Assembly: GCF_017357385.1 (NCBI RefSeq)
Contig: NZ_CP071632.1
Location: forward strand, 315,501-379,500
Direction: 5' to 3'
Length of the DNA stretch: 64,000 bases
Source of the DNA: Rhizobium sp. NZLR1
GTDB lineage: Bacteria; Pseudomonadota; Alphaproteobacteria; Rhizobiales; Rhizobiaceae
Positions 1 through 64,000 of the stretch are shown in pieces. Position numbers and translations under genes: made by a program. Position 1 is the first letter of the stretch. Each line of letters opens with the position of its first letter. A model generated the notes under the pieces. That model was not told where the DNA came from. It made no database searches and saw only the letters and a list, made by a program, of their open reading frames with translations.

Positions 1-198
1 CATCGCTTCGTATTGCTCGGCCTTCGAAAAATCCTTGGTCGGCCGCGTCACGTCGGCGACGCGCTTGAGATCGGCTTCGGAAAGGTCGATGCGTTTCGCC
101 GGCAGATCGAAACCGGCGGCAAGTGCTGCGGAAAAACCGGCAAGCGTGGCGCAGAGCACTGCGCTGGCGATCAATCGGCGGGCCGGGGCATGCGACAT
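1..198 (-). CDS. Di-heme oxidoreductase (DUF1111 / 'thiol oxidoreductase' family), C-terminal part outside window
   Basis: The 66 visible codons encode a signal peptide (MSHAPARRL, a hydrophobic core, cleavage near ALAA/GF) and the start of a mature periplasmic protein. The segment RPTKDFSKAEQYEAM resembles the N-terminal 'DFSKPE.FE' stretch of DUF1111 di-heme cytochromes. The CxxCH haem motifs would lie beyond the window edge. It follows an imelysin gene on the same strand after 46 bp, and imelysin plus DUF1111 is a common pairing in rhizobial iron-related loci. The family call rests on a short motif and the context, so it is moderate. The ATG at 196-198 is the only plausible start. Confidence 0.6.
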   Translation of the reverse strand, partial: MSHAPARRLIASAVLCATLAGFSAALAAGFDLPAKRIDLSEADLKRVADVTRPTKDFSKAEQYEAM

Positions 199-244
199 TT
201 CAGGGTTCGGGCCGCTCCGTTATCGAAGCGGCCCGCCTTTTTGC

Positions 245-1519
245 TTATTTGAAGACGGCGTTAGGATTATCCAAGCTGTCGGAACCTTCAAGCTGAACCG
301 TGCCGAGATCGAGTGCGGCAATAACGCGCTGCACCGATTTCGTCTGGTCGATCAGCCCGGCGATGGCGGCCTGGACGACGGCATTGCCTTCCTTGTTGCC
401 CTCACCGATCATCTGGTCGTATTTCTCGACCGTCTCGCCGCGCTTTGCCATGGCATTCATCGCATCGAGCGTCTTGTTGAGCTTGTCTTCCATCTCGGCG
501 TCGAGCGCCTTGTCCTTGGCGGCCACTAGATCGTGCAGCGATGGACCGCTGAGCTTGGTGCCGTCGACCCGGGTATAGTTGCCGGTATAGGCGGCGGCGA
601 TGCCGATCGCGTCGTTCAGATGCGAGTTGTAGGTATTGTCCGAGAAGCAATCATGCTCTTCTTCCGGATCGTGCAGCAGCAGGCCGAGTTTCATGCGCTC
701 GCCGGCCAGCTCGCCGTAGGAAAGCGAACCCATGCCCGTCAGGATCGCGACGAGACCGGCCTTCGGGTCGGCTTCGACATTCTTCGTCGCAGCGCCGTCC
801 GCCTTCCAGTTGTCGGTCATTTCCTGCAGGTCGGACACCAGCAGGGTGGAGGCGGATTTCAGATATTCGGCGCGGCGGTCGCAATTGCCGTGCGTGCAGT
901 TCTTCAGGTCGTAATCCGTTGCCGGGCGGTTGCCCGCGCCAGGTCCCGTGCCGTTCAGATCCTGGCCCCAGAGCAGGAATTCGATGGCGTGGTAGCCGGT
1001 CGCGACATTGGCATCGATGCCGCCGGCCCCGGCGAGCGTGCCGGAGAGGAATTCCGGCGTCAGCTTGGAAGCGTCGACATCCTTGCCGTCGATCTTGATC
1101 GTCTTGTTAGCAATGACATTTGCCACATAGAGCGAATTTTCGTCGCTCTCGCTGCCATAGGAGGGATCGACATAATCGATCAGGCCTTCATCGAGCGGCC
1201 ATGAGTTGACCTCGCCTTCCCAGTCGTCGACAATCGGATTGCCGAAGCGATAGACTTCCGTCTGCTGATAGGGAACGCGCGCCTTGATCCAGGCGTCCCG
1301 GGCTCCCTTCAGCGTCGCGTCGGTCGGCGCCTTCAGGAAAGCGTCGATTGCGGTATCGAGCGCCTTTGCCGTCGTCAGCGAGTCTTCGTATTTCGCATGT
1401 CCGACGTCGGCATAGTGTTTGACCACGGCGGCAGCATCGGTCTCGGCATGGGCGGGCAGGGCGAGCAGGGCGGCGGGGGCAATCGCCAGCACGGCTGCGC
1501 GGAATGTGTTGAGCTTCAT
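245..1519 (-). CDS. Imelysin family protein (IrpA-like, iron-regulated periplasmic protein)
   Basis: This 424-residue protein has a clear Sec signal peptide (residues 1-25, cleavage after PAHA) and so acts in the periplasm or at the cell surface. The imelysin signature GxHxxE is present as GYHAIE at residues 175-180, followed by FLLWGQD. Imelysin/IrpA proteins are linked to iron uptake, but their exact chemistry is unsettled. The next gene downstream on the same strand starts a di-heme oxidoreductase, so the two probably form an iron-responsive operon. A sequence resembling an Irr iron-control element lies about 185 bp upstream (1703-1719), with a palindromic repeat between. Confidence 0.9.
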   Translation of the reverse strand: MKLNTFRAAVLAIAPAALLALPAHAETDAAAVVKHYADVGHAKYEDSLTTAKALDTAIDAFLKAPTDATLKGARDAWIKARVPYQQTEVYRFGNPIVDDWEGEVNSWPLDEGLIDYVDPSYGSESDENSLYVANVIANKTIKIDGKDVDASKLTPEFLSGTLAGAGGIDANVATGYHAIEFLLWGQDLNGTGPGAGNRPATDYDLKNCTHGNCDRRAEYLKSASTLLVSDLQEMTDNWKADGAATKNVEADPKAGLVAILTGMGSLSYGELAGERMKLGLLLHDPEEEHDCFSDNTYNSHLNDAIGIAAAYTGNYTRVDGTKLSGPSLHDLVAAKDKALDAEMEDKLNKTLDAMNAMAKRGETVEKYDQMIGEGNKEGNAVVQAAIAGLIDQTKSVQRVIAALDLGTVQLEGSDSLDNPNAVFK

Positions 1520-1549
1520 GATCCTCTCCTGTGACGGATATTCCGTCTA

Positions 1550-1597
1550 GCGCATCGGCCCGAAAATCGGCATCGATTTTCGGAAAGCACGATGCGC
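1550..1597. repeat. Rhizobial palindromic repeat, copy 1
   Basis: Nested inverted repeat: outer arms GCGCATCG (1550-1557) and CGATGCGC (1590-1597), inner arms CCGAAAATCG (1560-1569) and CGATTTTCGG (1574-1583) around a four-base loop. It has the same nested design as the elements at 15462, 28294, 33546 and 35278. It sits in the 5' leader region of the imelysin gene. Confidence 0.75.
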
Positions 1598-1702
1598 CGA
1601 TTCAAACTGTTACAGCGTCCTTTGCGCGTCTGATAAGACGCGCGGCGCTATAATCGGGCTCCGTCTCTTCGCCCAAAAGCAAACTTGTGTCAAACACTCT
1701 AG

Positions 1703-1719
1703 TTTGGAATGATTGTAAG
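1703..1719. promoter_or_regulatory. Possible Irr (ICE-box-like) iron-control element
   Basis: TTTGGAATGATTGTAAG matches the dyad TTTAGAA-N3-TTCTAAA, which I recall as the rhizobial Irr/ICE consensus, at 11 of 14 defined positions. It lies in the only intergenic gap upstream of the imelysin gene, whose product is iron-linked. The distance (about 185 bp from the start codon) and three mismatches keep this tentative. Confidence 0.4.
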
Positions 1720-1785
1720 ATTGGATAGCCGCCGCAGGCACGCTCTTCCAAGCGCATCTGCTTGAAAAAGCGGCAGCAACCGCCC

Positions 1786-3075
1786 TCAGCCCTTCCGCTG
1801 CATGCGGCAGAAGAAGAAGCCGTCCGTATCGGTGGAGGCGGGCGTCAGCGTCACCGTCAGGCCGTCGGAAGAGTGCGGACGTGAGACGTCTTTCCCGAAG
1901 AGCGCATCCCAGGCGGGCAGGGCGCTGACGATCTGGAAATCAGGATGGCCAGCCGTAAAGCGGCGCACCTGTTCCTCGTTTTCCTGGGGCAGCACCGAGC
2001 AGGTGACGTAGATCAGCTCGCCGCCTGGCTTGACGAAGCCACTTGCCTGCGTCAGCGCATCCTGCTGCTGGGCGGTGCGTTCGTCGAGGTTCTTTGCCGT
2101 CAGCCGCCATTTCGTATCGGGGCGGCGGCGCCATGTGCCGGTGCCGGTGCAGGGCGCGTCGACCAGCACCTTGTCGCAGCGCCCGGCAAGGCTGGAAAGC
2201 GCCCTAGCGTCGTCATGCACCTGGACATTGCGCGTGCCCGCCCGCTTCAGCCGCTCGATGATCGGCGCCAGCCGTTTGCGGTCGGCGTCATAGGCGTGAA
2301 CCTGCCCCTTGTTCTGCATGGCGGCCGCCATGGCGAGCGTCTTGCCGCCGCCGCCGGCGCAATAGTCGAGAACCTGGTCGCCCTCATGGGCGAGCACCAG
2401 GTCGGCGACGATCTGCGATCCTTCGTCCTGAACTTCGAACCAGCCCTTTTGGAACGAAAGCTCGGCTGTCACGTTGGGTAGACGCGAAGCGCCTTCGCCG
2501 GCGGCAATCCGGATGCCGTAGCGAGCGATCTTCGCCGCCTGCGCGCCGGCTCGTTCGAGCGCCTTGACGGCCTTGTCGCGGGAGGACTTCAGGATGTTGG
2601 CGCGCAGATCGAGCGTCGGGCGGGCAGCAAGCGCCTGTGCCTCGGCGAGCCAGCTGGCGCCGAAGGCTTGTTCGAAGGAGGATTGGACCCATTCGGGGAT
2701 ATCACCGCGGATATGCGGCGGCGCATCGTCGAGCGAGCGGCTGGCAAATGCCGCAGCGGCATCGGCGTTCAGCGGCGCCGGCGCAAATTTGTCGTCCGCC
2801 AGTTCGGCGGCAAGGCTGTCGGGTGTGAAACCCCATTGGCGGAACATGACGGCATGGGCAATGGCTGCAGCGCTGTCGTCATCCATCAGCCAGGCATGGG
2901 AAAGCCGCATGCGCAGGGCGTCATAGACGATGTTGCCGATTGCGGCACGATCGCCGGAGCCCGCAAAACGATGCGCGAGGCCCCAGTCCTTCAGCGCGTC
3001 GGCGACGGGCCGCTTGCGGGCATCGATATCCGCGAGCACAGAAATCGCCCCTTCGAGGCGGCCGCCCAGACGCAT
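1786..3075 (-). CDS. RsmB/NOP-family 16S rRNA (cytosine-C5) methyltransferase
   Basis: This 429-residue protein has an N-terminal NusB/RsmB-like helical region and a C-terminal Rossmann methyltransferase domain from about residue 155. The SAM site is VLDYCAGGGGKT (235-246). The two catalytic cysteines of the m5C family are in DAPCTGTGT (306-314) and in VTCS (357-360, nucleophile Cys359). It should methylate a cytosine in 16S rRNA using SAM. Substrate position is not decidable by eye, since rhizobial members are only 'RsmB-like'. It reads towards the imelysin gene but is separated from it by 266 bp and is probably its own unit. Confidence 0.92.
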   Translation of the reverse strand: MRLGGRLEGAISVLADIDARKRPVADALKDWGLAHRFAGSGDRAAIGNIVYDALRMRLSHAWLMDDDSAAAIAHAVMFRQWGFTPDSLAAELADDKFAPAPLNADAAAAFASRSLDDAPPHIRGDIPEWVQSSFEQAFGASWLAEAQALAARPTLDLRANILKSSRDKAVKALERAGAQAAKIARYGIRIAAGEGASRLPNVTAELSFQKGWFEVQDEGSQIVADLVLAHEGDQVLDYCAGGGGKTLAMAAAMQNKGQVHAYDADRKRLAPIIERLKRAGTRNVQVHDDARALSSLAGRCDKVLVDAPCTGTGTWRRRPDTKWRLTAKNLDERTAQQQDALTQASGFVKPGGELIYVTCSVLPQENEEQVRRFTAGHPDFQIVSALPAWDALFGKDVSRPHSSDGLTVTLTPASTDTDGFFFCRMQRKG

Positions 3076-3228
3076 TCAAAGTCTCCTAATTGCCATGGCC
3101 TGCGACCGATCCGCACGGGCGCGACAGGCGCGGGGCGGAATGTTCACAAGTCTCAACCGCGTGGTAACCGCGATTGACGGCAAGAGCAAGCGCCGCTAAC
3201 GGCGCAGCTGGTTGTCCGGCAGTACGCC

Positions 3229-3591
3229 TTAGCTGATTACCTGGTAGCAGACCTTCGCCGTGCCGGAGCTCACCATGCCGATATTCTGGGCGGCGGCGCG
3301 CGACAGGTCGAGCACCCGGCCGCGGATGAACGGACCGCGATCGTTAATGCGAACGACGACGGTGCGGCCATTGTTGCGGTTGGTGACCTTCACCTTGGTG
3401 CCGAACGCAAGCGAACGATGTGCGGCAGTCAAGACGGCAGGGTTCATACGTTCCCCGGAAGCAGTTTTGGAGTGAAGTGCGTACCATGAAGCACCGCCGC
3501 AACCATCTCCAGCAAAACTCTCCGCCGGAAGCACGGAAGAGCAGCCTGCAATAGTTACGGCAGCGATAATAGAACGACGTATTTTCTTCAA
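3229..3591 (-). CDS. rlpA: RlpA-type septal ring lytic transglycosylase / rare lipoprotein A (double-psi beta-barrel)
   Basis: The mature part contains the double-psi beta-barrel fold of Rlp[15 protein letters not shown], and the catalytic-Asp region [15 protein letters not shown]. RlpA cleaves denuded peptidoglycan strands, usually at the septum. I place the start at the TTG at 3589-3591 because GAGGG lies ten bases upstream and the product then begins MKKIRRS with a compact signal peptide. That peptide ends in IAGC, a good lipobox, giving a lipoprotein as expected for the family. An in-frame TTG at 3621 would add ten residues but has a poorer ribosome site. The protein is short (120 residues) and lacks the C-terminal SPOR domain of longer RlpAs. 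Confidence 0.85.
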
Positions 3592-3621
3592 AACAGAGTA
3601 TCCCTCAACTATTGAACGCAA

Positions 3622-3998
3622 CGCCTCAACAGGCGGCGGGGCTTAAATCTGTGAAAAAGTGGCGAAAAAGTGCCGCGGTTGATCACGGAATATTACAATC
3701 TGTAACATTCGTGAGCGCGACGGGGGAATTTCGGAAACGGGCGGCGATCACTGCGACAGAAAAAACACAATGAAATCAGTTAAAATCCGAACGAATTTTT
3801 CAGAAGAATGGTTAACATCCCGGCGTTCACAAAAATCGCAAAAATTTTTTTCCGACTTTGCCATATTTGCTGCCACATTTGCGCAAATTTAAAGGCCGTT
3901 AACTATAATAAAGGGCGAAAATCGTCCCGCCAAATGCGGAAAGTAGGAATTTCCTACTCATTTTGGGCGATGACGTCGGTCACATCGAGCAGCCGGTT
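3622..3998. other. AT-rich intergenic region between rlpA and the epimerase gene
   Basis: These 377 bp upstream of rlpA hold no convincing gene. Bases 3760-3930 are much richer in A and T than the surroundings, with runs of A and T and a TATAAT-like stretch near 3904, so it probably holds the rlpA promoter. A 64-codon frame on the plus strand (3808-4002) has no ribosome site and no recognisable features, and it runs into the 3' end of the neighbouring gene. I see no hairpin-plus-T-run terminator. Confidence 0.5.
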
Positions 3999-4868
3999 CT
4001 AACCCCGCCAACGTCCGTCCTGCCACAATTGCGCAAGCGACATCGGATAGTTCGGGAAGGAGAATTCGAAGCCGGCGGCCTTCAGTTTCGCATTCGAAAC
4101 CCGTTTGTTCTCGCCGTAGAAGGAGCGCGCCATCGGTGACAGTTCGGCGGTTTCGAAGGCCTGCTCCGGTGGCGGTTCGACGCCCATCAGCCGCGCCGCC
4201 TCGACGATCACATCCTGCGGCGGGCCGGGCCGGTCATCGGTGACATTATAGATGCCGCCGAGGCCACCATCCGACAGGAAGCGGGCCGCCGCACCGATAT
4301 CCTCGACGCGGATACGGTTGAACACCTGGTCCTTCTTGATCAGCCGTCGGGCCGTGCCCTTGTCCAGATTGCAGAAGGCATTGCGTCCCGGCCCATAGAT
4401 GCCGGCAAGCCGGAGCACCGCCGCCGGCACGCTGCGCTCCCGGCCCATCGCCAGCCAGCCCTCTTCCGCCTCGAGCCGCTCCTTCGACCGCCCGGAAACC
4501 GGAACACACGGGGTTTCCTCGTTGATCCAGGCGCCCTTGTGATCGCCATAGACGCCGACCGTGGAGAGATAGCCGATCCATTCGAGCCTGGGCGGCAGGC
4601 TTGCGCCGCCTTCGCCGAGCAGCCGCAGCAGCGGGTCACCCTTCCCCGGCGCGATCGACTGCACGAGATGGGTGACGCTCTCGAGGGCTCGGCGCAACTG
4701 GTCGTCCAGGGTCTCGCCATCGAAAAGGAAGGCTTCGACGCCGTTTTGCCGGAGCGCCTCCACCTTGTCGGCCGAGCGCGTGGTGCCGGAAATGCGCACG
4801 CCGTTGCCGGCGAAGGCCTTGGCGATCGCCGTGCCGGAATAACCGCAGCCAAAGATCATCACATGCAT
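3999..4868 (-). CDS. SDR-family NAD(P)-dependent epimerase (YeeZ-like)
   Basis: The protein (289 residues from the chosen start) opens with a Rossmann nucleotide-binding motif, MIFGCGYSGTAIA, the GxGxxG form typical of YeeZ/extended SDR epimerases. It continues with the YLSTVGVYGDH and RLAGIYGPGR segments of that family. The substrate is unknown. I choose ATG at 4866-4868 because it overlaps the queG stop codon (TGATG), with GGGAG just upstream. An ATG at 4892 lies inside queG. Coupling to queG suggests co-translation, but no functional link to queuosine is implied by the sequence. Confidence 0.85.
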   Translation of the reverse strand: MHVMIFGCGYSGTAIAKAFAGNGVRISGTTRSADKVEALRQNGVEAFLFDGETLDDQLRRALESVTHLVQSIAPGKGDPLLRLLGEGGASLPPRLEWIGYLSTVGVYGDHKGAWINEETPCVPVSGRSKERLEAEEGWLAMGRERSVPAAVLRLAGIYGPGRNAFCNLDKGTARRLIKKDQVFNRIRVEDIGAAARFLSDGGLGGIYNVTDDRPGPPQDVIVEAARLMGVEPPPEQAFETAELSPMARSFYGENKRVSNAKLKAAGFEFSFPNYPMSLAQLWQDGRWRG

Positions 4869-6025
4869 CAGCTCACTCCCGCCAGCCGCCATTCGTTCAG
4901 CACGTCGTCGTCACTCTCGTCTGCCCTTCGTGTGGCAAAACCCGTAAATTCGCCAGCCTCCATCAGCCGCGACAGCGCCCAGACCGCCATCCCGCGCACC
5001 ACCGGCGAGGCATCGTCGGCGAGTAAACGACATTGCCCGACCAGCGCCGTCTCGCCGGAATTGCCGGCGGCGATCAGCACATTGCGGATAAAGCGGTCGC
5101 GGCCGATCCGCTTCACCGGCGAGCCGCTGAAGAAGATGCGGAAGCCGGCATCGTCGAGCGTCAGCAGAAAGGCGATCGTCGGCTCGCGCAGATCTTCCCG
5201 TGCCTTCAGCTTCATCTCGGAAGCGGAGCTTGCGAACTTGTTCCAGGGGCAGGCGGCCAGACAGTCGTCGCAGCCATAGATGCGATTGCCGATCAGCGGC
5301 CGCAGATCGGGGTCGATCGGCCCCTTGTGCTCGATGGTGAGATAGGAGATGCAGCGCCGCGCATCGATCTGGTAAGGCGCCGGGAAGGCGGCCGTCGGGC
5401 AGACGTCGAGACAAGCGCGGCAGGAGCCGCAATGATCGGTCTCCGCAGCATCGACGGCAAGATCCGCCGTGGTGAACATCGTGCCGAGAAACAGCCACGA
5501 ACCGTGTATGCGGCTGACGAGGTTGGTGTGTTTGCCCTGCCAGCCGAGGCCGGCTGCCGCCGCCAGCGGCTTTTCCATCACAGGCGCGGTATCGACGAAC
5601 ACCTTCACATCGGCGCCGGCGCGTGCCGCAAAGCGCGTGGCGATCTCCTTCAGCCGGCCCTTGATGATGTCGTGATAATCGCGGTTGCGCGCATAGACGG
5701 AGATCGCCGCTCTGTCCGGCTTGTCGAGAATGCCGCGCGGATCTTCCTCCGGGGTGTAATTGAGGCCGAAGACGACGACGGAGCGCACCTCGCTCCAGAG
5801 TGTCAGCGGATCGCCGCGCCGTTCGCGCGTCTCCGCCATCCACGCCATCGTCCCGTGCCACCCGGCATCGATGAACTCGCCAAGGCGCTCCTTCGCTTGC
5901 GGGATCGCGTCGGGCCGCGTGATGCGACAGAGATCGAAGCCCTTGGCGGCGGATTCCGCCCGCACCAACGCGGTCAAATTGTCGCGGCGGCGGCGCTCTT
6001 TGTCATCTCTATCAGCTTCGGGCAT
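4868..6025 (-). CDS. queG: Epoxyqueuosine reductase QueG
   Basis: QueG performs the last step of queuosine synthesis, reducing epoxyqueuosine in the tRNA anticodon loop with cobalamin and two [4Fe-4S] clusters. The 385-residue product shows both ferredoxin-type cluster motifs, [12 protein letters not shown] and [10 protein letters not shown]. Between them is the QueG-typical [15 protein letters not shown], and the N-terminal half carries the GxLxYM-like core (GTMAWM) and SVVVFGLNY. The C-terminus carries a HEAT-like segment ([12 protein letters not shown]). It sits 12 bp downstream of a GST gene and overlaps the next gene by one base, so the three form an operon. Confidence 0.95.
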
Positions 6026-6037
6026 GAAGAGCCCTCG

Positions 6038-6730
6038 TCAGAAATCCAGGTCGGCATAGTGCGAAACCGGCGTCAGCCCGCGCACCCGTTCGGTCAGCAT
6101 CGGCCGGAAGGAGGGACGCGACTTCAGCCGCTGGTACCAGTCCTTGACGAGGGGCGCATCCGCCCAGTCGATCTCGCCGAGATAGTCGAGGATCGAAATC
6201 GAGGCCGCGGCGGCAAGGTCGGCATAACTCATCCGCTCGCCAGCCAGCCACTGGCGCGAGCCGGCAAGCCAGGTGAGATAGCGCATATGCTGGCGAATAT
6301 TCGCGCGGGCCGTGCGCAAAACCTTCGAATCTGGCGCTCCGCCGCCCTGATCGGCGGTCATCTGCAACTTGTAGACACGCTCGCGAGCGAGCGGCTTGGT
6401 CACGTCGTTTTCCATCTTCTGCATGAACCATTCGCTCAGCCGGCGGATTTCCGCCCGCTGGAACGGGTCCTCGGCGAGCAGTCGCCGATCGCGTTTCAAC
6501 ACGCCGTGCGTCTCGTCCAGGTACTCGGAAATGACGGTCGCGCCGCAGAGCGCCCGCATGCTGTCGTCGACATAGACCGGCAGCGTGCCGGCCGGGTTGA
6601 GCGCCAGGAAATCCCGGCGCTTCTCCCATGTCTGCTCCTCGATCAGATCGGCCTGATAGCCGTATTCGGCCAGGATCAGCCGGACGAAGCGGGATGCGGA
6701 TGACATGGGATGATGATAAAGCGTGGGCAT
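6038..6730 (-). CDS. Glutathione S-transferase family protein
   Basis: The N-terminal thioredoxin-like domain (residues 1-80) begins MPTLYHHPMSSASRFVRLIL and contains NPAGTLPVYVDD, the cis-Pro region that binds the glutathione gamma-glutamyl group. The helical C-terminal domain includes MSYADLAAAASISILDYLGEIDW, the usual N-capping and Asp motif. At 230 residues it is full length for the family. Its substrate cannot be read from sequence. It is the first gene of the GST-queG-epimerase operon, and its promoter must lie in the 247-bp gap shared with divergent uppP. Confidence 0.9.
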   Translation of the reverse strand: MPTLYHHPMSSASRFVRLILAEYGYQADLIEEQTWEKRRDFLALNPAGTLPVYVDDSMRALCGATVISEYLDETHGVLKRDRRLLAEDPFQRAEIRRLSEWFMQKMENDVTKPLARERVYKLQMTADQGGGAPDSKVLRTARANIRQHMRYLTWLAGSRQWLAGERMSYADLAAAASISILDYLGEIDWADAPLVKDWYQRLKSRPSFRPMLTERVRGLTPVSHYADLDF

Positions 6731-6977
6731 CGATACTCGGGCTTTATGATTGCTGTTACAGGACTGTGTGGCAGCTCGGTTATAGCGCCCTAGTCATGAC
6801 TCATTGGTTGAAGCTATAGGAGTTTGGCCCGGCCAATACAAGCGAATCGGCTTTCACGCCAACTGACGAAAGACAAAACACGCTTCTTGCGTATGAGGAT
6901 AGCGGCCGCGCCTGATCGGCTGAAGCTAGGCTCAAGCGCGGCTCAAGTCTGACCGACCTTTAAACCGGAGACAATTT

Positions 6978-7775
6978 ATGGACTATATCAATGCTGCCAT
7001 TCTCGGTGTCATCGAGGGGATCACCGAGTTTCTGCCGATCTCGAGCACCGGCCATCTCATCATTGCGGAGCAATGGCTCGGCCACCGGTCGGACATGTTC
7101 AACATCGTCATTCAGGCGGGTGCTATCCTCGCCGTCACCATCATTTATTGGCGTCGCCTGCTGGATCTGCTGCTGGGCTGGCGGGTGCCGGAGAACCGCG
7201 ATTACGCCGCCAAGCTGATCGCCGCCTTCCTCATCACCGCAATTCTCGGACTTATCGTCAAGAAGCTCGGCTTTGAACTGCCGGAGACCGCAACGCCGAT
7301 CGCCTGGGCGCTTATCATCGGCGGTATCTGGATGATCTTCGCCGAATGGGCCGCGGCGCGCAAAGCCCCCCATAAGGAGATCACCTGGCTTGTCGCCATC
7401 CTGGTCGGCATCGCCCAGATCGTTGCGGGCGTCTTCCCGGGAACCTCGCGCTCCGGCGCCACGATTTTCGTCGCCATGCTGGCCGGCACCGGCAACCGCG
7501 CCGCTGCGACCGAATTCGCCTTTCTCGTCGGTATCCCCACCATGTATGCCGCGAGCGGCTATGAATTGCTGAAGACTTTCAAGGATGGCGGCGCGGCAAA
7601 CGAGGACTGGACGGCGCTCGGCATCGCCTTCGTTGTTTCCACGGTCGTCGCATTCGTCGCCGTCAAATGGCTGCTGGCCTATATCAGAAGCAACCGCTTC
7701 ACGCTGTTTGCCGTCTACCGCATCATTCTCGGTGTCTTGCTGCTTGGCATGGCGGCAACCGGCCTGATCGCCTGA
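6978..7775 (+). CDS. uppP: Undecaprenyl-diphosphatase UppP (BacA)
   Basis: UppP dephosphorylates undecaprenyl diphosphate on the periplasmic side of the inner membrane, recycling the carrier for peptidoglycan and polysaccharide synthesis. Overexpression gives bacitracin resistance. The 265-residue protein has both family motifs: EGITEFLPISSTGH (residues 14-27) and the catalytic PGTSRSG near residue 158. The rest is mostly hydrophobic helices, as expected for the eight-helix fold. The start has a GGAG ribosome site about nine bases upstream. Nearby genes do not form an obvious operon with it. Confidence 0.95.
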   Translation: MDYINAAILGVIEGITEFLPISSTGHLIIAEQWLGHRSDMFNIVIQAGAILAVTIIYWRRLLDLLLGWRVPENRDYAAKLIAAFLITAILGLIVKKLGFELPETATPIAWALIIGGIWMIFAEWAAARKAPHKEITWLVAILVGIAQIVAGVFPGTSRSGATIFVAMLAGTGNRAAATEFAFLVGIPTMYAASGYELLKTFKDGGAANEDWTALGIAFVVSTVVAFVAVKWLLAYIRSNRFTLFAVYRIILGVLLLGMAATGLIA

Positions 7776-7794
7776 GACATTCCTAAAAACGCAT

Positions 7795-7825
7795 TGCATT
7801 CGCGCGATCTCCAGGCGCGAATGCA
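7795..7825. terminator. Strong hairpin after uppP
   Basis: Perfect 11-bp stem TGCATTCGCGC (7795-7805) / GCGCGAATGCA (7815-7825) with a nine-base loop, 20 bp past the uppP stop. There is no T-run, so it may stabilise the mRNA end rather than terminate by itself. Confidence 0.5.
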
Positions 7826-8018
7826 AATGCCCCGGCGCGCTTGGCCATCAGCCCCCGATTTCCGGAAGCAGCCGATTTTTCAGATAGCAATGTTGAAAGA
7901 GTAGACGCCCGCTGCTTTTAAAGCCGGCAAGACCGAGCGTTTATTGGGAACGTCCTGCTTCAGACGCTCCGGCCGCTGCTTGTCTTTGTGAGGCCGGCAT
8001 CGAGGCGCGGCCTTTTCG

Positions 8019-8171
8019 TCAATGGCTGATCGAAGCCGTCGAGCAAGGATCGACGCCGTAGGCCGGCGAGCAATCACCCTTTATCGCCGCGACAGAACCT
8101 GGCGCCACAAAGGAGCCTGCCAGGATAATTAGCGCCGCACACGCAAAAAGGAGCGCGATTGACTTGCCCAT
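8019..8171 (-). CDS. Small exported peptide (about 50 residues), unknown function
   Basis: An ATG at 8169-8171 starts a 50-codon frame whose product is a textbook signal peptide (MGKSIALLFACAALIILAG, ending near SVAA) followed by a mature part of about 23 residues with two cysteines (GDCSPAYGVDPCS). GAAAGGC lies about ten bases upstream of the start. I do not recognise the family. It lies alone between uppP and the NDUFA9-like gene. The signal peptide and cysteine pair argue for a real secreted or periplasmic peptide, but there is no further evidence. Confidence 0.5.
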   Translation of the reverse strand: MGKSIALLFACAALIILAGSFVAPGSVAAIKGDCSPAYGVDPCSTASISH

Positions 8172-8454
8172 CGAGAATTGCCTTTCACAGTGATTGCCGT
8201 ACGCGATCCCGGGCGTTGAGTCCGTCGGAAGACGCGCGGGTTTGGTAGTCAGTGGAATGGCAAATAGCAATAAACGTTCCTGCTAAATTTGGCGTTAATT
8301 CCACAAAATTCCCGATGCGTCTTTTATGCAACTGCACTTGGTATGGCCGGCACAACACCATTTCAAACTTGTGCCAGCTTTGCTTGAGCCGGCAAAGCAA
8401 AACGCCGTCCGCGTTATGCGCGAACGGCGTCGTTCCGAAGGTTCAAAAAATTGG

Positions 8455-9435
8455 TCAGGCGGCCTTGCCAGTGCCCGTGTACTGGCCATGCGGCCGATAA
8501 TGCACGAGATAGGAGTCGAGCACCGACGCTGCCATGGTCGGCGTGATGCCGAGGCCCTGCAGGGTGCGGCCCTCCGCCTCGGCTGCTGCGGAGACGATGT
8601 TGTCGTATCTCAGCATGCGAACCTGGTCCGGGGTGATCGGCGGCGTCACGAAGGGGATCAGCGAAGCGATGCTGCCGATCAGCGAAGCGACGCTGAAGGG
8701 CAGGGAGACCAGCGGGTTCTTGCGGCACGTCACCTTCAGCATTGTCTCGAGACATTCGCGGAAGCTCAAGACCTCAGGCCCGCCAAGCTCATAGATCTTG
8801 CCGCCTGCGACTTTGCCATCGACGGCGCGGGCAACGGCCTCGGCGATATCCTCGACATAGACCGGCTGGAATTTCGTCTTGCCGCCGCCGACCAAGGGCA
8901 GGACGGGCGACATACGGGCCATATCGGCAAACTTGTTGAAGAAGCTGTCCTCCGGTCCGAAGACGATCGACGGACGCAAGATCACCGCATCCGGCTTGAT
9001 GGAGAGGATGGCGGTTTCGGCACGGCCCTTGGTGCGGCCATAACCTGAATCCGAATTCGCATTGGCGCCGATCGCCGAAATATGGGTCAGCGTGGCGCCT
9101 GCGCCGCGCGCCGCTTCGGCCACCGCGCGTGCGCCGAATTCCTGCACGGCGTCGAAGGTGTTGCGGCCGGTCTCGTGCAGAATGCCGACGCAGTTGACGA
9201 CGTGGCTCGCACCGTCGACGGCGCGGTCGATCGAGCTGCGATAGCGCAGGTTCGCCTGCACGAAGGAGATCTGCCCGACATTGCCGAGCGGCTGCAGGAA
9301 ATTGGCGAGATCGGGACGGCGCACGGCGACGCGGATATTATAACCGCGCTTGGCGAGCGCCCGGACCACGTGCCTGCCCACGAAGCCGGACCCTCCGAAT
9401 ACGGTGACGAGCGGCGGCAGATTGGCAAGGGTCAT
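8455..9435 (-). CDS. Complex I NDUFA9-like NAD(P)-binding protein
   Basis: The 326-residue protein begins with an atypical-SDR dinucleotide-binding motif, VTVFGGSGFVGRHVV (residues 10-24). It continues with the family's VNCVGILHE, HISAIGA and ILRPSIVFGPEDSFFNKFA segments. This is the pattern of alphaproteobacterial homologues of the mitochondrial complex I accessory subunit NDUFA9, which binds NADPH and stabilises complex I. Its role in bacteria is less certain. It is transcribed convergently with uppP and has its own ribosome site (GGAG about 8 bases upstream). Confidence 0.88.
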   Translation of the reverse strand: MTLANLPPLVTVFGGSGFVGRHVVRALAKRGYNIRVAVRRPDLANFLQPLGNVGQISFVQANLRYRSSIDRAVDGASHVVNCVGILHETGRNTFDAVQEFGARAVAEAARGAGATLTHISAIGANANSDSGYGRTKGRAETAILSIKPDAVILRPSIVFGPEDSFFNKFADMARMSPVLPLVGGGKTKFQPVYVEDIAEAVARAVDGKVAGGKIYELGGPEVLSFRECLETMLKVTCRKNPLVSLPFSVASLIGSIASLIPFVTPPITPDQVRMLRYDNIVSAAAEAEGRTLQGLGITPTMAASVLDSYLVHYRPHGQYTGTGKAA

Positions 9436-9546
9436 GGCAGGCTCCTCGAAAGGCTTGGCGGGATGCTGTATCGGCTCCGTCTTAGCCCAATCCCGGCGCG
9501 ACGGGAAGGCCTCTCGCGCCCTCAGTTTTTGCTGATGCGAGCCGGG

Positions 9547-9834
9547 TCAGACGCCCTCGACGACGACCATTTCCGCATCCGCCACTTCCTGACGGATTTT
9601 CGCGGCGATCTGGTATTCCGGCGAATTATAGCAGTCGACCGCATGCTGCAGCGAGGGGAATTCGATCACCACGTTGCGCACCCGCGCCTTGCCCTCGAGT
9701 TCGGTGAACGCGCCGCCGCGCGCCAGGAAATTCGCGCCGTATTTTTCGAAGGCCGGCTTGGCCGCCGCCACGTAATCCTTGTAGCGCTCGACATCGCGAA
9801 CATCGACGCGGGCGATCCAATATCCCTTGGCCAT
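9547..9834 (-). CDS. DUF1330 domain protein
   Basis: This compact 95-residue protein (MAKGYWIARVDV, then DVERYKDYVAAAKPAFEKYG, then VVIEFPSLQHAVDCYNSPEYQ) matches the DUF1330 pattern, a dimeric alpha-beta barrel fold related to ABM monooxygenases. Function is unknown. The ATG at 9832-9834 has a strong GGGAG seven bases upstream, whereas a longer frame to 9957 would run into pyrF. It starts 28 bp after the pyrF stop on the same strand, so it probably shares the pyrF transcript. Confidence 0.88.
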   Translation of the reverse strand: MAKGYWIARVDVRDVERYKDYVAAAKPAFEKYGANFLARGGAFTELEGKARVRNVVIEFPSLQHAVDCYNSPEYQIAAKIRQEVADAEMVVVEGV

Positions 9835-9862
9835 GATCTTCTCCCTTTTGTGTTGGGTTCTG

Positions 9863-10570
9863 TCAGCGGTTTGCCGGCCAGAGTGCGCCGACCATTTCGT
9901 TGAGGACGGCGCGGGCCGCATGCCGGGGATCGGGCGCCTTGACGATCGGCCGGGCAACGACGAGATGCGTCGCCCCTGCCTTCAGCGCGTCGAACGGCGT
10001 CATCACCCGCTTCTGGTCGCCATGGTCGCTGCCGGTCGGGCGAATGCCGGGGGTGACGATTGCCATGTCGGGCCCGACGATCTCGCGCACCTCGGCCGCC
10101 TCAGCTGCCGAGCAGACGATGCCGCCCATGCCGGCAACTCGCGCCTGTCCGGCGCGGCGCAGCACCAGGCTGTGCGGATCTTGGCTATAGCCGGCATCGG
10201 CAAGGTCTTCGGCATCCATCGAGGTCAGCACGGTGACGCCGAGCAGGCAGAGGCTGGAACCGGCTGCTGCCTCGACTGCCGCCTTCATCGCCTTCGGATA
10301 GGCGTGCAGCGTCAGCATCGACATGCCCATCTTGGCGATGTTCTCGACGCCTGACGCAACCGTGTTGTCGATGTCGAGCAGCTTCATGTCGAGAAAGACC
10401 TTCTTGCCGCTTGCGGCAAGGTCGCGGGCAAATTCGAGGCCGCCGGCAAAGACCAGCTGATAGCCGATCTTATAGAAGACAATGTCGTCGCCGAGCGTTG
10501 AAACCAGTCTTTCCGCCTCGTCGATCGTTGGAACATCCAGGCCGACGATCAACCGCTCGCGTGCGTCCAT
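9863..10570 (-). CDS. pyrF: Orotidine 5'-phosphate decarboxylase PyrF
   Basis: PyrF decarboxylates OMP to UMP, the last step of de novo pyrimidine synthesis. The 235-residue protein has the TIM-barrel landmarks LIVGLDVP (N-terminal substrate Asp), [13 protein letters not shown] (the catalytic Asp-x-Lys-x-x-Asp array), and TPGIRP plus VVARPI near the C-terminus, which bind phosphate. It lies six bases downstream of a histidine phosphatase gene and upstream of the DUF1330 gene, all on the same strand. Confidence 0.96.
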
Positions 10571-10576
10571 CTGAAG

Positions 10577-11158
10577 TCACCCCTGCCAGTCTTCGATGGG
10601 TGTCCAGTCGCATGATAGGAGCCGATCCGCAAGGCCGAAAGCATAGAGATTGCCGCCGCCGCCCGGCTGGTCGCGGTCGCGGGAAATCGGCCGGCCCGCC
10701 AGGGCGCATTTGAGCAGCGTGCCGACGCCGCCATGGCCGACGAAGGCGATCGGCGCTGTCGCATCATGTGTGGCCAAAACGGTCTTCACCGCCTCGACGA
10801 TCCGGCGCTGGGCATCGACGGCGCGTTCCCAGCCTTTGAAGCTCTCTTCCGGATGGGCGAAGAACCAGTTGGCCGCCTCTTCGAATTGCGGCGGCGGTAG
10901 GAAGCCGGTGGCCGAACGGTCGTTCTCGTGCATGCCGTGGACGATCTCGATCGTCACGCCGGCGGCTTCCGCCAGAATTTCGGCTGTCTCGATCGCCTTC
11001 GTCTCGTCGCTGGAGACGATGCGCCGCAACTGCCGCGCCCAGATGCTTTCCGCTGCCTTGCGGGCGCGCACCGCGCCGACATCGGAAAGCCCCCATTTCG
11101 GCACCGGCACGTTGGCGTCGATCCGGACCTGCGGATGGGTGATGTAGAGCCCGAACAT
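10577..11158 (-). CDS. Histidine phosphatase superfamily protein with altered RHG motif
   Basis: The 193-residue protein has the branch-2-style His at the C-terminus (FVGHGGVGTLL), the SSDETKAIETAE segment (phosphohistidine-pocket Arg/Thr region) and an overall length typical of phosphoglycerate-mutase-like phosphatases. The usual N-terminal RHG nucleophile motif reads THP here (YITHPQV): the His is kept but the phosphate-binding Arg and the Gly are not. ATG at 11156-11158 follows the pmtA stop by one base (TGAGATG), so I prefer it over any start inside pmtA. Activity is uncertain because of the motif change. Confidence 0.85.
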   Translation of the reverse strand: MFGLYITHPQVRIDANVPVPKWGLSDVGAVRARKAAESIWARQLRRIVSSDETKAIETAEILAEAAGVTIEIVHGMHENDRSATGFLPPPQFEEAANWFFAHPEESFKGWERAVDAQRRIVEAVKTVLATHDATAPIAFVGHGGVGTLLKCALAGRPISRDRDQPGGGGNLYAFGLADRLLSCDWTPIEDWQG

Positions 11159-11159
11159 C

Positions 11160-11759
11160 TCAGCCGCGCCGATAGATCCAGAGCTGCGCCGGCGGAATGT
11201 TGCGCATGACGAAGTCGAAATGCTGAATATGGTAGCGGTCGGGATTGGCGGCGATCGGCGAGATCGCACCATAGGAAATCTGCACCACCGGCCGGCCGGC
11301 CGGCAGCCGGTCGAGCAGGCTTTCGAGCAGCGACACCCGCATCGCCATCGGGAAGTTCAGAAGCGGAATGCACGAGATGACGCAATCGAACGTGCGGTCG
11401 CCGAATTCACCCAGCGTCGCCTGAAGATCGAAGGCATCGCCGTTGATGAAGTGCACGCCGGGATAGGCGCGCTGCAGATGCTGGTGGAAATCCGTCGAAT
11501 ATTCGATCGCGACCAGATTGTCCGGCTTCACACCGCGGCCGAGGATGGCTTTGGTGATGGCGCCGGTGCCCGGCCCGAGTTCGAGCACCGGCATGCCGGA
11601 ATGCATGTCGATGACGCTTGCCATGCGCTTGGCGGTAATCGAGGAGGTCGGCACGATCGAGCCCACCGTCTTCGGCCCCTGCATCATGCCCCGGAAGAAA
11701 CGGATCTCCTCATCGAATCTCTTCCCGAGGTGTTCCTTCACCTTGACTCGTAAGCGCAT
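11160..11759 (-). CDS. pmtA: Phosphatidylethanolamine / phospholipid N-methyltransferase (rhizobial PmtA type)
   Basis: PmtA methylates phosphatidylethanolamine three times with SAM to make phosphatidylcholine, a lipid that rhizobia need for normal symbiosis. The 199-residue sequence matches the Sinorhizobium-type enzyme as I remember it: MRLRVKVKEHLGKRFDEEI, then GSIVPTSSITAKRMA, then the SAM-binding motif VLELGPGTGAIT (about residue 58). It also keeps the CIPLLNFP segment. It is the first gene of a tight run with the histidine phosphatase and pyrF. Confidence 0.9.
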   Translation of the reverse strand: MRLRVKVKEHLGKRFDEEIRFFRGMMQGPKTVGSIVPTSSITAKRMASVIDMHSGMPVLELGPGTGAITKAILGRGVKPDNLVAIEYSTDFHQHLQRAYPGVHFINGDAFDLQATLGEFGDRTFDCVISCIPLLNFPMAMRVSLLESLLDRLPAGRPVVQISYGAISPIAANPDRYHIQHFDFVMRNIPPAQLWIYRRG

Positions 11760-11854
11760 TCTCCACCCATCCGCACGTTGATCGAATGCCTTAATATGCC
11801 GGTTGTCGTTCCCGGGACAAGGATTTTCGCAACGAGGACATCGGCATCAACAGC

Positions 11855-12766
11855 TCATGCGGCTTTCGGCGCCGAACGCGGCATGAGATCGGCAAGCCTT
11901 TCGCTCAGATGATCGGCGTCGATGGGCGCGCGCAGCTTCTTGTCGGTATTGTCGAAATAGAGATAGACGTCGCGGCCCGTGTTGCGCGGCGTAAGCGGCG
12001 CCAGCACCCGCGTCGCATTTTCCGGTTCTCCGCCGGTTGCCCAGGAGCGGATCCGGTCTGCCCAGAGGTCGAGGGCCTCGTCCGCGTAGCCGCTGACATA
12101 GAGCTGTTCGGAGCCATGCAGGCGGCAATAGATGAAATCGGCGGTGATATCCATCAGCAGCGGCCATTCCACCGTGTCGGCGCAGACGAGCGCAACATTG
12201 TGGCGTCTGAGCATCTCGATGAAGGCGGCAGAGCGGAAGCTGTCGTGGCGGATTTCGAGCGCGTGGCGGATCGGCTGATCGCCGTCGCTTCGAAGCCAGG
12301 CCCGTCCCTTGACATGCCCGTCATGCCGCTTGGCAAGTGCTGTCGCTGCATCGCGGTCCTGCGGCAACAGCGCCAGGAAATTTTCGAAAAGATCGGCATC
12401 GAAGGCCATGTTCGGTGGAAATTGCCAGAGGATCGGCCCAAGCTTCGGGCCGAGCCGCAGCAGGCCGGAGGCAAGGAAATTGGCGAGCGCCGTCTCGATC
12501 GCGCGCAGCCGCAGCATATGGGTAATGAAGCGCGGCCCCTTGACCGCGAAGACGAAATCATCGGGCGCTTCGTCGCGCCAGCGGCCGAAGCTTTCGGAAC
12601 GCTGCAGACTGTAGAAAGTGCCGTTGATCTCGATCGACGGGAAGTGTCGGGCAGCGTAGGAGAGCTCCTGCTTCTGCGGCAGGTCCTCCGGGTAGAATTG
12701 GCCACGCCAGGGCGCATAGGTCCAGCCGGATACGCCGATGCGCACCATTCCCGTGTTTGTCATCAT
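11855..12766 (-). CDS. DUF72 family protein (YecE-like)
   Basis: The N-terminus VRIGVSGWTYAPWRGQFYP and the following SIEINGTFYSLQ, FAVKGPRFITH and ALEIRHDSF segments are the standard DUF72 landmarks on a TIM-barrel scaffold. The C-terminal DVYLYFDNTDKKLRAPIDA is the family's closing motif. No biochemical function is established for DUF72. It is 303 residues, full length, and lies alone between pmtA and dnaN on the same strand. Confidence 0.9.
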   Translation of the reverse strand: MMTNTGMVRIGVSGWTYAPWRGQFYPEDLPQKQELSYAARHFPSIEINGTFYSLQRSESFGRWRDEAPDDFVFAVKGPRFITHMLRLRAIETALANFLASGLLRLGPKLGPILWQFPPNMAFDADLFENFLALLPQDRDAATALAKRHDGHVKGRAWLRSDGDQPIRHALEIRHDSFRSAAFIEMLRRHNVALVCADTVEWPLLMDITADFIYCRLHGSEQLYVSGYADEALDLWADRIRSWATGGEPENATRVLAPLTPRNTGRDVYLYFDNTDKKLRAPIDADHLSERLADLMPRSAPKAA

Positions 12767-12820
12767 CGGATCCTCCGCTTCGACAGGAGGAAAAACGGAG
12801 ACGGGAGGCCTTCGTTCCCG

Positions 12821-13939
12821 TCAGACGCGCATCGGCATCAGCACGTAGAGCGCATCGTCGCCTGCCGTGTCGCGGATCAGCGTCGGCGAGCCGGCATCGG
12901 CCAGCAGGAAGATCGCCTCTTCGCCGGAAAGCTGCGCGGTAATGTCGAGCAGGTATTTGGCATTGAAGCCGATTTCCATCGCATCCGTGTCGTAGCCGAC
13001 GGCGACTTCCTCGGTCGCACTGCCGGAATCCGGATTGTTGACGGTCAGCGTCAACTGCCCCTCGGAAAGCGCCAGCTTCACGGCGCGGCCGCGTTCGGAC
13101 GAGATGGTCGAGACGCGGTCGACGGCCTGGGCGAAGGTCGTGCAGTCGACGCGCATTTCCTTGTCGTTGCCCGTCGGGATGACCCGCTGGTAGTCCGGGA
13201 AGGTGCCGTCGATCAGTTTTGAGGTCATGACGATCGAGCCGATTGTCAGGCGGATCTTGGCGTCGGAGACCTCGACGGTCACCATCACTTCAGGATTGTC
13301 GACCAGCTTCTGCAGTTCGCCGACCGTCTTGCGCGGAATGATGATGCCGGGCATGCCTTCGGAGCCGGAGGGCGCATCGACATCGGCGCGCGCCAGCCGG
13401 TGGCCGTCGGTGGCGACCGCCCTGAGCTTCAGGTCGCCCTTGCTCTCGATCGTATGGAAGAAAATGCCGTTGAGATAATAGCGGGTCTCCTCAGTCGAGA
13501 TCGCGAATTGCGTGCGGTCGATCAGCATTTTCAGATCGGCCGCCTTCAGCTTGAAGGAATGCGTGAAGGTGCCGGCGGTCAGATCCGGGAAGTCCGATTG
13601 CGGCAGGCACTGCAGCGAGAATTTCGAGCGGCCGGACTGCACGGTCATCGAGCCGCCGTCGGCGCTGGTCGCCAGCAGCACTTCCGATCCGTCGGAAAGT
13701 TTGCGCACGATATCGTAGAGAAGATGGGCGGGAACGGTGGTGGCGCCGGCCTGCTCGACGCTTGCCGGCGTCGCCTCGGTAATCTCGAGGTCGAGGTCGG
13801 TCGCCTTCATGTCAAGGTTCTGGCCATCGGCCTTCAGCAATACGTTGGACAGGATCGGGATCGTGTTGCGACGTTCGACCACGCGGTGCACGTGGTTCAG
13901 CGATTTCAACAGGTTTGACCGCTCAATAGTAATACGCAT
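12821..13939 (-). CDS. dnaN: DNA polymerase III beta subunit (sliding clamp)
   Basis: The 372-residue product starts MRITIERSNLLKSLNHVHRV and shows the beta-clamp pattern of three similar domains, including PILSNVLL, DGHRLARAD and the C-terminal YVLMPMRV that helps form the peptide-binding pocket. The clamp tethers Pol III and other polymerases to DNA. It is not next to dnaA (44 kb away here), the usual arrangement in alphaproteobacteria. It is divergent from rsmI. Confidence 0.97.
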   Translation of the reverse strand: MRITIERSNLLKSLNHVHRVVERRNTIPILSNVLLKADGQNLDMKATDLDLEITEATPASVEQAGATTVPAHLLYDIVRKLSDGSEVLLATSADGGSMTVQSGRSKFSLQCLPQSDFPDLTAGTFTHSFKLKAADLKMLIDRTQFAISTEETRYYLNGIFFHTIESKGDLKLRAVATDGHRLARADVDAPSGSEGMPGIIIPRKTVGELQKLVDNPEVMVTVEVSDAKIRLTIGSIVMTSKLIDGTFPDYQRVIPTGNDKEMRVDCTTFAQAVDRVSTISSERGRAVKLALSEGQLTLTVNNPDSGSATEEVAVGYDTDAMEIGFNAKYLLDITAQLSGEEAIFLLADAGSPTLIRDTAGDDALYVLMPMRV

Positions 13940-14186
13940 GGGATGCTACCGCTTTCGACCGTGACTGTCCGGGCGCATCGAGCACCCGAAGAATGCTTTC
14001 CCGGCCTGGGCCGGGTGAGTGGACGGGCAAAATGGCAGACTTCAGCATCGGTTTGCAAGAGGCATGGAGGGCCAGGCGCCTGCATTTGCGGTTTTCCAGC
14101 GCAATGCGCACAGAAATCCGAACCCTTGCCGAAGCTGCGCCGCTCGCCCATAAAGGCGCGATGACGGCGGGACGAAAGCAAATGGC

Positions 14187-15093
<907 letters not shown>

Positions 15094-15104
<11 letters not shown>

Positions 15105-15462
15105 CGACCTCACCGCCATAAGAAGAAAAGCGCTGCGCCGGGGGCTGATGTCGGAATATGTCGCCGCTCTCTTTCTGATGCTGAAGGGTTACCGCATCCT
15201 GGCGCTGCGCCACCGCACCCGGTTCGGCGAGATCGACATTATCGCCCGCAAAGGCGATCTCGCTGTCTTCGTCGAGGTCAAGGCCCGCCATGGCGAAGCC
15301 GCAGCCGTCGACGCCGTCTCTGTCTCTGCCCAAAAACGGATACGAGCGGCAAGCGATCTCTGGCTCGCCCGCCAGGCGGATCAGGCCCGTCTTTCCCAGC
15401 GCTATGATATCGTCGCGGTCACGCCCGGCCGGCTGCCGCGGCACTTTCAAGACGCTTTCTAA
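15094..15462 (+). CDS. yraN: YraN family (UPF0102) nuclease-like protein
   Basis: This 122-residue protein has the restriction-endonuclease-like core of UPF0102: RFGEIDIIARKGDLAVFVEVKAR, with the Asp and the Glu-x-Lys that usually bind metal, plus the C-terminal RYDIVAVTPGRLPRHFQDAF. The cellular role of YraN is not settled. It overlaps the 3' end of rsmI, the pairing commonly seen in proteobacteria. Confidence 0.93.
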
Positions 15463-15510
15463 TGCATGTCGCCCGGAAGTGTGCAGCGGTTCCGGGACAA
15501 CGACATGCAT
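15462..15510. repeat. Rhizobial palindromic repeat, copy 2
   Basis: Outer arms ATGCATGTCG (15462-15471) and CGACATGCAT (15501-15510), inner arms CCCGGAA/TTCCGGG, central GTGTGCAGCGG, followed by AAAAACAAAG. The central GTGTG(C)AGCGG is shared with the copy at 35278. It begins immediately at the yraN stop codon and could act as its transcript end. Confidence 0.8.
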
Positions 15511-15638
15511 AAAAACAAAGGGCTTTAGCCCGCCTTTCAAGATCGCCGTCCCAATCGTTAAACTTTTAGTCCCCGCGTGAACCAGGTTCTTACGACTCTC
15601 TGCTACCCCCTCGGTAGGGATAACAATTGGGGTTGTTC

Positions 15639-16142
15639 ATGGCCTGGAAGCTGATGCTTGCAAGTGCGGTCGCCATGGCGGCGCGCTCGGTGCCTTATGC
15701 CGTGGCGAAGCCGGCGGGGAAATCTTTCGTCGCGCATGCAAGCGACCTGCTGCCGCTGAAGCCTTCGCCGATCAATCCGGACTGGATCGTCAGCGGCAAT
15801 CCGCAGGCCCGCACCGCCGAACATTCGCGCGGCCATGACGAGGCCTCGCTGACGGCGATCTGGGACTGCACCGCCGGCGAATTCCGCTGGTATTTCGGTT
15901 GGGACGAGACCGTGATGATCCTCGAAGGCGAGGTCCATATCACCGCCGAGGACGGCACCGAACGAACGCTTTGCGCCGGCGACGTGGCGTTTTTTGCCGG
16001 CGGCACCTGGGCGAGCTGGCGGATCGACGACTATGTCCGCAAGGTCGCCTTCCTGCGCAAGCCGTTTCCGAAACCCTTGGCGATCGCCTATCGCCTCCGC
16101 AACATGCTGCGCAATAGCGGCAACCAGGGCATCGCTGCCTGA
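15639..16142 (+). CDS. Cupin domain protein (DUF861, ureidoglycine-aminohydrolase-like cupin)
   Basis: The 167-residue protein has a short hydrophobic N-terminus and then a single small cupin domain: EFRWYFGWDETVMILEGEV followed by LCAGDVAFFAGGTWASW. These are the two cupin motifs in the DUF861 arrangement. Substrate is unknown; metal ligands are incomplete compared with oxidising cupins. ATG at 15639 has GGGG eight bases upstream. It is convergent with the LacI regulator gene and shows no functional tie to its neighbours. Confidence 0.82.
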   Translation: MAWKLMLASAVAMAARSVPYAVAKPAGKSFVAHASDLLPLKPSPINPDWIVSGNPQARTAEHSRGHDEASLTAIWDCTAGEFRWYFGWDETVMILEGEVHITAEDGTERTLCAGDVAFFAGGTWASWRIDDYVRKVAFLRKPFPKPLAIAYRLRNMLRNSGNQGIAA

Positions 16143-16162
16143 GCAGGGCCGCCGGGTGTGCG

Positions 16163-17173
16163 TTAATCCGGCTGGGGCGGGGCGGTGGTTTCCCCGTTTA
16201 GAACCTCGCATGCAAACAGGATCGGATTGTCGAGTTCGGGCGCGGTCTGCTTGTTCAAAAGAACGGCCACCGCAGCCGCGGCCACGTCTTGAATCGGCTG
16301 CTTCACCGTCGTCAGCCGCGGCGTCGTCATGCTGGCGAGCGGGATACCGTCGAAGCCCATGATGGAAAGGGCGGCAGGGACCGGGATTCCCAGGTCATGC
16401 GCGGCCCGCATGCAGCCGATTGCCTGCTGGTCCGAACTTGCAAAGATCGCCGTCGGCCGCTCGTTGCGGGCCCGGGCCAGAAGGTAATTCCCCGCCGAAC
16501 GACCGCTCTCATAGTCGAAAGCCGCCTCGGCAATCAGGGGCGGCCCTGCCGTTTTTGCGCCGCCGTCCATCTGCTCCAATGCGTCGAGATAACCCATGAG
16601 GCGGTCATTGGCGGGGACGGAATGCCCAGGCCCTGAGATGAAGCCGATGCGGCGATGCCCAAGCTTGACAAGATGCTCGACGCCAAGGCGAACGCCATTG
16701 CGGTGATCGGCGGCAATGCCGGAATATCCTGGCATCAGACGGTCGACGACGACGATCGGCAATCCCTTCGGCAGCTTGATCGTATGGAAATCATTGCTCG
16801 GAACGAGGATGATGCCGTCGACCTTACGGCTCGTCAGCTGCTGGATGCGATCGGCTTCCTTGGCGGCATGATCAAGGGAGGTCATGACGATGATATTGTA
16901 GCCGTGATTGGCCGCCGCTTGTTCCGCCGATTGCACGAGTTCCGAGAAGAACGGATTGGTCAGATCCGGAATGACGATGCCGATGAGGCGGCTAATCTTG
17001 CTGCGCATGCTTCGCGCCGACGGGTCCGGCATATAGCCGAGGTCTTTGATGATCCCGGTGACGCGTGCCCGCAACTCCTTGGTCACCGAGGGATGGTCGT
17101 TCAAAACCCTCGAAACGGTGCCGGTGGAAACTCCCGCAAGCGTGGCAACCTCTCTAATCCCGACCTTTGACAT
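16163..17173 (-). CDS. LacI-family transcriptional regulator
   Basis: The first 55 residues form the LacI helix-turn-helix and hinge (GIREVATLAGVSTGTVSRVL, then LGYMPDPSARSM). The rest is a periplasmic-binding-protein-like sugar-sensing domain (LIGIVIPDLTNPFF, VVVVDRLMPG, GHRRIGFISGP, FASSDQQAIG, IMGFDGIPLA). It is divergent from a ribose-type ABC importer, and two near-identical GAAxCGGTTC palindromes lie in the shared gap. It very probably represses the importer and itself, with the imported sugar as inducer. Confidence 0.93.
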   Translation of the reverse strand: MSKVGIREVATLAGVSTGTVSRVLNDHPSVTKELRARVTGIIKDLGYMPDPSARSMRSKISRLIGIVIPDLTNPFFSELVQSAEQAAANHGYNIIVMTSLDHAAKEADRIQQLTSRKVDGIILVPSNDFHTIKLPKGLPIVVVDRLMPGYSGIAADHRNGVRLGVEHLVKLGHRRIGFISGPGHSVPANDRLMGYLDALEQMDGGAKTAGPPLIAEAAFDYESGRSAGNYLLARARNERPTAIFASSDQQAIGCMRAAHDLGIPVPAALSIMGFDGIPLASMTTPRLTTVKQPIQDVAAAAVAVLLNKQTAPELDNPILFACEVLNGETTAPPQPD

Positions 17174-17329
17174 GACAGAAACAGTTGCCCTTCATCTTCG
17201 CGTTCGCAAGACGCCCGAGGGCGCATGACCGCAGCTTCCAGCTAATGGTCTTTGCCGCCCCAGTCAAAGGGCTGCACGTCACTCATAATGGCCGTCTCTC
17301 ATAGCATGAAGGCAGTGCATCACTCAATG

Positions 17330-17339
17330 GAACCGGTTC
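17330..17339. promoter_or_regulatory. LacI-type operator O1
   Basis: GAACCGGTTC is a perfect 10-bp palindrome with the central CG step typical of LacI-family operators. It differs at one base from the second site 115 bp further on. Confidence 0.6.
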
Positions 17340-17444
17340 ATCATACACGTCACTAAAGGGAAGAAAATTGCCGCTTCTTTGAGCTGCTTGCCTCATCAAA
17401 GTCATCTTGACAATTCCTAAGGGCGTGTTACCCAGTGCGTGTTG

Positions 17445-17454
17445 GAAACGGTTC
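17445..17454. promoter_or_regulatory. LacI-type operator O2
   Basis: GAAACGGTTC lies about 55 bp upstream of the importer start codon and downstream of the TTGACA box. It matches O1 at nine of ten bases and shares the flanking TG and CA bases (TGGAA...TTCA/TTGGAA...TTCA). Confidence 0.6.
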
Positions 17455-17509
17455 ATTTGCCGCGGGCAACTCAGATGGAGCTGAGCCCAGAGCCGTTCGG
17501 GAGGAAAAA

Positions 17510-18493
17510 ATGTCCAATTCTAAGCGTCAATCCGTCTTGATCAATGCGCCGCGCCGTGCGGCCTTGAGGCTCGGCCTCGCCGGCACATTGGTGCTGGCGC
17601 TGTCCTGCAGCGTGTCGCCTGCCTTTGCGGCCGAGAAGCCGAAGGTCGGCCTGATCATGAAGTCCCTGTCGAATGAGTTCTTCAAGCAGATGAAGGCCGG
17701 CGCCGACAAATATGCGGCGGAAAACAAGGACAAGTTCGACTTCAAGGCCGTCGGCATGAAGGACGAGCGTGATTTCGCCTCGCAGGTCGATGCCGTCGAG
17801 AACTTCGTCACCCAGAAATACGATATCATCGTTGTGGCGCCGGCCGATTCAAAGGCAATGGCCACGCCGCTGGCAAAGGCGGTTAAGGCCGGCGTCAAGG
17901 TCATCAACATCGACGTGCCGCTTGATGCCGGTGCCAAGAAGGCAGCCGGTATCGATCTGGCGTTCTTCGGGCCAGACAACAAGGAAGGCGCAAAGCTTGC
18001 GGGCGATGCGCTTGCCAAGGACCTCGGACCCGGCGCCAAGGTGGTCATCCTCGAGGGCAACCCCGAGGCCGACAATGGCAAGGAGCGCAAGGAAGGCTTC
18101 ATGGGTTCCATCAAAACCGGCAAGCTTGAGCTTCTTGACAGCAAGACCGCCCATTGGGAGACAGAGGAAGCCAACACCGTCATGACCAATTTCCTGACGA
18201 AATATAAGGATATCAAGGGCGTCATGGCCGCCAACGACTCCATGGCCCTCGGCGTCGTCAAGGCTCTCGATGCGGCCGGCCAAGCCGGCAAGATCAAGGT
18301 TGTCGGCTTCGACAACATTCCGCCCGTTCAGCCGCTGATCAAGGATGGCAAGATGCTCGCCACCGTCGAACAGTACGGCGCGCAGATGGCGGTCATGGGC
18401 ATCGACTATGGCATGCGGGAACTTGCCGGCGAAAAATTCACCGGCTGGGTCAAGACCGACGTCAAGCTCGTCACAGCAGCCGATCTGAAATAA
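17510..18493 (+). CDS. Sugar ABC transporter substrate-binding protein (RbsB/type 1 PBP)
   Basis: The 327-residue protein carries a long signal peptide (about 38 residues, ending at AFAAEKP). The mature part has a type-1 periplasmic binding fold: KVGLIMKSLSNEFFKQMKAGA, DIIVVAPADSKAMATPLAKA, VINIDVPLD, then VMAANDSMALGVVKAL and VVGFDNIPP. These are the ribose/galactose-binding landmarks. It feeds a sugar to the importer encoded downstream. Which sugar cannot be told. The ATG at 17510 follows GGGAGGAA. A 281-bp gap with a large palindrome separates it from the ATPase gene. Confidence 0.93.
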   Translation: MSNSKRQSVLINAPRRAALRLGLAGTLVLALSCSVSPAFAAEKPKVGLIMKSLSNEFFKQMKAGADKYAAENKDKFDFKAVGMKDERDFASQVDAVENFVTQKYDIIVVAPADSKAMATPLAKAVKAGVKVINIDVPLDAGAKKAAGIDLAFFGPDNKEGAKLAGDALAKDLGPGAKVVILEGNPEADNGKERKEGFMGSIKTGKLELLDSKTAHWETEEANTVMTNFLTKYKDIKGVMAANDSMALGVVKALDAAGQAGKIKVVGFDNIPPVQPLIKDGKMLATVEQYGAQMAVMGIDYGMRELAGEKFTGWVKTDVKLVTAADLK

Positions 18494-18628
18494 TCGGGAT
18501 TACCGACGACAAGGCAAAGAGGCGCCGGCTTGCTGTCGGCGCCAACGACTACCAACCGATCGACGCGTTGATCGCTCCGGAAGAGGCTTGTTTCGAGCCT
18601 CTCCGATGCGCCTTTCGTGGAGGATCGC

Positions 18629-18752
18629 CTAGAGCGCTTCAGCTTTTGATGGAAGCGCAGAACCGCTCTAGCTTTTTGTTTTTACGCAATTCCCGGCAAA
18701 AGCACTTCGCGCTTTGCCTGGGAAAACCGCTTCACACTTTTCCTGGAATTGC
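18629..18752. repeat. Composite rhizobial palindromic repeat, copy 3, inside the ABC operon
   Basis: Module one: CTAGAGCG (18629-18636) / CGCTCTAG (18664-18671). Then TTTTTGTTTTTACG, then module two with outer arms GCAATTCC (18686-18693) / GGAATTGC (18745-18752). Between these arms lies an extra GCAAAAGC.CTTCGCGCTTTGC hairpin that recurs almost unchanged at 28306-28335. It falls between the binding-protein gene and the ATPase gene. Confidence 0.75.
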
Positions 18753-18774
18753 TCCAATCGTGCATGAGGTCGAC

Positions 18775-20295
18775 GTGTCAGACGCAGCAGATGACGATAT
18801 CCTGAGACTGGAAAGGATCGGCAAGCGCTTCCCCGGCGTCGTGGCCCTCAAGGATGTCTCGATGCGGATCAGCCGCGGCAAGGGGCACGTTCTCCTGGGC
18901 GAGAACGGTGCCGGAAAGTCGACGCTGATCAATCTGCTCGGCGGCGTCTTCAGGCCGGATGACGGCCATATTCTATTTGACGGCAAACCTTACCATCCCT
19001 CCTCGCCGCTGGAGGCGTTCAAGGCCGGCATCCGCGTCATTCACCAAGAACTGCACCCGCTGTCCAACCTGACGGTTGCCGAAAATCTCTTGTTTGAGCA
19101 TCTGCCGCGCCGATATGGCCTGGTGAACTATAAGGCGATGAACGCCAGGGCGGCCGAACTCCTCGAAGAGGTCGGTCTCGACGTTGCCCCGACGACGCTG
19201 GCAGGCAGCCTCAGCGTCGCGCAGCTGCAACTGGTCGAGATCGCCAAGGCGCTTTGTTACGAAAGCAAGCTTCTCGTTCTCGACGAACCGACGGCAACTC
19301 TGACCTCCAAGGAGGTCGATCGCCTCTTCGAAATTCTGAAGCGCCTGAAGCGGCGTGGCGTCACCACGCTCTATATCTCACACCGGCTGGAGGAGATCTT
19401 CGACGTCGGTGACGACGTGACGGTGCTGCGCGACGGCCAGCATGTGATTACCCGTCCGCTGGCGGGATTGGCTATCCCTGACATCGTCGAGCTGATGGTC
19501 GGGCGCAAGCTTTCCGATCACGGCATTTTTAAAGGCGACAGCATCGTATCTGGCGAAGCGCTCGGCGTTTCCGGCCTGAAGGTGAACCGCAACAGCCCGG
19601 AACTGTCCTTTTCCGTCGCCAAGGGCGAAATCGTCGGCATTGCCGGCCTTGTCGGCAGCGGGCGCACCGAGGCGGTTCGGGCTCTCTTCGGCGCCGACGT
19701 CAAGGCATCCGGCGAAATCCGTCTGAATGGCGAGCTGGTCGAAATCAATTCGCCGAAGGATGCCGTTGCGGCCGGGCTGTGCCTGGCAACCGAAGACCGC
19801 AAGATGCAGGGCCTGATGCTCGACATGAGCTGCGCCCAAAACTCCACGATAACCGATCTCGCCAAGATCTCCCGCAACGGCCTGATCAGCGGCAAAGCGG
19901 AGGATGATCACGCCCAGCGCCTGGTGCGCGAGCTGCGGATCAAGACGCCCTCCATCCATCAGGCCGTCAGGACCTTTTCCGGCGGCAATCAGCAAAAGGT
20001 GGTCATCGCCAAATGGCTGTTCCGCGGCCCCAAGGTGCTGATCTTCGATGAGCCGACCCGCGGCATCGACGTCGGTGCGAAGGCCGAGATTTATGAGCTG
20101 TTGTGGAAATTTGCCGCCGAAGGAAAAGGTGTGCTGGTGGTATCTTCGGATCTGCCGGAGCTGATCGGCATTTGCCATCGCATCATCGTTTTCTCCGACG
20201 GCAAAATATCCGGCGAAATCGCTCGCGAACAATTTGACGAGAGCAGGATCCTGTCGCTCGCCTACAAGGAGTACAGTCGTGTCCGCCAACATTGA
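18775..20295 (+). CDS. Sugar ABC transporter ATP-binding protein (RbsA-type, two nucleotide-binding domains)
   Basis: The 506-residue protein has two fused ABC ATPase domains. Domain one has Walker A GENGAGKSTL, signature LSVAQLQLVEIAKAL and Walker B LLVLDEPTATL. Domain two has the degenerate Walker A GLVGSGRTE, signature FSGGNQQKVVIAKWL and VLIFDEPTRGIDVGAKAEIY, the usual RbsA asymmetry. I place the start at GTG 18775, where GAGGT lies six bases upstream; longer frames would translate the repeat. It overlaps the permease gene by 17 bases and energises sugar uptake. Confidence 0.93.
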   Translation: MSDAADDDILRLERIGKRFPGVVALKDVSMRISRGKGHVLLGENGAGKSTLINLLGGVFRPDDGHILFDGKPYHPSSPLEAFKAGIRVIHQELHPLSNLTVAENLLFEHLPRRYGLVNYKAMNARAAELLEEVGLDVAPTTLAGSLSVAQLQLVEIAKALCYESKLLVLDEPTATLTSKEVDRLFEILKRLKRRGVTTLYISHRLEEIFDVGDDVTVLRDGQHVITRPLAGLAIPDIVELMVGRKLSDHGIFKGDSIVSGEALGVSGLKVNRNSPELSFSVAKGEIVGIAGLVGSGRTEAVRALFGADVKASGEIRLNGELVEINSPKDAVAAGLCLATEDRKMQGLMLDMSCAQNSTITDLAKISRNGLISGKAEDDHAQRLVRELRIKTPSIHQAVRTFSGGNQQKVVIAKWLFRGPKVLIFDEPTRGIDVGAKAEIYELLWKFAAEGKGVLVVSSDLPELIGICHRIIVFSDGKISGEIAREQFDESRILSLAYKEYSRVRQH

Positions 20296-21307
20296 AAAAC
20301 AGACCGAGGCAAAAGAGGCGCGCTTCTGGGACAAGCTTATCCGGATCTCGATGAAGGAGGCGGGCGTCGCCATCGCCCTCATTCTGATCCTGGCGTTTTT
20401 CTCGGCGACCGCGCCCTATTTCGCGACGCCGGAGAATTTCCTGAAGATCTTCGTGCAGATTGCCATCAACACCGTGCTTGCTGCGGGCATGACCTTCGTC
20501 ATCCTGGTCGGCGGCATCGATCTTTCGGTCGGCTCGCTGCTTGCCCTTTGCACGGTGATCGGCGCAACGATCATGATCAATCCGATGTTTTCGCCATGGC
20601 AGGCGATTATTCTCGCTTGTCTTGCCGCGATGGGCACCGGCGCTGTGCTTGGCGCCGTCAACGGCTGGATCTGCGAGAAGTGGAAGCTTCCCTCCTTCAT
20701 CGTCACGCTCGGCATGCTCAACGTCGCCAGCGGCCTGGCGCGCGTCGTCAGCGACAATTCGACTATCACCGGCCTGCCGCAGCCTTTCGTCGATTTCGGC
20801 AACCTGATCTTCTGGGGCATACTCCCATCGATCTTTTTGATTGCGGTCGTCGTCGTCCTCATCGGCTGGTTCGTGCTGCGTTATACCGTCTTCGGCCGCT
20901 TCGTCTTCGCCATCGGCACCAATGAAGAGGCCGTTCGGCTCTCGGGACATCAGCCGAAAAAATACAAGATCGCGGTCTTCACCATTTCCGGGCTGACCGC
21001 CGGCATCGCCGCCATGGTCTATCTGCTCCGCCTCAATGTCGGCAGCCCGGTTGCCGGCATCGGTTATGAGCTGAATGCCATCGCTGCCGTCATCATCGGC
21101 GGCACCAGCCTCTCGGGCGGCAAAGGCTCGATCATCGGCACGCTGGTCGGCGCCTGCATTCTGCAGGTCCTGTCGACCGGATTGCAGCTTCTCGGCGCCG
21201 ACGACAATATCAAGCCGATCGTCATCGGCGCCGTCATCGTGCTTGCCGTCATTCTCGACAGCTATCGCGGCCGGCTGATGCGGATCCTCGAAACGCGAAG
21301 CCCTTGA
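20279..21307 (+). CDS. Sugar ABC transporter permease (RbsC-type)
   Basis: The 342-residue product is a polytopic membrane protein with 8-10 hydrophobic segments. The RbsC hallmarks are FVILVGGIDLSVGS (about residue 80), LPSFIVTLGMLN and the coupling loop with GTSLSGGKGSIIGTLVGA. The GTG start at 20279 has AAGGAG eight bases upstream inside the ATPase gene. It forms the transmembrane channel with the ATPase and the binding protein just upstream. No sugar kinase or isomerase is encoded nearby. Confidence 0.93.
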   Translation: MSANIEKQTEAKEARFWDKLIRISMKEAGVAIALILILAFFSATAPYFATPENFLKIFVQIAINTVLAAGMTFVILVGGIDLSVGSLLALCTVIGATIMINPMFSPWQAIILACLAAMGTGAVLGAVNGWICEKWKLPSFIVTLGMLNVASGLARVVSDNSTITGLPQPFVDFGNLIFWGILPSIFLIAVVVVLIGWFVLRYTVFGRFVFAIGTNEEAVRLSGHQPKKYKIAVFTISGLTAGIAAMVYLLRLNVGSPVAGIGYELNAIAAVIIGGTSLSGGKGSIIGTLVGACILQVLSTGLQLLGADDNIKPIVIGAVIVLAVILDSYRGRLMRILETRSP

Positions 21308-21369
21308 TTGGCCGTTGCGTTTGATATCTCTCCGACCTACATCTGTCCGGCATTCAGCGAGGGACGGAA

Positions 21370-22317
21370 ATGGCCAAGATCACCAATGTAGCGGTCCAGA
21401 TGGACCATGTCGCCGGCATCAATATTGCAGGTGACTCCACCTTCGCCATGAGCCTGGAAGCGCAAGTGCGCGGCTACAGGCTATTCCATTATACGCCCGA
21501 GCGCCTGAGTTTTCGCGACGGCAAGCTCTATGCCAGCGTCGAGCCGATGCTGCTGCGCGATGTCAAGGGCGATCACTTTGAACTCGGCGCGCCGGAGCGC
21601 GTCGATCTTTCGACCATGGATGTCGTGCTGCTGCGCCAGGACCCGCCCTTCGACATGGCCTATATCACTTCGACGCATCTGCTCGAGCGCATCCACCCGA
21701 AGACGCTGGTCGTCAACGATCCGGCCTGGGTGCGCAATTCGCCGGAGAAGATCTTCGTTACCGAATTCGCCGACCTGATGCCGAAGACGCTGATCACCAA
21801 GGATGCCGCCGAAATCCGCCGCTTCCGCGACGAGATGGGCGACATCATCTTGAAGCCGCTCTACGGCAATGGCGGCGCCGGTGTCTTCCATTCGACCCGC
21901 GACGACCGCAACCTATCGTCGCTGCTTGAGATGTTCGGCCAGCTTTTCCGCGAGCCCTTCATCGCCCAGCAATATCTGCCCGACGTGCGCAAGGGCGACA
22001 AACGCATCATCCTGGTCGACGGCGAATTTGCCGGCGCCATCAACCGCGTGCCGGCCGAACATGACAGCCGCTCCAACATGCATGTCGGCGGCCGCGCCGA
22101 GGCGACTGAGCTGACGCCGCGCGAACAGGAAATCTGCGACCGCATTGGCCCAGCGCTCAGAGAACGCGGCTTCCTGCTCGTTGGCATCGATGTGATCGGC
22201 GATTACATGACCGAGATCAACGTCACCTCGCCCACAGGCATCCGCGAGGTCAAGAAATTCGGCGGCGCCGATATCGCCAGTCTGCTCTGGGATGCGATCG
22301 AGCGCAAGCGCGGCTAA
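21370..22317 (+). CDS. gshB: Glutathione synthase GshB
   Basis: GshB joins gamma-glutamylcysteine and glycine with ATP to make glutathione. The 315-residue protein has the bacterial GshB layout: N-terminal [38 protein letters not shown], and an ATP-grasp domain with [30 protein letters not shown] and the metal/ATP motif [20 protein letters not shown] purine-rich GAGGGACGG lies just before the ATG. It follows the ABC permease gene after 62 bp but is functionally separate. Confidence 0.97.
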
Positions 22318-22493
22318 GCTTGGCGCGCGAGCCACCCGCGCCTGCTATGACCGGGCACAACTCCGGTCACAGTCTACATCTGACTATGTTCCCATCGTGT
22401 TCTTGTTTTATTCCTGTTTCCATGCCAGATTGCAACTGCTGGCCCGGAAGGGTTGCGGGCGGTATAAGAGTTTGCGGGCAGGGGGATGGGTTT

Positions 22494-24026
22494 ATGGTCG
22501 CGCGTGTCAGTACGGTGGCATTTCAGGGCATCGAAGGTGTGCCGGTCGAGGTCCAGGTCATGGTCGCTCCCGGCAAAGTCGGCATGCAGATCGTCGGCCT
22601 GCCTGATAAGGCGGTGGCCGAAAGCCGCGAACGTGTGCAGGCCGCCCTTCACGCCTCCGGCCTGGCGCTGCCGGCCAAGCGGGTGACCGTCAACCTGGCG
22701 CCGGCCGATCTGCCGAAAGAAGGCTCACATTTCGACCTGCCGATCGCGCTGGCGCTGATGGCGGCGCTCGGCGCCATCCCTGCCGATGCGCTGGCGGAGT
22801 ATGTCGTCGTTGGTGAACTCAACCTCGACGGCACGATTGCCGCCATATCGGGCGCGCTGCCGGCGGCGATCGGCGCCAATGGGCTCGGCAAGGGGCTGAT
22901 CTGCCCGGCCGAAAGCGGCGCCGAAGCCGCCTGGGCCGGCGCCGAGGTCAATATTCTCGCACCCCGCAGCCTGATTGCCCTTGCCAATCATTTCCGCGGC
23001 ACGCAGGTGCTCACCCGACCGGAGGCATCGATCCGCGCCAATGCCGCCAACCTGCCGGACCTTGCCGAGATCAAGGGCCAGGAAAGCGCCAAGCGGGCGC
23101 TCGAGGTAGCAGCCGCCGGCGGCCATAATCTCTTGATGGTCGGCCCTCCCGGTTCCGGCAAGTCGATGCTGGCGTCAAGACTGCCGTCGATCCTGCCGCC
23201 GCTCTCGCCCGCCGAGCTGCTCGAGGTTTCGATGGTCCATTCGATCGCCGGCCAGCTCTCCGGCGGCAAGCTTTCCGACCGCCGGCCTTTTCGCACGCCG
23301 CACCATTCCGCCACCATGGCCGCCCTCGTCGGCGGCGGCATCCGCGCCCGGCCGGGCGAGGCCTCGCTTGCCCATCACGGTGTGCTCTTCCTCGACGAGT
23401 TTCCCGAATTTACCCCGCAGGCGTTAGATGCGCTGCGCCAGCCGCTCGAAGGCGGCGAATGCGTCATCGCCCGCGCCAATCACCGCGTCTCCTATCCGGC
23501 GAAATTCCAGCTGATCGCAGCGATGAACCCCTGCCGATGCGGCATGGCCGGCGAGCCCGGCCATACTTGCGCCCGTGGCCCGCGCTGCATGAGCGATTAT
23601 CAGGCCCGCATCTCCGGCCCGCTGATGGACCGCATCGATATCCGCATCGACGTGCCGGCCGTCTCCGCCGCTGATCTGATCCGGCCGATGGCCGCTGAGG
23701 CCAGCGCCGACGTCGCCCGCCGCGTCGCCCGCGCCCGCGAGATCCAGCAGGAGCGCTTCGAGGCCGCCGGCGCAAAGGGCATCGGCACCAATGCCCGCTG
23801 CTCCACCGCAATGATCGAGAAACTCGCCGAACCCGATGCCGGCGGCCTGCAGCTGCTGCGCGACGCCGCCGAAAAGATGAAATTCTCCGCCCGTGGCTAC
23901 CACCGCGTCCTCAAGGTCGCCCGCACCCTCGCCGACCTCGACGGCAAACCGACGGTCGGCCGCCTCCATCTCGCCGAAGCGATTTCTTACCGCATTGCAG
24001 GGGAGAGGTTGACGGCGGCGGCGTGA
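22494..24026 (+). CDS. comM: ComM/YifB-family Mg-chelatase-like AAA+ ATPase
   Basis: The 510-residue protein has an N-terminal ChlI-like domain (GIEGVPVEVQVMVAPGK, GLPDKAVAESRERV, VNLAPADLPKEG). A AAA+ module follows with Walker A MVGPPGSGKSMLA (about residue 217) and Walker B GVLFLDEFPEF, plus a C-terminal zinc-like cluster in MNPCRCG and HTCARGPRC. ComM is a helicase that helps branch migration during natural transformation, and YifB homologues occur in species not known to be competent. ATG at 22494 is preceded by GGGGGATGGG and matches the family N-terminus. Confidence 0.93.
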   Translation: MVARVSTVAFQGIEGVPVEVQVMVAPGKVGMQIVGLPDKAVAESRERVQAALHASGLALPAKRVTVNLAPADLPKEGSHFDLPIALALMAALGAIPADALAEYVVVGELNLDGTIAAISGALPAAIGANGLGKGLICPAESGAEAAWAGAEVNILAPRSLIALANHFRGTQVLTRPEASIRANAANLPDLAEIKGQESAKRALEVAAAGGHNLLMVGPPGSGKSMLASRLPSILPPLSPAELLEVSMVHSIAGQLSGGKLSDRRPFRTPHHSATMAALVGGGIRARPGEASLAHHGVLFLDEFPEFTPQALDALRQPLEGGECVIARANHRVSYPAKFQLIAAMNPCRCGMAGEPGHTCARGPRCMSDYQARISGPLMDRIDIRIDVPAVSAADLIRPMAAEASADVARRVARAREIQQERFEAAGAKGIGTNARCSTAMIEKLAEPDAGGLQLLRDAAEKMKFSARGYHRVLKVARTLADLDGKPTVGRLHLAEAISYRIAGERLTAAA

Positions 24027-24035
24027 GGATAGAAG

Positions 24036-24172
24036 CGAATAGGAAGTAGCGAATAGCGAATAGTTAAGTGCCTTGCCCGTCACCAAGCAGGCCTTCATCC
24101 TATTCGCTATTCGCTATTCGCTATTCGCTATTCGCTATTCGCGCTATTCGCGCTATTCGCGCTATTCGCTAT

Positions 24173-24175
<3 letters not shown>
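24036..24175. repeat. Heptanucleotide tandem repeat with an inverted partner, between comM and cysK
   Basis: Six uninterrupted copies of CTATTCG (24100-24141) are followed by three nine-base variants CGCTATTCG (to 24168) and a final CTATTCA. On the comM side are three copies of the reverse complement CGAATAG (24036-24042, 24050-24056, 24057-24063). Transcripts from either strand can therefore fold back. The last unit overlaps the cysK stop codon (24173-24175). Confidence 0.9.
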
Positions 24176-25135
<960 letters not shown>

Positions 25136-25279
25136 GAGTGCCTCCCTTTCAAATCCTGCTTCTGAAATCGAGGAGGAGAATAGGGTCAAAGGCCTGAAGA
25201 GGCCAGACCGCGTTCACCCCGGGGGAGCGGGACGCGGAGAAAAATACCTTTGAAAACCGGTTCTTGCCGAATGTTTATT

Positions 25280-25897
25280 TCAGGCCGCCCGGGTGGCGAT
25301 GAAGGCCGCCGTGCCGGCCAGGATGCCGGCCGCGATCCGGTTCAGCGCCTGCAGGGCGCGCGGTCGCTTCAGCATCGTGCGAGCCCGTGAGGCCAGCAGC
25401 ATATAGGGCACCAGCACGGTGATCAGCACCACGAAGGTCACCGCGAGCAGGAGCGCATAGTCACGCAGCCCGATATTGCCGATATCGATCAGCGTCGGCA
25501 CTAGGGCGACATAGAACAGCATCGTCTTCGGATTGCCGAGCGTCACCAGCAGGCCGGAAAGGAAGGACAGGCCGATATTGCTGGATTTCTTCGCCGTGAT
25601 GTCCTGCGGCAGCAGTCCCGTCGTCCAGAGCCTCCAGGCGATATAGCCGAGATAGAGGGCGCCGGCGATCTTGATGACGATGAACACCTCGGTGAAGGTC
25701 TGCGCCACGAAGGCAAGACCGAGAATGACCGCTGTCAGATAGGTCATGTCGCCAAGCACCAGGCCGAGGCCCATGAAAAAGGTCTCGCGGAAATTCGAGC
25801 CGAGCGCGCGGGCGACGATCGCGGCAATCCCCGGTCCGGTTATGGCGGCTGCGATGAACAGCGCTCCGGCATAGGTGATCAGGGCTGCGAGGCTCAT
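25280..25897 (-). CDS. LysE/RhtB-family amino-acid exporter
   Basis: The 205-residue protein has five to six hydrophobic segments and the family's N-terminal GPGIAAIVARALGSNFRETFFMGLGLVLGD-like region (about residues 22-50), then the LSGLLVTLGNPKTMLFY segment. These are standard LysE/RhtB features. Such proteins export amino acids or homoserine lactones, but the substrate here is unknown. It stands alone, with dps divergent upstream. Confidence 0.9.
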   Translation of the reverse strand: MSLAALITYAGALFIAAAITGPGIAAIVARALGSNFRETFFMGLGLVLGDMTYLTAVILGLAFVAQTFTEVFIVIKIAGALYLGYIAWRLWTTGLLPQDITAKKSSNIGLSFLSGLLVTLGNPKTMLFYVALVPTLIDIGNIGLRDYALLLAVTFVVLITVLVPYMLLASRARTMLKRPRALQALNRIAAGILAGTAAFIATRAA

Positions 25898-26130
25898 CGT
25901 TGATATCCACTGGATTGCGCGAGCTCTCTATAGGCGCGTGTTGCGCCGTCATCAATGCTTCGGCGCTAATCGGTCCATGACCATAAGGAATAGGTCTGCT
26001 GAACGATAAGCCACTTGGAAAGCGATCCGGCCTTGCTAGTTCTCTCTCTGCACGCGCGCCATCGGCACCCTTTGCGCTTCCCGAAAAGACCGGCGGCGCC
26101 GTCGAGATTTCATCACCAAGGAGAAAATGA

Positions 26131-26649
26131 ATGTCCTCTTCATCAGCCGAGACCCGCAGACTTTCGCCGCTCAAGACGCCCTCCACCCTGCCGACCAATG
26201 CCGTCACCGATATTTCGGCGGCGCTGACCGCGCTGCTTGCCGATGTCTTCACCCTTTATATGAAAACCAAGAACTTCCACTGGCATATGTCCGGCCCGCA
26301 TTTCCGCGACTACCACCTGCTGCTTGACGAACAGGCAGAGCAGATATTCGCCATGACCGACGACATTGCCGAGCGCGCCCGCAAGATCGGCGGCGTGACG
26401 CTGCGCTCCATCGGCCAGATCGCCCGCCAGCAGCGCATAACCGACAATGACGCGGATTTCGTCACGGCCGAGGACATGCTGTCGGAACTGCGCGAGGACA
26501 ATGGCCAGCTCGTTTCGCTGCTACGCGAGGTGCATGGTCTCTGCGACGAGCATAATGATGTCGCGACCGCCAGCCTGATCGAGAACTGGATCGACGAGGG
26601 TGAGCGCCGCACCTGGTTCCTGTTCGAAACGACGCGCCGCCAGAAGTAA
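26131..26649 (+). CDS. dps: Dps-family DNA-protecting ferritin-like protein
   Basis: Dps forms a 12-subunit shell that oxidises Fe(II) with H2O2 and protects DNA in stress. The 172-residue sequence has the ferroxidase elements KNFHWHMSGPHF (His) and YHLLLDEQAEQIF (Asp/Glu), positioned at about residues 48-72 as in the family. The Ser/Thr-rich N-terminal tail may help oligomerise or contact DNA. AAGGAG lies eight bases before the ATG. A strong hairpin follows the gene. Confidence 0.93.
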   Translation: MSSSSAETRRLSPLKTPSTLPTNAVTDISAALTALLADVFTLYMKTKNFHWHMSGPHFRDYHLLLDEQAEQIFAMTDDIAERARKIGGVTLRSIGQIARQQRITDNDADFVTAEDMLSELREDNGQLVSLLREVHGLCDEHNDVATASLIENWIDEGERRTWFLFETTRRQK

Positions 26650-26661
26650 GACCGGCAAACC

Positions 26662-26690
26662 GGCGTGCCGGCCATCGATGCCGGCACGCC
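26662..26690. terminator. Hairpin after dps, fused to a degenerate palindromic repeat (copy 4)
   Basis: Perfect 11-bp stem GGCGTGCCGGC (26662-26672) / GCCGGCACGCC (26680-26690), seven-base loop, no T-run. It is followed at 26691-26730 by ATGCATGTC..CCGGACGTGTGCAGCAGTTCC, half of the same repeat found at 15462. Confidence 0.6.
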
Positions 26691-26742
26691 AATGCATGTC
26701 ATCCGGACGTGTGCAGCAGTTCCATGCGACGCGCTTCAGCTC

Positions 26743-27645
26743 TCAACTCTCCAGCGCCCGCGGCCGCAGCCATCTTGGGCTCCAGCCGAGGTTCATGCCG
26801 GCGGCGGCAAGCAGGATGATCGCCGCGCCCGCGATCTGCATCGGCTGCAGCGCGTGGCCGAAGGCCAGCCGGTCGACGAGGATCGCCGCGATCGGATAGA
26901 GGAAGGACAGGGCGCCGGTGAGATGCGTCGGCAGCCGCTGGATCGCGCCATAGAGCAGCACATACATCAGCCCGGTATGAACGACGCCGACGGTGATAAG
27001 GATCGCCCACGTCCCCACATCCGCGGGTGGATGCGAAAAGTCGGTCATCGGCGCCAGCATCAGCATGCCGGTCGCGACCTGGATTAGCGCGATAAGATGC
27101 GGCGGCGTGCCCTTCAGCCATTTCGCGGCAAGCGCTGCGAGCGCGTAGAAGAAAGCCGCGCCCAGCGCCATCAGGATACCGAGGCCGTAGCCGTCGAGCG
27201 CATCGCCGCTTCCACCTGGTTTCCCCTGCACGATCGCTATCATGCCGGCGAAGGCGAGCACCAGCCAGAACAGCTTGGTCGCGGTGATTTTTTCGCCGAG
27301 AAACAGCGCGCCAAGCACCAGCAGCATGAAGGGCTGGGTGTTGTAGACGGTCGTGGCGATCGAGATCGTCGCATGAGAGTAGGAGGCAAACAGCAGCAGC
27401 CAGTTCAAGACGATGGCGACGCCGCCGAAGACGGCGATGCCGAAGGTGCGCAGCGTGAGAATGCCGGGCCGCAGCAGCCCGAGGGCGCCGCAGATGACGA
27501 GCAGGGTGAGCGCGCCGAACAGGCAGCGCCAGAAAACCACGCCGCTGACTGGCTGGCCCGACATGACGACGAACCAGCCGATCGTTCCCGAGATCAGCAT
27601 CGCTGCCGTCATTTCCGCTGTGCCTCTTTTGATGTCGCTGCTCAT
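26743..27645 (-). CDS. DMT-superfamily transporter (EamA domains)
   Basis: The 300-residue protein has ten predicted hydrophobic helices in two EamA repeats, with the family's NTQPFMLLVLGALFLGEKIT and SFLYPIAAILVDRLAFG ends of each repeat. These proteins export amino acids or other metabolites. ATG at 27643-27645 has GGAGG seven bases upstream, so I trim seven residues from the longest frame. It is divergent from an Lrp/AsnC regulator, which suggests amino-acid-responsive control. Confidence 0.9.
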   Translation of the reverse strand: MSSDIKRGTAEMTAAMLISGTIGWFVVMSGQPVSGVVFWRCLFGALTLLVICGALGLLRPGILTLRTFGIAVFGGVAIVLNWLLLFASYSHATISIATTVYNTQPFMLLVLGALFLGEKITATKLFWLVLAFAGMIAIVQGKPGGSGDALDGYGLGILMALGAAFFYALAALAAKWLKGTPPHLIALIQVATGMLMLAPMTDFSHPPADVGTWAILITVGVVHTGLMYVLLYGAIQRLPTHLTGALSFLYPIAAILVDRLAFGHALQPMQIAGAAIILLAAAGMNLGWSPRWLRPRALES

Positions 27646-27754
27646 GATTGCCTCCATTGTTGGCATCAGAATATTGAAGTGGCCGGCAATAATATATAAT
27701 GATAAGAAGGAGAATGATCGCTATTGCCTAATCATGATAGGAAAAGATGACGCC

Positions 27755-28219
27755 ATGGCTAATGATGCGCAATCGCTCGACGATACCGATCAGGCCATTC
27801 TGGAAGCCTTGGCCGGCAATGCGCGCATCTCGCTGAAGGAGCTGGCGCAGGAGGTGGGGCTCTCTTCGCCGAGTGCTGCCGAGCGTCTGCGGCGGCTGGA
27901 GGAGCGCGGCGTCATCAAGGCCTTCACCATCGATCTCGACCCCGCCGCCGTCGGTTATCCCCTGCAGGCGATCGTCCGCGTGCGCCCGCTGCCGGGACAG
28001 CTGCACATCGTCGAGCGCATCATCCAGGAAATTCCCGAAATCGTCGAATGCGACAAGGTGACCGGGGAGGATTGTTTTATCGCTCGCCTGGTCATCCGCT
28101 CGATGGCGGAGCTCGACGGCCTGCTGGACAGGGTCGCCGAACGGGCGGAAACCAACACCGCGATGATCAAGGCCTCGCCCGTCAAGCGCCGCCTGCCGCC
28201 GCTGTCACGGAAAAAGTAA
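27755..28219 (+). CDS. Lrp/AsnC-family transcriptional regulator
   Basis: The 154-residue protein has an N-terminal helix-turn-helix (DDTDQAILEALAGNARISLKEL, then SSPSAAERLRRLEERGVI) and a C-terminal RAM ligand-binding domain (VRVRPLPGQLHIVERII, GEDCFIARLVIRSM). An upstream in-frame ATG at 27734 lacks a ribosome site, so I start at 27755. It lies 109 bp from, and divergent to, an EamA exporter gene, a common regulator-exporter pairing for amino acids. Confidence 0.92.
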   Translation: MANDAQSLDDTDQAILEALAGNARISLKELAQEVGLSSPSAAERLRRLEERGVIKAFTIDLDPAAVGYPLQAIVRVRPLPGQLHIVERIIQEIPEIVECDKVTGEDCFIARLVIRSMAELDGLLDRVAERAETNTAMIKASPVKRRLPPLSRKK

Positions 28220-28236
28220 AGTCGGCGAACGAGTGC

Positions 28237-28367
28237 TTAAAGCGCGTCGCGATCTTTCAGATTCGCTCCTTGCGCTTTAACTCTTTGTTTTACGCATGTC
28301 GTTGCGGCAAAAGCGCTTCGCGCTTTGCCTGGGAAAACCGCTGCACACTTTTGCGCGACATGCTTTA
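28237..28367. repeat. Composite rhizobial palindromic repeat, copy 5
   Basis: Module one: TTAAAGCGC (28237-28245) / GCGCTTTAA (28272-28280) around CGATCTTTCAGATTCGC. Then CTCTTTGTTTTACGCATGTCG, with arms GCATGTCG (28294-28301) / CGACATGC (28356-28363) enclosing a hairpin near-identical to that in copy 3. Copy 6 at 33546 is the same composite in the other orientation. It overlaps the stop codon of the broken GNAT gene. Confidence 0.8.
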
Positions 28368-29187
28368 GAAATCCGCCATCGGCGACAGCATTGCCGGAAA
28401 GTGCGGGGCCTCATCGCCGAGCCCGCGCAGCATCAGCACTGTGCCGCTTTCCACCGGCTGCGGCGTGCCCGCCCAGCCGAGCTTATCGGGACGGAAAAAC
28501 ACCTCGACGGCGGCCGAGGCAATGTCGAGCCCGCCGAGGATCGCGGCAAGCGCCGGGATCTCCGTCGCCACGACATCGAGAAGGCTGAAGCGGCCCGCCT
28601 CATGAGAAACATCGCGGCATTGATTGTCACCGAGAGCGAGGTCGAAACCGGGCTTCGCGCTTTCAGCAGCGATTGCAGCAGGGCAAGATCGTCGGCATTG
28701 CTCGGCGCAAGCAGCCGGGCGGGGCCGGCGAAAATCGAGGGGTCTGGTGCAACTCCCTCATATCGATACTGCGGTATCGCGCGAAAACCGTAGGCTTGGT
28801 AGAGCGACGGTTTGTCGGTGTAGAGGATGACGGCTTCAAAACCCTGCCGCTCGCACCAGTCGAGCGCTTTCACCGTCACGTCGCGGTAGAGCCCGCGGCC
28901 GCGCCATGGCGGCCGCACCGCACCCGATTGCAGCCCGGCGGCATGGACGATCCTGCCGTTGAGGACGAAGGGCAGCGCAAAGGCCGAGATATTGGCGGCA
29001 AGGACGCCCTCGGCATCGAACCAGCCGAACGGCATGCTGGTGGGATCGGGTCCGCCGAGCCGCTGCATTGGGCCGAGATCGATGCCGAAAATATCCTTGA
29101 GCAGGCAGACCAAGGCTGCCCAGCCGGCCGGGTCGCCGAAATAATCCTGCCGGAAGGTGAGGCCCGCGCTGTCGGGGGCTTATTCAT
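28365..29187 (-). pseudogene. GNAT acetyltransferase pseudogene (two frame disruptions)
   Basis: The ATG at 29185-29187 overlaps the dut stop (TGATG), but after MNKPP the matching frame is lost in a C5 run (29175-29179 on the plus strand shows GGGGG). The homologous sequence DSAGLTFRQDYFGD continues in another frame with no start of its own. From there to about 28610 the frame reads a normal GNAT core (FGWFDAEGVLAANISAF, RPPWRGRGLYRDVTVKAL, YTDKPSLYQAYGFRAIPQY). After INAAMFLM it shifts again into EAGRFSLLDVVATEIPALAAIL, with about 25-30 residues expected between these blocks missing. This fits an internal deletion. Confidence 0.8.
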
Positions 29188-29657
29188 CACACGCCGGTAG
29201 AGCCGAAGCCGCCGGCGCCGCGCATTGTCTCGCTTGCCGCGGCACTCTCGGCGACCCGCGCCTGGGTCACCGGCGCGATCACCATCTGGGCGATGCGCAT
29301 GCCGCGCTCGATAATGAACGGTTCGTCGCCGAGATTGGCGAGCAGCACTTTCACCTCGCCGCGATAGTCACTGTCGACGGTGCCCGGCGAATTCAGGCAG
29401 GTGATGCCGTGTTTGAAGGCAAGGCCGGAGCGCGGCCGCACCTGGCCCTCGAACCCCTCGGGGATCTCGAAGATGAAACCGGTTGGCACCAGCGCCCGTT
29501 TGCCGGGCAGCAGCGTCAGTGGTGCTGCCGCGTCGACGGCGGCGCGCAGGTCCATGCCGGCCGCCCCCTTGCTTTCATAGGCGGGCAGGTCGAGGCCTTC
29601 GCCGTTGGCCAGGCGGATGAGGTTCAGCGTCGGTCTCACATCGTGATGAATGGTCAT
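29187..29657 (-). CDS. dut: dUTP diphosphatase
   Basis: Dut hydrolyses dUTP to dUMP and PPi, supplying thymidylate synthesis and keeping uracil out of DNA. The 156-residue protein contains the trimeric-dUTPase motifs: AGMDLRAA (I), PRSGLA (II), [11 protein letters not shown] (III), [10 protein letters not shown] (IV) and the C-terminal arm [10 protein letters not shown] (V). It is complete. It is the upstream partner of the GNAT pseudogene and is divergent from prfC. Confidence 0.97.
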
Positions 29658-29747
29658 GGCCCATTACTTTGCGCCCGGAGCGCCGAGGTCAATTGCAAAG
29701 CCGGGCTTTAATCGTTAGATACGCGGCAATTCCACAGGATTCACAGT

Positions 29748-31331
29748 ATGGCCGAAAGTCTCGCCGAGGCGGTTTCCCGCCGCCGCACATTCGCTATTAT
29801 CGCCCACCCGGACGCGGGCAAGACGACGCTCACCGAAAAGCTGCTGCTGTTCGGCGGCGCCATTCAGCTTGCCGGGGAAGTCAAGGCGAAGAAGGATCGC
29901 ATACAGACGCGCTCCGACTGGATGAAGATCGAGCGCGAACGCGGCATCTCCGTCGTCACCTCGGTGATGACCTTTGAATATAACGACAATGTCTTCAACA
30001 TCCTCGACACACCGGGCCACGAGGATTTCGCCGACGACACCTATCGCACGCTGACCGCCGTCGATGCCGCCGTGATGGTCATCGATGCCGCCAAGGGCAT
30101 CGAGCCGCGCACGCTGAAGCTCTTCGAAGTCTGCCGCATGCGCGATATCCCGATCATCACCTTCATCAACAAGATGGACCGCGAAAGCCGCGATCCCTTC
30201 GAGATCCTCGACGAGGTGGAAGAGAAGCTGGCGCTGGATACGGCGCCGATCACCTGGCCGATCGGCCGCTCGAAGACCTTCTGCGGCTCCTACAATATTG
30301 CTGCCAACACGGTGCGCGGCTCGGATACCGAAATCGAGGGAACGCCGGTCAACGGCCCGCAGAGCGTTGCCGGCCGGCTGCCGGAAAACGAGCGCCAGGT
30401 CTTCGTCGAGGAGACGGAACTGGCGATCGAGGCCTGCCGCCCATTCGACCGCCAATCCTTCCTGGAAGGCCATATGACGCCGGTTTTCTTCGGCTCGGCG
30501 CTGCGCAATTACGGCGTTCGCGACCTGATCGACGCGCTCGGCGATTTTGCGCCGCCGCCACGCGACCAGGTCGCCGATACCAGGACGGTGCACGCGACCG
30601 ACGACAAGATGACGGCCTTCGTCTTCAAGATCCAGGCCAACATGGATCCCAACCACCGCGACCGCATCGCCTTTGCCCGCATCTGCTCCGGCAAGCTCGA
30701 GCGCGGCATGAAGGCAAGGCTTGCCCGCACCGGCAAGCAGCTCGGCCTGACGGCGCCACAATTCTTCTTTGCCTCGCAGCGCCAGCTCGCCGACACCGCC
30801 TATGCCGGCGATGTCGTCGGCATTCCCAACCACGGGACGCTCCGCATCGGCGATACGCTGACCGAAGGCGAATCGCTGGTCTTCCAGGGCGTGCCGAACT
30901 TCTCGCCTGAAATCCTGCGCCGCGTGCGCCTGGAAGACGCGATGAAGGCGAAGAAGCTCAAGGAAGCCCTGCAGCAGATGGCCGAAGAAGGCGTCGTCCA
31001 GCTGTTTTCGCCGGAAGACGGTTCACCGGCGATCGTCGGCGTCGTCGGCGCCCTGCAGCTCGACGTCTTGAAGGAGCGGCTGATGGCCGAATACGGCCTG
31101 CCGGTCTCCTTCGAAACGTCGCGTTTCTCGGTCTGCCGCTGGATCTCGGCCGATCAGCCGGCCGATCTCGAAAAATTCCTCACCGTCAAACGCGGCGATA
31201 TCGCCCGTGATCTCGACGGCGATCCGGTCTTCCTCGCCCAGGACGGTTTCTCGTTGCGCTACGAGTCGGAACGCCATCCGGCCATCAAGATGGTCGCCAT
31301 CAAGGAGTATCACGCCGCCAAGGCGGCGTGA
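29748..31331 (+). CDS. prfC: Peptide chain release factor 3
   Basis: RF3 is a GTPase that removes RF1/RF2 from the ribosome after termination. The 527-residue protein has the G1 motif AHPDAGKTT (about residues 18-26), switch region RGISVVTSVMTF, G3 DTPGHEDF, G4 INKMDRE, and the RF3-specific C-terminal region (FETSRFSVCRWISADQP). It is complete, and no neighbouring genes appear to belong to the same unit. Confidence 0.97.
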   Translation: MAESLAEAVSRRRTFAIIAHPDAGKTTLTEKLLLFGGAIQLAGEVKAKKDRIQTRSDWMKIERERGISVVTSVMTFEYNDNVFNILDTPGHEDFADDTYRTLTAVDAAVMVIDAAKGIEPRTLKLFEVCRMRDIPIITFINKMDRESRDPFEILDEVEEKLALDTAPITWPIGRSKTFCGSYNIAANTVRGSDTEIEGTPVNGPQSVAGRLPENERQVFVEETELAIEACRPFDRQSFLEGHMTPVFFGSALRNYGVRDLIDALGDFAPPPRDQVADTRTVHATDDKMTAFVFKIQANMDPNHRDRIAFARICSGKLERGMKARLARTGKQLGLTAPQFFFASQRQLADTAYAGDVVGIPNHGTLRIGDTLTEGESLVFQGVPNFSPEILRRVRLEDAMKAKKLKEALQQMAEEGVVQLFSPEDGSPAIVGVVGALQLDVLKERLMAEYGLPVSFETSRFSVCRWISADQPADLEKFLTVKRGDIARDLDGDPVFLAQDGFSLRYESERHPAIKMVAIKEYHAAKAA

Positions 31332-31338
31332 TACGGCT

Positions 31339-32232
31339 CTAGCCGGCAAGCCGTTCCGCCAAAAAATCGACGACGGCGCGCACCGCTGGCAGCTGGCCGC
31401 GCCGGTGCGGCATCAGGATCGTCGTCTCGATGCTGCCGGCCGTCCAGTCCGGTAGCAGCCGCACCAGCCGCATGGTCGCCAGCGCCTTCCGGCAGACCGA
31501 TGTCGGCAGGCAGGTGATGCCGAGCCCGGCCGCCGCCGCTTCCATCAGCACATAGGGTTCATCCGCCGCCATCACGGACTGCAGTGTGACCAGAGCCTTT
31601 TCGCCGCTATCGCAATAGAGCCGCCATTGATTGTCGGTCAGGCTGGTCATGATCGTGGCATGTTGCGCCAGCTCTTCCGGCCTGCTCGGTTCGCCATGGG
31701 CGCGGATATAATCCGGCGACGCGAGAATGAAGAAAGGATGGCTGGCAAGCTTGCGCTGCACCAGCGCCGAATCCGGCAGCGGCGCGCGGTGACTGCGCAG
31801 CGCGATGTCGAAGCCTTCCTGGACGATATCGACGAAGCGGTCGGTCACATGAACGGAAAGCCGGAGCTTTGGATAGCGTGCCGCCAGCGCCGGCAGATGC
31901 TCCGTCAGGGTGAACTGCGCCGTCGGCACCGAGGCGGTCAGGCGAACGCTGCCGGCCGGTTCGGCCAGATGCCGCCGCACGATGCCCTCGGCCATCTCCG
32001 CCTCGATGATCGAGGCCTGGGCGTGCTGAAAGAATTCTCGGCCGAGCTCGGTCAGCGCGAAGCTCCGTGACGTGCGCTGAATCAGCCGCACGCCAAGCCG
32101 TCCCTCCAGCTCCGCGACCCGCTTGCTGACGGTCGATTTCGGAATGCCGAGATGTCTCGCCGCGGCCGTGAAACCGCCACTGTCGACCGCCTGCACGAAG
32201 AGATGCAGGTCGTTGAGGTTGAAAAGCGCCAT
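31339..32232 (-). CDS. LysR-family transcriptional regulator
   Basis: The 297-residue product has a typical winged helix-turn-helix (LNDLHLFVQAVDSGGFTAAARHLGIPKSTVSKRV region, residues 4-40) and a LysR substrate-binding domain (GSVRLTASVPTAQFTL, FDIALRSH, GLGITCLPTSV). I choose ATG 32230-32232, with GGAAG seven bases upstream, over an ATG six bases earlier. It is divergent from a GST gene across 114 bp and probably controls it. The inducer is unknown. Confidence 0.92.
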   Translation of the reverse strand: MALFNLNDLHLFVQAVDSGGFTAAARHLGIPKSTVSKRVAELEGRLGVRLIQRTSRSFALTELGREFFQHAQASIIEAEMAEGIVRRHLAEPAGSVRLTASVPTAQFTLTEHLPALAARYPKLRLSVHVTDRFVDIVQEGFDIALRSHRAPLPDSALVQRKLASHPFFILASPDYIRAHGEPSRPEELAQHATIMTSLTDNQWRLYCDSGEKALVTLQSVMAADEPYVLMEAAAAGLGITCLPTSVCRKALATMRLVRLLPDWTAGSIETTILMPHRRGQLPAVRAVVDFLAERLAG

Positions 32233-32346
32233 GACCATCTTCCAGGATTATAGACATTGGGATGCATTTATAGCCTCTACCGCAAGATCGTCCACATCTG
32301 CACATTGATCGCGTCCAAACGGGCTCAATTCTGAAAGGAACGATTG

Positions 32347-33054
32347 ATGTCACCCATATTGTTTTACGGCGTCCCGGAAGGCTGCTCCTTCGGCTCGATC
32401 GTCGCGCTGGAATGGTCCGGCCTGCCCTACCGGCTCTGCCGCGTCGAGATGCCGGAAATGGTCTCCAGCGAGGAATACCTCAGGATCAACCCAGTCGGCG
32501 AAACGCCGTCGCTGTTGCTTGAGGATGGCAGGGTCATCAGCGAAAGCATGGCGATCCTCCAGCATATCGGCGCCCGCGCAATCGGCAGCGGTCGGGGTTT
32601 TGCGCAGGGGTCGGAGGATTTCGATCGCCTGAACCAGATGCTCGCCTTTCTCAACACCAGTTTCTTCAAGGCTTTCGGCCCGCTCTGGTATGCCTTCGAA
32701 CACCCGCTGGAGCCGCAGCAGAAGCAGGCGCTGGCGGCCTATGGCATCGCCGCGGTCGAAAAGGCCCATCATACGCTGGAACGTCTGCTTGATGGCCGCG
32801 AATGGCTTCTCGGCAACGGCCCGAGCCTGGCCGACGCCTATTTCGTCGGGATCGCCCGCTGGAACGATTTTCACAAGGTCGTCGACCGGCAGCAGTTTCC
32901 CGGCCTGCATCGCCTCTATGAGCGCATGCAGCAGCAGCCGGCCGTGCGTTTCGTCCAGGCGATCGAGCACCGGCAGGAGGTTAAAAGCAGTGGCGGTTTC
33001 CTCGGCGAGGTCGATCTGACCGAAGCGCTCGGCCTGTTGAAGCAGGCGGCCTGA
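32347..33054 (+). CDS. Glutathione S-transferase family protein
   Basis: The 235-residue protein has an N-terminal thioredoxin-like domain (ILFYGVPEGCSFGSIVALEW, INPVGETPSLLLEDG, ISESMAILQHIG) and an alpha-helical C-terminal domain (WLLGNGPSLADAYFVGIARW). The Cys/Ser near residue 13 of a CSFG motif could be the glutathione-interacting residue. Its neighbour is a divergent LysR gene, so induction by a toxic or aromatic compound is a fair guess. ATG at 32347 has AAGGA ten bases upstream. Confidence 0.9.
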   Translation: MSPILFYGVPEGCSFGSIVALEWSGLPYRLCRVEMPEMVSSEEYLRINPVGETPSLLLEDGRVISESMAILQHIGARAIGSGRGFAQGSEDFDRLNQMLAFLNTSFFKAFGPLWYAFEHPLEPQQKQALAAYGIAAVEKAHHTLERLLDGREWLLGNGPSLADAYFVGIARWNDFHKVVDRQQFPGLHRLYERMQQQPAVRFVQAIEHRQEVKSSGGFLGEVDLTEALGLLKQAA

Positions 33055-33110
33055 ACCCGGTGGCCATCGCATCTCAGGGTGCGATGGCCGCTGCCCGAAT
33101 AGTCTGCAGC

Positions 33111-33530
33111 CTAAACGTCCTTGCCGCGTTGGTCCTCGCGATCGGATCGTGGCAGCGGCTCGATATTCTCCACCCAGGGCAGGGCCGACCGGCACCATAT
33201 CTGTTTCCTCGGTTTGAGGTCTCGCCGCTGATCGATGCCGCCGACGCGGATGCCGATCGCGCCGCCGTCGCCATCGGTGCGATAGAGCGGCGAGCCGCAA
33301 TTCGGGCAGAAGAATTGACGGCTGAGGCGGCCGCTGTCGCCATATTTGCTGTAGCTGCGCGGTTCACCTGCTATGAGCGCGAAGCTTTGCGGCCGCGCCG
33401 GTGCGGTGATGCGATAGGCGGAGCCCGTCAGCCGCTGGCAATCGGTGCAATGGCAGATCGAGACCCGCTCCGGGTCGATTTCCGCCTGATAGCGGATCGC
33501 CCCGCAATGACAGCCTCCGGTGATATGCAT
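33111..33530 (-). CDS. GFA-family (glutathione-dependent formaldehyde-activating enzyme-like) protein
   Basis: The 139-residue protein has the zinc-binding pattern of the GFA fold: GGCHCGAIRY near the start, ICHCTDCQRLTGSAY, and FFCPNCGSPLY. The paired CxC and CxxC motifs bind zinc. Members bind or activate S-hydroxymethylglutathione, but many have unknown roles. It is convergent with the GST gene and carries AGGA eight bases before its ATG. Confidence 0.9.
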   Translation of the reverse strand: MHITGGCHCGAIRYQAEIDPERVSICHCTDCQRLTGSAYRITAPARPQSFALIAGEPRSYSKYGDSGRLSRQFFCPNCGSPLYRTDGDGGAIGIRVGGIDQRRDLKPRKQIWCRSALPWVENIEPLPRSDREDQRGKDV

Positions 33531-33545
33531 CGGCAAGTCCTCAAA

Positions 33546-33647
33546 GCATGTCGCAAAAGTGTACCGCGGTTTTGCGACGAAGACATGCGGAAAAACAAAG
33601 ACCTGAAGCGTGGGCCAAGCGAATCTGAATGATCGCGCCACGCTTTA
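33546..33647. repeat. Composite rhizobial palindromic repeat, copy 6
   Basis: Arms GCATGTC (33546-33552) / GACATGC (33582-33588), then AAAAACAAAGACC, then AAGCGTGG (33606-33613) / CCACGCTT (33638-33645) around AAGCGAATCTGAATGATCGC. This mirrors copy 5 in reverse orientation. It runs into the stop codon of the S10 peptidase gene. Confidence 0.8.
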
Positions 33648-35177
33648 GTCTGCCGGCTGCGCGGCCGGGCGTGTGGCGTAGAAGGCCTTGGCATCCGCCG
33701 TGAAGGCGGCCCGCTGATCGGCATTCGTGTAGAACATATGCCCGCCGCGATAAAGTTTCAGCCCGACGCGGCCGTCGGTGAGCGAGGGCGGCAGGTGGTC
33801 GACCACATAGCGGCTGACGCCGTAAGGCGTCACCAGATCGCTGTAGCCATGCGCGATCAACAGGTGGAAGGCCGGGTTTGAGGCGAGCAGCTGCCGGATG
33901 TCGTCGGTGGCACTCGCCTGGAGGCGCGATCCGCCGCCGCGCCCGCCGCCCCATTCCCAGCGCCGGCTGATATCACTGTCGAGCAGCGAATAGGTCATCT
34001 CTGTTTTGAAGCCGAGGGCGTTGCGGGCGTAGTCGGCAAAGGCGCCGCCATAGGCGCGGGTGAAGCCGTCGAGGATGGCGTCGTCGCCCCGGTCGTAATC
34101 CGATTCCGGATAGGGATCGGGGGTGGCAAAGGCGGCGTCGTAGGGGCTTGTCACCGTGCCGCGGCCCGAATCCGAGTGTTTGACGAAGGAATTGCCGAGG
34201 AAGCCGCGGTTGCGAGTGACGATATCCTCGGGGATGCCCGTCAGCCCTGCGATCCTGCGATAGAAGGCGGCCGCCTCGGCGCCTGTCGGCGGCGGACCGG
34301 CGAGCGTCGTCAGATAGTCGCCCAGCGCGAAGGTTTCGGCCTCGCGCTGCTTCTCTTCGTCAAAGGCGTTGTGCCGGTCGAGTTCGGCTGCCGCCAGCGA
34401 CGGCAGCTCAAGTGCTGCGCCGAGCGCGAACTGGTCGGCATTGAACATCAACTGTCCCTCAAGCAATGGCGAAAGCATCACCGCGCCGGCGACGATGATG
34501 CCCTGGCTTTCCTGCAGCGTCGAAGCGACCTTGGCTGCGCGGAAGCCGCCGTAACTTTCGCCGAGAAGATATTTTGGCGAATTGGAACGGTTGTTGTGCG
34601 CGGCATAGAGCGCGATCGCCTTGGCAATGCTCTGGGCGTCTGAGTTGACATTGTAATAGTTGGAGGCGTCGTCGATCTTTGCGGTCCGGCTCCAGCCGGT
34701 GCCGATCGGGTCGATCAGCACGAGATCGGTGAAATCCAGCCAGCTTTGCGGGTTGTCGACCAGTTTCGCATGGGCGCCGTCACGGGCCTGAGGCCCGAAG
34801 TCGAGCACCTCAGGCCCGACCAGCCCGAGATGCAGGAAGGCGGACGCCGCACCCGGCCCGCCGTTGAAGGCAAAGGTCAGCGGCCGGTCCGGCCCTCCGT
34901 CTTTCGCGACATAGGCGGTGTAGAAGATCGCGCCGGTCTGCGCGCCGTCCTGGCCGAAGAGATCCAGCGTGCCGGCGGTTGCAGTATAGGCAATCTTTCG
35001 GCCGCCGATCGTCAGTTCGTGCTCGGTGACGGAATCGGCCGGCAGCAGCTTCAGCACGCCGTCGCGCGCACCGCTCTCGACATTCGCCCGGCCTTCGCCG
35101 TTTTCCTGCGCGGGGGAAAGGCCAGGAGCCAGCGACGTCGCAAGCGCGGCAAGCAGAAACAGAGTTCGTAGGCGCAA
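33645..35177 (-). CDS. S10-family serine carboxypeptidase-like protein, exported
   Basis: The 510-residue protein has a signal peptide (MRLRTLFLLAALATSLAPG, cleavage near PAQE) and the S10 alpha/beta-hydrolase triad: Ser in GESYGGFR, Asp in GYSDLVTPY, and His in GGHMFYTN near the C-terminus. The oxyanion region FNGGPGAASAFLHLG and LIDPIGTGWSR are also typical. It is likely a periplasmic or outer-surface peptidase acting from peptide C-termini. It has no operon partner; its stop codon lies at the edge of a repeat. Confidence 0.92.
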   Translation of the reverse strand: MRLRTLFLLAALATSLAPGLSPAQENGEGRANVESGARDGVLKLLPADSVTEHELTIGGRKIAYTATAGTLDLFGQDGAQTGAIFYTAYVAKDGGPDRPLTFAFNGGPGAASAFLHLGLVGPEVLDFGPQARDGAHAKLVDNPQSWLDFTDLVLIDPIGTGWSRTAKIDDASNYYNVNSDAQSIAKAIALYAAHNNRSNSPKYLLGESYGGFRAAKVASTLQESQGIIVAGAVMLSPLLEGQLMFNADQFALGAALELPSLAAAELDRHNAFDEEKQREAETFALGDYLTTLAGPPPTGAEAAAFYRRIAGLTGIPEDIVTRNRGFLGNSFVKHSDSGRGTVTSPYDAAFATPDPYPESDYDRGDDAILDGFTRAYGGAFADYARNALGFKTEMTYSLLDSDISRRWEWGGGRGGGSRLQASATDDIRQLLASNPAFHLLIAHGYSDLVTPYGVSRYVVDHLPPSLTDGRVGLKLYRGGHMFYTNADQRAAFTADAKAFYATRPAAQPAD

Positions 35178-35277
35178 GATGTCTTCTCCGGCGGTGGATA
35201 ATGCGGGCTGAGATAGCGTAGCATCCGCCGCCGGCGACCGGCATCAAGAGATGGTGATGGGCCGGTGAGGGCTCAGC

Positions 35278-35329
35278 TAGAGCATGATGCCGAAAAGTGT
35301 GAGCGGTTTTCGGACGACATCATGCTCTA
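35278..35329. repeat. Rhizobial palindromic repeat, copy 7
   Basis: Outer arms TAGAGCATGATG (35278-35289) / CATCATGCTCTA (35318-35329), inner CCGAAAA/TTTTCGG, central GTGTGAGCGG as in copy 2. It is followed directly by a second, different palindrome at 35341. Confidence 0.85.
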
Positions 35330-35340
35330 ACTCTTTAATT

Positions 35341-35392
35341 TAGAACAGGATTCAGATTTTAGGCCGACCGGGCCTAAAATCATCCTGTTCTA
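35341..35392. repeat. Nested palindrome overlapping the 3' end of the MFS gene, copy 8
   Basis: Outer arms TAGAACAGGAT (35341-35351) / ATCCTGTTCTA (35382-35392) and inner arms GATTTTAGGCC (35355-35365) / GGCCTAAAATC (35371-35381) with a five-base loop. The MFS stop codon (35380-35382) and its last few codons lie inside the element. Confidence 0.85.
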
Positions 35393-36678
35393 GCCTTCTC
35401 CACCGCATGGACGTTGATCTCGACCGACCGGCCGGCCTTCCAGCCGTTGATCGCGGCTCCGAGCCCGAGCGCGACGAAGAGGGCCGCACACCAGGAAAAG
35501 CTGCCGGTCCAGTCGCGGATGAGCCCGACGATAAGCGGGCCGATGGCGGCAAGCAGGTAACCGACGCATTGCGCCATGCCGGAAAGATGGGCGGCGACAT
35601 CGGGATCGCGCGAGCGCAGCACGATCGTCGTCATCGCCGCCGCGATCAGCCCGCCTTGGCCGATGCCCTGCAGCACCGCCCACAGCCAGACGGTCGACAG
35701 CGGCGCAAACAGCAGGCCGAGCAGGGCGGTGACGGCGACACCGCAAAGGCTCGCATTGATCAGCCGCTGGTCTTTGCCGCGCACGGCGATATGCGGGACG
35801 ATGAGGCAGGATGTTGCCTGCACCATTACCGACAGCGAGACGATCGCCCCGGCGGTGACGCCGTCGAGGCCGCGTTCGCGCAGGATCGGAACCAGCCAGC
35901 CGAAGACGCAATAGGCAAGCGCCGATTGCAGTCCCATGAACAGCGTCACCTGCCAGGCGAGCCGGTCGCGCCAGAGGCCCTCGACGCGGAAACCGTTTCG
36001 CCTGGCCTGCCTGCCGCTGCGCAGAACCTGCGGCAGCCAGAGCAGGCTGACGATCAAGGCGGGTAGGGCCCAGGCGGCTAGTGCGCCCGCAAGAGAGCCG
36101 CCGAGCGCGTGTTCGATTGGCAGTGTCAGCCCGGCCGCACTGGCCGCACCGGCGCAGAGCGCCATCGTGTAGAAGCCGGTCATCAGCGCGGCGCGCCCGG
36201 CGAAATCCCGTTTCACCAGCCCCGGCAACAGCACGTTGCCGACGGCAATGCAGGCGCCGGCCAGCGCAGTGCCGATGAACAGCAGCGGCACCGAGGAAAA
36301 CCCGCGCAATGCAGTGCCGAGGGCCAGAAGCAGGATAACGCCGAGCAGCGTGCGTTCCGTGCCGAGGCGCTGGGCAAGACGCGGCGCCAGCGGCGAAAAG
36401 GCGCCGAGACAGACGACCGGAAGCGTCGTCAGCAGGCTGGCGCCAAGCGCGCTGAGGCCAAGCTCCGCGCGGATTTCCGGCAGCAGCGCCGAGGCGCTCG
36501 AAAAGACCGGGCGCAGGTTGAAGGCGATCAGCACCAGGCTGGCGCCGAGCAGGAAGCGACCTGCGGCGCCGCGCACCGGTGTTGCCTGTGGCGGTGGCAG
36601 GCTGCCGGCCTCGGCGTCGATCAACAATTCGTCGGTCGCGTCAAGCGCGGTGATGGCATCGGTGGACGGTGTGGTCAT
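35380..36678 (-). CDS. MFS transporter, CynX/NimT family
   Basis: The 432-residue protein has about twelve hydrophobic segments and the CynX-type features LIAFNLRPVFSSASALLPEI, APRLAQRLGTERTLL and YCVFGWLVPILRERGLD. The family includes cyanate and 2-nitroimidazole exporters, and the substrate here is unknown. Its start overlaps the end of the GntR gene (TCATGA at 36675-36680), so both come from one transcript that starts at the 47-bp palindrome. The last residues are supplied by a palindromic repeat. Confidence 0.9.
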   Translation of the reverse strand: MTTPSTDAITALDATDELLIDAEAGSLPPPQATPVRGAAGRFLLGASLVLIAFNLRPVFSSASALLPEIRAELGLSALGASLLTTLPVVCLGAFSPLAPRLAQRLGTERTLLGVILLLALGTALRGFSSVPLLFIGTALAGACIAVGNVLLPGLVKRDFAGRAALMTGFYTMALCAGAASAAGLTLPIEHALGGSLAGALAAWALPALIVSLLWLPQVLRSGRQARRNGFRVEGLWRDRLAWQVTLFMGLQSALAYCVFGWLVPILRERGLDGVTAGAIVSLSVMVQATSCLIVPHIAVRGKDQRLINASLCGVAVTALLGLLFAPLSTVWLWAVLQGIGQGGLIAAAMTTIVLRSRDPDVAAHLSGMAQCVGYLLAAIGPLIVGLIRDWTGSFSWCAALFVALGLGAAINGWKAGRSVEINVHAVEKARTG

Positions 36679-37364
36679 GACAGGATCATCCGGTCGAGGG
36701 CGGCAAGAACCGGCGCCATGAAGCGGCGCACCGCCGCGTCCGCTTTGTCGGGATCGCCGGTTTCGATGGCGTCGACGATATCGGCATGCGCTTGCATATC
36801 CGGTTCGGGAATATCCCTGCCGAGTGTGGCGGCGATGGTATCGGCGATCGAGGCCGAGAAGAAATCGTAGATCTCGATCATCGCCCGGTTGCCGGAAGCG
36901 GCGATGACGGCCTTGTGGAAGGCAAGGTCGCGCTCGATGAAGGCGGCCTGGTTGCCGCCGTCGTAATTGCCGCGTTCGGCAAGCAGCCGGCGAAGCTCGG
37001 TAACCGTCTCCGGTCTTTTGCGCACCGCCGTCAGCCGGGCGGCTTCGACGTCGAGCGCCAAGCGCGCCTCGAACTGGTCGCGCAGGCTGGCGCGCCGCGC
37101 CATCGTCAACGGCCGGCCGGCATCGCTGGTCGCGCGCACATAGGTTCCCGAACCCTGGCGGGTTTCGAGATAGCCTTGGGAGACCAGCACCCGCACCGCC
37201 TCGCGCACCGTGCCGCGGCTGACCGACAGCATGGCCGACAGCGAGGCTTCGTTGGGTAATTTCTCGCCGACCGCCCAGCGCTTGCCGAGAATGTCGCTGC
37301 GGATCGCCTCGACAGCGTCATCGGCGAGATTGGTCCTGCTGATTGCGTGCATCCCACTACTCAT
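36675..37364 (-). CDS. FadR-subfamily GntR transcriptional regulator
   Basis: The 229-residue protein has a GntR winged helix-turn-helix (LGKRWAVGEKLPNEASLSAML, VSRGTVREAVRVLVSQGYL, QGSGTYV) and an FCD all-helical ligand domain (RDLAFHKAVIAASGN, HADIVDAIETGD) with the Asp/His metal ligands typical of that domain. It is co-transcribed with the MFS gene. The first codons, ATG AGT AGT GGG, lie inside a perfect 47-bp palindrome, and a second ATG at 37352 is also possible. Confidence 0.92.
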   Translation of the reverse strand: MSSGMHAISRTNLADDAVEAIRSDILGKRWAVGEKLPNEASLSAMLSVSRGTVREAVRVLVSQGYLETRQGSGTYVRATSDAGRPLTMARRASLRDQFEARLALDVEAARLTAVRKRPETVTELRRLLAERGNYDGGNQAAFIERDLAFHKAVIAASGNRAMIEIYDFFSASIADTIAATLGRDIPEPDMQAHADIVDAIETGDPDKADAAVRRFMAPVLAALDRMILS

Positions 37365-37397
37365 AAAGTCATCAGATGACTTTATGAGTAGTGGGAT
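37351..37397. promoter_or_regulatory. Perfect 47-bp palindrome over the GntR start codon, probable operator
   Basis: Two 23-bp arms (37351-37373 and 37375-37397) are exact reverse complements around a single A at 37374. The core AAGTCATCAGATGACTT has the size and symmetry of a FadR/GntR operator. It covers the start codon of the regulator, so binding would shut off the regulator-MFS operon. As RNA it would form a long hairpin hiding the start codon. Confidence 0.75.
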
Positions 37398-37430
37398 TTC
37401 GATTATCCGTCAACGGTCTCAAATCAGGGC

Positions 37431-37457
37431 AATAAAAAAGGGCCGCCTCGGCGACCC
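37431..37457 (-). terminator. Rho-independent terminator of the small transcription unit
   Basis: Read on the minus strand: GGGTCGCC-GA-GGCGGCCC (37457-37440) followed by six T residues and ATT. This is an eight-pair stem (one G-T) with a tight loop and a T-run. It lies 60 bp after the stop codon of the microprotein frame. Confidence 0.85.
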
Positions 37458-37518
37458 TTTCCATGAGTTTGGCCTCAAACGGGCCCGGACTGTCTATGCA
37501 GCCCCAGGAAGGCGGGGA

Positions 37519-37590
37519 TTAGTGCGAGGGCTGCCTCGCTTTCATCAACTCTCCCATGCCCGTTAAGAGGTCCGAAATCTCATTAGACAT
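37519..37590 (-). CDS. Predicted 23-residue microprotein with a very strong ribosome-binding site
   Basis: ATG at 37588-37590 opens a 24-codon frame ending in TAA (37519-37521); the peptide begins MSNEISDLLTGMGELMKA and ends RQPSH. The ribosome site AAGGAAGGTGATCC (37592-37605) includes nine consecutive bases (AGGTGATCC) complementary to the 16S rRNA 3' end. A terminator follows at 37431-37457. The peptide is amphipathic, has no signal sequence, and uses codons (TCT, AAT, TTA) that are rare in this GC-rich genome. I do not recognise it. It could also be the coding part of a dual-function sRNA. Confidence 0.6.
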   Translation of the reverse strand: MSNEISDLLTGMGELMKARQPSH

Positions 37591-37616
37591 TGGATCACCT
37601 TCCTTTCGTTCTGTTG

Positions 37617-37655
37617 CTGATAGCTCAAAGGTAGGCCGATTCTTCGCAGATGCAA
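37617..37655 (-). promoter_or_regulatory. Candidate promoter of the microprotein transcript
   Basis: On the minus strand CTTGCAT is followed about 16 bases later by TACCTT, then 20-25 bases later by the ribosome site. This resembles the rhizobial sigma-70 form (CTTGAC / CTATAT) only loosely. Confidence 0.35.
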
Positions 37656-37668
37656 GAGAGAAATGCGA

Positions 37669-38580
37669 TCAATGCGCCGCCTTGATGAAGGTGCCGTTCT
37701 GCAGCTCGCGCATCGCCTGCATGATTTCCTCGCGCGAATTCATCACGATCGGGCCGTGCCATGCGACCGGCTCCTCGATTGGCTTGCCTGATACAAGCAG
37801 GAAACGGATGCCCTGGTCCCCCGCCTGCACCGTCACTTCGTCGCCGCTGTCGAAGACCACGAGCGTGCGGTTGCCGGACATGTCGCGAATGTTCAACTCC
37901 TCGCCGTCGACTTCCTTCTCGACGCGCACGCCGAAGGGTTTCGACGCATCGCGAAAGGTGCCGGAGCCGGCGAAGATATAGGCGAAGGCGTTGCGGTAGG
38001 TGTCGACCGGCAGACGCTTCTTCTTGCCGGGCGGCACCGAGACGTCGAGATAGATCGGCTCGGCGGCGACGCCGTCGACGGGACCGGCCTTGCCCCAGAA
38101 ATCGCCGCAGATCACCCGCACGGCCGTGCCGTCATCATCGACGACGACAGGGATGTCGGCGGATTTGACGTCCTGATAGCGCGGCGCCGTCATCTTCAGC
38201 GAGGAGGGCAGGTTTGCCCAGAGCTGGAAACCGTGCATGCGGCCGGCGAAATCGCCCTTCGGCATTTCCTGGTGCATGATGCCGCTGCCGGCCGTCATCC
38301 ACTGAATATCGCCGGCGCCGAGCAGGCCACGGTTGCCAAGGCTGTCGCCATGCTCGACGGTGCCGGCAAGCACATAGGTGATCGTCTCGATGCCGCGATG
38401 CGGGTGCCATGGGAAACCGCGAATATATTCCGCCGGATTGTCATTGCGGAAATCGTCCATCATCAGGAACGGATCGGTCATCGCAGGATCGCCGAAGCCG
38501 AAGACGCGGTGCAGCTTCACGCCCGCGCCTTCCATGGTCGGTGTGGCGGTACTTTCATGTTTGACGGGTCGGATCGACAT
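37669..38580 (-). CDS. Pirin family protein
   Basis: The 303-residue protein has the two-cupin pirin layout: GAGVKLHRVFG, DPFLMMDDFR, then the metal-binding FPWHPHRGIETITYVLAGTVEHGDS and the third His/Glu in GIMHQEMP. The C-terminal cupin is present (FAYIFAGSGTF). Bacterial pirins are Fe/quercetinase-like or regulate dehydrogenases; the role here is unknown. ATG at 38578-38580 with GAGGA upstream is preferred over a longer frame to 38679. Confidence 0.92.
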   Translation of the reverse strand: MSIRPVKHESTATPTMEGAGVKLHRVFGFGDPAMTDPFLMMDDFRNDNPAEYIRGFPWHPHRGIETITYVLAGTVEHGDSLGNRGLLGAGDIQWMTAGSGIMHQEMPKGDFAGRMHGFQLWANLPSSLKMTAPRYQDVKSADIPVVVDDDGTAVRVICGDFWGKAGPVDGVAAEPIYLDVSVPPGKKKRLPVDTYRNAFAYIFAGSGTFRDASKPFGVRVEKEVDGEELNIRDMSGNRTLVVFDSGDEVTVQAGDQGIRFLLVSGKPIEEPVAWHGPIVMNSREEIMQAMRELQNGTFIKAAH

Positions 38581-38827
38581 GGCGTCCTCTTGAAGGTTCA
38601 ACTTGGCGGCAACTATAGCGGCCCGGCCGCCAAGCGCGAAGCCTGCCCAGCGGACAACGCAGTGTTCACAAAAGAACACAGGCTTTCGCCGAATTTGAAC
38701 ATCCGAGGCGCCACGAAACCGTCATCTTGCGCTTGCAAACCGGCGGCGCGTTAAGCTGTTATTAGCCGCGACGTCAGACAATTTCAGCATGCCCGCCGAT
38801 GCGGCGGCGGGTCGGAGCAAGAAAGCC

Positions 38828-39640
38828 ATGTGTCGCTGGGCAGCCTATCGCGGAGATCCTCTCTATCTCGAGGAGCTGGTATCCTCGCCTGCCCATTCGC
38901 TGATTGAGCAGTCCCATTGCGCCACCCGCGCCAAGACGGCGACGAATGGCGATGGCTTCGGCATCGCCTGGTATGGCGACAGGCCGGAGCCCGGCCGCTA
39001 CCGTGATATCCTGCCGGCCTGGTCGGATTGCAATCTGAAGAGCCTGGCGCGGCAGATCCGTTCGCCGCTCTTCCTCGCCCATGTCCGCGCGGCTACAGGC
39101 GGCGGCACGCGCCGCGACAATTGCCACCCCTTCACCCACGACACCTGGTCCTTCATGCACAACGGCCAGATCTCCGGTTTCGAGCGCCTGCGCCGGCCGA
39201 TGGAGGCGATGCTCGACGACGAACTGTTCAATGCCCGCGGCGGCACGACCGATTCCGAGTTGATGTTCCTGCTGGCGCTGCAATTCGGCCTGCGTGAGGC
39301 GCCGGTGGCCGCAATGGCTGAAATGGTCGGCTTCGTCGAGGATCTGGCCGAAAGCGTCGTCGGTTCGATCCTGCTGCGCTTTACCGCCGCCTTCTCCGAC
39401 GGCAACACGCTCTATGCGATCCGCTATGCCACCGATCGCAAGGCGCCGACCCTCTATGCCTCACCTGTCGGCGCCGGCTATTGCCTGGTGTCCGAGCCGT
39501 TGAACGACGATGGCGATGCCTGGGCCGAAATTCCGAATGGCAGCGCCGTTACCGTCAGCAAAAACGGCATCGACGTCGCCGACTTCCGGCCGGGAAAGCG
39601 AAGTGCAGCCAAGCCGCAGCGCGTGGCTATTCCCGCATAA
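38828..39640 (+). CDS. Class II glutamine amidotransferase (YafJ/GAT_4 type)
   Basis: After removal of Met the nucleophile is Cys2 (MCRWAAYRG), so ATG 38828 must be the start. The glutaminase domain continues with SHCATRAKTATNGDGFGIAWY, SPLFLAHVRAATGG, NCHPFTHDTWSFMHNG and TTDSELMFLL, all Ntn-hydrolase landmarks. The 270 residues hold no synthetase domain, so the acceptor is unknown. There are no egtB/egtD genes nearby, so I do not call it EgtC. It is divergent from pirin and convergent with coaBC. Confidence 0.9.
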   Translation: MCRWAAYRGDPLYLEELVSSPAHSLIEQSHCATRAKTATNGDGFGIAWYGDRPEPGRYRDILPAWSDCNLKSLARQIRSPLFLAHVRAATGGGTRRDNCHPFTHDTWSFMHNGQISGFERLRRPMEAMLDDELFNARGGTTDSELMFLLALQFGLREAPVAAMAEMVGFVEDLAESVVGSILLRFTAAFSDGNTLYAIRYATDRKAPTLYASPVGAGYCLVSEPLNDDGDAWAEIPNGSAVTVSKNGIDVADFRPGKRSAAKPQRVAIPA

Positions 39641-39646
39641 AGCGCT

Positions 39647-40852
39647 TTAGCGGAAACTTTCGGCGATCAGCGCCGCCAGCCTTTCGGCAACCTCTTCCTT
39701 CGCCAGATCAGGCCATTGCTCGACGCCGTTGCGGCGTATGAGTTTGACGCTGTTGCGGCTGCCGCCCATGATGCCGGTGGCCGGAGAGACGTCATTGGCG
39801 ACGATCAGGTCGGCGCCCTTGCGCTCGAGTTTCGCCTTCGCATTGCTTTCCACATCTTGTGTCTCGGCGGCAAAGCCGATCACCAGTTTCGGCCGCATCG
39901 TATGATGGCCGACGGTTTTCAGGATGTCCGGATTCTCGGTCAGCGCCAGCGTCGGAATGGATTCGCCCGGATGTTTCTTCAGCTTCTGGTCGGCGGCCGA
40001 GGCCACTCGCCAGTCCGCCACCGCCGCGACCATCACGGCGATATCGGCCGGCAGCGCCGCCAGCACGGCATCGCGCATTTCTTCCGCCCGCTCGACATGG
40101 ATGACGTTGACGCCGACGGGATCGGCGATCGTCACCGGCCCCGAGACCAGCGTCACCTCCGCCCCAAGCCTGGCAAGGGCTGCGGCGATCGCATGCCCCT
40201 GCCGGCCGGAAGAGCGGTTGGCGATGTAGCGCACCGGATCGATCGGCTCGTGCGTCGGTCCCGACGTGACTATCGCCTTGCGTCCCTTGAGCGGCTTTTC
40301 TCCGTCGTCGAGCATGGTTTCGGCGGCCGCGACGATCTCCAGCGGTTCCGCCATCCGGCCGAGCCCCGCCTCCCGGCTCTCCGCCATCTCGCCTGCCATC
40401 GGCCCGACGAAGCGGACGCCGTCGTCCCTGAGTCTTGCCGCATTGCGCCGCGTCGCCGGATGCGCCCACATGCGGGGGTTCATCGCCGGTGCGGCCAGCA
40501 CCGGCCTCTCCGTCGCCAAAAGCACGGTCGAGGCGAGATCGTCGGCAAGCCCGTTCGCCATCTTCGCCAGCAGGTCGGCCGTGGCGGGGGCAATGAGCAC
40601 GAGGTCGCAGTCGCGCGCCAGCCGGATATGGCCGACATCCTGTTCGTCTTCACGCGAAAACAGATCGAGAAAGACGTGGTCCGCCGCAAGCGCGCCGACG
40701 GCCAGCGGCGTGACGAATTCCTGGGCGCCGTTGGTCATCACCGGCCGCACGCTGGCGCCGCGCTCGCGCAGCCGGCGGATCAGATCCAGGCTCTTATAGG
40801 CTGCGATGCCGCCGGAGATGATGAGGAGGATGCGTTTGCCGCTGAGAGCCAT
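39647..40852 (-). CDS. coaBC: CoaBC: phosphopantothenoylcysteine decarboxylase / phosphopantothenate-cysteine ligase
   Basis: This bifunctional enzyme performs two steps of coenzyme A synthesis. The N-terminal flavoprotein CoaC domain has ISGGIAAYKSLDL, the active-site His in DVGHIRLA and the PAMNPRMW clasp. The C-terminal CoaB domain has VTSGPTHEPIDPVRYIANRSSGRQGHAIA and VADWRV. The 401 residues are full length. The CoaC loop that holds the reducing Cys158 in E. coli (ACGD) reads AESRE here (residues 157-161), with no Cys. In many relatives coaBC sits next to dut or ubiB; here it is about 10 kb from each. Confidence 0.95.
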   Translation of the reverse strand: MALSGKRILLIISGGIAAYKSLDLIRRLRERGASVRPVMTNGAQEFVTPLAVGALAADHVFLDLFSREDEQDVGHIRLARDCDLVLIAPATADLLAKMANGLADDLASTVLLATERPVLAAPAMNPRMWAHPATRRNAARLRDDGVRFVGPMAGEMAESREAGLGRMAEPLEIVAAAETMLDDGEKPLKGRKAIVTSGPTHEPIDPVRYIANRSSGRQGHAIAAALARLGAEVTLVSGPVTIADPVGVNVIHVERAEEMRDAVLAALPADIAVMVAAVADWRVASAADQKLKKHPGESIPTLALTENPDILKTVGHHTMRPKLVIGFAAETQDVESNAKAKLERKGADLIVANDVSPATGIMGGSRNSVKLIRRNGVEQWPDLAKEEVAERLAALIAESFR

Positions 40853-40980
40853 GGCTTTCTACCCGTCGCCTTTTTTTCGACCCTAAGCCTTTGGTGGACA
40901 ACATGCAATCGCGGGACGGCACATCGCCGCGCTCGGCCGGTGCCGCCCCGTTCATGACGTCAGCCGTCATTCTCGTGGGC

Positions 40981-41730
40981 TCAGAGGTTGCTCATCCCGC
41001 CGTCGATGATGAGTTCGCTGCCGACGATATAGGCGGCCTCATCGGAGGCGAGAAAGACGATCGTCTTTGCCACCTCGCCCGGGTTGCCGAAGCGGCCGAC
41101 CGGGATCTGCGACTGGATCTCAGCGGCCATCGCCTTGGATTGGGCTTCCGAGCCTCCAAGCTTGCTGTAGAGCGGCGTGGCGATCGGGCCCGGACTGACG
41201 GCGTTGACGCGGATGCCGCGTCCGATGAGTTCGCCCGACAGCGTCTTGGCAAGCGTCAGCAATGCACCCTTCGTCAGGGAATAGACGCTGGAGTTCGGCA
41301 TGCCGATATGGGCGTTGATCGAGGTATTGAGCACGATTGCGGCCTGGCTCGAAAAGATCGGCAGCAGCGACTGGATCAGGAAAAACGGCCCCTTGACATT
41401 GATCGCCACCGACTTGTCGAAGGCGGCTTCGCTCCACTGTTCCAGTGGCCCGAATTCGGCGACACCGGCATTGACGAAGAGGATGTCGAGCGTGCCGAAA
41501 GCTTGCTTCACCGTATCGGCGACGGCCTTCTGGCCGGCCGCATTGCCGGCATCGGCCTGGATGACGATCGCCTTGTCGCCGAGTTCGCTACGGGCGGCTT
41601 CGACGCTTGCGGCGCTGCTGCCGGTAACGACGACACGGGCGCCTTCGGCAATGAATTGGCGGGCGGTTTCGATGCCGATGCCGCTGGTGCCGCCGGTGAT
41701 GATGGCTGTCTTGTTCTGCAGACGTGACAT
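40981..41730 (-). CDS. SDR-family oxidoreductase
   Basis: Classical 249-residue SDR: NAD(P)-binding TGGTSGIGIETA (residues 13-24), FVNAGVAEFG, catalytic Ser in NTSINAHIG and the YSLTK motif (Tyr-x-x-x-Lys), followed by NAVSPGPIATPL. Substrate unknown. It lies 79 bp downstream of a second SDR gene on the same strand, and a LysR gene is divergent from the pair. The ATG at 41728-41730 has AAGGA about ten bases upstream. Confidence 0.92.
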   Translation of the reverse strand: MSRLQNKTAIITGGTSGIGIETARQFIAEGARVVVTGSSAASVEAARSELGDKAIVIQADAGNAAGQKAVADTVKQAFGTLDILFVNAGVAEFGPLEQWSEAAFDKSVAINVKGPFFLIQSLLPIFSSQAAIVLNTSINAHIGMPNSSVYSLTKGALLTLAKTLSGELIGRGIRVNAVSPGPIATPLYSKLGGSEAQSKAMAAEIQSQIPVGRFGNPGEVAKTIVFLASDEAAYIVGSELIIDGGMSNL

Positions 41731-41809
41731 GATGACGTTCCTTTGATCGGATATTGTGGCCGGAGAAGGCGCGCTTTCATCCGGCGAATTGGGGAGCGCT
41801 TGGCTTTCG

Positions 41810-42574
41810 TCAGGTGCGGGTGATCGACGCGCCGCCATCGACCAGCGCGGCAGTGCCGGTGACGAAACTCGCATCGTCGGAGGCGAGGTAGAGAACCGAG
41901 CGGGCCAACTCCTCGGGAGCTGCGACACGCTTCAGCGCATGCAGATTGGTGATGAAGGTCTGCTTGTCGGATGTATCGTTCATCTCCCGATACATGTCGG
42001 TATCGACGGCGCCCGGCAGGATGGCATTGACGCGCACGCCCTGCTGTCCGTATTCGGCCGCGAGCGCCTGGGTCAGGCCGATCAGGCCGGATTTGCTGGC
42101 GGCATAGGCGGCGACGCCGGGAAAGGCGAAGCTGTAACCGACGAAGGTCGAGGTGAAGATCACCGAGCCGCCGCCATTCCCCACCATTTCGCCGATCTGG
42201 TGCTTGGCGGCGAGGAAGGAGGCGGTCAGATTGATCGCCAACGCATCGCTGAAGCCTGCTTCCGAAACGCCGGTGCTCGGGCCGGCCTCGCCGAGTGTGC
42301 CGGCATTGTTGAAGGCAATGTCGAGCTTGCCGTAATGGGTCACGGCGGCCGCGACCAGCGCCTTGTGATAGTCTTCCGACCGGACGTCGCCGGCCACGGC
42401 GACAGCATCGCCGCCTTCCGCCTTGATCTCCGCGACGAGACTGTCGAGTTCGCGCTCGCGGCGGGCGCCGACGACGACCTTGGCGCCCTCAGCGGCGAAG
42501 AGCTTTGCCGTGGTGCGGCCGATGCCTGAGCTTGCGCCGGTGACGATTGCGACCTTGTTGTTCAAACGGTTCAT
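41810..42574 (-). CDS. SDR-family oxidoreductase
   Basis: Classical 254-residue SDR with VTGASSGIGRTTA, FNNAGTLGE, the catalytic FTSTFVGYSF and YAASK (Tyr-x-x-x-Lys), and VNAILPGAVDTDMYRE. The ARRERELD after beta-2 favours NADP(H). It is the upstream member of an SDR pair and is divergent from a LysR regulator, which most likely controls it. The substrate cannot be inferred. Confidence 0.92.
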   Translation of the reverse strand: MNRLNNKVAIVTGASSGIGRTTAKLFAAEGAKVVVGARRERELDSLVAEIKAEGGDAVAVAGDVRSEDYHKALVAAAVTHYGKLDIAFNNAGTLGEAGPSTGVSEAGFSDALAINLTASFLAAKHQIGEMVGNGGGSVIFTSTFVGYSFAFPGVAAYAASKSGLIGLTQALAAEYGQQGVRVNAILPGAVDTDMYREMNDTSDKQTFITNLHALKRVAAPEELARSVLYLASDDASFVTGTAALVDGGASITRT

Positions 42575-42699
42575 GGTCTCATTCCTGTTCTTGATCCGAG
42601 GCGGCCCCTGCCGTCCCTTCCGTTGAATGGAAGATGGCATTTTCCGTTCGTTCGGATTAGTCTCCAGATCATGGAATTCGAATTCGGAAAAGCCGAACG

Positions 42700-43605
42700 A
42701 TGATCAGAATCGAAGGTATAGCGGCTTTTGTCGCCGTCACCGAGGCAGGCTCGGTCAGCGAGGCCGCCCGGCGGCTGCGGCTCTCCAAATCCGTCGTCAG
42801 CGAAAGGCTGGCCGAGCTGGAGAAGTCGCTCGGCGGCATGCTGCTGCACCGAACGACGCGCAAACTCACCTTGACCGAGGATGGTGCGGTCTTCCTGGAG
42901 CGGGCCGGTCGCATCGTCCGCGAGATCGAGGAGGCTGCCGCCGACATGGCCGAGCGGCGCGGAACCCTGTCGGGGCCGATCCGCATTGCTGCACCCGTCA
43001 CCTTCGGCCGCATGCATCTCGGCCCGGCGCTTTATCCCTTCCTCGCCGAACATCCGGAGATCGAACTGACGCTCGATATCGACGACCGGCGCGTCGATGC
43101 GTCCTCGGACGGCTACGACGCGGTCATCCGCAACGGCCCGATCGCCGATAGCCGGCTGGTCGCCTGGAAGCTCACCCGCAGCCGCCGCCTGCTCTGCGCT
43201 TCGCCGGATTATCTCGCGCGGGCGGGAATGCCGGCGTCGCTGGCGGATCTCAGCAGCCATCGCGGCATCTTCTACACCAATCGCGGCGTTGCCGACTGGC
43301 GCTTCCAGACGCCCGACGGTGCGATCGTCGTCCGCGCAAAACTGGCGCTCGGCATCAACAATGGCGACATGCTTCGTGACGCTGCGATTGCCGGTCTCGG
43401 CATCGCGCTGCTGCCTGCCTTCATTGCTGGCCCGGCGATCCGCGAGGGCCGGCTTGCCGAAATCGATGTCGGCCACAGGCCGGAGGCCGAATTCATCTAT
43501 ATGGCCCATCCAGAGGGCCGCAATCCCTCGGCCAAGCTCCGCGCCATTGCCGATCACTTGAAGAAGAGCTTCGGCGATCCACCCTATTGGGATCCGGCGG
43601 GTTAA
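42700..43605 (+). CDS. LysR-family transcriptional regulator
   Basis: The 301-residue product has an N-terminal helix-turn-helix (IAAFVAVTEAGSVSEAARRL, SKSVVSERLAELEKSLG) and a LysR effector domain of the CrgA/PA-type (GPIRIAAPVTFGRMHL, YDAVIRNGPIADSRLVAWKL, GLGIALLPAF). It is divergent from two SDR genes, the common arrangement in which the LysR protein activates or represses the dehydrogenases. Confidence 0.92.
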   Translation: MIRIEGIAAFVAVTEAGSVSEAARRLRLSKSVVSERLAELEKSLGGMLLHRTTRKLTLTEDGAVFLERAGRIVREIEEAAADMAERRGTLSGPIRIAAPVTFGRMHLGPALYPFLAEHPEIELTLDIDDRRVDASSDGYDAVIRNGPIADSRLVAWKLTRSRRLLCASPDYLARAGMPASLADLSSHRGIFYTNRGVADWRFQTPDGAIVVRAKLALGINNGDMLRDAAIAGLGIALLPAFIAGPAIREGRLAEIDVGHRPEAEFIYMAHPEGRNPSAKLRAIADHLKKSFGDPPYWDPAG

Positions 43606-45261
<1,656 letters not shown>

Positions 45262-45286
45262 CGCTCGATTTGGCCAATACCCCGAC

Positions 45287-46948
45287 TCAACCAAGCTGAA
45301 TATAGGGCACGTCCTTCTTCGCCACCTCGTCCAGCGCTTCCTCGTAACCGGCATCGGCATAACGCATGACGCCGAGGGCGGTGTCGTTGGTCAGCGCGTG
45401 GTCGAGCCGTTCGTCGGCGCCATCCGTGCCGTCGGCGATGACCGTGACGCCGCAGCTCGTCATGTAGCCGGCATAGCCGCCGCCGCCGGAATGGACGACG
45501 ACGAGGTCGGCCATCGAGGAGCAGAGCATCATCGCATCGATCAGCGGCCAGTCGGCGATCGCATCCGAGCCGTCCTTCATCCGTTCGGTCATGATATTCG
45601 GATGCGCCATGGCGCCGGCATCGAGATGGTCGCGGGAGAAGGCGACCGGGCCTTTGAGTTCGCCATTCGCAACCAGCGTATTGACGCGCCGGGCGAGTGC
45701 CGTGCGTTCGCCGTGGCCGAGCCAGGCAATGCGCGCCGGCAGCCCTTCGAATGGCACATGCTGGCGCGCCAGCCGGATCCAGTTGGTGATGATCTTGTTG
45801 TCGGGGAATAGTTCCAGCAGCAGGTCGTCGATGCGGGCGATATCGCTCTCCTCGCCCGACAGCGCCATCCAACGGAACGGCCCGATCGCCCGGGCAAACA
45901 GCGGCCTGAGATAGGCTTCGGTGAAGATCGGAATGTCGAAGGCATTGGTGACGCCGCCCTCTTTCGCCTGGGTGCGGATGAGGTTGCCATTATCGAAAAC
46001 TTCCGAGCCCTTCCTCTGGAATTCCAGCATCGCCGTCACATGGTCGACGATCGAGGCGCGGCTTGCCGCCATCAATTGCCCCTGGCCGTCGTCGCGCAGT
46101 CCCCTGACCTGCTCGAGGCTCATGCCCTTCGGCACATAGCCATAGACGAGGTCGTGTGCCGAGGTCTGGTCGGTGACGATGTCGGGCACAATGCCGCGCC
46201 GGGCAATCTCCGGATAGACCTCGGCCGCATTGCCGACGAGGCCGACGGAAAGAGCCCGCTTCTCCTTCACCGCCGCATTGATCATCTGAAGGGCGCTATC
46301 GAGATCGGGTGCGATTTCCTGGAGATAGCCGATCTGCTGGCGCTTGCGGGCCCGTTCCGGGTCGATATCGACACAGAGGATCGCCGCCCCTGCCATGCGA
46401 CCGGCGAGCGGCTGTGCCCCACCCATGCCGCCAAGGCCGGCCGTCAGCACGAAGCGGCCGAGGAGATCGCCGCCGAAGCGCCGCTCGGCAATGCGCATGA
46501 AGATCTCGTAGGTGCCCTGGATGACGCCCTGGCTGCCGATATATTGCCAGGCGCCGGCCGTCAGCCCGCCCCAGCAGATCAGCCCCTTGCGCTGCAGCTC
46601 GTAGAACACTTCGGCCTTAGCCCATTGCCCGACGATGTTGCAGTTCGCCATGATGACCAGCGGCGCTTTGGCGTGAGTTCGAACGAGCCCGATCGGCTTG
46701 CCGGACTGGATGAGCAGCGTCTGGTCCTCCTCCATCTCGGTCAGCGCCTTGACGATGCCCTTGTGCGCCGCCCAGTTGCGGGCCGCCTTGCCGAGCGCGG
46801 CATAGACGATCAGGTTTTCGGGATCCTCACCGACGGACAGCACGTTTTCGAGCAGCCGCAGCAGCGCTTCCTGCCGCCAGCCCTTGGCACGCAAGTCCGG
46901 CCCGCCGGGAATGGGAAATTTCGGATGACGTGGATTGGCCTTCGGCAT
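45287..46948 (-). CDS. Urocanase-family hydratase without the signature Cys; proposed thiourocanate hydratase
   Basis: The 553-residue protein has the urocanase fold landmarks: WQYIGSQGVIQGTYE, LTAGLGGMGGAQPL (NAD binding, about 169-181), DIVTDQTSAHD, GPFRWMALSGE and MKDGSDAIADWPL. The canonical signature F-Q-G-L-P-x-R-I-C-W, which carries the active-site Cys, reads FEGLPARIAWLG at 400-411, so Ala408 replaces Cys. The substrate-binding C-terminus also differs (HSGGGGYAGYM). It is the last gene of an operon with an MIO-less lyase, a DUF917 protein, a hydantoinase and a carbamoylase. I infer water addition to thiourocanate rather than urocanate. It is not ordinary HutU: no hutI, hutF or hutG is present. 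Confidence 0.8.
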   Translation of the reverse strand: MPKANPRHPKFPIPGGPDLRAKGWRQEALLRLLENVLSVGEDPENLIVYAALGKAARNWAAHKGIVKALTEMEEDQTLLIQSGKPIGLVRTHAKAPLVIMANCNIVGQWAKAEVFYELQRKGLICWGGLTAGAWQYIGSQGVIQGTYEIFMRIAERRFGGDLLGRFVLTAGLGGMGGAQPLAGRMAGAAILCVDIDPERARKRQQIGYLQEIAPDLDSALQMINAAVKEKRALSVGLVGNAAEVYPEIARRGIVPDIVTDQTSAHDLVYGYVPKGMSLEQVRGLRDDGQGQLMAASRASIVDHVTAMLEFQRKGSEVFDNGNLIRTQAKEGGVTNAFDIPIFTEAYLRPLFARAIGPFRWMALSGEESDIARIDDLLLELFPDNKIITNWIRLARQHVPFEGLPARIAWLGHGERTALARRVNTLVANGELKGPVAFSRDHLDAGAMAHPNIMTERMKDGSDAIADWPLIDAMMLCSSMADLVVVHSGGGGYAGYMTSCGVTVIADGTDGADERLDHALTNDTALGVMRYADAGYEEALDEVAKKDVPYIQLG

Positions 46949-47002
46949 CGTGGATTCCTCGTTGGTTATCCTCCCTTCTTCCCAGGCGAGAAGGGAATGG
47001 CG

Positions 47003-47332
47003 TTATTTGCCCGGCAGCGATTCCACATAGGCGAGCGCCGCATCGAGCAAACGCCGTCTGAGCGCATCGTCGCCGTAGACCGCAGCCGTCGCCCGCACCC
47101 AGCCCTGCATCACACGCTCGCCCGAAAGCATCTGGATGACGCCCGGCAGCGCCAGCGCCCAGCCGTCATTGCCTCGGCCGAGACGGACCAGCATGCCGTC
47201 ACTGCGCGCGCAGCAGAGAAGATTGCCGTTCAGCAGGAAGGCCCGGCCGCCGAACATCGATTTTTCGCTGAAGCCAGGCCGATCGCCGAGTTCCTCGCGC
47301 AGCAATTCTTCCAAGCCGGGATCGCGCGTCAT
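47003..47332 (-). CDS. TfoX N-terminal domain protein
   Basis: The 109-residue protein has the TfoX-N pattern: EKSMFGGRAFLLNGNLLCCARSDG-like core (about residues 23-46), LVRLGR and a C-terminal helical tail. Stand-alone TfoX-N proteins are common in alphaproteobacteria and their role is unknown; Sxy/TfoX itself is a competence co-regulator. It starts three bases after the DUF917 stop codon, so it is part of the catabolic operon. A regulatory or accessory role is possible but not shown. Confidence 0.85.
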   Translation of the reverse strand: MTRDPGLEELLREELGDRPGFSEKSMFGGRAFLLNGNLLCCARSDGMLVRLGRGNDGWALALPGVIQMLSGERVMQGWVRATAAVYGDDALRRRLLDAALAYVESLPGK

Positions 47333-47335
47333 GGT

Positions 47336-48433
47336 TCAGGCCTTCGTTTCCAGTGCATAACGGGCGATCTCGATCCCCATCGCCTTTTCGACGACGGGAT
47401 AGACTGTGGGATCGAGCACGCTTGCCGACAGCGGTATAAGTTCCTTTGGAACATGCAGGATGAAGACATGCATGCCCTCCTTGAGCTGGCCGACGCTGAG
47501 CGGTTCGCCCTCGGTTGACAGGGTAGTAATGACGGCGGGGAAGGTGGCAAGCCGCATGCCATCCGCATCGTCCACCGCCATATATTCATTCATCACGTAC
47601 AGCCTCACCGATTTTTCGCCCGGACCGACGGTGATCGTGCCGATGTCGAAGGCTTCCTTGGTGTAGACGACGTCCTTGCGGGTGATGATGCCCTCGGCGA
47701 GGATATGCCCGCCCGTCGTCTTGCAGATGGCGTCGATGACATCAGATCCGCCCTTCCTCTCCGCCGCAATGATCGCCTCGCCGAGCGCAAGCGCCATCGA
47801 GATGCCGCCGAGTGCGGCATGGCTGCGCACATAGGAGGCTCTCAGCGGATTGCGGCAGCTGGCGATGAAGCCGCCGGATTGATCGGCGGCGGCGCGCAGC
47901 ACCGGCGAGATCTTCGCGGTCGCGCCCTTGACCATTAGTTCGATATAGCGGTTCTCGGACCGATTGCCGCCGACGGCGGTCTGGATCATCGGCTCCGGTG
48001 AGCCAGCCATGCCGATCGAGCCCATGTCGCCTGTGGGGTGCGCACGGATATCGCCGACCGCGTCGACCACCTTGGTGCCGAGGATTGCCGACGGCAGCCA
48101 GCCGTTCAGCGTCGAGGATTTGCCGTTCTGGCCGATGATCAGCCCGGAGAGCCTTTCGCCCAGCGCCTCCTGCAGGAGCTGCACGGCCTTGACATAATCG
48201 ATGCCCTGCATCTCCCAGGGCGTGGTCGAGGCCGGCGCGCCAATCGCCGCCGCCGTCGCGATCCAGTCCTCGTCCTGCAACTCGTCGATCGAGACCAGCT
48301 CCGGCTTGCCGATAGTGACGGCCGCCAGTCCGAGCATCCGCCCGTGATCGGCCCAGCCGCCGCCGCCGGCGGCATAGACGGAGCCGCCCTTGACGGCCGC
48401 TTCCACGTCCTTCTCAACCAGTATGCGTCCCAT
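47336..48433 (-). CDS. DUF917 / S-methyl-thiohydantoin desulfurase family protein
   Basis: The 365-residue protein has the N-terminal DUF917 pattern (GSVYAAGGGGWADHGRML, VSIDELQDEDWIATAAAIGAP) and the C-terminal beta-rich domain (GTITVGPGEKSVRLYVMNEYMAV, LATFPAVITTL). From what I know, the Pfam family is now named after S-methyl-thiohydantoin desulfurase. I propose that it removes sulfur from the thiohydantoin intermediate, giving hydantoin-5-propionate. The ATG at 48431-48433 has AGGAG upstream and overlaps the carbamoylase gene by 20 bases. Confidence 0.85.
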   Translation of the reverse strand: MGRILVEKDVEAAVKGGSVYAAGGGGWADHGRMLGLAAVTIGKPELVSIDELQDEDWIATAAAIGAPASTTPWEMQGIDYVKAVQLLQEALGERLSGLIIGQNGKSSTLNGWLPSAILGTKVVDAVGDIRAHPTGDMGSIGMAGSPEPMIQTAVGGNRSENRYIELMVKGATAKISPVLRAAADQSGGFIASCRNPLRASYVRSHAALGGISMALALGEAIIAAERKGGSDVIDAICKTTGGHILAEGIITRKDVVYTKEAFDIGTITVGPGEKSVRLYVMNEYMAVDDADGMRLATFPAVITTLSTEGEPLSVGQLKEGMHVFILHVPKELIPLSASVLDPTVYPVVEKAMGIEIARYALETKA

Positions 48434-49694
48434 CCGGCTTCTCCTGGTTCGAATTTCTGTCCATCTCGCGCACCGCCTCGAACAGCACGGCGGCGCCGAG
48501 CGCGATGTCGTCATTGTCAGCCCATTCGTCGGGGCAATGGCTGCGGCCGTCCCGGCAGGGCACGAAGATCATCGCCGCTGGCGCCACCTTGGCGATCCAG
48601 GCCGTATCGTGCCCTGCGCCGGAGGCCATGCGGCGATGCTTGGCGCCGACGCGCTCGCAGGCGGCCTCCAGCGTCGACAGCAGCCCGGCATCACCCGGGG
48701 TCGGCAGATTGTCGGACACCCGGTTCGGCGCCTTGATCGTCACGCCATAGGCGTCCGCCAGCTTTTCGACATGGCCGTCGAGCCAGCGGCAGAAGGCCTC
48801 CATGTCGGCGCGGATCTCCGCGCGGCCATCGATCAGCAGCACCACCTTCGACGGCACGACATTGGCCGCATTCGGCTCGATCCGGAACTCGCCGACCGTC
48901 GCGGCGAAGTGCCCTGGTGTTTTGGCAAGCTCGGCGGCGGCGTTGCGGATGTCGAGCACCAGCTGCGAGGCCGCCGCCAGTGCATCCGCCCGCCGGTCCA
49001 TCGGCGTCGTGCCGGCATGGTCGGCCCGCCCCTCGACAGTGATCTCCAGGCGGGTGATGCCCGAGATCGCGGTGACGATGCCGATATCGGCTTTTTCGGC
49101 CTCGAGCACCGGCCCCTGTTCGATATGGAGTTCGAGAAAGCCTGCCAGATCGGGCCGCTTCTGCTGCGCCAGAACGTCTGGACTGCCGCCCACCTCAGCG
49201 ATTCCCTCGGCAAGCTCGCGTCCGTCGCTGATGCGCGAAAGCCAGGCTTCCGGCAATTGCCCGGTCATCCCCCGGCTGCCGATGCAGGATACGCCGAAGA
49301 TGCTCACCTCCTCGGCAAGGAAATCGACGATCTCCAGATCGTGGTCGAGCTCCAGGCCCTGATCGTGCAGTGCCCGCGCTATCTCCAGTGCCGCGATCAC
49401 CCCGGCAATGCCGTCGAAGCGGCCGCCATCCGGCACCGTGTCGGAATGCGAACCGACCATGATCGTGCCGAGCCAGGGTTTGCGGCCGGTGCGCCGGCCG
49501 ATCAGATTGCCGGCGGCATCGATCCGCGTTTCCAGTCTTGCCGCCTTCATCCGCGCTTCGATATAGGCCCGGCCTTCGAGAAAGAGCGGCGTGAAGGCCC
49601 GCCGCGTCCACGGATGCCCCGGCTCGGTGATTGCGGCCAGCGCCTCGATATCTCCAGCGATCCGGCCGGCATCGACGGGAAGATTACGGCTCAT
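48414..49694 (-). CDS. Zn-dependent hydantoinase/carbamoylase-family amidase (N-carbamoyl-L-amino-acid hydrolase type)
   Basis: The 426-residue M20-type enzyme has TMVGSHSDTVPDGGRFDG (metal His/Asp), VDFLAEEVSIFGVSCIGSRG (Glu pair), HIEQGPVLE and the dimerisation domain ADHAGTTPMDRRADALAA, closing with SGAGHDTAWIAK. These match N-carbamoyl-L-amino-acid hydrolases and ureidoglycolate/allantoate amidohydrolases. In this operon the likely substrate is N-carbamoyl-L-glutamate, giving glutamate, CO2 and ammonia. Its start overlaps the amidohydrolase stop (ATGA). Confidence 0.88.
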   Translation of the reverse strand: MSRNLPVDAGRIAGDIEALAAITEPGHPWTRRAFTPLFLEGRAYIEARMKAARLETRIDAAGNLIGRRTGRKPWLGTIMVGSHSDTVPDGGRFDGIAGVIAALEIARALHDQGLELDHDLEIVDFLAEEVSIFGVSCIGSRGMTGQLPEAWLSRISDGRELAEGIAEVGGSPDVLAQQKRPDLAGFLELHIEQGPVLEAEKADIGIVTAISGITRLEITVEGRADHAGTTPMDRRADALAAASQLVLDIRNAAAELAKTPGHFAATVGEFRIEPNAANVVPSKVVLLIDGRAEIRADMEAFCRWLDGHVEKLADAYGVTIKAPNRVSDNLPTPGDAGLLSTLEAACERVGAKHRRMASGAGHDTAWIAKVAPAAMIFVPCRDGRSHCPDEWADNDDIALGAAVLFEAVREMDRNSNQEKPDGTHTG

Positions 49695-51070
49695 GCACCG
49701 GCTCCCGCGATAACCTGGCGCGGCAGCGGCCGCACGAACCGTCCGGTGCGGGGCTCGGCGAGCACCTTCCCGCTCTCGGCGATCTTTTCGCCGCGCAGAT
49801 AGGTGGCCGCAACGGTCCAGGGCAGGCGGATCCCATTATAAGGGCTCCAGCCGACGACGTTGTTGCCGCTTGCCGCGGCGTCATAGACGCTCTCCCGCGG
49901 CTCCAGCACGACGATATCGGCATCTTTGCCGGGGGTCAGCGCGCCCTTGATATGGTCGAGCCGGAAATGCTTGGCCGGGTTTTCCGCCATCAGCTTGGCT
50001 GCCCAAGTGAGCGGAATGCCCCGTTCGACGGCGCCTTTGATGAAAAGCGGCACCATCACCTCGAGACCGGGAACACCGGAGGCATTGGCGAGCATGTCGG
50101 GATTGGTCTTGCGGTTCTCCGACCAGCTGACGTGATCGGTCGAAACCAGCCAGACATCGCCCTTCGCCACTTTCCGCCAGAGTTTTTCCACCTCGGCGCG
50201 CGGCCGTACCGGCGGATTGATCTTTGCCTTGCCGCCGAGGCGCTGCACGTCATTCTCTTCGTCGAGCGTCAGATAATGGATGCAGCATTCGACCGTCGCG
50301 GCAAAGCCGTCGCGGCGATAGGAACGCGCGATATCGTAGCCGCGCCCGAGCGAGCAGTGCACCACATGCGCCGGGCAGCCGGTCGCAGCCCCCGTCTCGA
50401 AGATCGTGTGCATCGCCAGGAGTTCGGTGATCGCCGGCCGCGACAGGCCGTGCGCCCGCCAGTCGGTGATGCCGCTCGCCTTCACCTGCTCCATGTAGGT
50501 GCGCACCGCCTCGTCGTCCTCATTGTGCACGCCAGCCGTCAGCCCCGTCGGCGCGATTGCCGCAAAGCAGGCGTCGAGCAGAGCCGGCGGAATGCGCGGA
50601 AAACGCTTGGGGTCTGTGCCGAAGGTCGAGAATTTGAACGCCGCAACGCCTGCTTCGACCATCTCGGCAATCCGCGCGGCGCCTTCTTGCGGATCGACCG
50701 TGCCGTAAAGCGCGAAGTCGACGCGCGCCTGCGGGCTGGCATGGTCGATCTTCCGCTTCACCGCCGCGGCCGAGCAGACGAGATCGCCCTCGTCATAGGG
50801 CATGTCGACAATGACAGTCACGCCGCCGGCGGCTGCCGAGCGCGTCGACCAGATGAAATCCTCCTGGTCTTTCTGGGACAGCGAATGGACCTGCGCGTCG
50901 ATCGCGCCGGGCAGGATCAGCGCTTTGCCGAGCAGATGCCGCTCGCGCGCCGCAGGCGGCACGCCGAGGCCGACCTCGGCAATGCGGCCGTCACGCACGG
51001 CGACATAACCCGCTTCGACAATGCGGTCCGGCAGCACCAGCGTGCCCTGCAGAACGAGATCGAAGTCCAT
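49691..51070 (-). CDS. Hydantoinase / dihydroorotase-like amidohydrolase
   Basis: The 459-residue TIM-barrel amidohydrolase keeps the carbamylated-Lys segment GVAAFKFST, His in AGVHNEDDE, HVVHCSLGRGYD, and the catalytic Asp in LVSTDHVSW. The first metal motif usually reads HxH after GxID but is QVH here (GAIDAQVHS), a change also seen in some dihydroorotases. The composite domain ends with LTPGKDADIVVLEP. In context it probably opens hydantoin-5-propionate to N-carbamoylglutamate. It follows the lyase gene by 23 bp and overlaps the carbamoylase gene. Confidence 0.87.
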   Translation of the reverse strand: MDFDLVLQGTLVLPDRIVEAGYVAVRDGRIAEVGLGVPPAARERHLLGKALILPGAIDAQVHSLSQKDQEDFIWSTRSAAAGGVTVIVDMPYDEGDLVCSAAAVKRKIDHASPQARVDFALYGTVDPQEGAARIAEMVEAGVAAFKFSTFGTDPKRFPRIPPALLDACFAAIAPTGLTAGVHNEDDEAVRTYMEQVKASGITDWRAHGLSRPAITELLAMHTIFETGAATGCPAHVVHCSLGRGYDIARSYRRDGFAATVECCIHYLTLDEENDVQRLGGKAKINPPVRPRAEVEKLWRKVAKGDVWLVSTDHVSWSENRKTNPDMLANASGVPGLEVMVPLFIKGAVERGIPLTWAAKLMAENPAKHFRLDHIKGALTPGKDADIVVLEPRESVYDAAASGNNVVGWSPYNGIRLPWTVAATYLRGEKIAESGKVLAEPRTGRFVRPLPRQVIAGAGA

Positions 51071-51093
51071 GACGCTTCCTCCCTAAGCTGAGA

Positions 51094-52680
51094 TCAGAGT
51101 GCCGGTGCCTCGTGGCGGGCCAGCCGCTCCTCGATGCGCTCCAGCGAGCCGAGCGCGAAGAAATCGTCGAAGGATGCGATCGGAACTTGCTCGGTCAGCC
51201 TGGAGACGAAGTCGTCCGAGCCGAGTTCCTCTTCGATCGCCTCCACCTCGGCCGACAGCGGCCGGTCGACGGTATAGAAATCCGCATGTTTGCGCACCAC
51301 CTCGTAGAGCATGGCGGCGACGCCCTTCGGTTCGTCGCCGAGAATGTCGATCGCCTGGGCAGACAGCAGCGCCTCGAGGGCTGCGAGACGCTTCAGCGCC
51401 CGCATCTGCCGGTCGAAGCGCTCGATGACCAGCGGCAGGAAGGCTGCCTCATCCTCCAGTCCGGCCGCCACCACCAGCGACTGTGCCGATACGGGATTGG
51501 ACATCGACAGCACGCGCGAAAAAATCTCGCCGGCAAGCTTGATGATCGGCCCGAAACCGGTGGCGATCCGCCCCGGCGGCACGAGATTGACCGGCAGGTC
51601 GCGCCGCTGACCGTTGCCGAGAATGACACAGCGGTTGAAGGCATTGCGCGCCGCATGCGCCATGCAGAGTGCCGCCGATTCGAGCAGGATCGTCACATCG
51701 AGCGGCAGCGACCCGCCCGAGGTCATCACCCGGCCTTCGACGACGACCGGATTGTCGTCCGAGCGGCCGGTGGCGGCAAGGATCTTGTGGCCGGTCGACA
51801 GCAGGTTTTCGATCACCGCGCCGAACACCTGGGCGATCATCCGCAGGCTGAGCGGGTCCTGAACATGCGTTGCAACCGGCCAGTTCCAATCGTCGGAGGC
51901 GTTGCAGAGCCAGGCGCCGATCAGCGCCTCGCGCGCCGTGCCGACATGGCGGACCGCCTTCCAGGGATCGCGGGACGCGCCGAGCGCGCCGGCCGCCATC
52001 ATCGCCGTCGCCAGCAGGATGCGGATCGAGGCGGCGGCATTGCGCGTCGTTTCCGCCGCCGCTGCAAAGCTCACCGCATTGATGCTGAGCGAGGCGAGGC
52101 TGTCGCGCGGCGCCATCCGCACCGGCTCCAGCCCGGCTGCCCGGAAAGCCTCTGCCGCCTGCATCCGGTTGCCGCGATAGACCGCTTCGCCGACGCCGGT
52201 CAGCACCGCGCCGATCTGTCCCATCAACCCGATATCCGCGCAGCCGATCGAGCCGGTGCGGCGCACGACCGGGATGAGATCGGCCTCGAGCATCCTGATA
52301 TAGGCCTGGATCAGCTCCGGCGTGCAGCCGACCTGGCCGGTCAGCGCCGTATTGACGCGGATCGCCATGGCATTGCGCACGACATTGCAGGAAAAGGGTG
52401 TGCCGGTGCCGAAATGATGGGCGCGCACCAGGCCGAGGTTGAAGGTATCGAGTTCGTCGGCCGACCACTCCACATCCTTCATGGCGCCGACGCCGGTCGT
52501 CGCGCCATAAACGGGCATGCCGGAGGCGATGGCCTCCTCGACGACCTCACGGGCGATTGCGATGCGGGCCATGCCGGTCGCCGACGCCGAAATCGTCGCC
52601 TTGCCGGCACCGATCGTCACCATCTCGGCAAAACCGAGCGGCCGTCCGGAAAGTTTGATGCCAGGGCGTTCGTGCTGCAT
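51094..52680 (-). CDS. Aromatic-amino-acid-lyase (HAL/PAL) homologue lacking the MIO triad; proposed ergothionase
   Basis: The 528-residue protein has the lyase fold: catalytic Tyr58 in PVYGATTGVG, FNLGLVRAHHFGTG, and the later QDPLSLRMIAQVFGAV and DDNPVV blocks. The MIO-forming motif GSVGASGDLAPLAH reads GSIGCADIGLMGQ (143-155), so the Ala-Ser-Gly that cyclises to MIO is absent. Ordinary histidine or phenylalanine deamination is therefore unlikely. As I recall, ergothionase, which expels trimethylamine from ergothioneine, belongs to this fold and works without MIO. First gene of the operon; AGGAG precedes the ATG. Confidence 0.82.
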   Translation of the reverse strand: MQHERPGIKLSGRPLGFAEMVTIGAGKATISASATGMARIAIAREVVEEAIASGMPVYGATTGVGAMKDVEWSADELDTFNLGLVRAHHFGTGTPFSCNVVRNAMAIRVNTALTGQVGCTPELIQAYIRMLEADLIPVVRRTGSIGCADIGLMGQIGAVLTGVGEAVYRGNRMQAAEAFRAAGLEPVRMAPRDSLASLSINAVSFAAAAETTRNAAASIRILLATAMMAAGALGASRDPWKAVRHVGTAREALIGAWLCNASDDWNWPVATHVQDPLSLRMIAQVFGAVIENLLSTGHKILAATGRSDDNPVVVEGRVMTSGGSLPLDVTILLESAALCMAHAARNAFNRCVILGNGQRRDLPVNLVPPGRIATGFGPIIKLAGEIFSRVLSMSNPVSAQSLVVAAGLEDEAAFLPLVIERFDRQMRALKRLAALEALLSAQAIDILGDEPKGVAAMLYEVVRKHADFYTVDRPLSAEVEAIEEELGSDDFVSRLTEQVPIASFDDFFALGSLERIEERLARHEAPAL

Positions 52681-52771
52681 GTGCCATATCTCCTAAACAG
52701 TGAGACTAAGCGGCCCTTCCGTCACATGGGATATCCTAAATGCCGAACACAGCATGTTTTTGACAGGCGGA
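52681..52771 (-). promoter_or_regulatory. Probable promoter gap of the six-gene catabolic operon
   Basis: This 91-bp gap between ubiB and the lyase gene is the only room for an operon promoter; read-through from ubiB is the alternative. It holds a small dyad, ATGC-N8-GCAT (52740-52755), near GGATATCC (52729-52736). I see no clear -35/-10 pair. Neither direct neighbour encodes a regulator. Confidence 0.35.
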
Positions 52772-54346
52772 TCAGCTCACCATCCAGGCAATATAGAGAA
52801 GCGTCAATGCGATGACCCAAAGCGCGATCCTGGCCGAGCGGTTATGCCGCGCCTCGGCCTTGCCGATCGCCTCCGCCGTCTGCGCGTCGAAGCGCAGCCC
52901 ATGTTCGCTCATTTGCAGGAGCTGGTGGTGAAATTTTTCCGTTTTCGCTGCGATTTCGGGCACGGCTTCGGCGAGTTTGACCGCCGCCTTCAGTCCGTCC
53001 TTGATATCGGTGGCGATCCGCTTCGGGCCGAGATTGGTGCGGATCCAGTCGCCGACAACGGGCTCGGAGGCCTTCCACATGTTGAAGCGCGGGTTGAGCA
53101 TGCGCGACACGCCTTCGACCACGACCATGGTCTTCTGCAGCATCACCAGCTCCGGCCGTGTCGCCATGTCGAACAGTTCGGTCACTTCGAAAAGCAGCGT
53201 CAGCAGCTTGCCCATCGAGATCGTCTCGGCCGGCTGTCCGTGGATCGGCTCGCCGATTGCCCGGATCGCCTGGGCAAAACTCTCGACATTGTGGTGTCCG
53301 GGCACATAGCCCGCCTCGAAATGCACCTCGGCGACGCGGATATAATCGCGGGTGATGAAGCCGTAGAGGATTTCGGCGAGGAACCGCCGCTCCTTTTTAC
53401 CGAGGCGTCCGACGATGCCCATGTCGACGGCGACGATCATGCCGCCCGCATCGACGAACAGATTGCCCGGATGCATGTCGGCATGAAAGAAACCGTCGCG
53501 CAGCGTGTGGCGCAGGAACGACTGGATCAGCGTATCGGCGAGCAGGTTGAGATCGTGGCCGGCGGCCCGCAGGCCCTCGACATCGGACATGCGCGTGCCG
53601 TCGATCCATTCCATGGTGATGACGTCGCGTCCGGTGCGCTCCCAGTCGACCTTCGGGACGCGGAAGCCCGGGTCCTTTTCGGTATTCTCGGCGATCTCGG
53701 AAAGGGCGGCCGCTTCCAGGCGAAGATCCATCTCCACCTTCGTCGTCTGCTCCAGCGTCTTCGTCACCTCGACCGGCCGCAGCCGTCGGCTGGAGGCCAG
53801 GAAACGCTCCTGCATACGGGCGACGAGATACATCGCCTCGATGTCATGGGCAAAACGCTGGCGCACGCCCGGCCGCACGATCTTGACGGCGACCTTCTTG
53901 CGGCCCTCTGATGTCTCGACCTCGGCCGGATGCACCTGGGCGATCGAGGCAGCGGCGATCGGCTCGCCGAAGCTTGCATAGAGTTCGCCGATCGGCCGCC
54001 CGAGCGAGCCTTCGATATTGGCCTTGGCGGCAGCCGAGGGAAAGAAGGCCATCCGGTCTTGAAGCTGCGACAGGTCGTTGGCGAATTCGACGCCGACGAC
54101 ATCCGGCCGCGTCGCCAGGAACTGGCCGATCTTCACATAGGAGGGACCGAGCCGTTCGACGGCCTGTGCCAACCGGTCGCTGCGCTTCTGATGCCGCGCC
54201 TTGCTGCGCTCGAAAATCGTGACGAAGGATTTGGCGAGTGCGACCGGAGGCGGCAGGCCTTCGGACGGAAGAGCCGACACGACGCCCTCACGCACGAGCA
54301 CCCAGCCGACGCGCCAAAGGCGGAAATAGGCCCCGAATGTGCTCAT
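52772..54346 (-). CDS. ubiB: UbiB-family atypical kinase/ATPase for ubiquinone synthesis
   Basis: The 524-residue protein has UbiB landmarks: the inhibitory VKIGQFLATRPD (KxGQ motif), ASIAQVHPAEV, VAVDMGIVGRLGK and HADMHPGNLFVD, plus two C-terminal transmembrane helices (IALWVIALTLLYIAWM). UbiB is a membrane-attached ABC1/ADCK kinase-like protein needed for ubiquinone synthesis and is thought to help deliver lipid precursors. It is next to ubiE on the same strand, 48 bp apart, the common ubi pair. Confidence 0.95.
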   Translation of the reverse strand: MSTFGAYFRLWRVGWVLVREGVVSALPSEGLPPPVALAKSFVTIFERSKARHQKRSDRLAQAVERLGPSYVKIGQFLATRPDVVGVEFANDLSQLQDRMAFFPSAAAKANIEGSLGRPIGELYASFGEPIAAASIAQVHPAEVETSEGRKKVAVKIVRPGVRQRFAHDIEAMYLVARMQERFLASSRRLRPVEVTKTLEQTTKVEMDLRLEAAALSEIAENTEKDPGFRVPKVDWERTGRDVITMEWIDGTRMSDVEGLRAAGHDLNLLADTLIQSFLRHTLRDGFFHADMHPGNLFVDAGGMIVAVDMGIVGRLGKKERRFLAEILYGFITRDYIRVAEVHFEAGYVPGHHNVESFAQAIRAIGEPIHGQPAETISMGKLLTLLFEVTELFDMATRPELVMLQKTMVVVEGVSRMLNPRFNMWKASEPVVGDWIRTNLGPKRIATDIKDGLKAAVKLAEAVPEIAAKTEKFHHQLLQMSEHGLRFDAQTAEAIGKAEARHNRSARIALWVIALTLLYIAWMVS

Positions 54347-54394
54347 GCTGCCATACCCCGCCGGACGAGGTTCGTGTTTTCTTCCCTCATTCCC

Positions 54395-55171
54395 TCAAAG
54401 CTTCCAGCCGGAATGCAGCGCGGCAATGCCGCCGGTATAATTGGTGTAGTTGACGCGCGAAAAACCGGCCTGGCGGATCATTGCCGCGAAATTCTCCTGG
54501 TTCGGGAACTTGCGGATCGATTCCACCAGATACTGGTAGGGTTCGGCCTCGCCGGTGATCGCCTTGCCGAATTGCGGAATGGCATTGAACGACCAGGCGT
54601 CATAGATCTTGTCGAGCAGCGGCATATCGACTTCGGAAAATTCCAGCACCAGCAGACGTCCGCCGCGCTTCAACACCCGATAGGCCTCCGACAGCGCCGC
54701 ATCGATCCGCGGCACGTTGCGGATGCCGAAGGCGATTGTATAGGCGTCGAAGCTGCCAGCCTCGAAAGGCAGTTCCTCGGCATTCGCCTCGACGAAGGTG
54801 AGATTGCCGGAAAGCTTCTTCTTTTCCGCCCGCTCGGCGCCGACGCCGAGCATCGAGCCGTTGATGTCGAGCACGGTCGCATGCGCCTGCCGGCCCGAGG
54901 CCTCGACGATACGGAAGGCGATGTCGCCGGTGCCACCGGCGACATCGAGCACCTTGTAGCCCGGCTCCTTGCGCGGGTTCAGCGCCGAAATCATCGCATC
55001 TTTCCAGGCGCGGTGCATGCCCATCGACATGACGTCGTTCATGATGTCGTAGCGCTTGGCGACCTTGTGGAACACCTGGTTGACGAGGCCCTGCTTCTCG
55101 CCGTCAGACACCTCACGGAAGCCGTAGGAGGTCTCCATGCCGCCATCGGCGGAAGTGCGGCTTTCTGACAT
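54395..55171 (-). CDS. ubiE: Ubiquinone/menaquinone methyltransferase UbiE
   Basis: UbiE is the SAM-dependent C-methyltransferase of ubiquinone synthesis. The 258-residue sequence has [24 protein letters not shown] motif [43 protein letters not shown] and VLEFSEV, all as in the family. ATG at 55169-55171 (GGAG nine bases upstream) removes 36 residues of a longer frame that has no family similarity. Upstream of ubiB, divergent from mutM. Confidence 0.95.
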
Positions 55172-55320
55172 CAGGCTGCTCCATTCCTTAAGATTCGGGC
55201 GCGGCGGCCATAGCGAAAGACCGCGCGCGACGTTATCACAGGGCCGCACTCTCCGCGGCACACTGGCGCTATAGCGCACATCGTCGTCGGTTGAAACACG
55301 TTAGATATAGATGGGTTAAG

Positions 55321-56211
55321 ATGCCGGAATTGCCAGAAGTCGAAACGGTGAAACGCGGCCTGGCGCCGGCGATGGAGGGGGCTCGCATCGCCAGGCTGGA
55401 GCTGCGCCGCGGCGATCTGCGCTTCCCCTTTCCCGACGCTTTCGCCGACAGGGTATCCGGCCGCACCATCGTCAGCCTTGGCCGCCGTGCCAAATATCTG
55501 CTGGTCGATCTCGACGACGGCAACACGCTGATTTCCCATCTTGGCATGTCCGGCTCTTTTCGCATTGAGCAGGGTGCCATCTCCGGCGCGCCGGGTGAAT
55601 TCCACCATGCCCGTTCGAAGGACGAGAAGCACGATCACGTCGTCTTTCATCTGGAAGGTCAAGGCGGTCCTCGCCGCGTCGTCTACAACGACCCGCGCCG
55701 TTTCGGCTTCATGGATATGGTGGGGCGCGCCGATCTTGCCGCCCATCCGTTTTTCCGCGATCTCGGCCCGGAGCCGACGGGAAACGAGCTTGGGGCAGCT
55801 TTTCTCGCCGAACGCTTCCGGGTCAAGGCGCAGCCATTGAAGAGTGCGCTGCTCGACCAGAAGAACATTGCCGGTCTCGGCAATATCTATGTCTGCGAGG
55901 CGCTGTGGCGCGCCCATCTTTCGCCGATCCGCGCCGCCGGCACGCTGGTGACGGCAGTCGGCCGGCCGAAAGAGCAGCTCGACCTGCTCGTTGCCTCGAT
56001 CCGCGACGTCGTTGCCGATGCGATCGCAGCCGGCGGATCGTCGCTTCGCGATCATATCCAGACCGACGGATCGCTCGGCTATTTCCAGCATTCCTTCTCC
56101 GTCTATGATCGCGAAGGTCAGGCTTGCCGCACGCCCGGCTGCGGCGGTACGGTCGCCCGCATCGTCCAGGCGGGCCGCTCCACCTTCTATTGCGCCACCT
56201 GCCAGAAGTAA
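55321..56211 (+). CDS. mutM: Formamidopyrimidine-DNA glycosylase MutM (Fpg)
   Basis: MutM removes 8-oxoguanine and formamidopyrimidines and nicks the strand. After Met removal, Pro2-Glu3 are the catalytic pair ([14 protein letters not shown]). The protein keeps [10 protein letters not shown] (Lys), [15 protein letters not shown], the helix-two-turn-helix [15 protein letters not shown] and a C-terminal zinc finger (CRTPGCGG...YCATCQK) with four Cys. The 296 residues are full length. It starts only 36 bases downstream of a frame-shifted pre-region, and the ATG at 55321 is required by the catalytic Pro. Confidence 0.97.
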
Positions 56212-56233
56212 GATCCGGAACCGGGAGAACAGC

Positions 56234-57007
56234 ATGGCCTACGAGACCCTGATCGTCGAAACCCGAGGCAATGTCGGCCTCGTCACGCTGAACCGACCCC
56301 AGGCGCTGAACGCGCTGAATTCCATCGTCCTCAAGGAATTGAGGGAGGCCTATGCCGCCTTCCATGCCGACGAGGCGGTCGGCGCGATCGTGCTCACCGG
56401 TTCCGAGCGCGCCTTTGCCGCCGGCGCCGATATCAAGGAGATGCAGCCGCTCGAGTTCGCCGATATCTATAAGAGTGATTTCATCAGCGGCTGGGATGAC
56501 GTCGCCAAGGCGCGCAAGCCGGTGATCGCCGCCGTCAGTGGGTTTGCGCTCGGCGGCGGCTGCGAGCTCGCCATGATGTGCGATTTCATCATCGCCGCGG
56601 AGACGGCGAAGTTCGGCCAGCCGGAAATCACCCTCGGCGTCATTCCCGGCATGGGCGGCTCGCAGCGGCTGACGCGCGCCGTCGGCAAGGCGAAGGCGAT
56701 GGATCTCATCCTGACCGGCCGGATGATGGATGCCGCCGAGGCCGAACGATCGGGACTCGTTTCGCGTGTGGTGGCGCCCGAGCGTCTCATCGACGAGGCG
56801 CTGGCGGCGGCCGAAAAGATCGCCTCGCTGTCGCGCCCCTCGGTCTTGATGGCCAAGGAGGCTGTCAACCGCGCATTCGAGACGACGCTGGAGGAGGGCT
56901 TGCGCTTCGAGCGCCGGCTGTTTCACAGTCTCTTTGCCACCGACGACCAGAAGGAAGGCATGGCGGCCTTCGTCGAGAAGCGCAAACCGGCTTTTACGCA
57001 CCGTTGA
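56234..57007 (+). CDS. Enoyl-CoA hydratase/isomerase family protein
   Basis: The 257-residue crotonase-fold protein has [10 protein letters not shown], the oxyanion-hole motifs [14 protein letters not shown] and [16 protein letters not shown], and the catalytic Glu in [18 protein letters not shown] (both Glu positions of a true hydratase present). It probably hydrates trans-2-enoyl-CoAs in beta-oxidation. It starts 22 bp after mutM on the same strand with GGGAG eight bases upstream, so it shares the mutM transcript. Confidence 0.93.
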
Positions 57008-57198
57008 GTGCTTTTAGGCGGTTCCAGCCGCAAAGCTTGAAAATCCGCGTTGACGTGGGCCGGCTTTAGAGTTATATGCCCGCCCACGGTTCGGAAAGCC
57101 GGTTTGGTTTTCCGCGATTGCTCCCGAATTGCTGGATTTTGTGGCCGCAGGGCCCGCGGTAATAGCGGAGTTTGTTCGAATTCTTGAGAGAGGCATCC

Positions 57199-57477
57199 AT
57201 GGCCAATACAACTTCGGCGAAAAAAGCGACCCGCAAGATCGCCCGCCGTACCGACGTCAATAAGGCTCGTCGCTCGCGCGTTCGTACTTTCGTTCGCCAG
57301 GTCGAAGAGGCCATCGCATCCGGTGACGCCGCCAAGGCGAAGGAAGCTTTCCTGGCTGCTCAGCCCGAGCTTGCCCGCGCCGCCAGCAAGGGCGTGCTGC
57401 ACGCCAACACGGCATCGCGCAAGGTCTCGCGCCTGGCCGCTCGTGTGAAGGCTCTTTCGGTCACTGCGACCGCGTAA
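57199..57477 (+). CDS. rpsT: 30S ribosomal protein S20
   Basis: The 92-residue, Lys/Arg-rich helical protein ([54 protein letters not shown]) is S20, which binds 16S rRNA at the base of the 30S body. ATG at 57199 has GAGAGAGG before it. It is followed by a strong terminator at 57508, and dnaA lies beyond, the usual alphaproteobacterial rpsT-dnaA order. Confidence 0.97.
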
Positions 57478-57507
57478 TCTTCCATTAACGGCTTCCTCGT
57501 TATGATT

Positions 57508-57534
57508 AGCCCGGTAATTTTACCGGGCTTTTTC
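57508..57534 (+). terminator. Rho-independent terminator after rpsT
   Basis: Perfect ten-base stem AGCCCGGTAA (57508-57517) / TTACCGGGCT (57520-57529) with a two-base loop, followed by five T residues. Confidence 0.92.
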
Positions 57535-57806
57535 GATTCAACCGATCAGCCCCTGTATGGTTAATCTCACGACTGTTTCGTGTCAGCGCCATGACAGGAA
57601 AAATTGTTCAAAAACAAAGACTTGCGCAAGGATGCTTTCACGCTGCGCGACTCTGCCCCAAGCTTCCGGGACCAGGGGGGAGTCAAGAAGATTATTATTT
57701 TTTTTCTTTCCCTGCGTGTCAAAATAGCCCGAACGGGGAATCTCCTTGATTCAAAAGCGATTCTTTTTTGACGCTGGTGTGACGCCCGAAAAGGGCAGGC
57801 GGAGTC
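57535..57806. promoter_or_regulatory. Cluster of seven GANTC (CcrM methylation) sites upstream of dnaA
   Basis: GANTC occurs at 57535, 57649, 57680, 57738, 57748, 57759 and 57802; about one would be expected by chance in 272 bp. CcrM methylates GANTC in alphaproteobacteria and links gene expression to the replication cycle. The spacing is tightest (10-11 bp) between 57738 and 57763. Confidence 0.7.
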
Positions 57807-58284
57807 AATGGCCGCTTGTTAATTTTGCGTAAAATTCATCGTTGATATTGCCTTTTGATCCTGCCTAAATGGCCTCCAACAAGGGGCGCGGACATCACCT
57901 GCAGAGGCTCGGTCTTAACTGCCACGTCGGCAGGGCGATAAGTGCGTGCCATTTGTTACGGAGCCTTGCGCTTCCGTTTTTTCAAGCACTCGACGGATTT
58001 GGGCCGTAACGTGGCTGTTACGGGCAGGGATGTTTTGTGCCTTCAGTGGCCACACGTTTAAGGCGAGGCCGCCGGGGAAGGTTAAAGTGATATTGCGTTC
58101 GGGCTGATCGGTCGAAAACGAGGATCGACCGCCAGCCTGGCACGGAAAGCCGATGAAGGTTGCCGCATGAATGCGGTTCCTGCAACGGAATTTTGTGCCG
58201 GTCCCTTCGGGGGCAGTGTTTGAGTGAACCGGCAGGTGAGCGGCTTCATGAGGATGCCGTCAGCCCGCCAAAGCGGGGAATGAT

Positions 58285-58313
58285 CGGGCGGCTATTTTAG
58301 CGGAAGCCGCCCG
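58285..58313 (+). promoter_or_regulatory. Hairpin just upstream of the dnaA ribosome site
   Basis: Perfect nine-base stem CGGGCGGCT (58285-58293) / AGCCGCCCG (58305-58313) with an 11-base loop. It ends nine bases before GAAAGGCGG. It could expose or hide the ribosome site in the dnaA mRNA. Confidence 0.5.
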
Positions 58314-58334
58314 GTGGAATTGAAAGGCGGCATT

Positions 58335-59885
58335 ATGCAGATGAATACGATGACGACGGGCGGGCCCGACAATGGGGATGTGGCACCGCAGACGTTTGGC
58401 TCCATTCGCCTCGACGTGGGAGAAGCAAAGGCGGAAATGAAGCACAGCATCTTGTTTGAGCGCGTCAGCGCGCGCTTGAAGGCCCAGGTTGGTCCTGACG
58501 TCTATGCCAGCTGGTTCGCCAGGCTGAAGCTGCATTCGGTATCGAAGAGTGTGGTGCGCCTTTCGGTTCCCACCACCTTCCTGAAGTCGTGGATCAACAA
58601 TCGTTATCTCGATCTCATCACCGGCCTGTTCCAGGCCGAGGATCCGGAAATTCTGAAGATCGAAGTCCTGGTGCGCACGGCAACGCGCAGCAGCACGAAG
58701 GCACTCGATGAGGCGGCCCAGCCCGAGCCGGTCGCTGCCCCCCAGGCGCGCCGTCCCGCAAGTGCCCAGCCGGCCGGCCAGGCCGTCCAACAGGCGGTTT
58801 CCTCCGTTGCTGCGGCAAGGCCCGCAAGCTTTGGTTCGCCGCTCTTCGGTTCGCCGCTCGACAGCCGCTTCACCTTCGACACCTTCGTCGAAGGCAGCTC
58901 GAACCGCGTCGCGCTTGCAGCGGCGAAGACGATCGCCGAAGCCGGTTCCGGCGCCGTGCGCTTCAACCCGCTCTTCATCCATTCGACGGTCGGCCTCGGC
59001 AAGACACACCTGTTGCAGGCAATTGCCAATGCGGCGGTGCAGAACCCGCGGGCTCTGCGCGTCGTTTATCTGACGGCCGAATATTTCATGTGGCGCTTCG
59101 CCACCGCGATCCGCGACAATGATGCGCTGACGCTGAAGGATTCGCTGCGCAACATCGATCTGCTGATCATCGACGACATGCAGTTCCTGCAGGGCAAGAT
59201 GATCCAGCACGAATTCTGCCATCTCCTCAACATGCTGCTCGACAGCGCCAAGCAGGTGGTCGTCGCCGCCGACAGGGCGCCCTGGGAGCTGGAATCGCTC
59301 GACCCGCGTGTTCGCTCGCGCCTGCAGGGCGGTGTCGCGATCGAATTCGACGCGCCGGATTACGAGATGCGTCTCGAAATCCTCAAGCGTCGCCTGGCGG
59401 CCGCCCGGCTCGAAGATCCGTCGCTGGAAATTCCGGCCGAACTGCTCCAGCACGTCGCCCGCAACGTCACGGCCAGCGGCCGCGAACTCGAAGGCGCTTT
59501 CAATCAGCTGGTCTTCCGGCGCTCCTTCGAGCCGAACCTGTCGATCGAGCGCGTCGACGAGCTGCTCGCGCATCTCGTCGGCTCCGGCGAGCCCCGCCGT
59601 GTGCGCATCGAGGACATCCAGCGCATCGTCGCCAGGCACTACAACGTCTCGCGCCAGGAACTGGTCTCGAACCGCCGCACCCGCGTCATCGTCAAGCCGC
59701 GCCAGATCGCCATGTATCTGGCGAAGACGCTGACGCCGCGCTCCTTCCCCGAGATCGGCCGCCGTTTCGGCGGGCGCGATCACACGACCGTGCTGCATGC
59801 CGTGCGCAAGATCGAGGAGCTGATTTCGGGCGACAACAAGCTTTCGCACGAAGTCGAGCTGTTGAAGCGGTTGATTAACGAATAA
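58335..59885 (+). CDS. dnaA: Chromosomal replication initiator DnaA
   Basis: DnaA binds the origin, opens it and loads the helicase. The 516-residue product has domain I ([21 protein letters not shown], from residue 42), a Pro/Ala-rich linker, a AAA+ domain with [14 protein letters not shown] (Walker A) and [13 protein letters not shown] (Walker B), and the DNA-binding signature [18 protein letters not shown] use ATG 58335 because GAAAGGCGG lies just upstream; a GTG at 58314 and a Met before domain I (58437) are alternatives. A terminator follows at 59912. Confidence 0.96.
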
Positions 59886-59911
59886 TCGCCCGATTTTCGC
59901 AAAGCTTTGGC

Positions 59912-59940
59912 GGCTGGAAGCGATTCCGGCCGTTTTCTTT
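59912..59940 (+). terminator. Rho-independent terminator after dnaA
   Basis: GGCTGGAA-GCGA-TTCCGGCC (59912-59931, eight pairs with one G-T) followed by GTTTTCTTTT. Confidence 0.85.
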
Positions 59941-60055
59941 TATGAGCTTTTTATTCTATACCTCCGGCCTCCCAGTGCCTGTCGCTCAAAACGGCGGCGG
60001 TATTGGAGGGACGATACAAGATGAAGAAGCGCCGAATGGCGCGTGGGAGGAATGA

Positions 60056-61138
60056 ATGAGTTTCGAAAAGATCGCCGTTCTCGGCCTGGGCAAGGTCGGA
60101 CGGCTGGCGGCGACGCTGTTGCATGAAAGCGGCTTCGAGGTCATCGGCGTCGATGCGCAATTGCCGTTGAGCGACGTTCCCTTCAAGTGCCGCGCCGGCG
60201 ATATTTCCGACCCGCAGGTGGTCGGCGAGCTGCTGTCGAATGTCGAGGCGGTGCTCTCCTGCCTGCCTTACCATCTGAACATCGAATTGGCGCGCGCCGC
60301 CCATCTGGCCGGCATTCATTATTTCGACCTGACCGAAGACGTTCCCACCACCAATTTCATCATCGAACTATCAAAGACCGCCCGCGGCCTGATGGCGCCG
60401 CAATGCGGCCTGGCGCCGGGTTTCGTCGGCATCGTCGGCGCAAGCCTTGCCGACGGCTTCGATCGCTGCCGTTCGATCCGCATGCGCGTCGGCGCCTTGC
60501 CGCAGCATCCGACCGGACTGCTCGGCTATGCCTTCAACTGGTCGCCTGAGGGCGTCGTCAACGAATATCTGAACGATTGCGAGGTCATCGAGGGCGGGGT
60601 GCGCAAGCTCGTCTCGCCGATGGAATGGCACGAGACCGTCTATGTCGGAGGCGTCAAGCTCGAAGCCTTCACGACGTCTGGCGGTCTCGGCACGATGTGC
60701 GACACGATGCTCGGCAAGATCGACAATCTCGATTACAAGACCATGCGGTATCCCGGCCATATGGAGCTGATGAACTTCTTCTTCCACGAGCTTCTGATGC
60801 GCGACAAGCGCAAGCTCGCCGGCGAGATCCTGACCAATGCCAAGCCGCCTGTTGAAGACGATGTCGTCTATGTCCACGTCGCCGCCGAGGGCACGGAGAA
60901 CGGCAGCCTGCGCCGCAAGGAGTTCGTCCGCGCCTATTACCCGATCGAGATTGCCGGCGCACGCCGCACGGCGATCGCCTGGACGACGTCGGCCTCCGTT
61001 GTTGCCGTCATCGAAATGGTCCGCGACGGCCTGCTGCCGGCGACCGGGTTCCTGCACCAGGAGCATATTCCGCTGGAGATGTTTTTGAAGACGCCGACCG
61101 GCAGCCTGTTCAAGGCGGGCGCCACCGGCCACGGCTGA
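60056..61138 (+). CDS. Saccharopine dehydrogenase-family / lysine-dehydrogenase-like oxidoreductase
   Basis: The 360-residue protein begins with a Rossmann motif (IAVLGLGKVGRLAATLL, GxGxxG) and continues with AVLSCLPYHLNIELARAA, HYFDLTEDV and CGLAPGFVGIVGASLA, as in saccharopine dehydrogenases and L-lysine 6-dehydrogenases. It likely acts in lysine or related amino-acid metabolism with NAD(P). Partner genes are absent, so the exact substrate is open. GGGAGG lies ten bases before the ATG. Confidence 0.85.
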   Translation: MSFEKIAVLGLGKVGRLAATLLHESGFEVIGVDAQLPLSDVPFKCRAGDISDPQVVGELLSNVEAVLSCLPYHLNIELARAAHLAGIHYFDLTEDVPTTNFIIELSKTARGLMAPQCGLAPGFVGIVGASLADGFDRCRSIRMRVGALPQHPTGLLGYAFNWSPEGVVNEYLNDCEVIEGGVRKLVSPMEWHETVYVGGVKLEAFTTSGGLGTMCDTMLGKIDNLDYKTMRYPGHMELMNFFFHELLMRDKRKLAGEILTNAKPPVEDDVVYVHVAAEGTENGSLRRKEFVRAYYPIEIAGARRTAIAWTTSASVVAVIEMVRDGLLPATGFLHQEHIPLEMFLKTPTGSLFKAGATGHG

Positions 61139-61199
61139 GAAATGCATTCCGGCGCGGCCCGCGATGTCGGCCGCGCTGGACCAATGCATTGCGTGGGCG

Positions 61200-62402
61200 T
61201 CAGCAGGCGAGATCGGCGACGACGGAATCGAGGATCAGCATGCCGGACGGCGTGCAGCGCAGGCGTGAATTGCCGATCCGCTCGATGAATTTGTGTTCAA
61301 GCAGGAATTCCTCGCGTTTCGGGTCGAGGTCGCGGCCGGAAAGCTGTTGCCAGCGGGCAAGATCGACGCCCTCCCTGAGCCGCAGCCCCATCAGTAGCAA
61401 CTCGTCGGACTGTTCCTCGTAGCCGAGTCGTTCCTCATCGAGAATGCCGTGGCCGTCACGTTCGACCATGTCGAGCCAGGCTTCCGGCTTGCGCTCGGTC
61501 GCCGTCGCGAGCTTCTCCGGGCCACGCGCCAGCCGGCCGTGGGCGCCCGGGCCGATGCCGGCATAATCGCCGTAGCGCCAATAGGTCAGGTTATGCCGGC
61601 TTTCCGCACCCGGCCGGGCGTGATTGGAAACCTCATAGGCGGGCATGCCTTCGCGCGCCGTAATCTCCTGCGTCGCCTCGTAGAGCACTGCCGATTGCTC
61701 GCCATCCGGCACGACTAGCTTGCCGGCCTTATGCAGGCCGTAGAAGGGCGTGCCTTCCTCGATGGTCAGCTGATAGAGCGAAAGATGGTCGACCGCATAG
61801 GAGATCGCCTCCTTCAGCTCCTTTTCCCATTCCTCGACCGTCTGCTGCGGCCGCGCGTAGATCAGATCGAACGACATGCGCGGAAAAATGTCGCGCGCCA
61901 GCCGGATCGCCTTCAGCGCGTCGGCGACGTCATGCAGCCGGCCGAGGAATTTTAGATCCCGGTCGTTCAGCGCCTGCACGCCGAGCGAGACGCGATTGAC
62001 ACCCGCCGCCCGGTAGCCGCGGAAGCGTTCGGCTTCGACGCTCGAAGGATTGGCTTCCATGGTGATCTCGATGCCATCTGGCACATGCCAGTGCCGCGCA
62101 ATGCCGTCGAGAATGGCGGAGACCGTTTCCGGTTTCATCAGCGAGGGCGTGCCGCCGCCGAGGAAGATGCTCGTCACCGTCTTCGGCCCGCTCATCGCCC
62201 GCACCGTCGCCATCTCCTTCAGGAAGGCCGCCGTAAAACGCTCCTGATCGACCGGCTGGTGGCGCACATGGCTGTTGAAGTCGCAGTAGGGACACTTCGC
62301 CGCGCAGAAGGGCCAATGCACATAGACGCCGAAGCCGGGCTCGCCGGTATCGGGCAGCAGCGCGGCGTCGCGCGAAAGGCTTGGCGTGTCGAAATTGTCC
62401 AC
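61200..62402 (-). CDS. hemW: HemW haem chaperone (radical-SAM coproporphyrinogen-oxidase-like)
   Basis: The 400-residue radical SAM protein has VHWPFCAAKCPYCDFNSH, the CxxxCxxC cluster motif; the family's extra Cys is replaced by a Phe (CDF), as in HemW. It also has FLGGGTPSLM, TMEANPSS, RVSLGVQALND and SLYQLTIEEGTPFY. HemW was long mis-annotated as HemN; it binds haem and delivers it to respiratory enzymes. It is downstream of rdgB on the same strand, nine bases apart, a very common bacterial pair. Confidence 0.94.
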   Translation of the reverse strand: MDNFDTPSLSRDAALLPDTGEPGFGVYVHWPFCAAKCPYCDFNSHVRHQPVDQERFTAAFLKEMATVRAMSGPKTVTSIFLGGGTPSLMKPETVSAILDGIARHWHVPDGIEITMEANPSSVEAERFRGYRAAGVNRVSLGVQALNDRDLKFLGRLHDVADALKAIRLARDIFPRMSFDLIYARPQQTVEEWEKELKEAISYAVDHLSLYQLTIEEGTPFYGLHKAGKLVVPDGEQSAVLYEATQEITAREGMPAYEVSNHARPGAESRHNLTYWRYGDYAGIGPGAHGRLARGPEKLATATERKPEAWLDMVERDGHGILDEERLGYEEQSDELLLMGLRLREGVDLARWQQLSGRDLDPKREEFLLEHKFIERIGNSRLRCTPSGMLILDSVVADLAC

Positions 62403-62411
62403 GGAGTGATC

Positions 62412-63056
62412 CTATGCCTCCAGGCAGGTTTCGACAAAGAGTTTGAAGGCGCGGGCCCGGTGCGACAGCGCCTGCGGCTTGCCGGCGCTCCAGCCGTGTT
62501 TTTCCTCGCTGCTCATTTCCCCGAAGGTGATGTCGTAACCCTCGGGCTGGAAGACCGGATCGTAGCCGAAGCCCTGGGTGCCGCGCGGCGGCCAGGCGAC
62601 GCTGCCTTCCACCTCGCCGCGAAACAGCTCCGTGTGGCCGTCCGGCCAGGCAAGGCAGAGCACGCTGACGAAACGCGCGGTACGCTGTTCCGGCTTGGTC
62701 GCGCCGGCATCCTGCAGCGCCTTTTCCACCTTGGCCATCGCCATGTCGAAATCGCGCGTGCCGTCTGATGTCTCCGCCCAATTGGCGGTGTAGACACCGG
62801 GGTCGCCGTCAAGCGCATCGACCACCAGCCCGGAATCGTCCGAAAGCGCCGGCATGCCGGCGGCATTGGCCGAGGCGACCGCCTTGATCGTCGCATTCTC
62901 CTCGAAACTTGTGCCGGTTTCCTCCGGTTCGACGAAATTCAGCTCGGCAGCCGATCTGGCGGTGAAGCCGAGCGGTCCGATCAGTTCCTGGATCTCGCGG
63001 ATCTTGCCGGCATTGTGGCTGGCGACGACGATGGTCTTCGTTTCAAGCTTGCGCAT
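62412..63056 (-). CDS. rdgB: RdgB/HAM1 non-canonical purine NTP pyrophosphatase
   Basis: RdgB hydrolyses ITP, dITP and XTP to keep damaged purines out of nucleic acids. The 214-residue protein has the N-terminal [16 protein letters not shown] (phosphate-binding), [24 protein letters not shown] and [12 protein letters not shown] motifs, plus the C-terminal HRARAF. It starts one base before the VOC gene's stop codon on the same strand, so rph, VOC, rdgB and hemW look like one operon. Confidence 0.95.
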
Positions 63057-63473
63057 TCAGATGTCCTGTTCGATGCCCCAGATTTTCGCCTCCGCGCATT
63101 CCAGGCTGTTGCCCTCAGGATCGCGGAAATAGATCGAGCGGCCGCCATTCGGCCAGTGCACTTCGGATTCGATCGCCACGCCGGCCGTTCTCAGCCGTTC
63201 GGCCATCGCATCGATGTTGCGGCCGGACACCCGAAAGCAGGCATGGCCCTGTCCGGTCGTGCCGTGCGGCGGCACCTGCAGGGCATCCCGCGCCGGCGGC
63301 TTCACCGTTTCCTCAGGATTGAAGATCAGCAGAACGCCGGGGCCGCAGCGGAAGAAGACATGCCGGTTGGCGGCGCGGGCGATCTTTTCAAGTCCGAGAA
63401 CGTCTTCGTAGAACGTCTCGGCCTGATCGAGATCGCGTGCATAGAGCGCCGTTTCCAACATGCCTTCCAGCAT
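63057..63473 (-). CDS. VOC-family (glyoxalase/bleomycin-resistance) protein
   Basis: This 138-residue VOC protein (LETALYARDLDQAETFYEDVLGLEK, HACFRVSGRNIDAMAERLR, IYFRDPEGNSLEC) is of the glyoxalase/dioxygenase superfamily with unknown substrate. ATG 63471-63473 has GAAGGA eight bases upstream. An ATG at 63482, three residues earlier and overlapping the rph stop, is the other candidate. It is embedded between rph and rdgB. Confidence 0.88.
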   Translation of the reverse strand: MLEGMLETALYARDLDQAETFYEDVLGLEKIARAANRHVFFRCGPGVLLIFNPEETVKPPARDALQVPPHGTTGQGHACFRVSGRNIDAMAERLRTAGVAIESEVHWPNGGRSIYFRDPEGNSLECAEAKIWGIEQDI

Positions 63474-63478
63474 GGGGT

Positions 63479-64000
63479 TCATCCTTCGACGGCTTGCTTC
63501 TGCAGCGCGACCAGTTCGCCGATGCCGTTTCTGGCAAGCTGCATCAGCGAGGTGAATTCGCCCTCGCTGAACGGTGTGCCTTCGGCCGTGCCCTGGATCT
63601 CGACGATCCCGCCGGTGCCGGTCATCACGAAGTTGGCATCGGTCTCGGCCGAGGAATCTTCGAGGTAATCGAGATCGATCACCGGCTGGCTGGCGAAGAT
63701 ACCGCAGGAGATGGCGGCGACATGATCCTTCAGGACCCGGTCGACCTTGATCATGTTGCGGCTTTCCATCCATTTCAGGCAGTCGTAAAGGGCGATCCAG
63801 CCGCCGGTGATCGAAGCCGTCCGGGTGCCCCCATCGGCCTGGATGACATCGCAATCAAGCGTGATCTGCCGTTCGCCGAGCGCCTGCAGGTCGACGACGG
63901 CGCGTAGCGACCGGCCGATCAGCCGCTGGATTTCCTGGGTGCGGCCGCCCTGCTTGCCGGCGGCGGCCTCGCGCTTCATGCGTTCACCGGTCGCCCGCGG
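63479..64000 (-). CDS. rph: Ribonuclease PH (N-terminus beyond the window)
   Basis: RNase PH trims tRNA 3' ends using phosphate. The visible part reads [41 protein letters not shown] (with the phosphate/metal Asp residues), VAAISCGIF, and [16 protein letters not shown], all RNase PH landmarks. The first 60 or so residues lie past position 64000. It is followed by the VOC, rdgB and hemW genes on the same strand. Confidence 0.95.

Follow-up and report, generated by a model that had tools for sequence, protein, structure and literature searches.

The DNA analyzed here is a 64,000-nt stretch of the Rhizobium sp. NZLR1 chromosome (NZ_CP071632.1), hereafter the window, and all coordinates are positions within it. 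Its ORF list contains six successive open reading frames at 45287-52680, all on the minus strand. From the lyase end they encode a putative ergothioneine trimethylamine-lyase for step 1 of the proposed pathway (51094..52680; assigned from Pfam PF00221, PDB matches, a structure model and trees); the hydantoin-5-propionate amidohydrolase ErtD, step 4 (49691..51070; NCBIfam NF058538); the N-carbamyl-L-glutamate amidohydrolase ErtE, step 5 (48414..49694; NF058540 and NF009531); a thiohydantoin desulfurase of the former DUF917 family, step 3 (47336..48514; NF058529); an accessory TfoX_N-domain protein (47003..47332; PF04993); and a thiourocanate hydratase, a urocanase homologue without its Cys, step 2 (45287..46948; NF058530). 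The six-gene minus-strand operon described in an earlier note on this DNA is borne out, as its coordinates match and Pfam agrees with the domains it named.

Reading from lyase to hydratase, the intergenic spacings are +23, -4, -101, +3 and +54 bp, and from this spacing we infer shared transcription. The -101 overlap between ErtE and the DUF917 protein shrinks to -20 if the latter is translated from an internal ATG (48433) lying two residues ahead of its NCBIfam match, and judging by the sequence this ATG is probably the true desulfurase start. An ABC1-kinase (ubiB-like) gene lies 91 bp upstream of the operon, which may be transcribed by read-through from it. Predicted promoters and terminators were no more numerous than in shuffled sequences, and neither RNA families nor tRNAs were found in the 64 kb.

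Family membership was defined as a score above the curated cut-off of an NCBIfam equivalog model. The matches cover the proteins from end to end and lie far above chance. The hydratase matches NF058530 at 1058 bits (cut-off 930), the desulfurase matches NF058529 at 602 bits (cut-off 440), ErtD matches NF058538 at 779 bits (cut-off 600), and ErtE matches NF058540 at 636 bits (cut-off 520) and also exceeds the cut-off of the generic Zn-dependent hydrolase model NF009531 (841 against 486). The desulfurase further matches Pfam S-Me-THD_N and S-Me-THD_C, which we take to be the successors of DUF917. The closest PDB sequence to the hydratase is 7ned, at 816.6 bits against 615 for the next urocanase; this entry was deposited as a urocanate hydratase and is presumably a thiourocanate hydratase. 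The match spans residues 15-551, and the two proteins have the HSGGGGYAGY motif in common and both lack the urocanase Cys, which is Ala in the Rhizobium hydratase (PARIAW) but Gly in 7ned (PARIGW). Steps 2-5 are identified by membership of curated families, and the chemistry that we ascribe to them in Rhizobium is a prediction.

Could the substrate instead be S-methylated, or otherwise S-substituted, ergothioneine, with methanethiol released, as the earlier note had allowed? Related S-methyl families do exist (the S-methyl thiourocanate hydratase model NF058531, and NF058532), and they match the hydratase and the desulfurase, more weakly. However, the scores of 740 (cut-off 880) and 282 (cut-off 450), respectively, fall below these cut-offs, whereas both proteins pass the thio-type ones. 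The cluster on Agrobacterium pAt (locus L077), which served as a positive control, has the opposite pattern, with 976 and 555 on the S-methyl models, both above cut-off. The two sets of models therefore do discriminate between the S-methyl and thio types, and the scores argue for a pathway acting on ergothioneine and not on its S-methyl form. The Rhizobium proteins share superfamilies and similar neighbours with the S-methyl enzymes, the pAt cluster included, but not their family membership; on the family scores and the control we rejected the S-substituted substrate, which we consider very improbable.

A variant histidine-utilization operon, in which HutH and HutU are joined by hydantoin genes, would account for the lyase and the hydratase lying within the HutH and HutU superfamilies, and the hydratase even passes the generic hutU model (696, cut-off 375). 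It nevertheless scores higher on the thiourocanate model, above the cut-off of that model. Moreover, and as the earlier note had read from the sequence, the lyase has lost the MIO triad (GSIGCADI in place of GSVGASGDL in HutH, one residue shorter) and the hydratase the catalytic Cys (PARIAW in place of PARICW in HutU). The genome also encodes its own HutH elsewhere (725 bits), and a further urocanase homologue lies 0.9 kb from the HutH gene. We therefore rejected histidine utilization, which is hardly credible for this operon, on the basis of the family scores, the missing motifs and the HutH and urocanase pair located outside it. The warning that the operon would easily be mis-annotated in this way applies mainly to the lyase, since NCBIfam names the other four of the five enzymes.

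What, then, identifies the lyase? It is a MIO-less protein of the aromatic amino acid lyase fold and matches Pfam PF00221 at 281 bits, but its score of 208 on the HutH model TIGR01225 is far below the cut-off of 539, and the PAL and TAL profiles score it lower still. Its top PDB sequence match is the crystallized and characterized Treponema denticola ergothionase 6s7j (166.6 bits, against 136.7 for the best HAL), which is likewise the top fold match of the predicted structure. The two enzymes are alike in predicted fold and in MIO loss. Sixteen columns, selected by column cut-offs, are common to the Rhizobium lyase and the Treponema-type lyases as against HutH, and these include K68, D69, S199, N201, L277, D308 and K381 (lyase numbering). 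Likewise, 6s7j residues K63, D64, S194, N196, D308 and K383 (numbered from our alignment) have matching residues in the lyase. The MIO-site Glu of 6s7j does not, for the Rhizobium enzyme has Cys at this site; the proteins are only ~26% identical and belong to separate clades.

Phylogenetic analysis covered HutH and the Treponema-type lyases, with PAL and TAL enzymes outside the tree. In the best tree the lyase clade joins the Treponema-type lyases and not HutH (support 94/88), and the grouping persists after removal of long rows (98/92); the clade itself is separate from the Treponema type with support of 100/100. These values are to be read with the topology tests, which leave alternative placements unrejected (p-AU 0.06, 0.16 and 0.15). 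The separation from HutH that the earlier note expected is what the best trees recover, with the lyase on the ergothionase side; as far as HutH goes, these trees do not place it within the MIO-containing enzymes. We suggest that it represents a divergent MIO-less branch in the same slot as the Treponema-type ergothionase, and its best reading is as an ergothioneine trimethylamine-lyase, the substrate being predicted.

The distance of the lyase clade from the characterized ergothionase, the Cys where ergothionase has its MIO-site Glu and the finding, from locus comparisons, that two lyase lineages fill the same slot in otherwise alike clusters would also fit an enzyme that makes thiourocanate for the downstream four genes from a 2-thioimidazole amino acid other than ergothioneine, such as 2-thiohistidine itself or a mono- or dimethyl derivative of it. 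MIO chemistry bears on this alternative: without MIO, a lyase is expected to need a substrate group that departs readily, as trimethylamine does. In addition, the lyase resembles the ergothionase lineage in lacking MIO and in having two lysines, K68 and K381, and we regard such a substrate as unlikely. We also hold to be possible rather than probable the tentative idea that the enzyme belongs to a second MIO-less lineage, long separated, which occupies the place of the Treponema-type ergothionase ahead of the same four enzymes, uses a catalytic arrangement of its own (the invariant Cys147 at the former MIO site) and possibly acts on a different 2-thioimidazole.

We propose that the operon very probably takes ergothioneine, an antioxidant metabolite of fungi, apart to glutamate. 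The lyase would eliminate trimethylamine to leave thiourocanate, to which the hydratase would add water, giving 2-thiohydantoin propionate. The desulfurase would then replace the sulfur and release sulfide, ErtD would open the hydantoin ring to give N-carbamoyl-glutamate, and ErtE would remove the carbamoyl group. The predicted end products are trimethylamine, sulfide, CO2, ammonia and glutamate, so that nitrogen and carbon would be scavenged. Of the five steps that the earlier note had placed in the operon, steps 2-5 stand on curated cut-offs, and step 1 is a prediction for a protein with ~26% identity to ergothionase. The enzyme set and products of bacterial ergothioneine breakdown were reportedly described by Beliaeva, Leisinger and Seebeck in 2021; the operon would share that enzyme set (steps 2-5, by family models) and those products, but its lyase falls in a clade distinct from the Treponema type and it has an extra TfoX_N gene. 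A search of the same genome for ergothioneine biosynthesis gave no EgtD at E<=0.001, a weak result because control genomes likewise gave none above cut-off.

Among the best 80 of 274 relatives, the gene order is kept at 76 loci, with R. johnstonii 3841, R. phaseoli and R. tropici among the named carriers. In a draw of 199 genomes from the family, the hydratase occurs in 26 and the window-type lyase in 20, all 20 with the hydratase; in a draw of 385 genomes from the class, the numbers are 5 and 4, again with the hydratase in every lyase genome (4/4). Ignoring kinship, Fisher tests of this co-occurrence give p ~1.6e-22 and ~5.5e-9, respectively. Three strains carry the lyase apart from the cluster (loci L156-L158), and all three have an above-cut-off hydratase elsewhere in the genome, adjoining a desulfurase and ErtE in a 20-kb stretch without a lyase.

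The pathway itself is already known in other bacteria, as the title of Beliaeva, Leisinger and Seebeck (ACS Chem Biol 2021; title given in PMC9732360) on a five-step bacterial ergothioneine catabolic pathway indicates, and any novelty here lies in the lyase lineage. Our literature search of titles and abstract openings, with the principal pathway papers outside its scope, returned nothing on ergothioneine breakdown in Rhizobium. Many Rhizobium strains, including the three named above, are predicted to be able to eat ergothioneine. According to one study, mycorrhizal fungi raised ergothioneine uptake from soil by black bean, Phaseolus vulgaris (PMC10840373), so rhizobia could compete for this compound or feed on it. 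A 2026 study using a Burkholderia BLAST query judged ergothionase rare and itself warned of missed divergent homologues (PMC13405746, where the Burkholderia ergothionase sequence BAM63550 is named); the present clade broadens the search target when ergothionase is counted in genomes.

Finally, the TfoX_N protein (35.1 bits on PF04993, cut-off 30.1) is a putative accessory of the operon. Of the 76 complete clusters among those best 80 relatives, 68 contain its gene, as do 8 of 30 loci of a second set, and two further TfoX_N genes lie elsewhere in the genome. PADLOC gave no match to the protein, a PDB sequence search none at E<=1, and no relatives in viral contigs were confirmed. Adjoining and convergent with the operon on the plus strand is an MFS transporter gene (43631..44878; Pfam MFS_1), relatives of which occur in 73 of the 80 stretches and in just 4 of the 30 second-set loci, all four from the genus of the window. 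By position, this protein is a candidate transporter for the operon, and the LysR-type protein encoded at 42700..43605, also on the plus strand (Pfam HTH_1 and LysR_substrate), is a candidate regulator.

What does the six-gene minus-strand operon encode? Its open reading frames follow the order lyase, hydantoinase, carbamoylase, DUF917 protein, TfoX_N protein and urocanase homologue, with spacings of +23, −4, −101 or −20, +3 and +54 bp, bearing out the run described in the earlier note, whose domain assignments are recovered by Pfam. The operon lies downstream of an ABC1-kinase (ubiB-like) gene (52772-54346) in a genome of 6.86 Mb, and on its opposite side the plus strand holds a short unnamed ORF and genes for an MFS transporter and a LysR regulator. 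The earlier note proposed a candidate complete pathway from ergothioneine to glutamate, and we consider this reading very likely right, the first step being the one that we infer. NCBIfam equivalog models exist for the reactions of steps 2 to 5, and at the curated cut-offs the urocanase homologue passes as thiourocanate hydratase (1058, cut-off 930), the DUF917 protein as thiohydantoin desulfurase (602, cut-off 440), the hydantoinase as ErtD (779, cut-off 600) and the carbamoylase as ErtE (636, cut-off 520). The hydratase also passes the generic hutU model (696, cut-off 375) and the carbamoylase a generic Zn-hydrolase model (841, cut-off 486), the latter with a higher score than for ErtE; the exact substrate of the carbamoylase therefore leans on context. 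An S-substituted analogue, entertained earlier as the substrate, is disfavored by the S-methyl models, whose cut-offs the window's hydratase and desulfurase fail to reach (740 versus 880 and 282 versus 450), while the control cluster on Agrobacterium pAt shows the reverse pattern, with S-methyl scores of 976 and 555.

The best solved relative of the hydratase is 7ned (816.6 bits; the next, a urocanase, scores 615), which likewise lacks the catalytic Cys. At the position of this Cys, 116 of 121 hydratase homologues from the fetched loci read PARIAW and one reads PARIGW, the motif being unmatched in four. Hydantoinases usually carry a metal-binding H-x-H motif. ErtD (49691-51070) of the window has Q-V-H instead, as do all 105 homologues (of 116) in which the motif was matched, and judging from this motif the metal site of these proteins may be different.

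Could the operon serve histidine utilization? We reject this reading because the genome has its own separate HutH (725 bits, over the cut-off) with a second urocanase homologue 0.9 kb away; the latter scores 683 bits with the thiourocanate hydratase model, below the cut-off of 930. About 8 kb from HutH lies a second HutH-like gene (C3:119551-120996) in which the MIO triad is also lost (GSAGYL for GSVGASGDL). According to PMC7653990, a description of ergothioneine degradation to glutamate in Alcaligenes faecalis dates from 1963, and an ergothioneine sulfonate pathway is also on record, by title. The operon belongs to an already known kind of system; the lyase lineage is possibly the new part.

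The window lyase, identical (100%) to that of Rhizobium phaseoli JHI366, scores far below the HutH cut-off (208 versus 539). Its NCBIfam matches include no ergothionase model, and neither do those (E<=1e-40) of two lyases of the Treponema type, the clade of the T. denticola ergothionase. This ergothionase is the best solved relative of the window lyase (166.6 bits; next 136.7). With an AlphaFold2 model (mean pLDDT 87.6, pTM 0.89, only 57 at residues 141-150, the MIO site), Foldseek ranks ergothionase first, and it has the highest Z score (38.1), which HAL ties at 37.2. The MIO triad is lost, GSIGCADI replacing GSVGASGDL. G-C-A/G-D occupies this site in 106 of 106 window-type lyases from the fetched loci, and C147 is invariant (20/20 rows); Glu takes its position in 6s7j and eight of nine Treponema-type lyases, a site at which the two lineages differ.

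In a tree of 61 lyases, PAL and TAL left out, the window clade (21 rows) is split off by one branch at 100/100, outside the 32 HutH-like rows, which form a group of their own at 100/98. Support for its union with the five Treponema-type rows is 94/88, or 98/92 once six rows, mostly long, are removed. The tree proposed in the earlier note thus separates the lyase from the HutH clade as drawn; forcing the window clade to group with HutH is not rejected (p-AU 0.06 in the full and 0.16 in the reduced tree), nor is forcing the Treponema type there (p-AU 0.15, reduced tree). Because these alternatives stand and PAL and TAL are left out, kinship with ergothionase is favored, not proven, on these sequences. 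By set cut-offs, 16 alignment columns are common to the window and Treponema lineages and rare among HutH-like rows. Those that we judge to lie in the active region are, in window-type, Treponema-type and HutH-like rows respectively, K68 (21/21, 4/5, 2), D69 (19/21, 4/5, 4), S199 (20/21, 5/5, 1), N201 (21/21, 5/5, 1), L277 (21/21, 4/5, 5), D308 (21/21, 5/5, 0) and K381 (21/21, 4/4, 0). Two more lyases, from a R. wenxiniae genome (L214) and a Paracoccus aminophilus plasmid (L199), form a small third group (99/93); the same plasmid carries a long-branched Treponema-type row (L204).

The lyase-ErtD-ErtE-desulfurase-hydratase order is kept in 76 of 80 loci (matches of at least 80 bits), 68 of them with TfoX_N. 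Each of these 80 loci, the best 80 of 274 relatives, comes from a record of Rhizobium or of another member of the Rhizobiales. Of the four loci without this order, one has a contig end inside ErtD, and in three (L156-L158) the lyase is the only gene of the set. All three genomes encode a hydratase over the cut-off elsewhere, beside a desulfurase and a carbamoylase; neither ErtD nor any lyase was found in the 20-kb stretch around it, and one genome has the additional lyase L214, of uncertain type. In a second set of 30 loci, window included, 17 have a window-type lyase directly before ErtD and two a Treponema-type lyase. A window-type lyase lies 3 to 4 kb from ErtD in three and accompanies desulfurase and hydratase, with no ErtD and ErtE in the stretch, in two; one locus has an MIO-containing lyase, four have none, and one is cut by a contig end, its genome holding a window-type lyase on another contig. 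The 12 plasmid loci comprise three with the window type, two with the Treponema type (Burkholderia arboris, Paracoccus denitrificans), one with another lyase and six with none in the stretch. The TfoX_N gene (47003-47332 in the window) was found in 77 loci, every one with a window-type lyase; phmmer (E<=1e-6) detected it in none of the fetched clusters that have a Treponema-type lyase or lack a lyase.

Across the family draw (199 genomes), the 20 genomes with a window-type lyase (E<=1e-90) all fall within the 26 with a hydratase over the cut-off, and the class draw (385 genomes) is nested again, with four and five; the window's genome is in both, leaving 23 distinct lyase genomes. The paired lyase and hydratase draws are of equal size with the same handles among their matches, and were compared by matches rather than full genome lists; the lyase model, built mostly from loci first found via the hydratase, was run on every genome of both draws. 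In the phylum draw, six of 398 genomes have the hydratase. Six family genomes have a hydratase and no window-type lyase. The cluster of two of them (G096, G170) includes a Treponema-type lyase; each of the other four (G049, G068, G152, G156) gave a single lyase match, at 27-28% identity, and the two placed in the tree (G049, G152) sit among HutH.

In the clusters leading from thiourocanate to glutamate in these four genomes (L056 in G156, L059 in G049, L060 in G152 and L061 in G068) and at three plasmid loci (L069, L070 and L075), the stretch holds no ergothionase-like lyase. A plasmid-only search gave one HutH-like match each on the plasmids of L069 and L070 and none on that of L075. The hosts of such clusters may live on thiourocanate that other organisms release. 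At another locus (L066:6014-7897), a MIO-containing HutH-like lyase (GSVGASGDL, 628 aa) directly precedes desulfurase and thiourocanate hydratase, a neighborhood suggesting that it is perhaps a 2-thiohistidine ammonia-lyase. Finally, genes for a molybdopterin S/N-oxide reductase and for a glutathione transferase belong to the same run as the S-methyl-type cluster of Agrobacterium tumefaciens pAt (L077), which would perhaps serve oxidized or conjugated forms.
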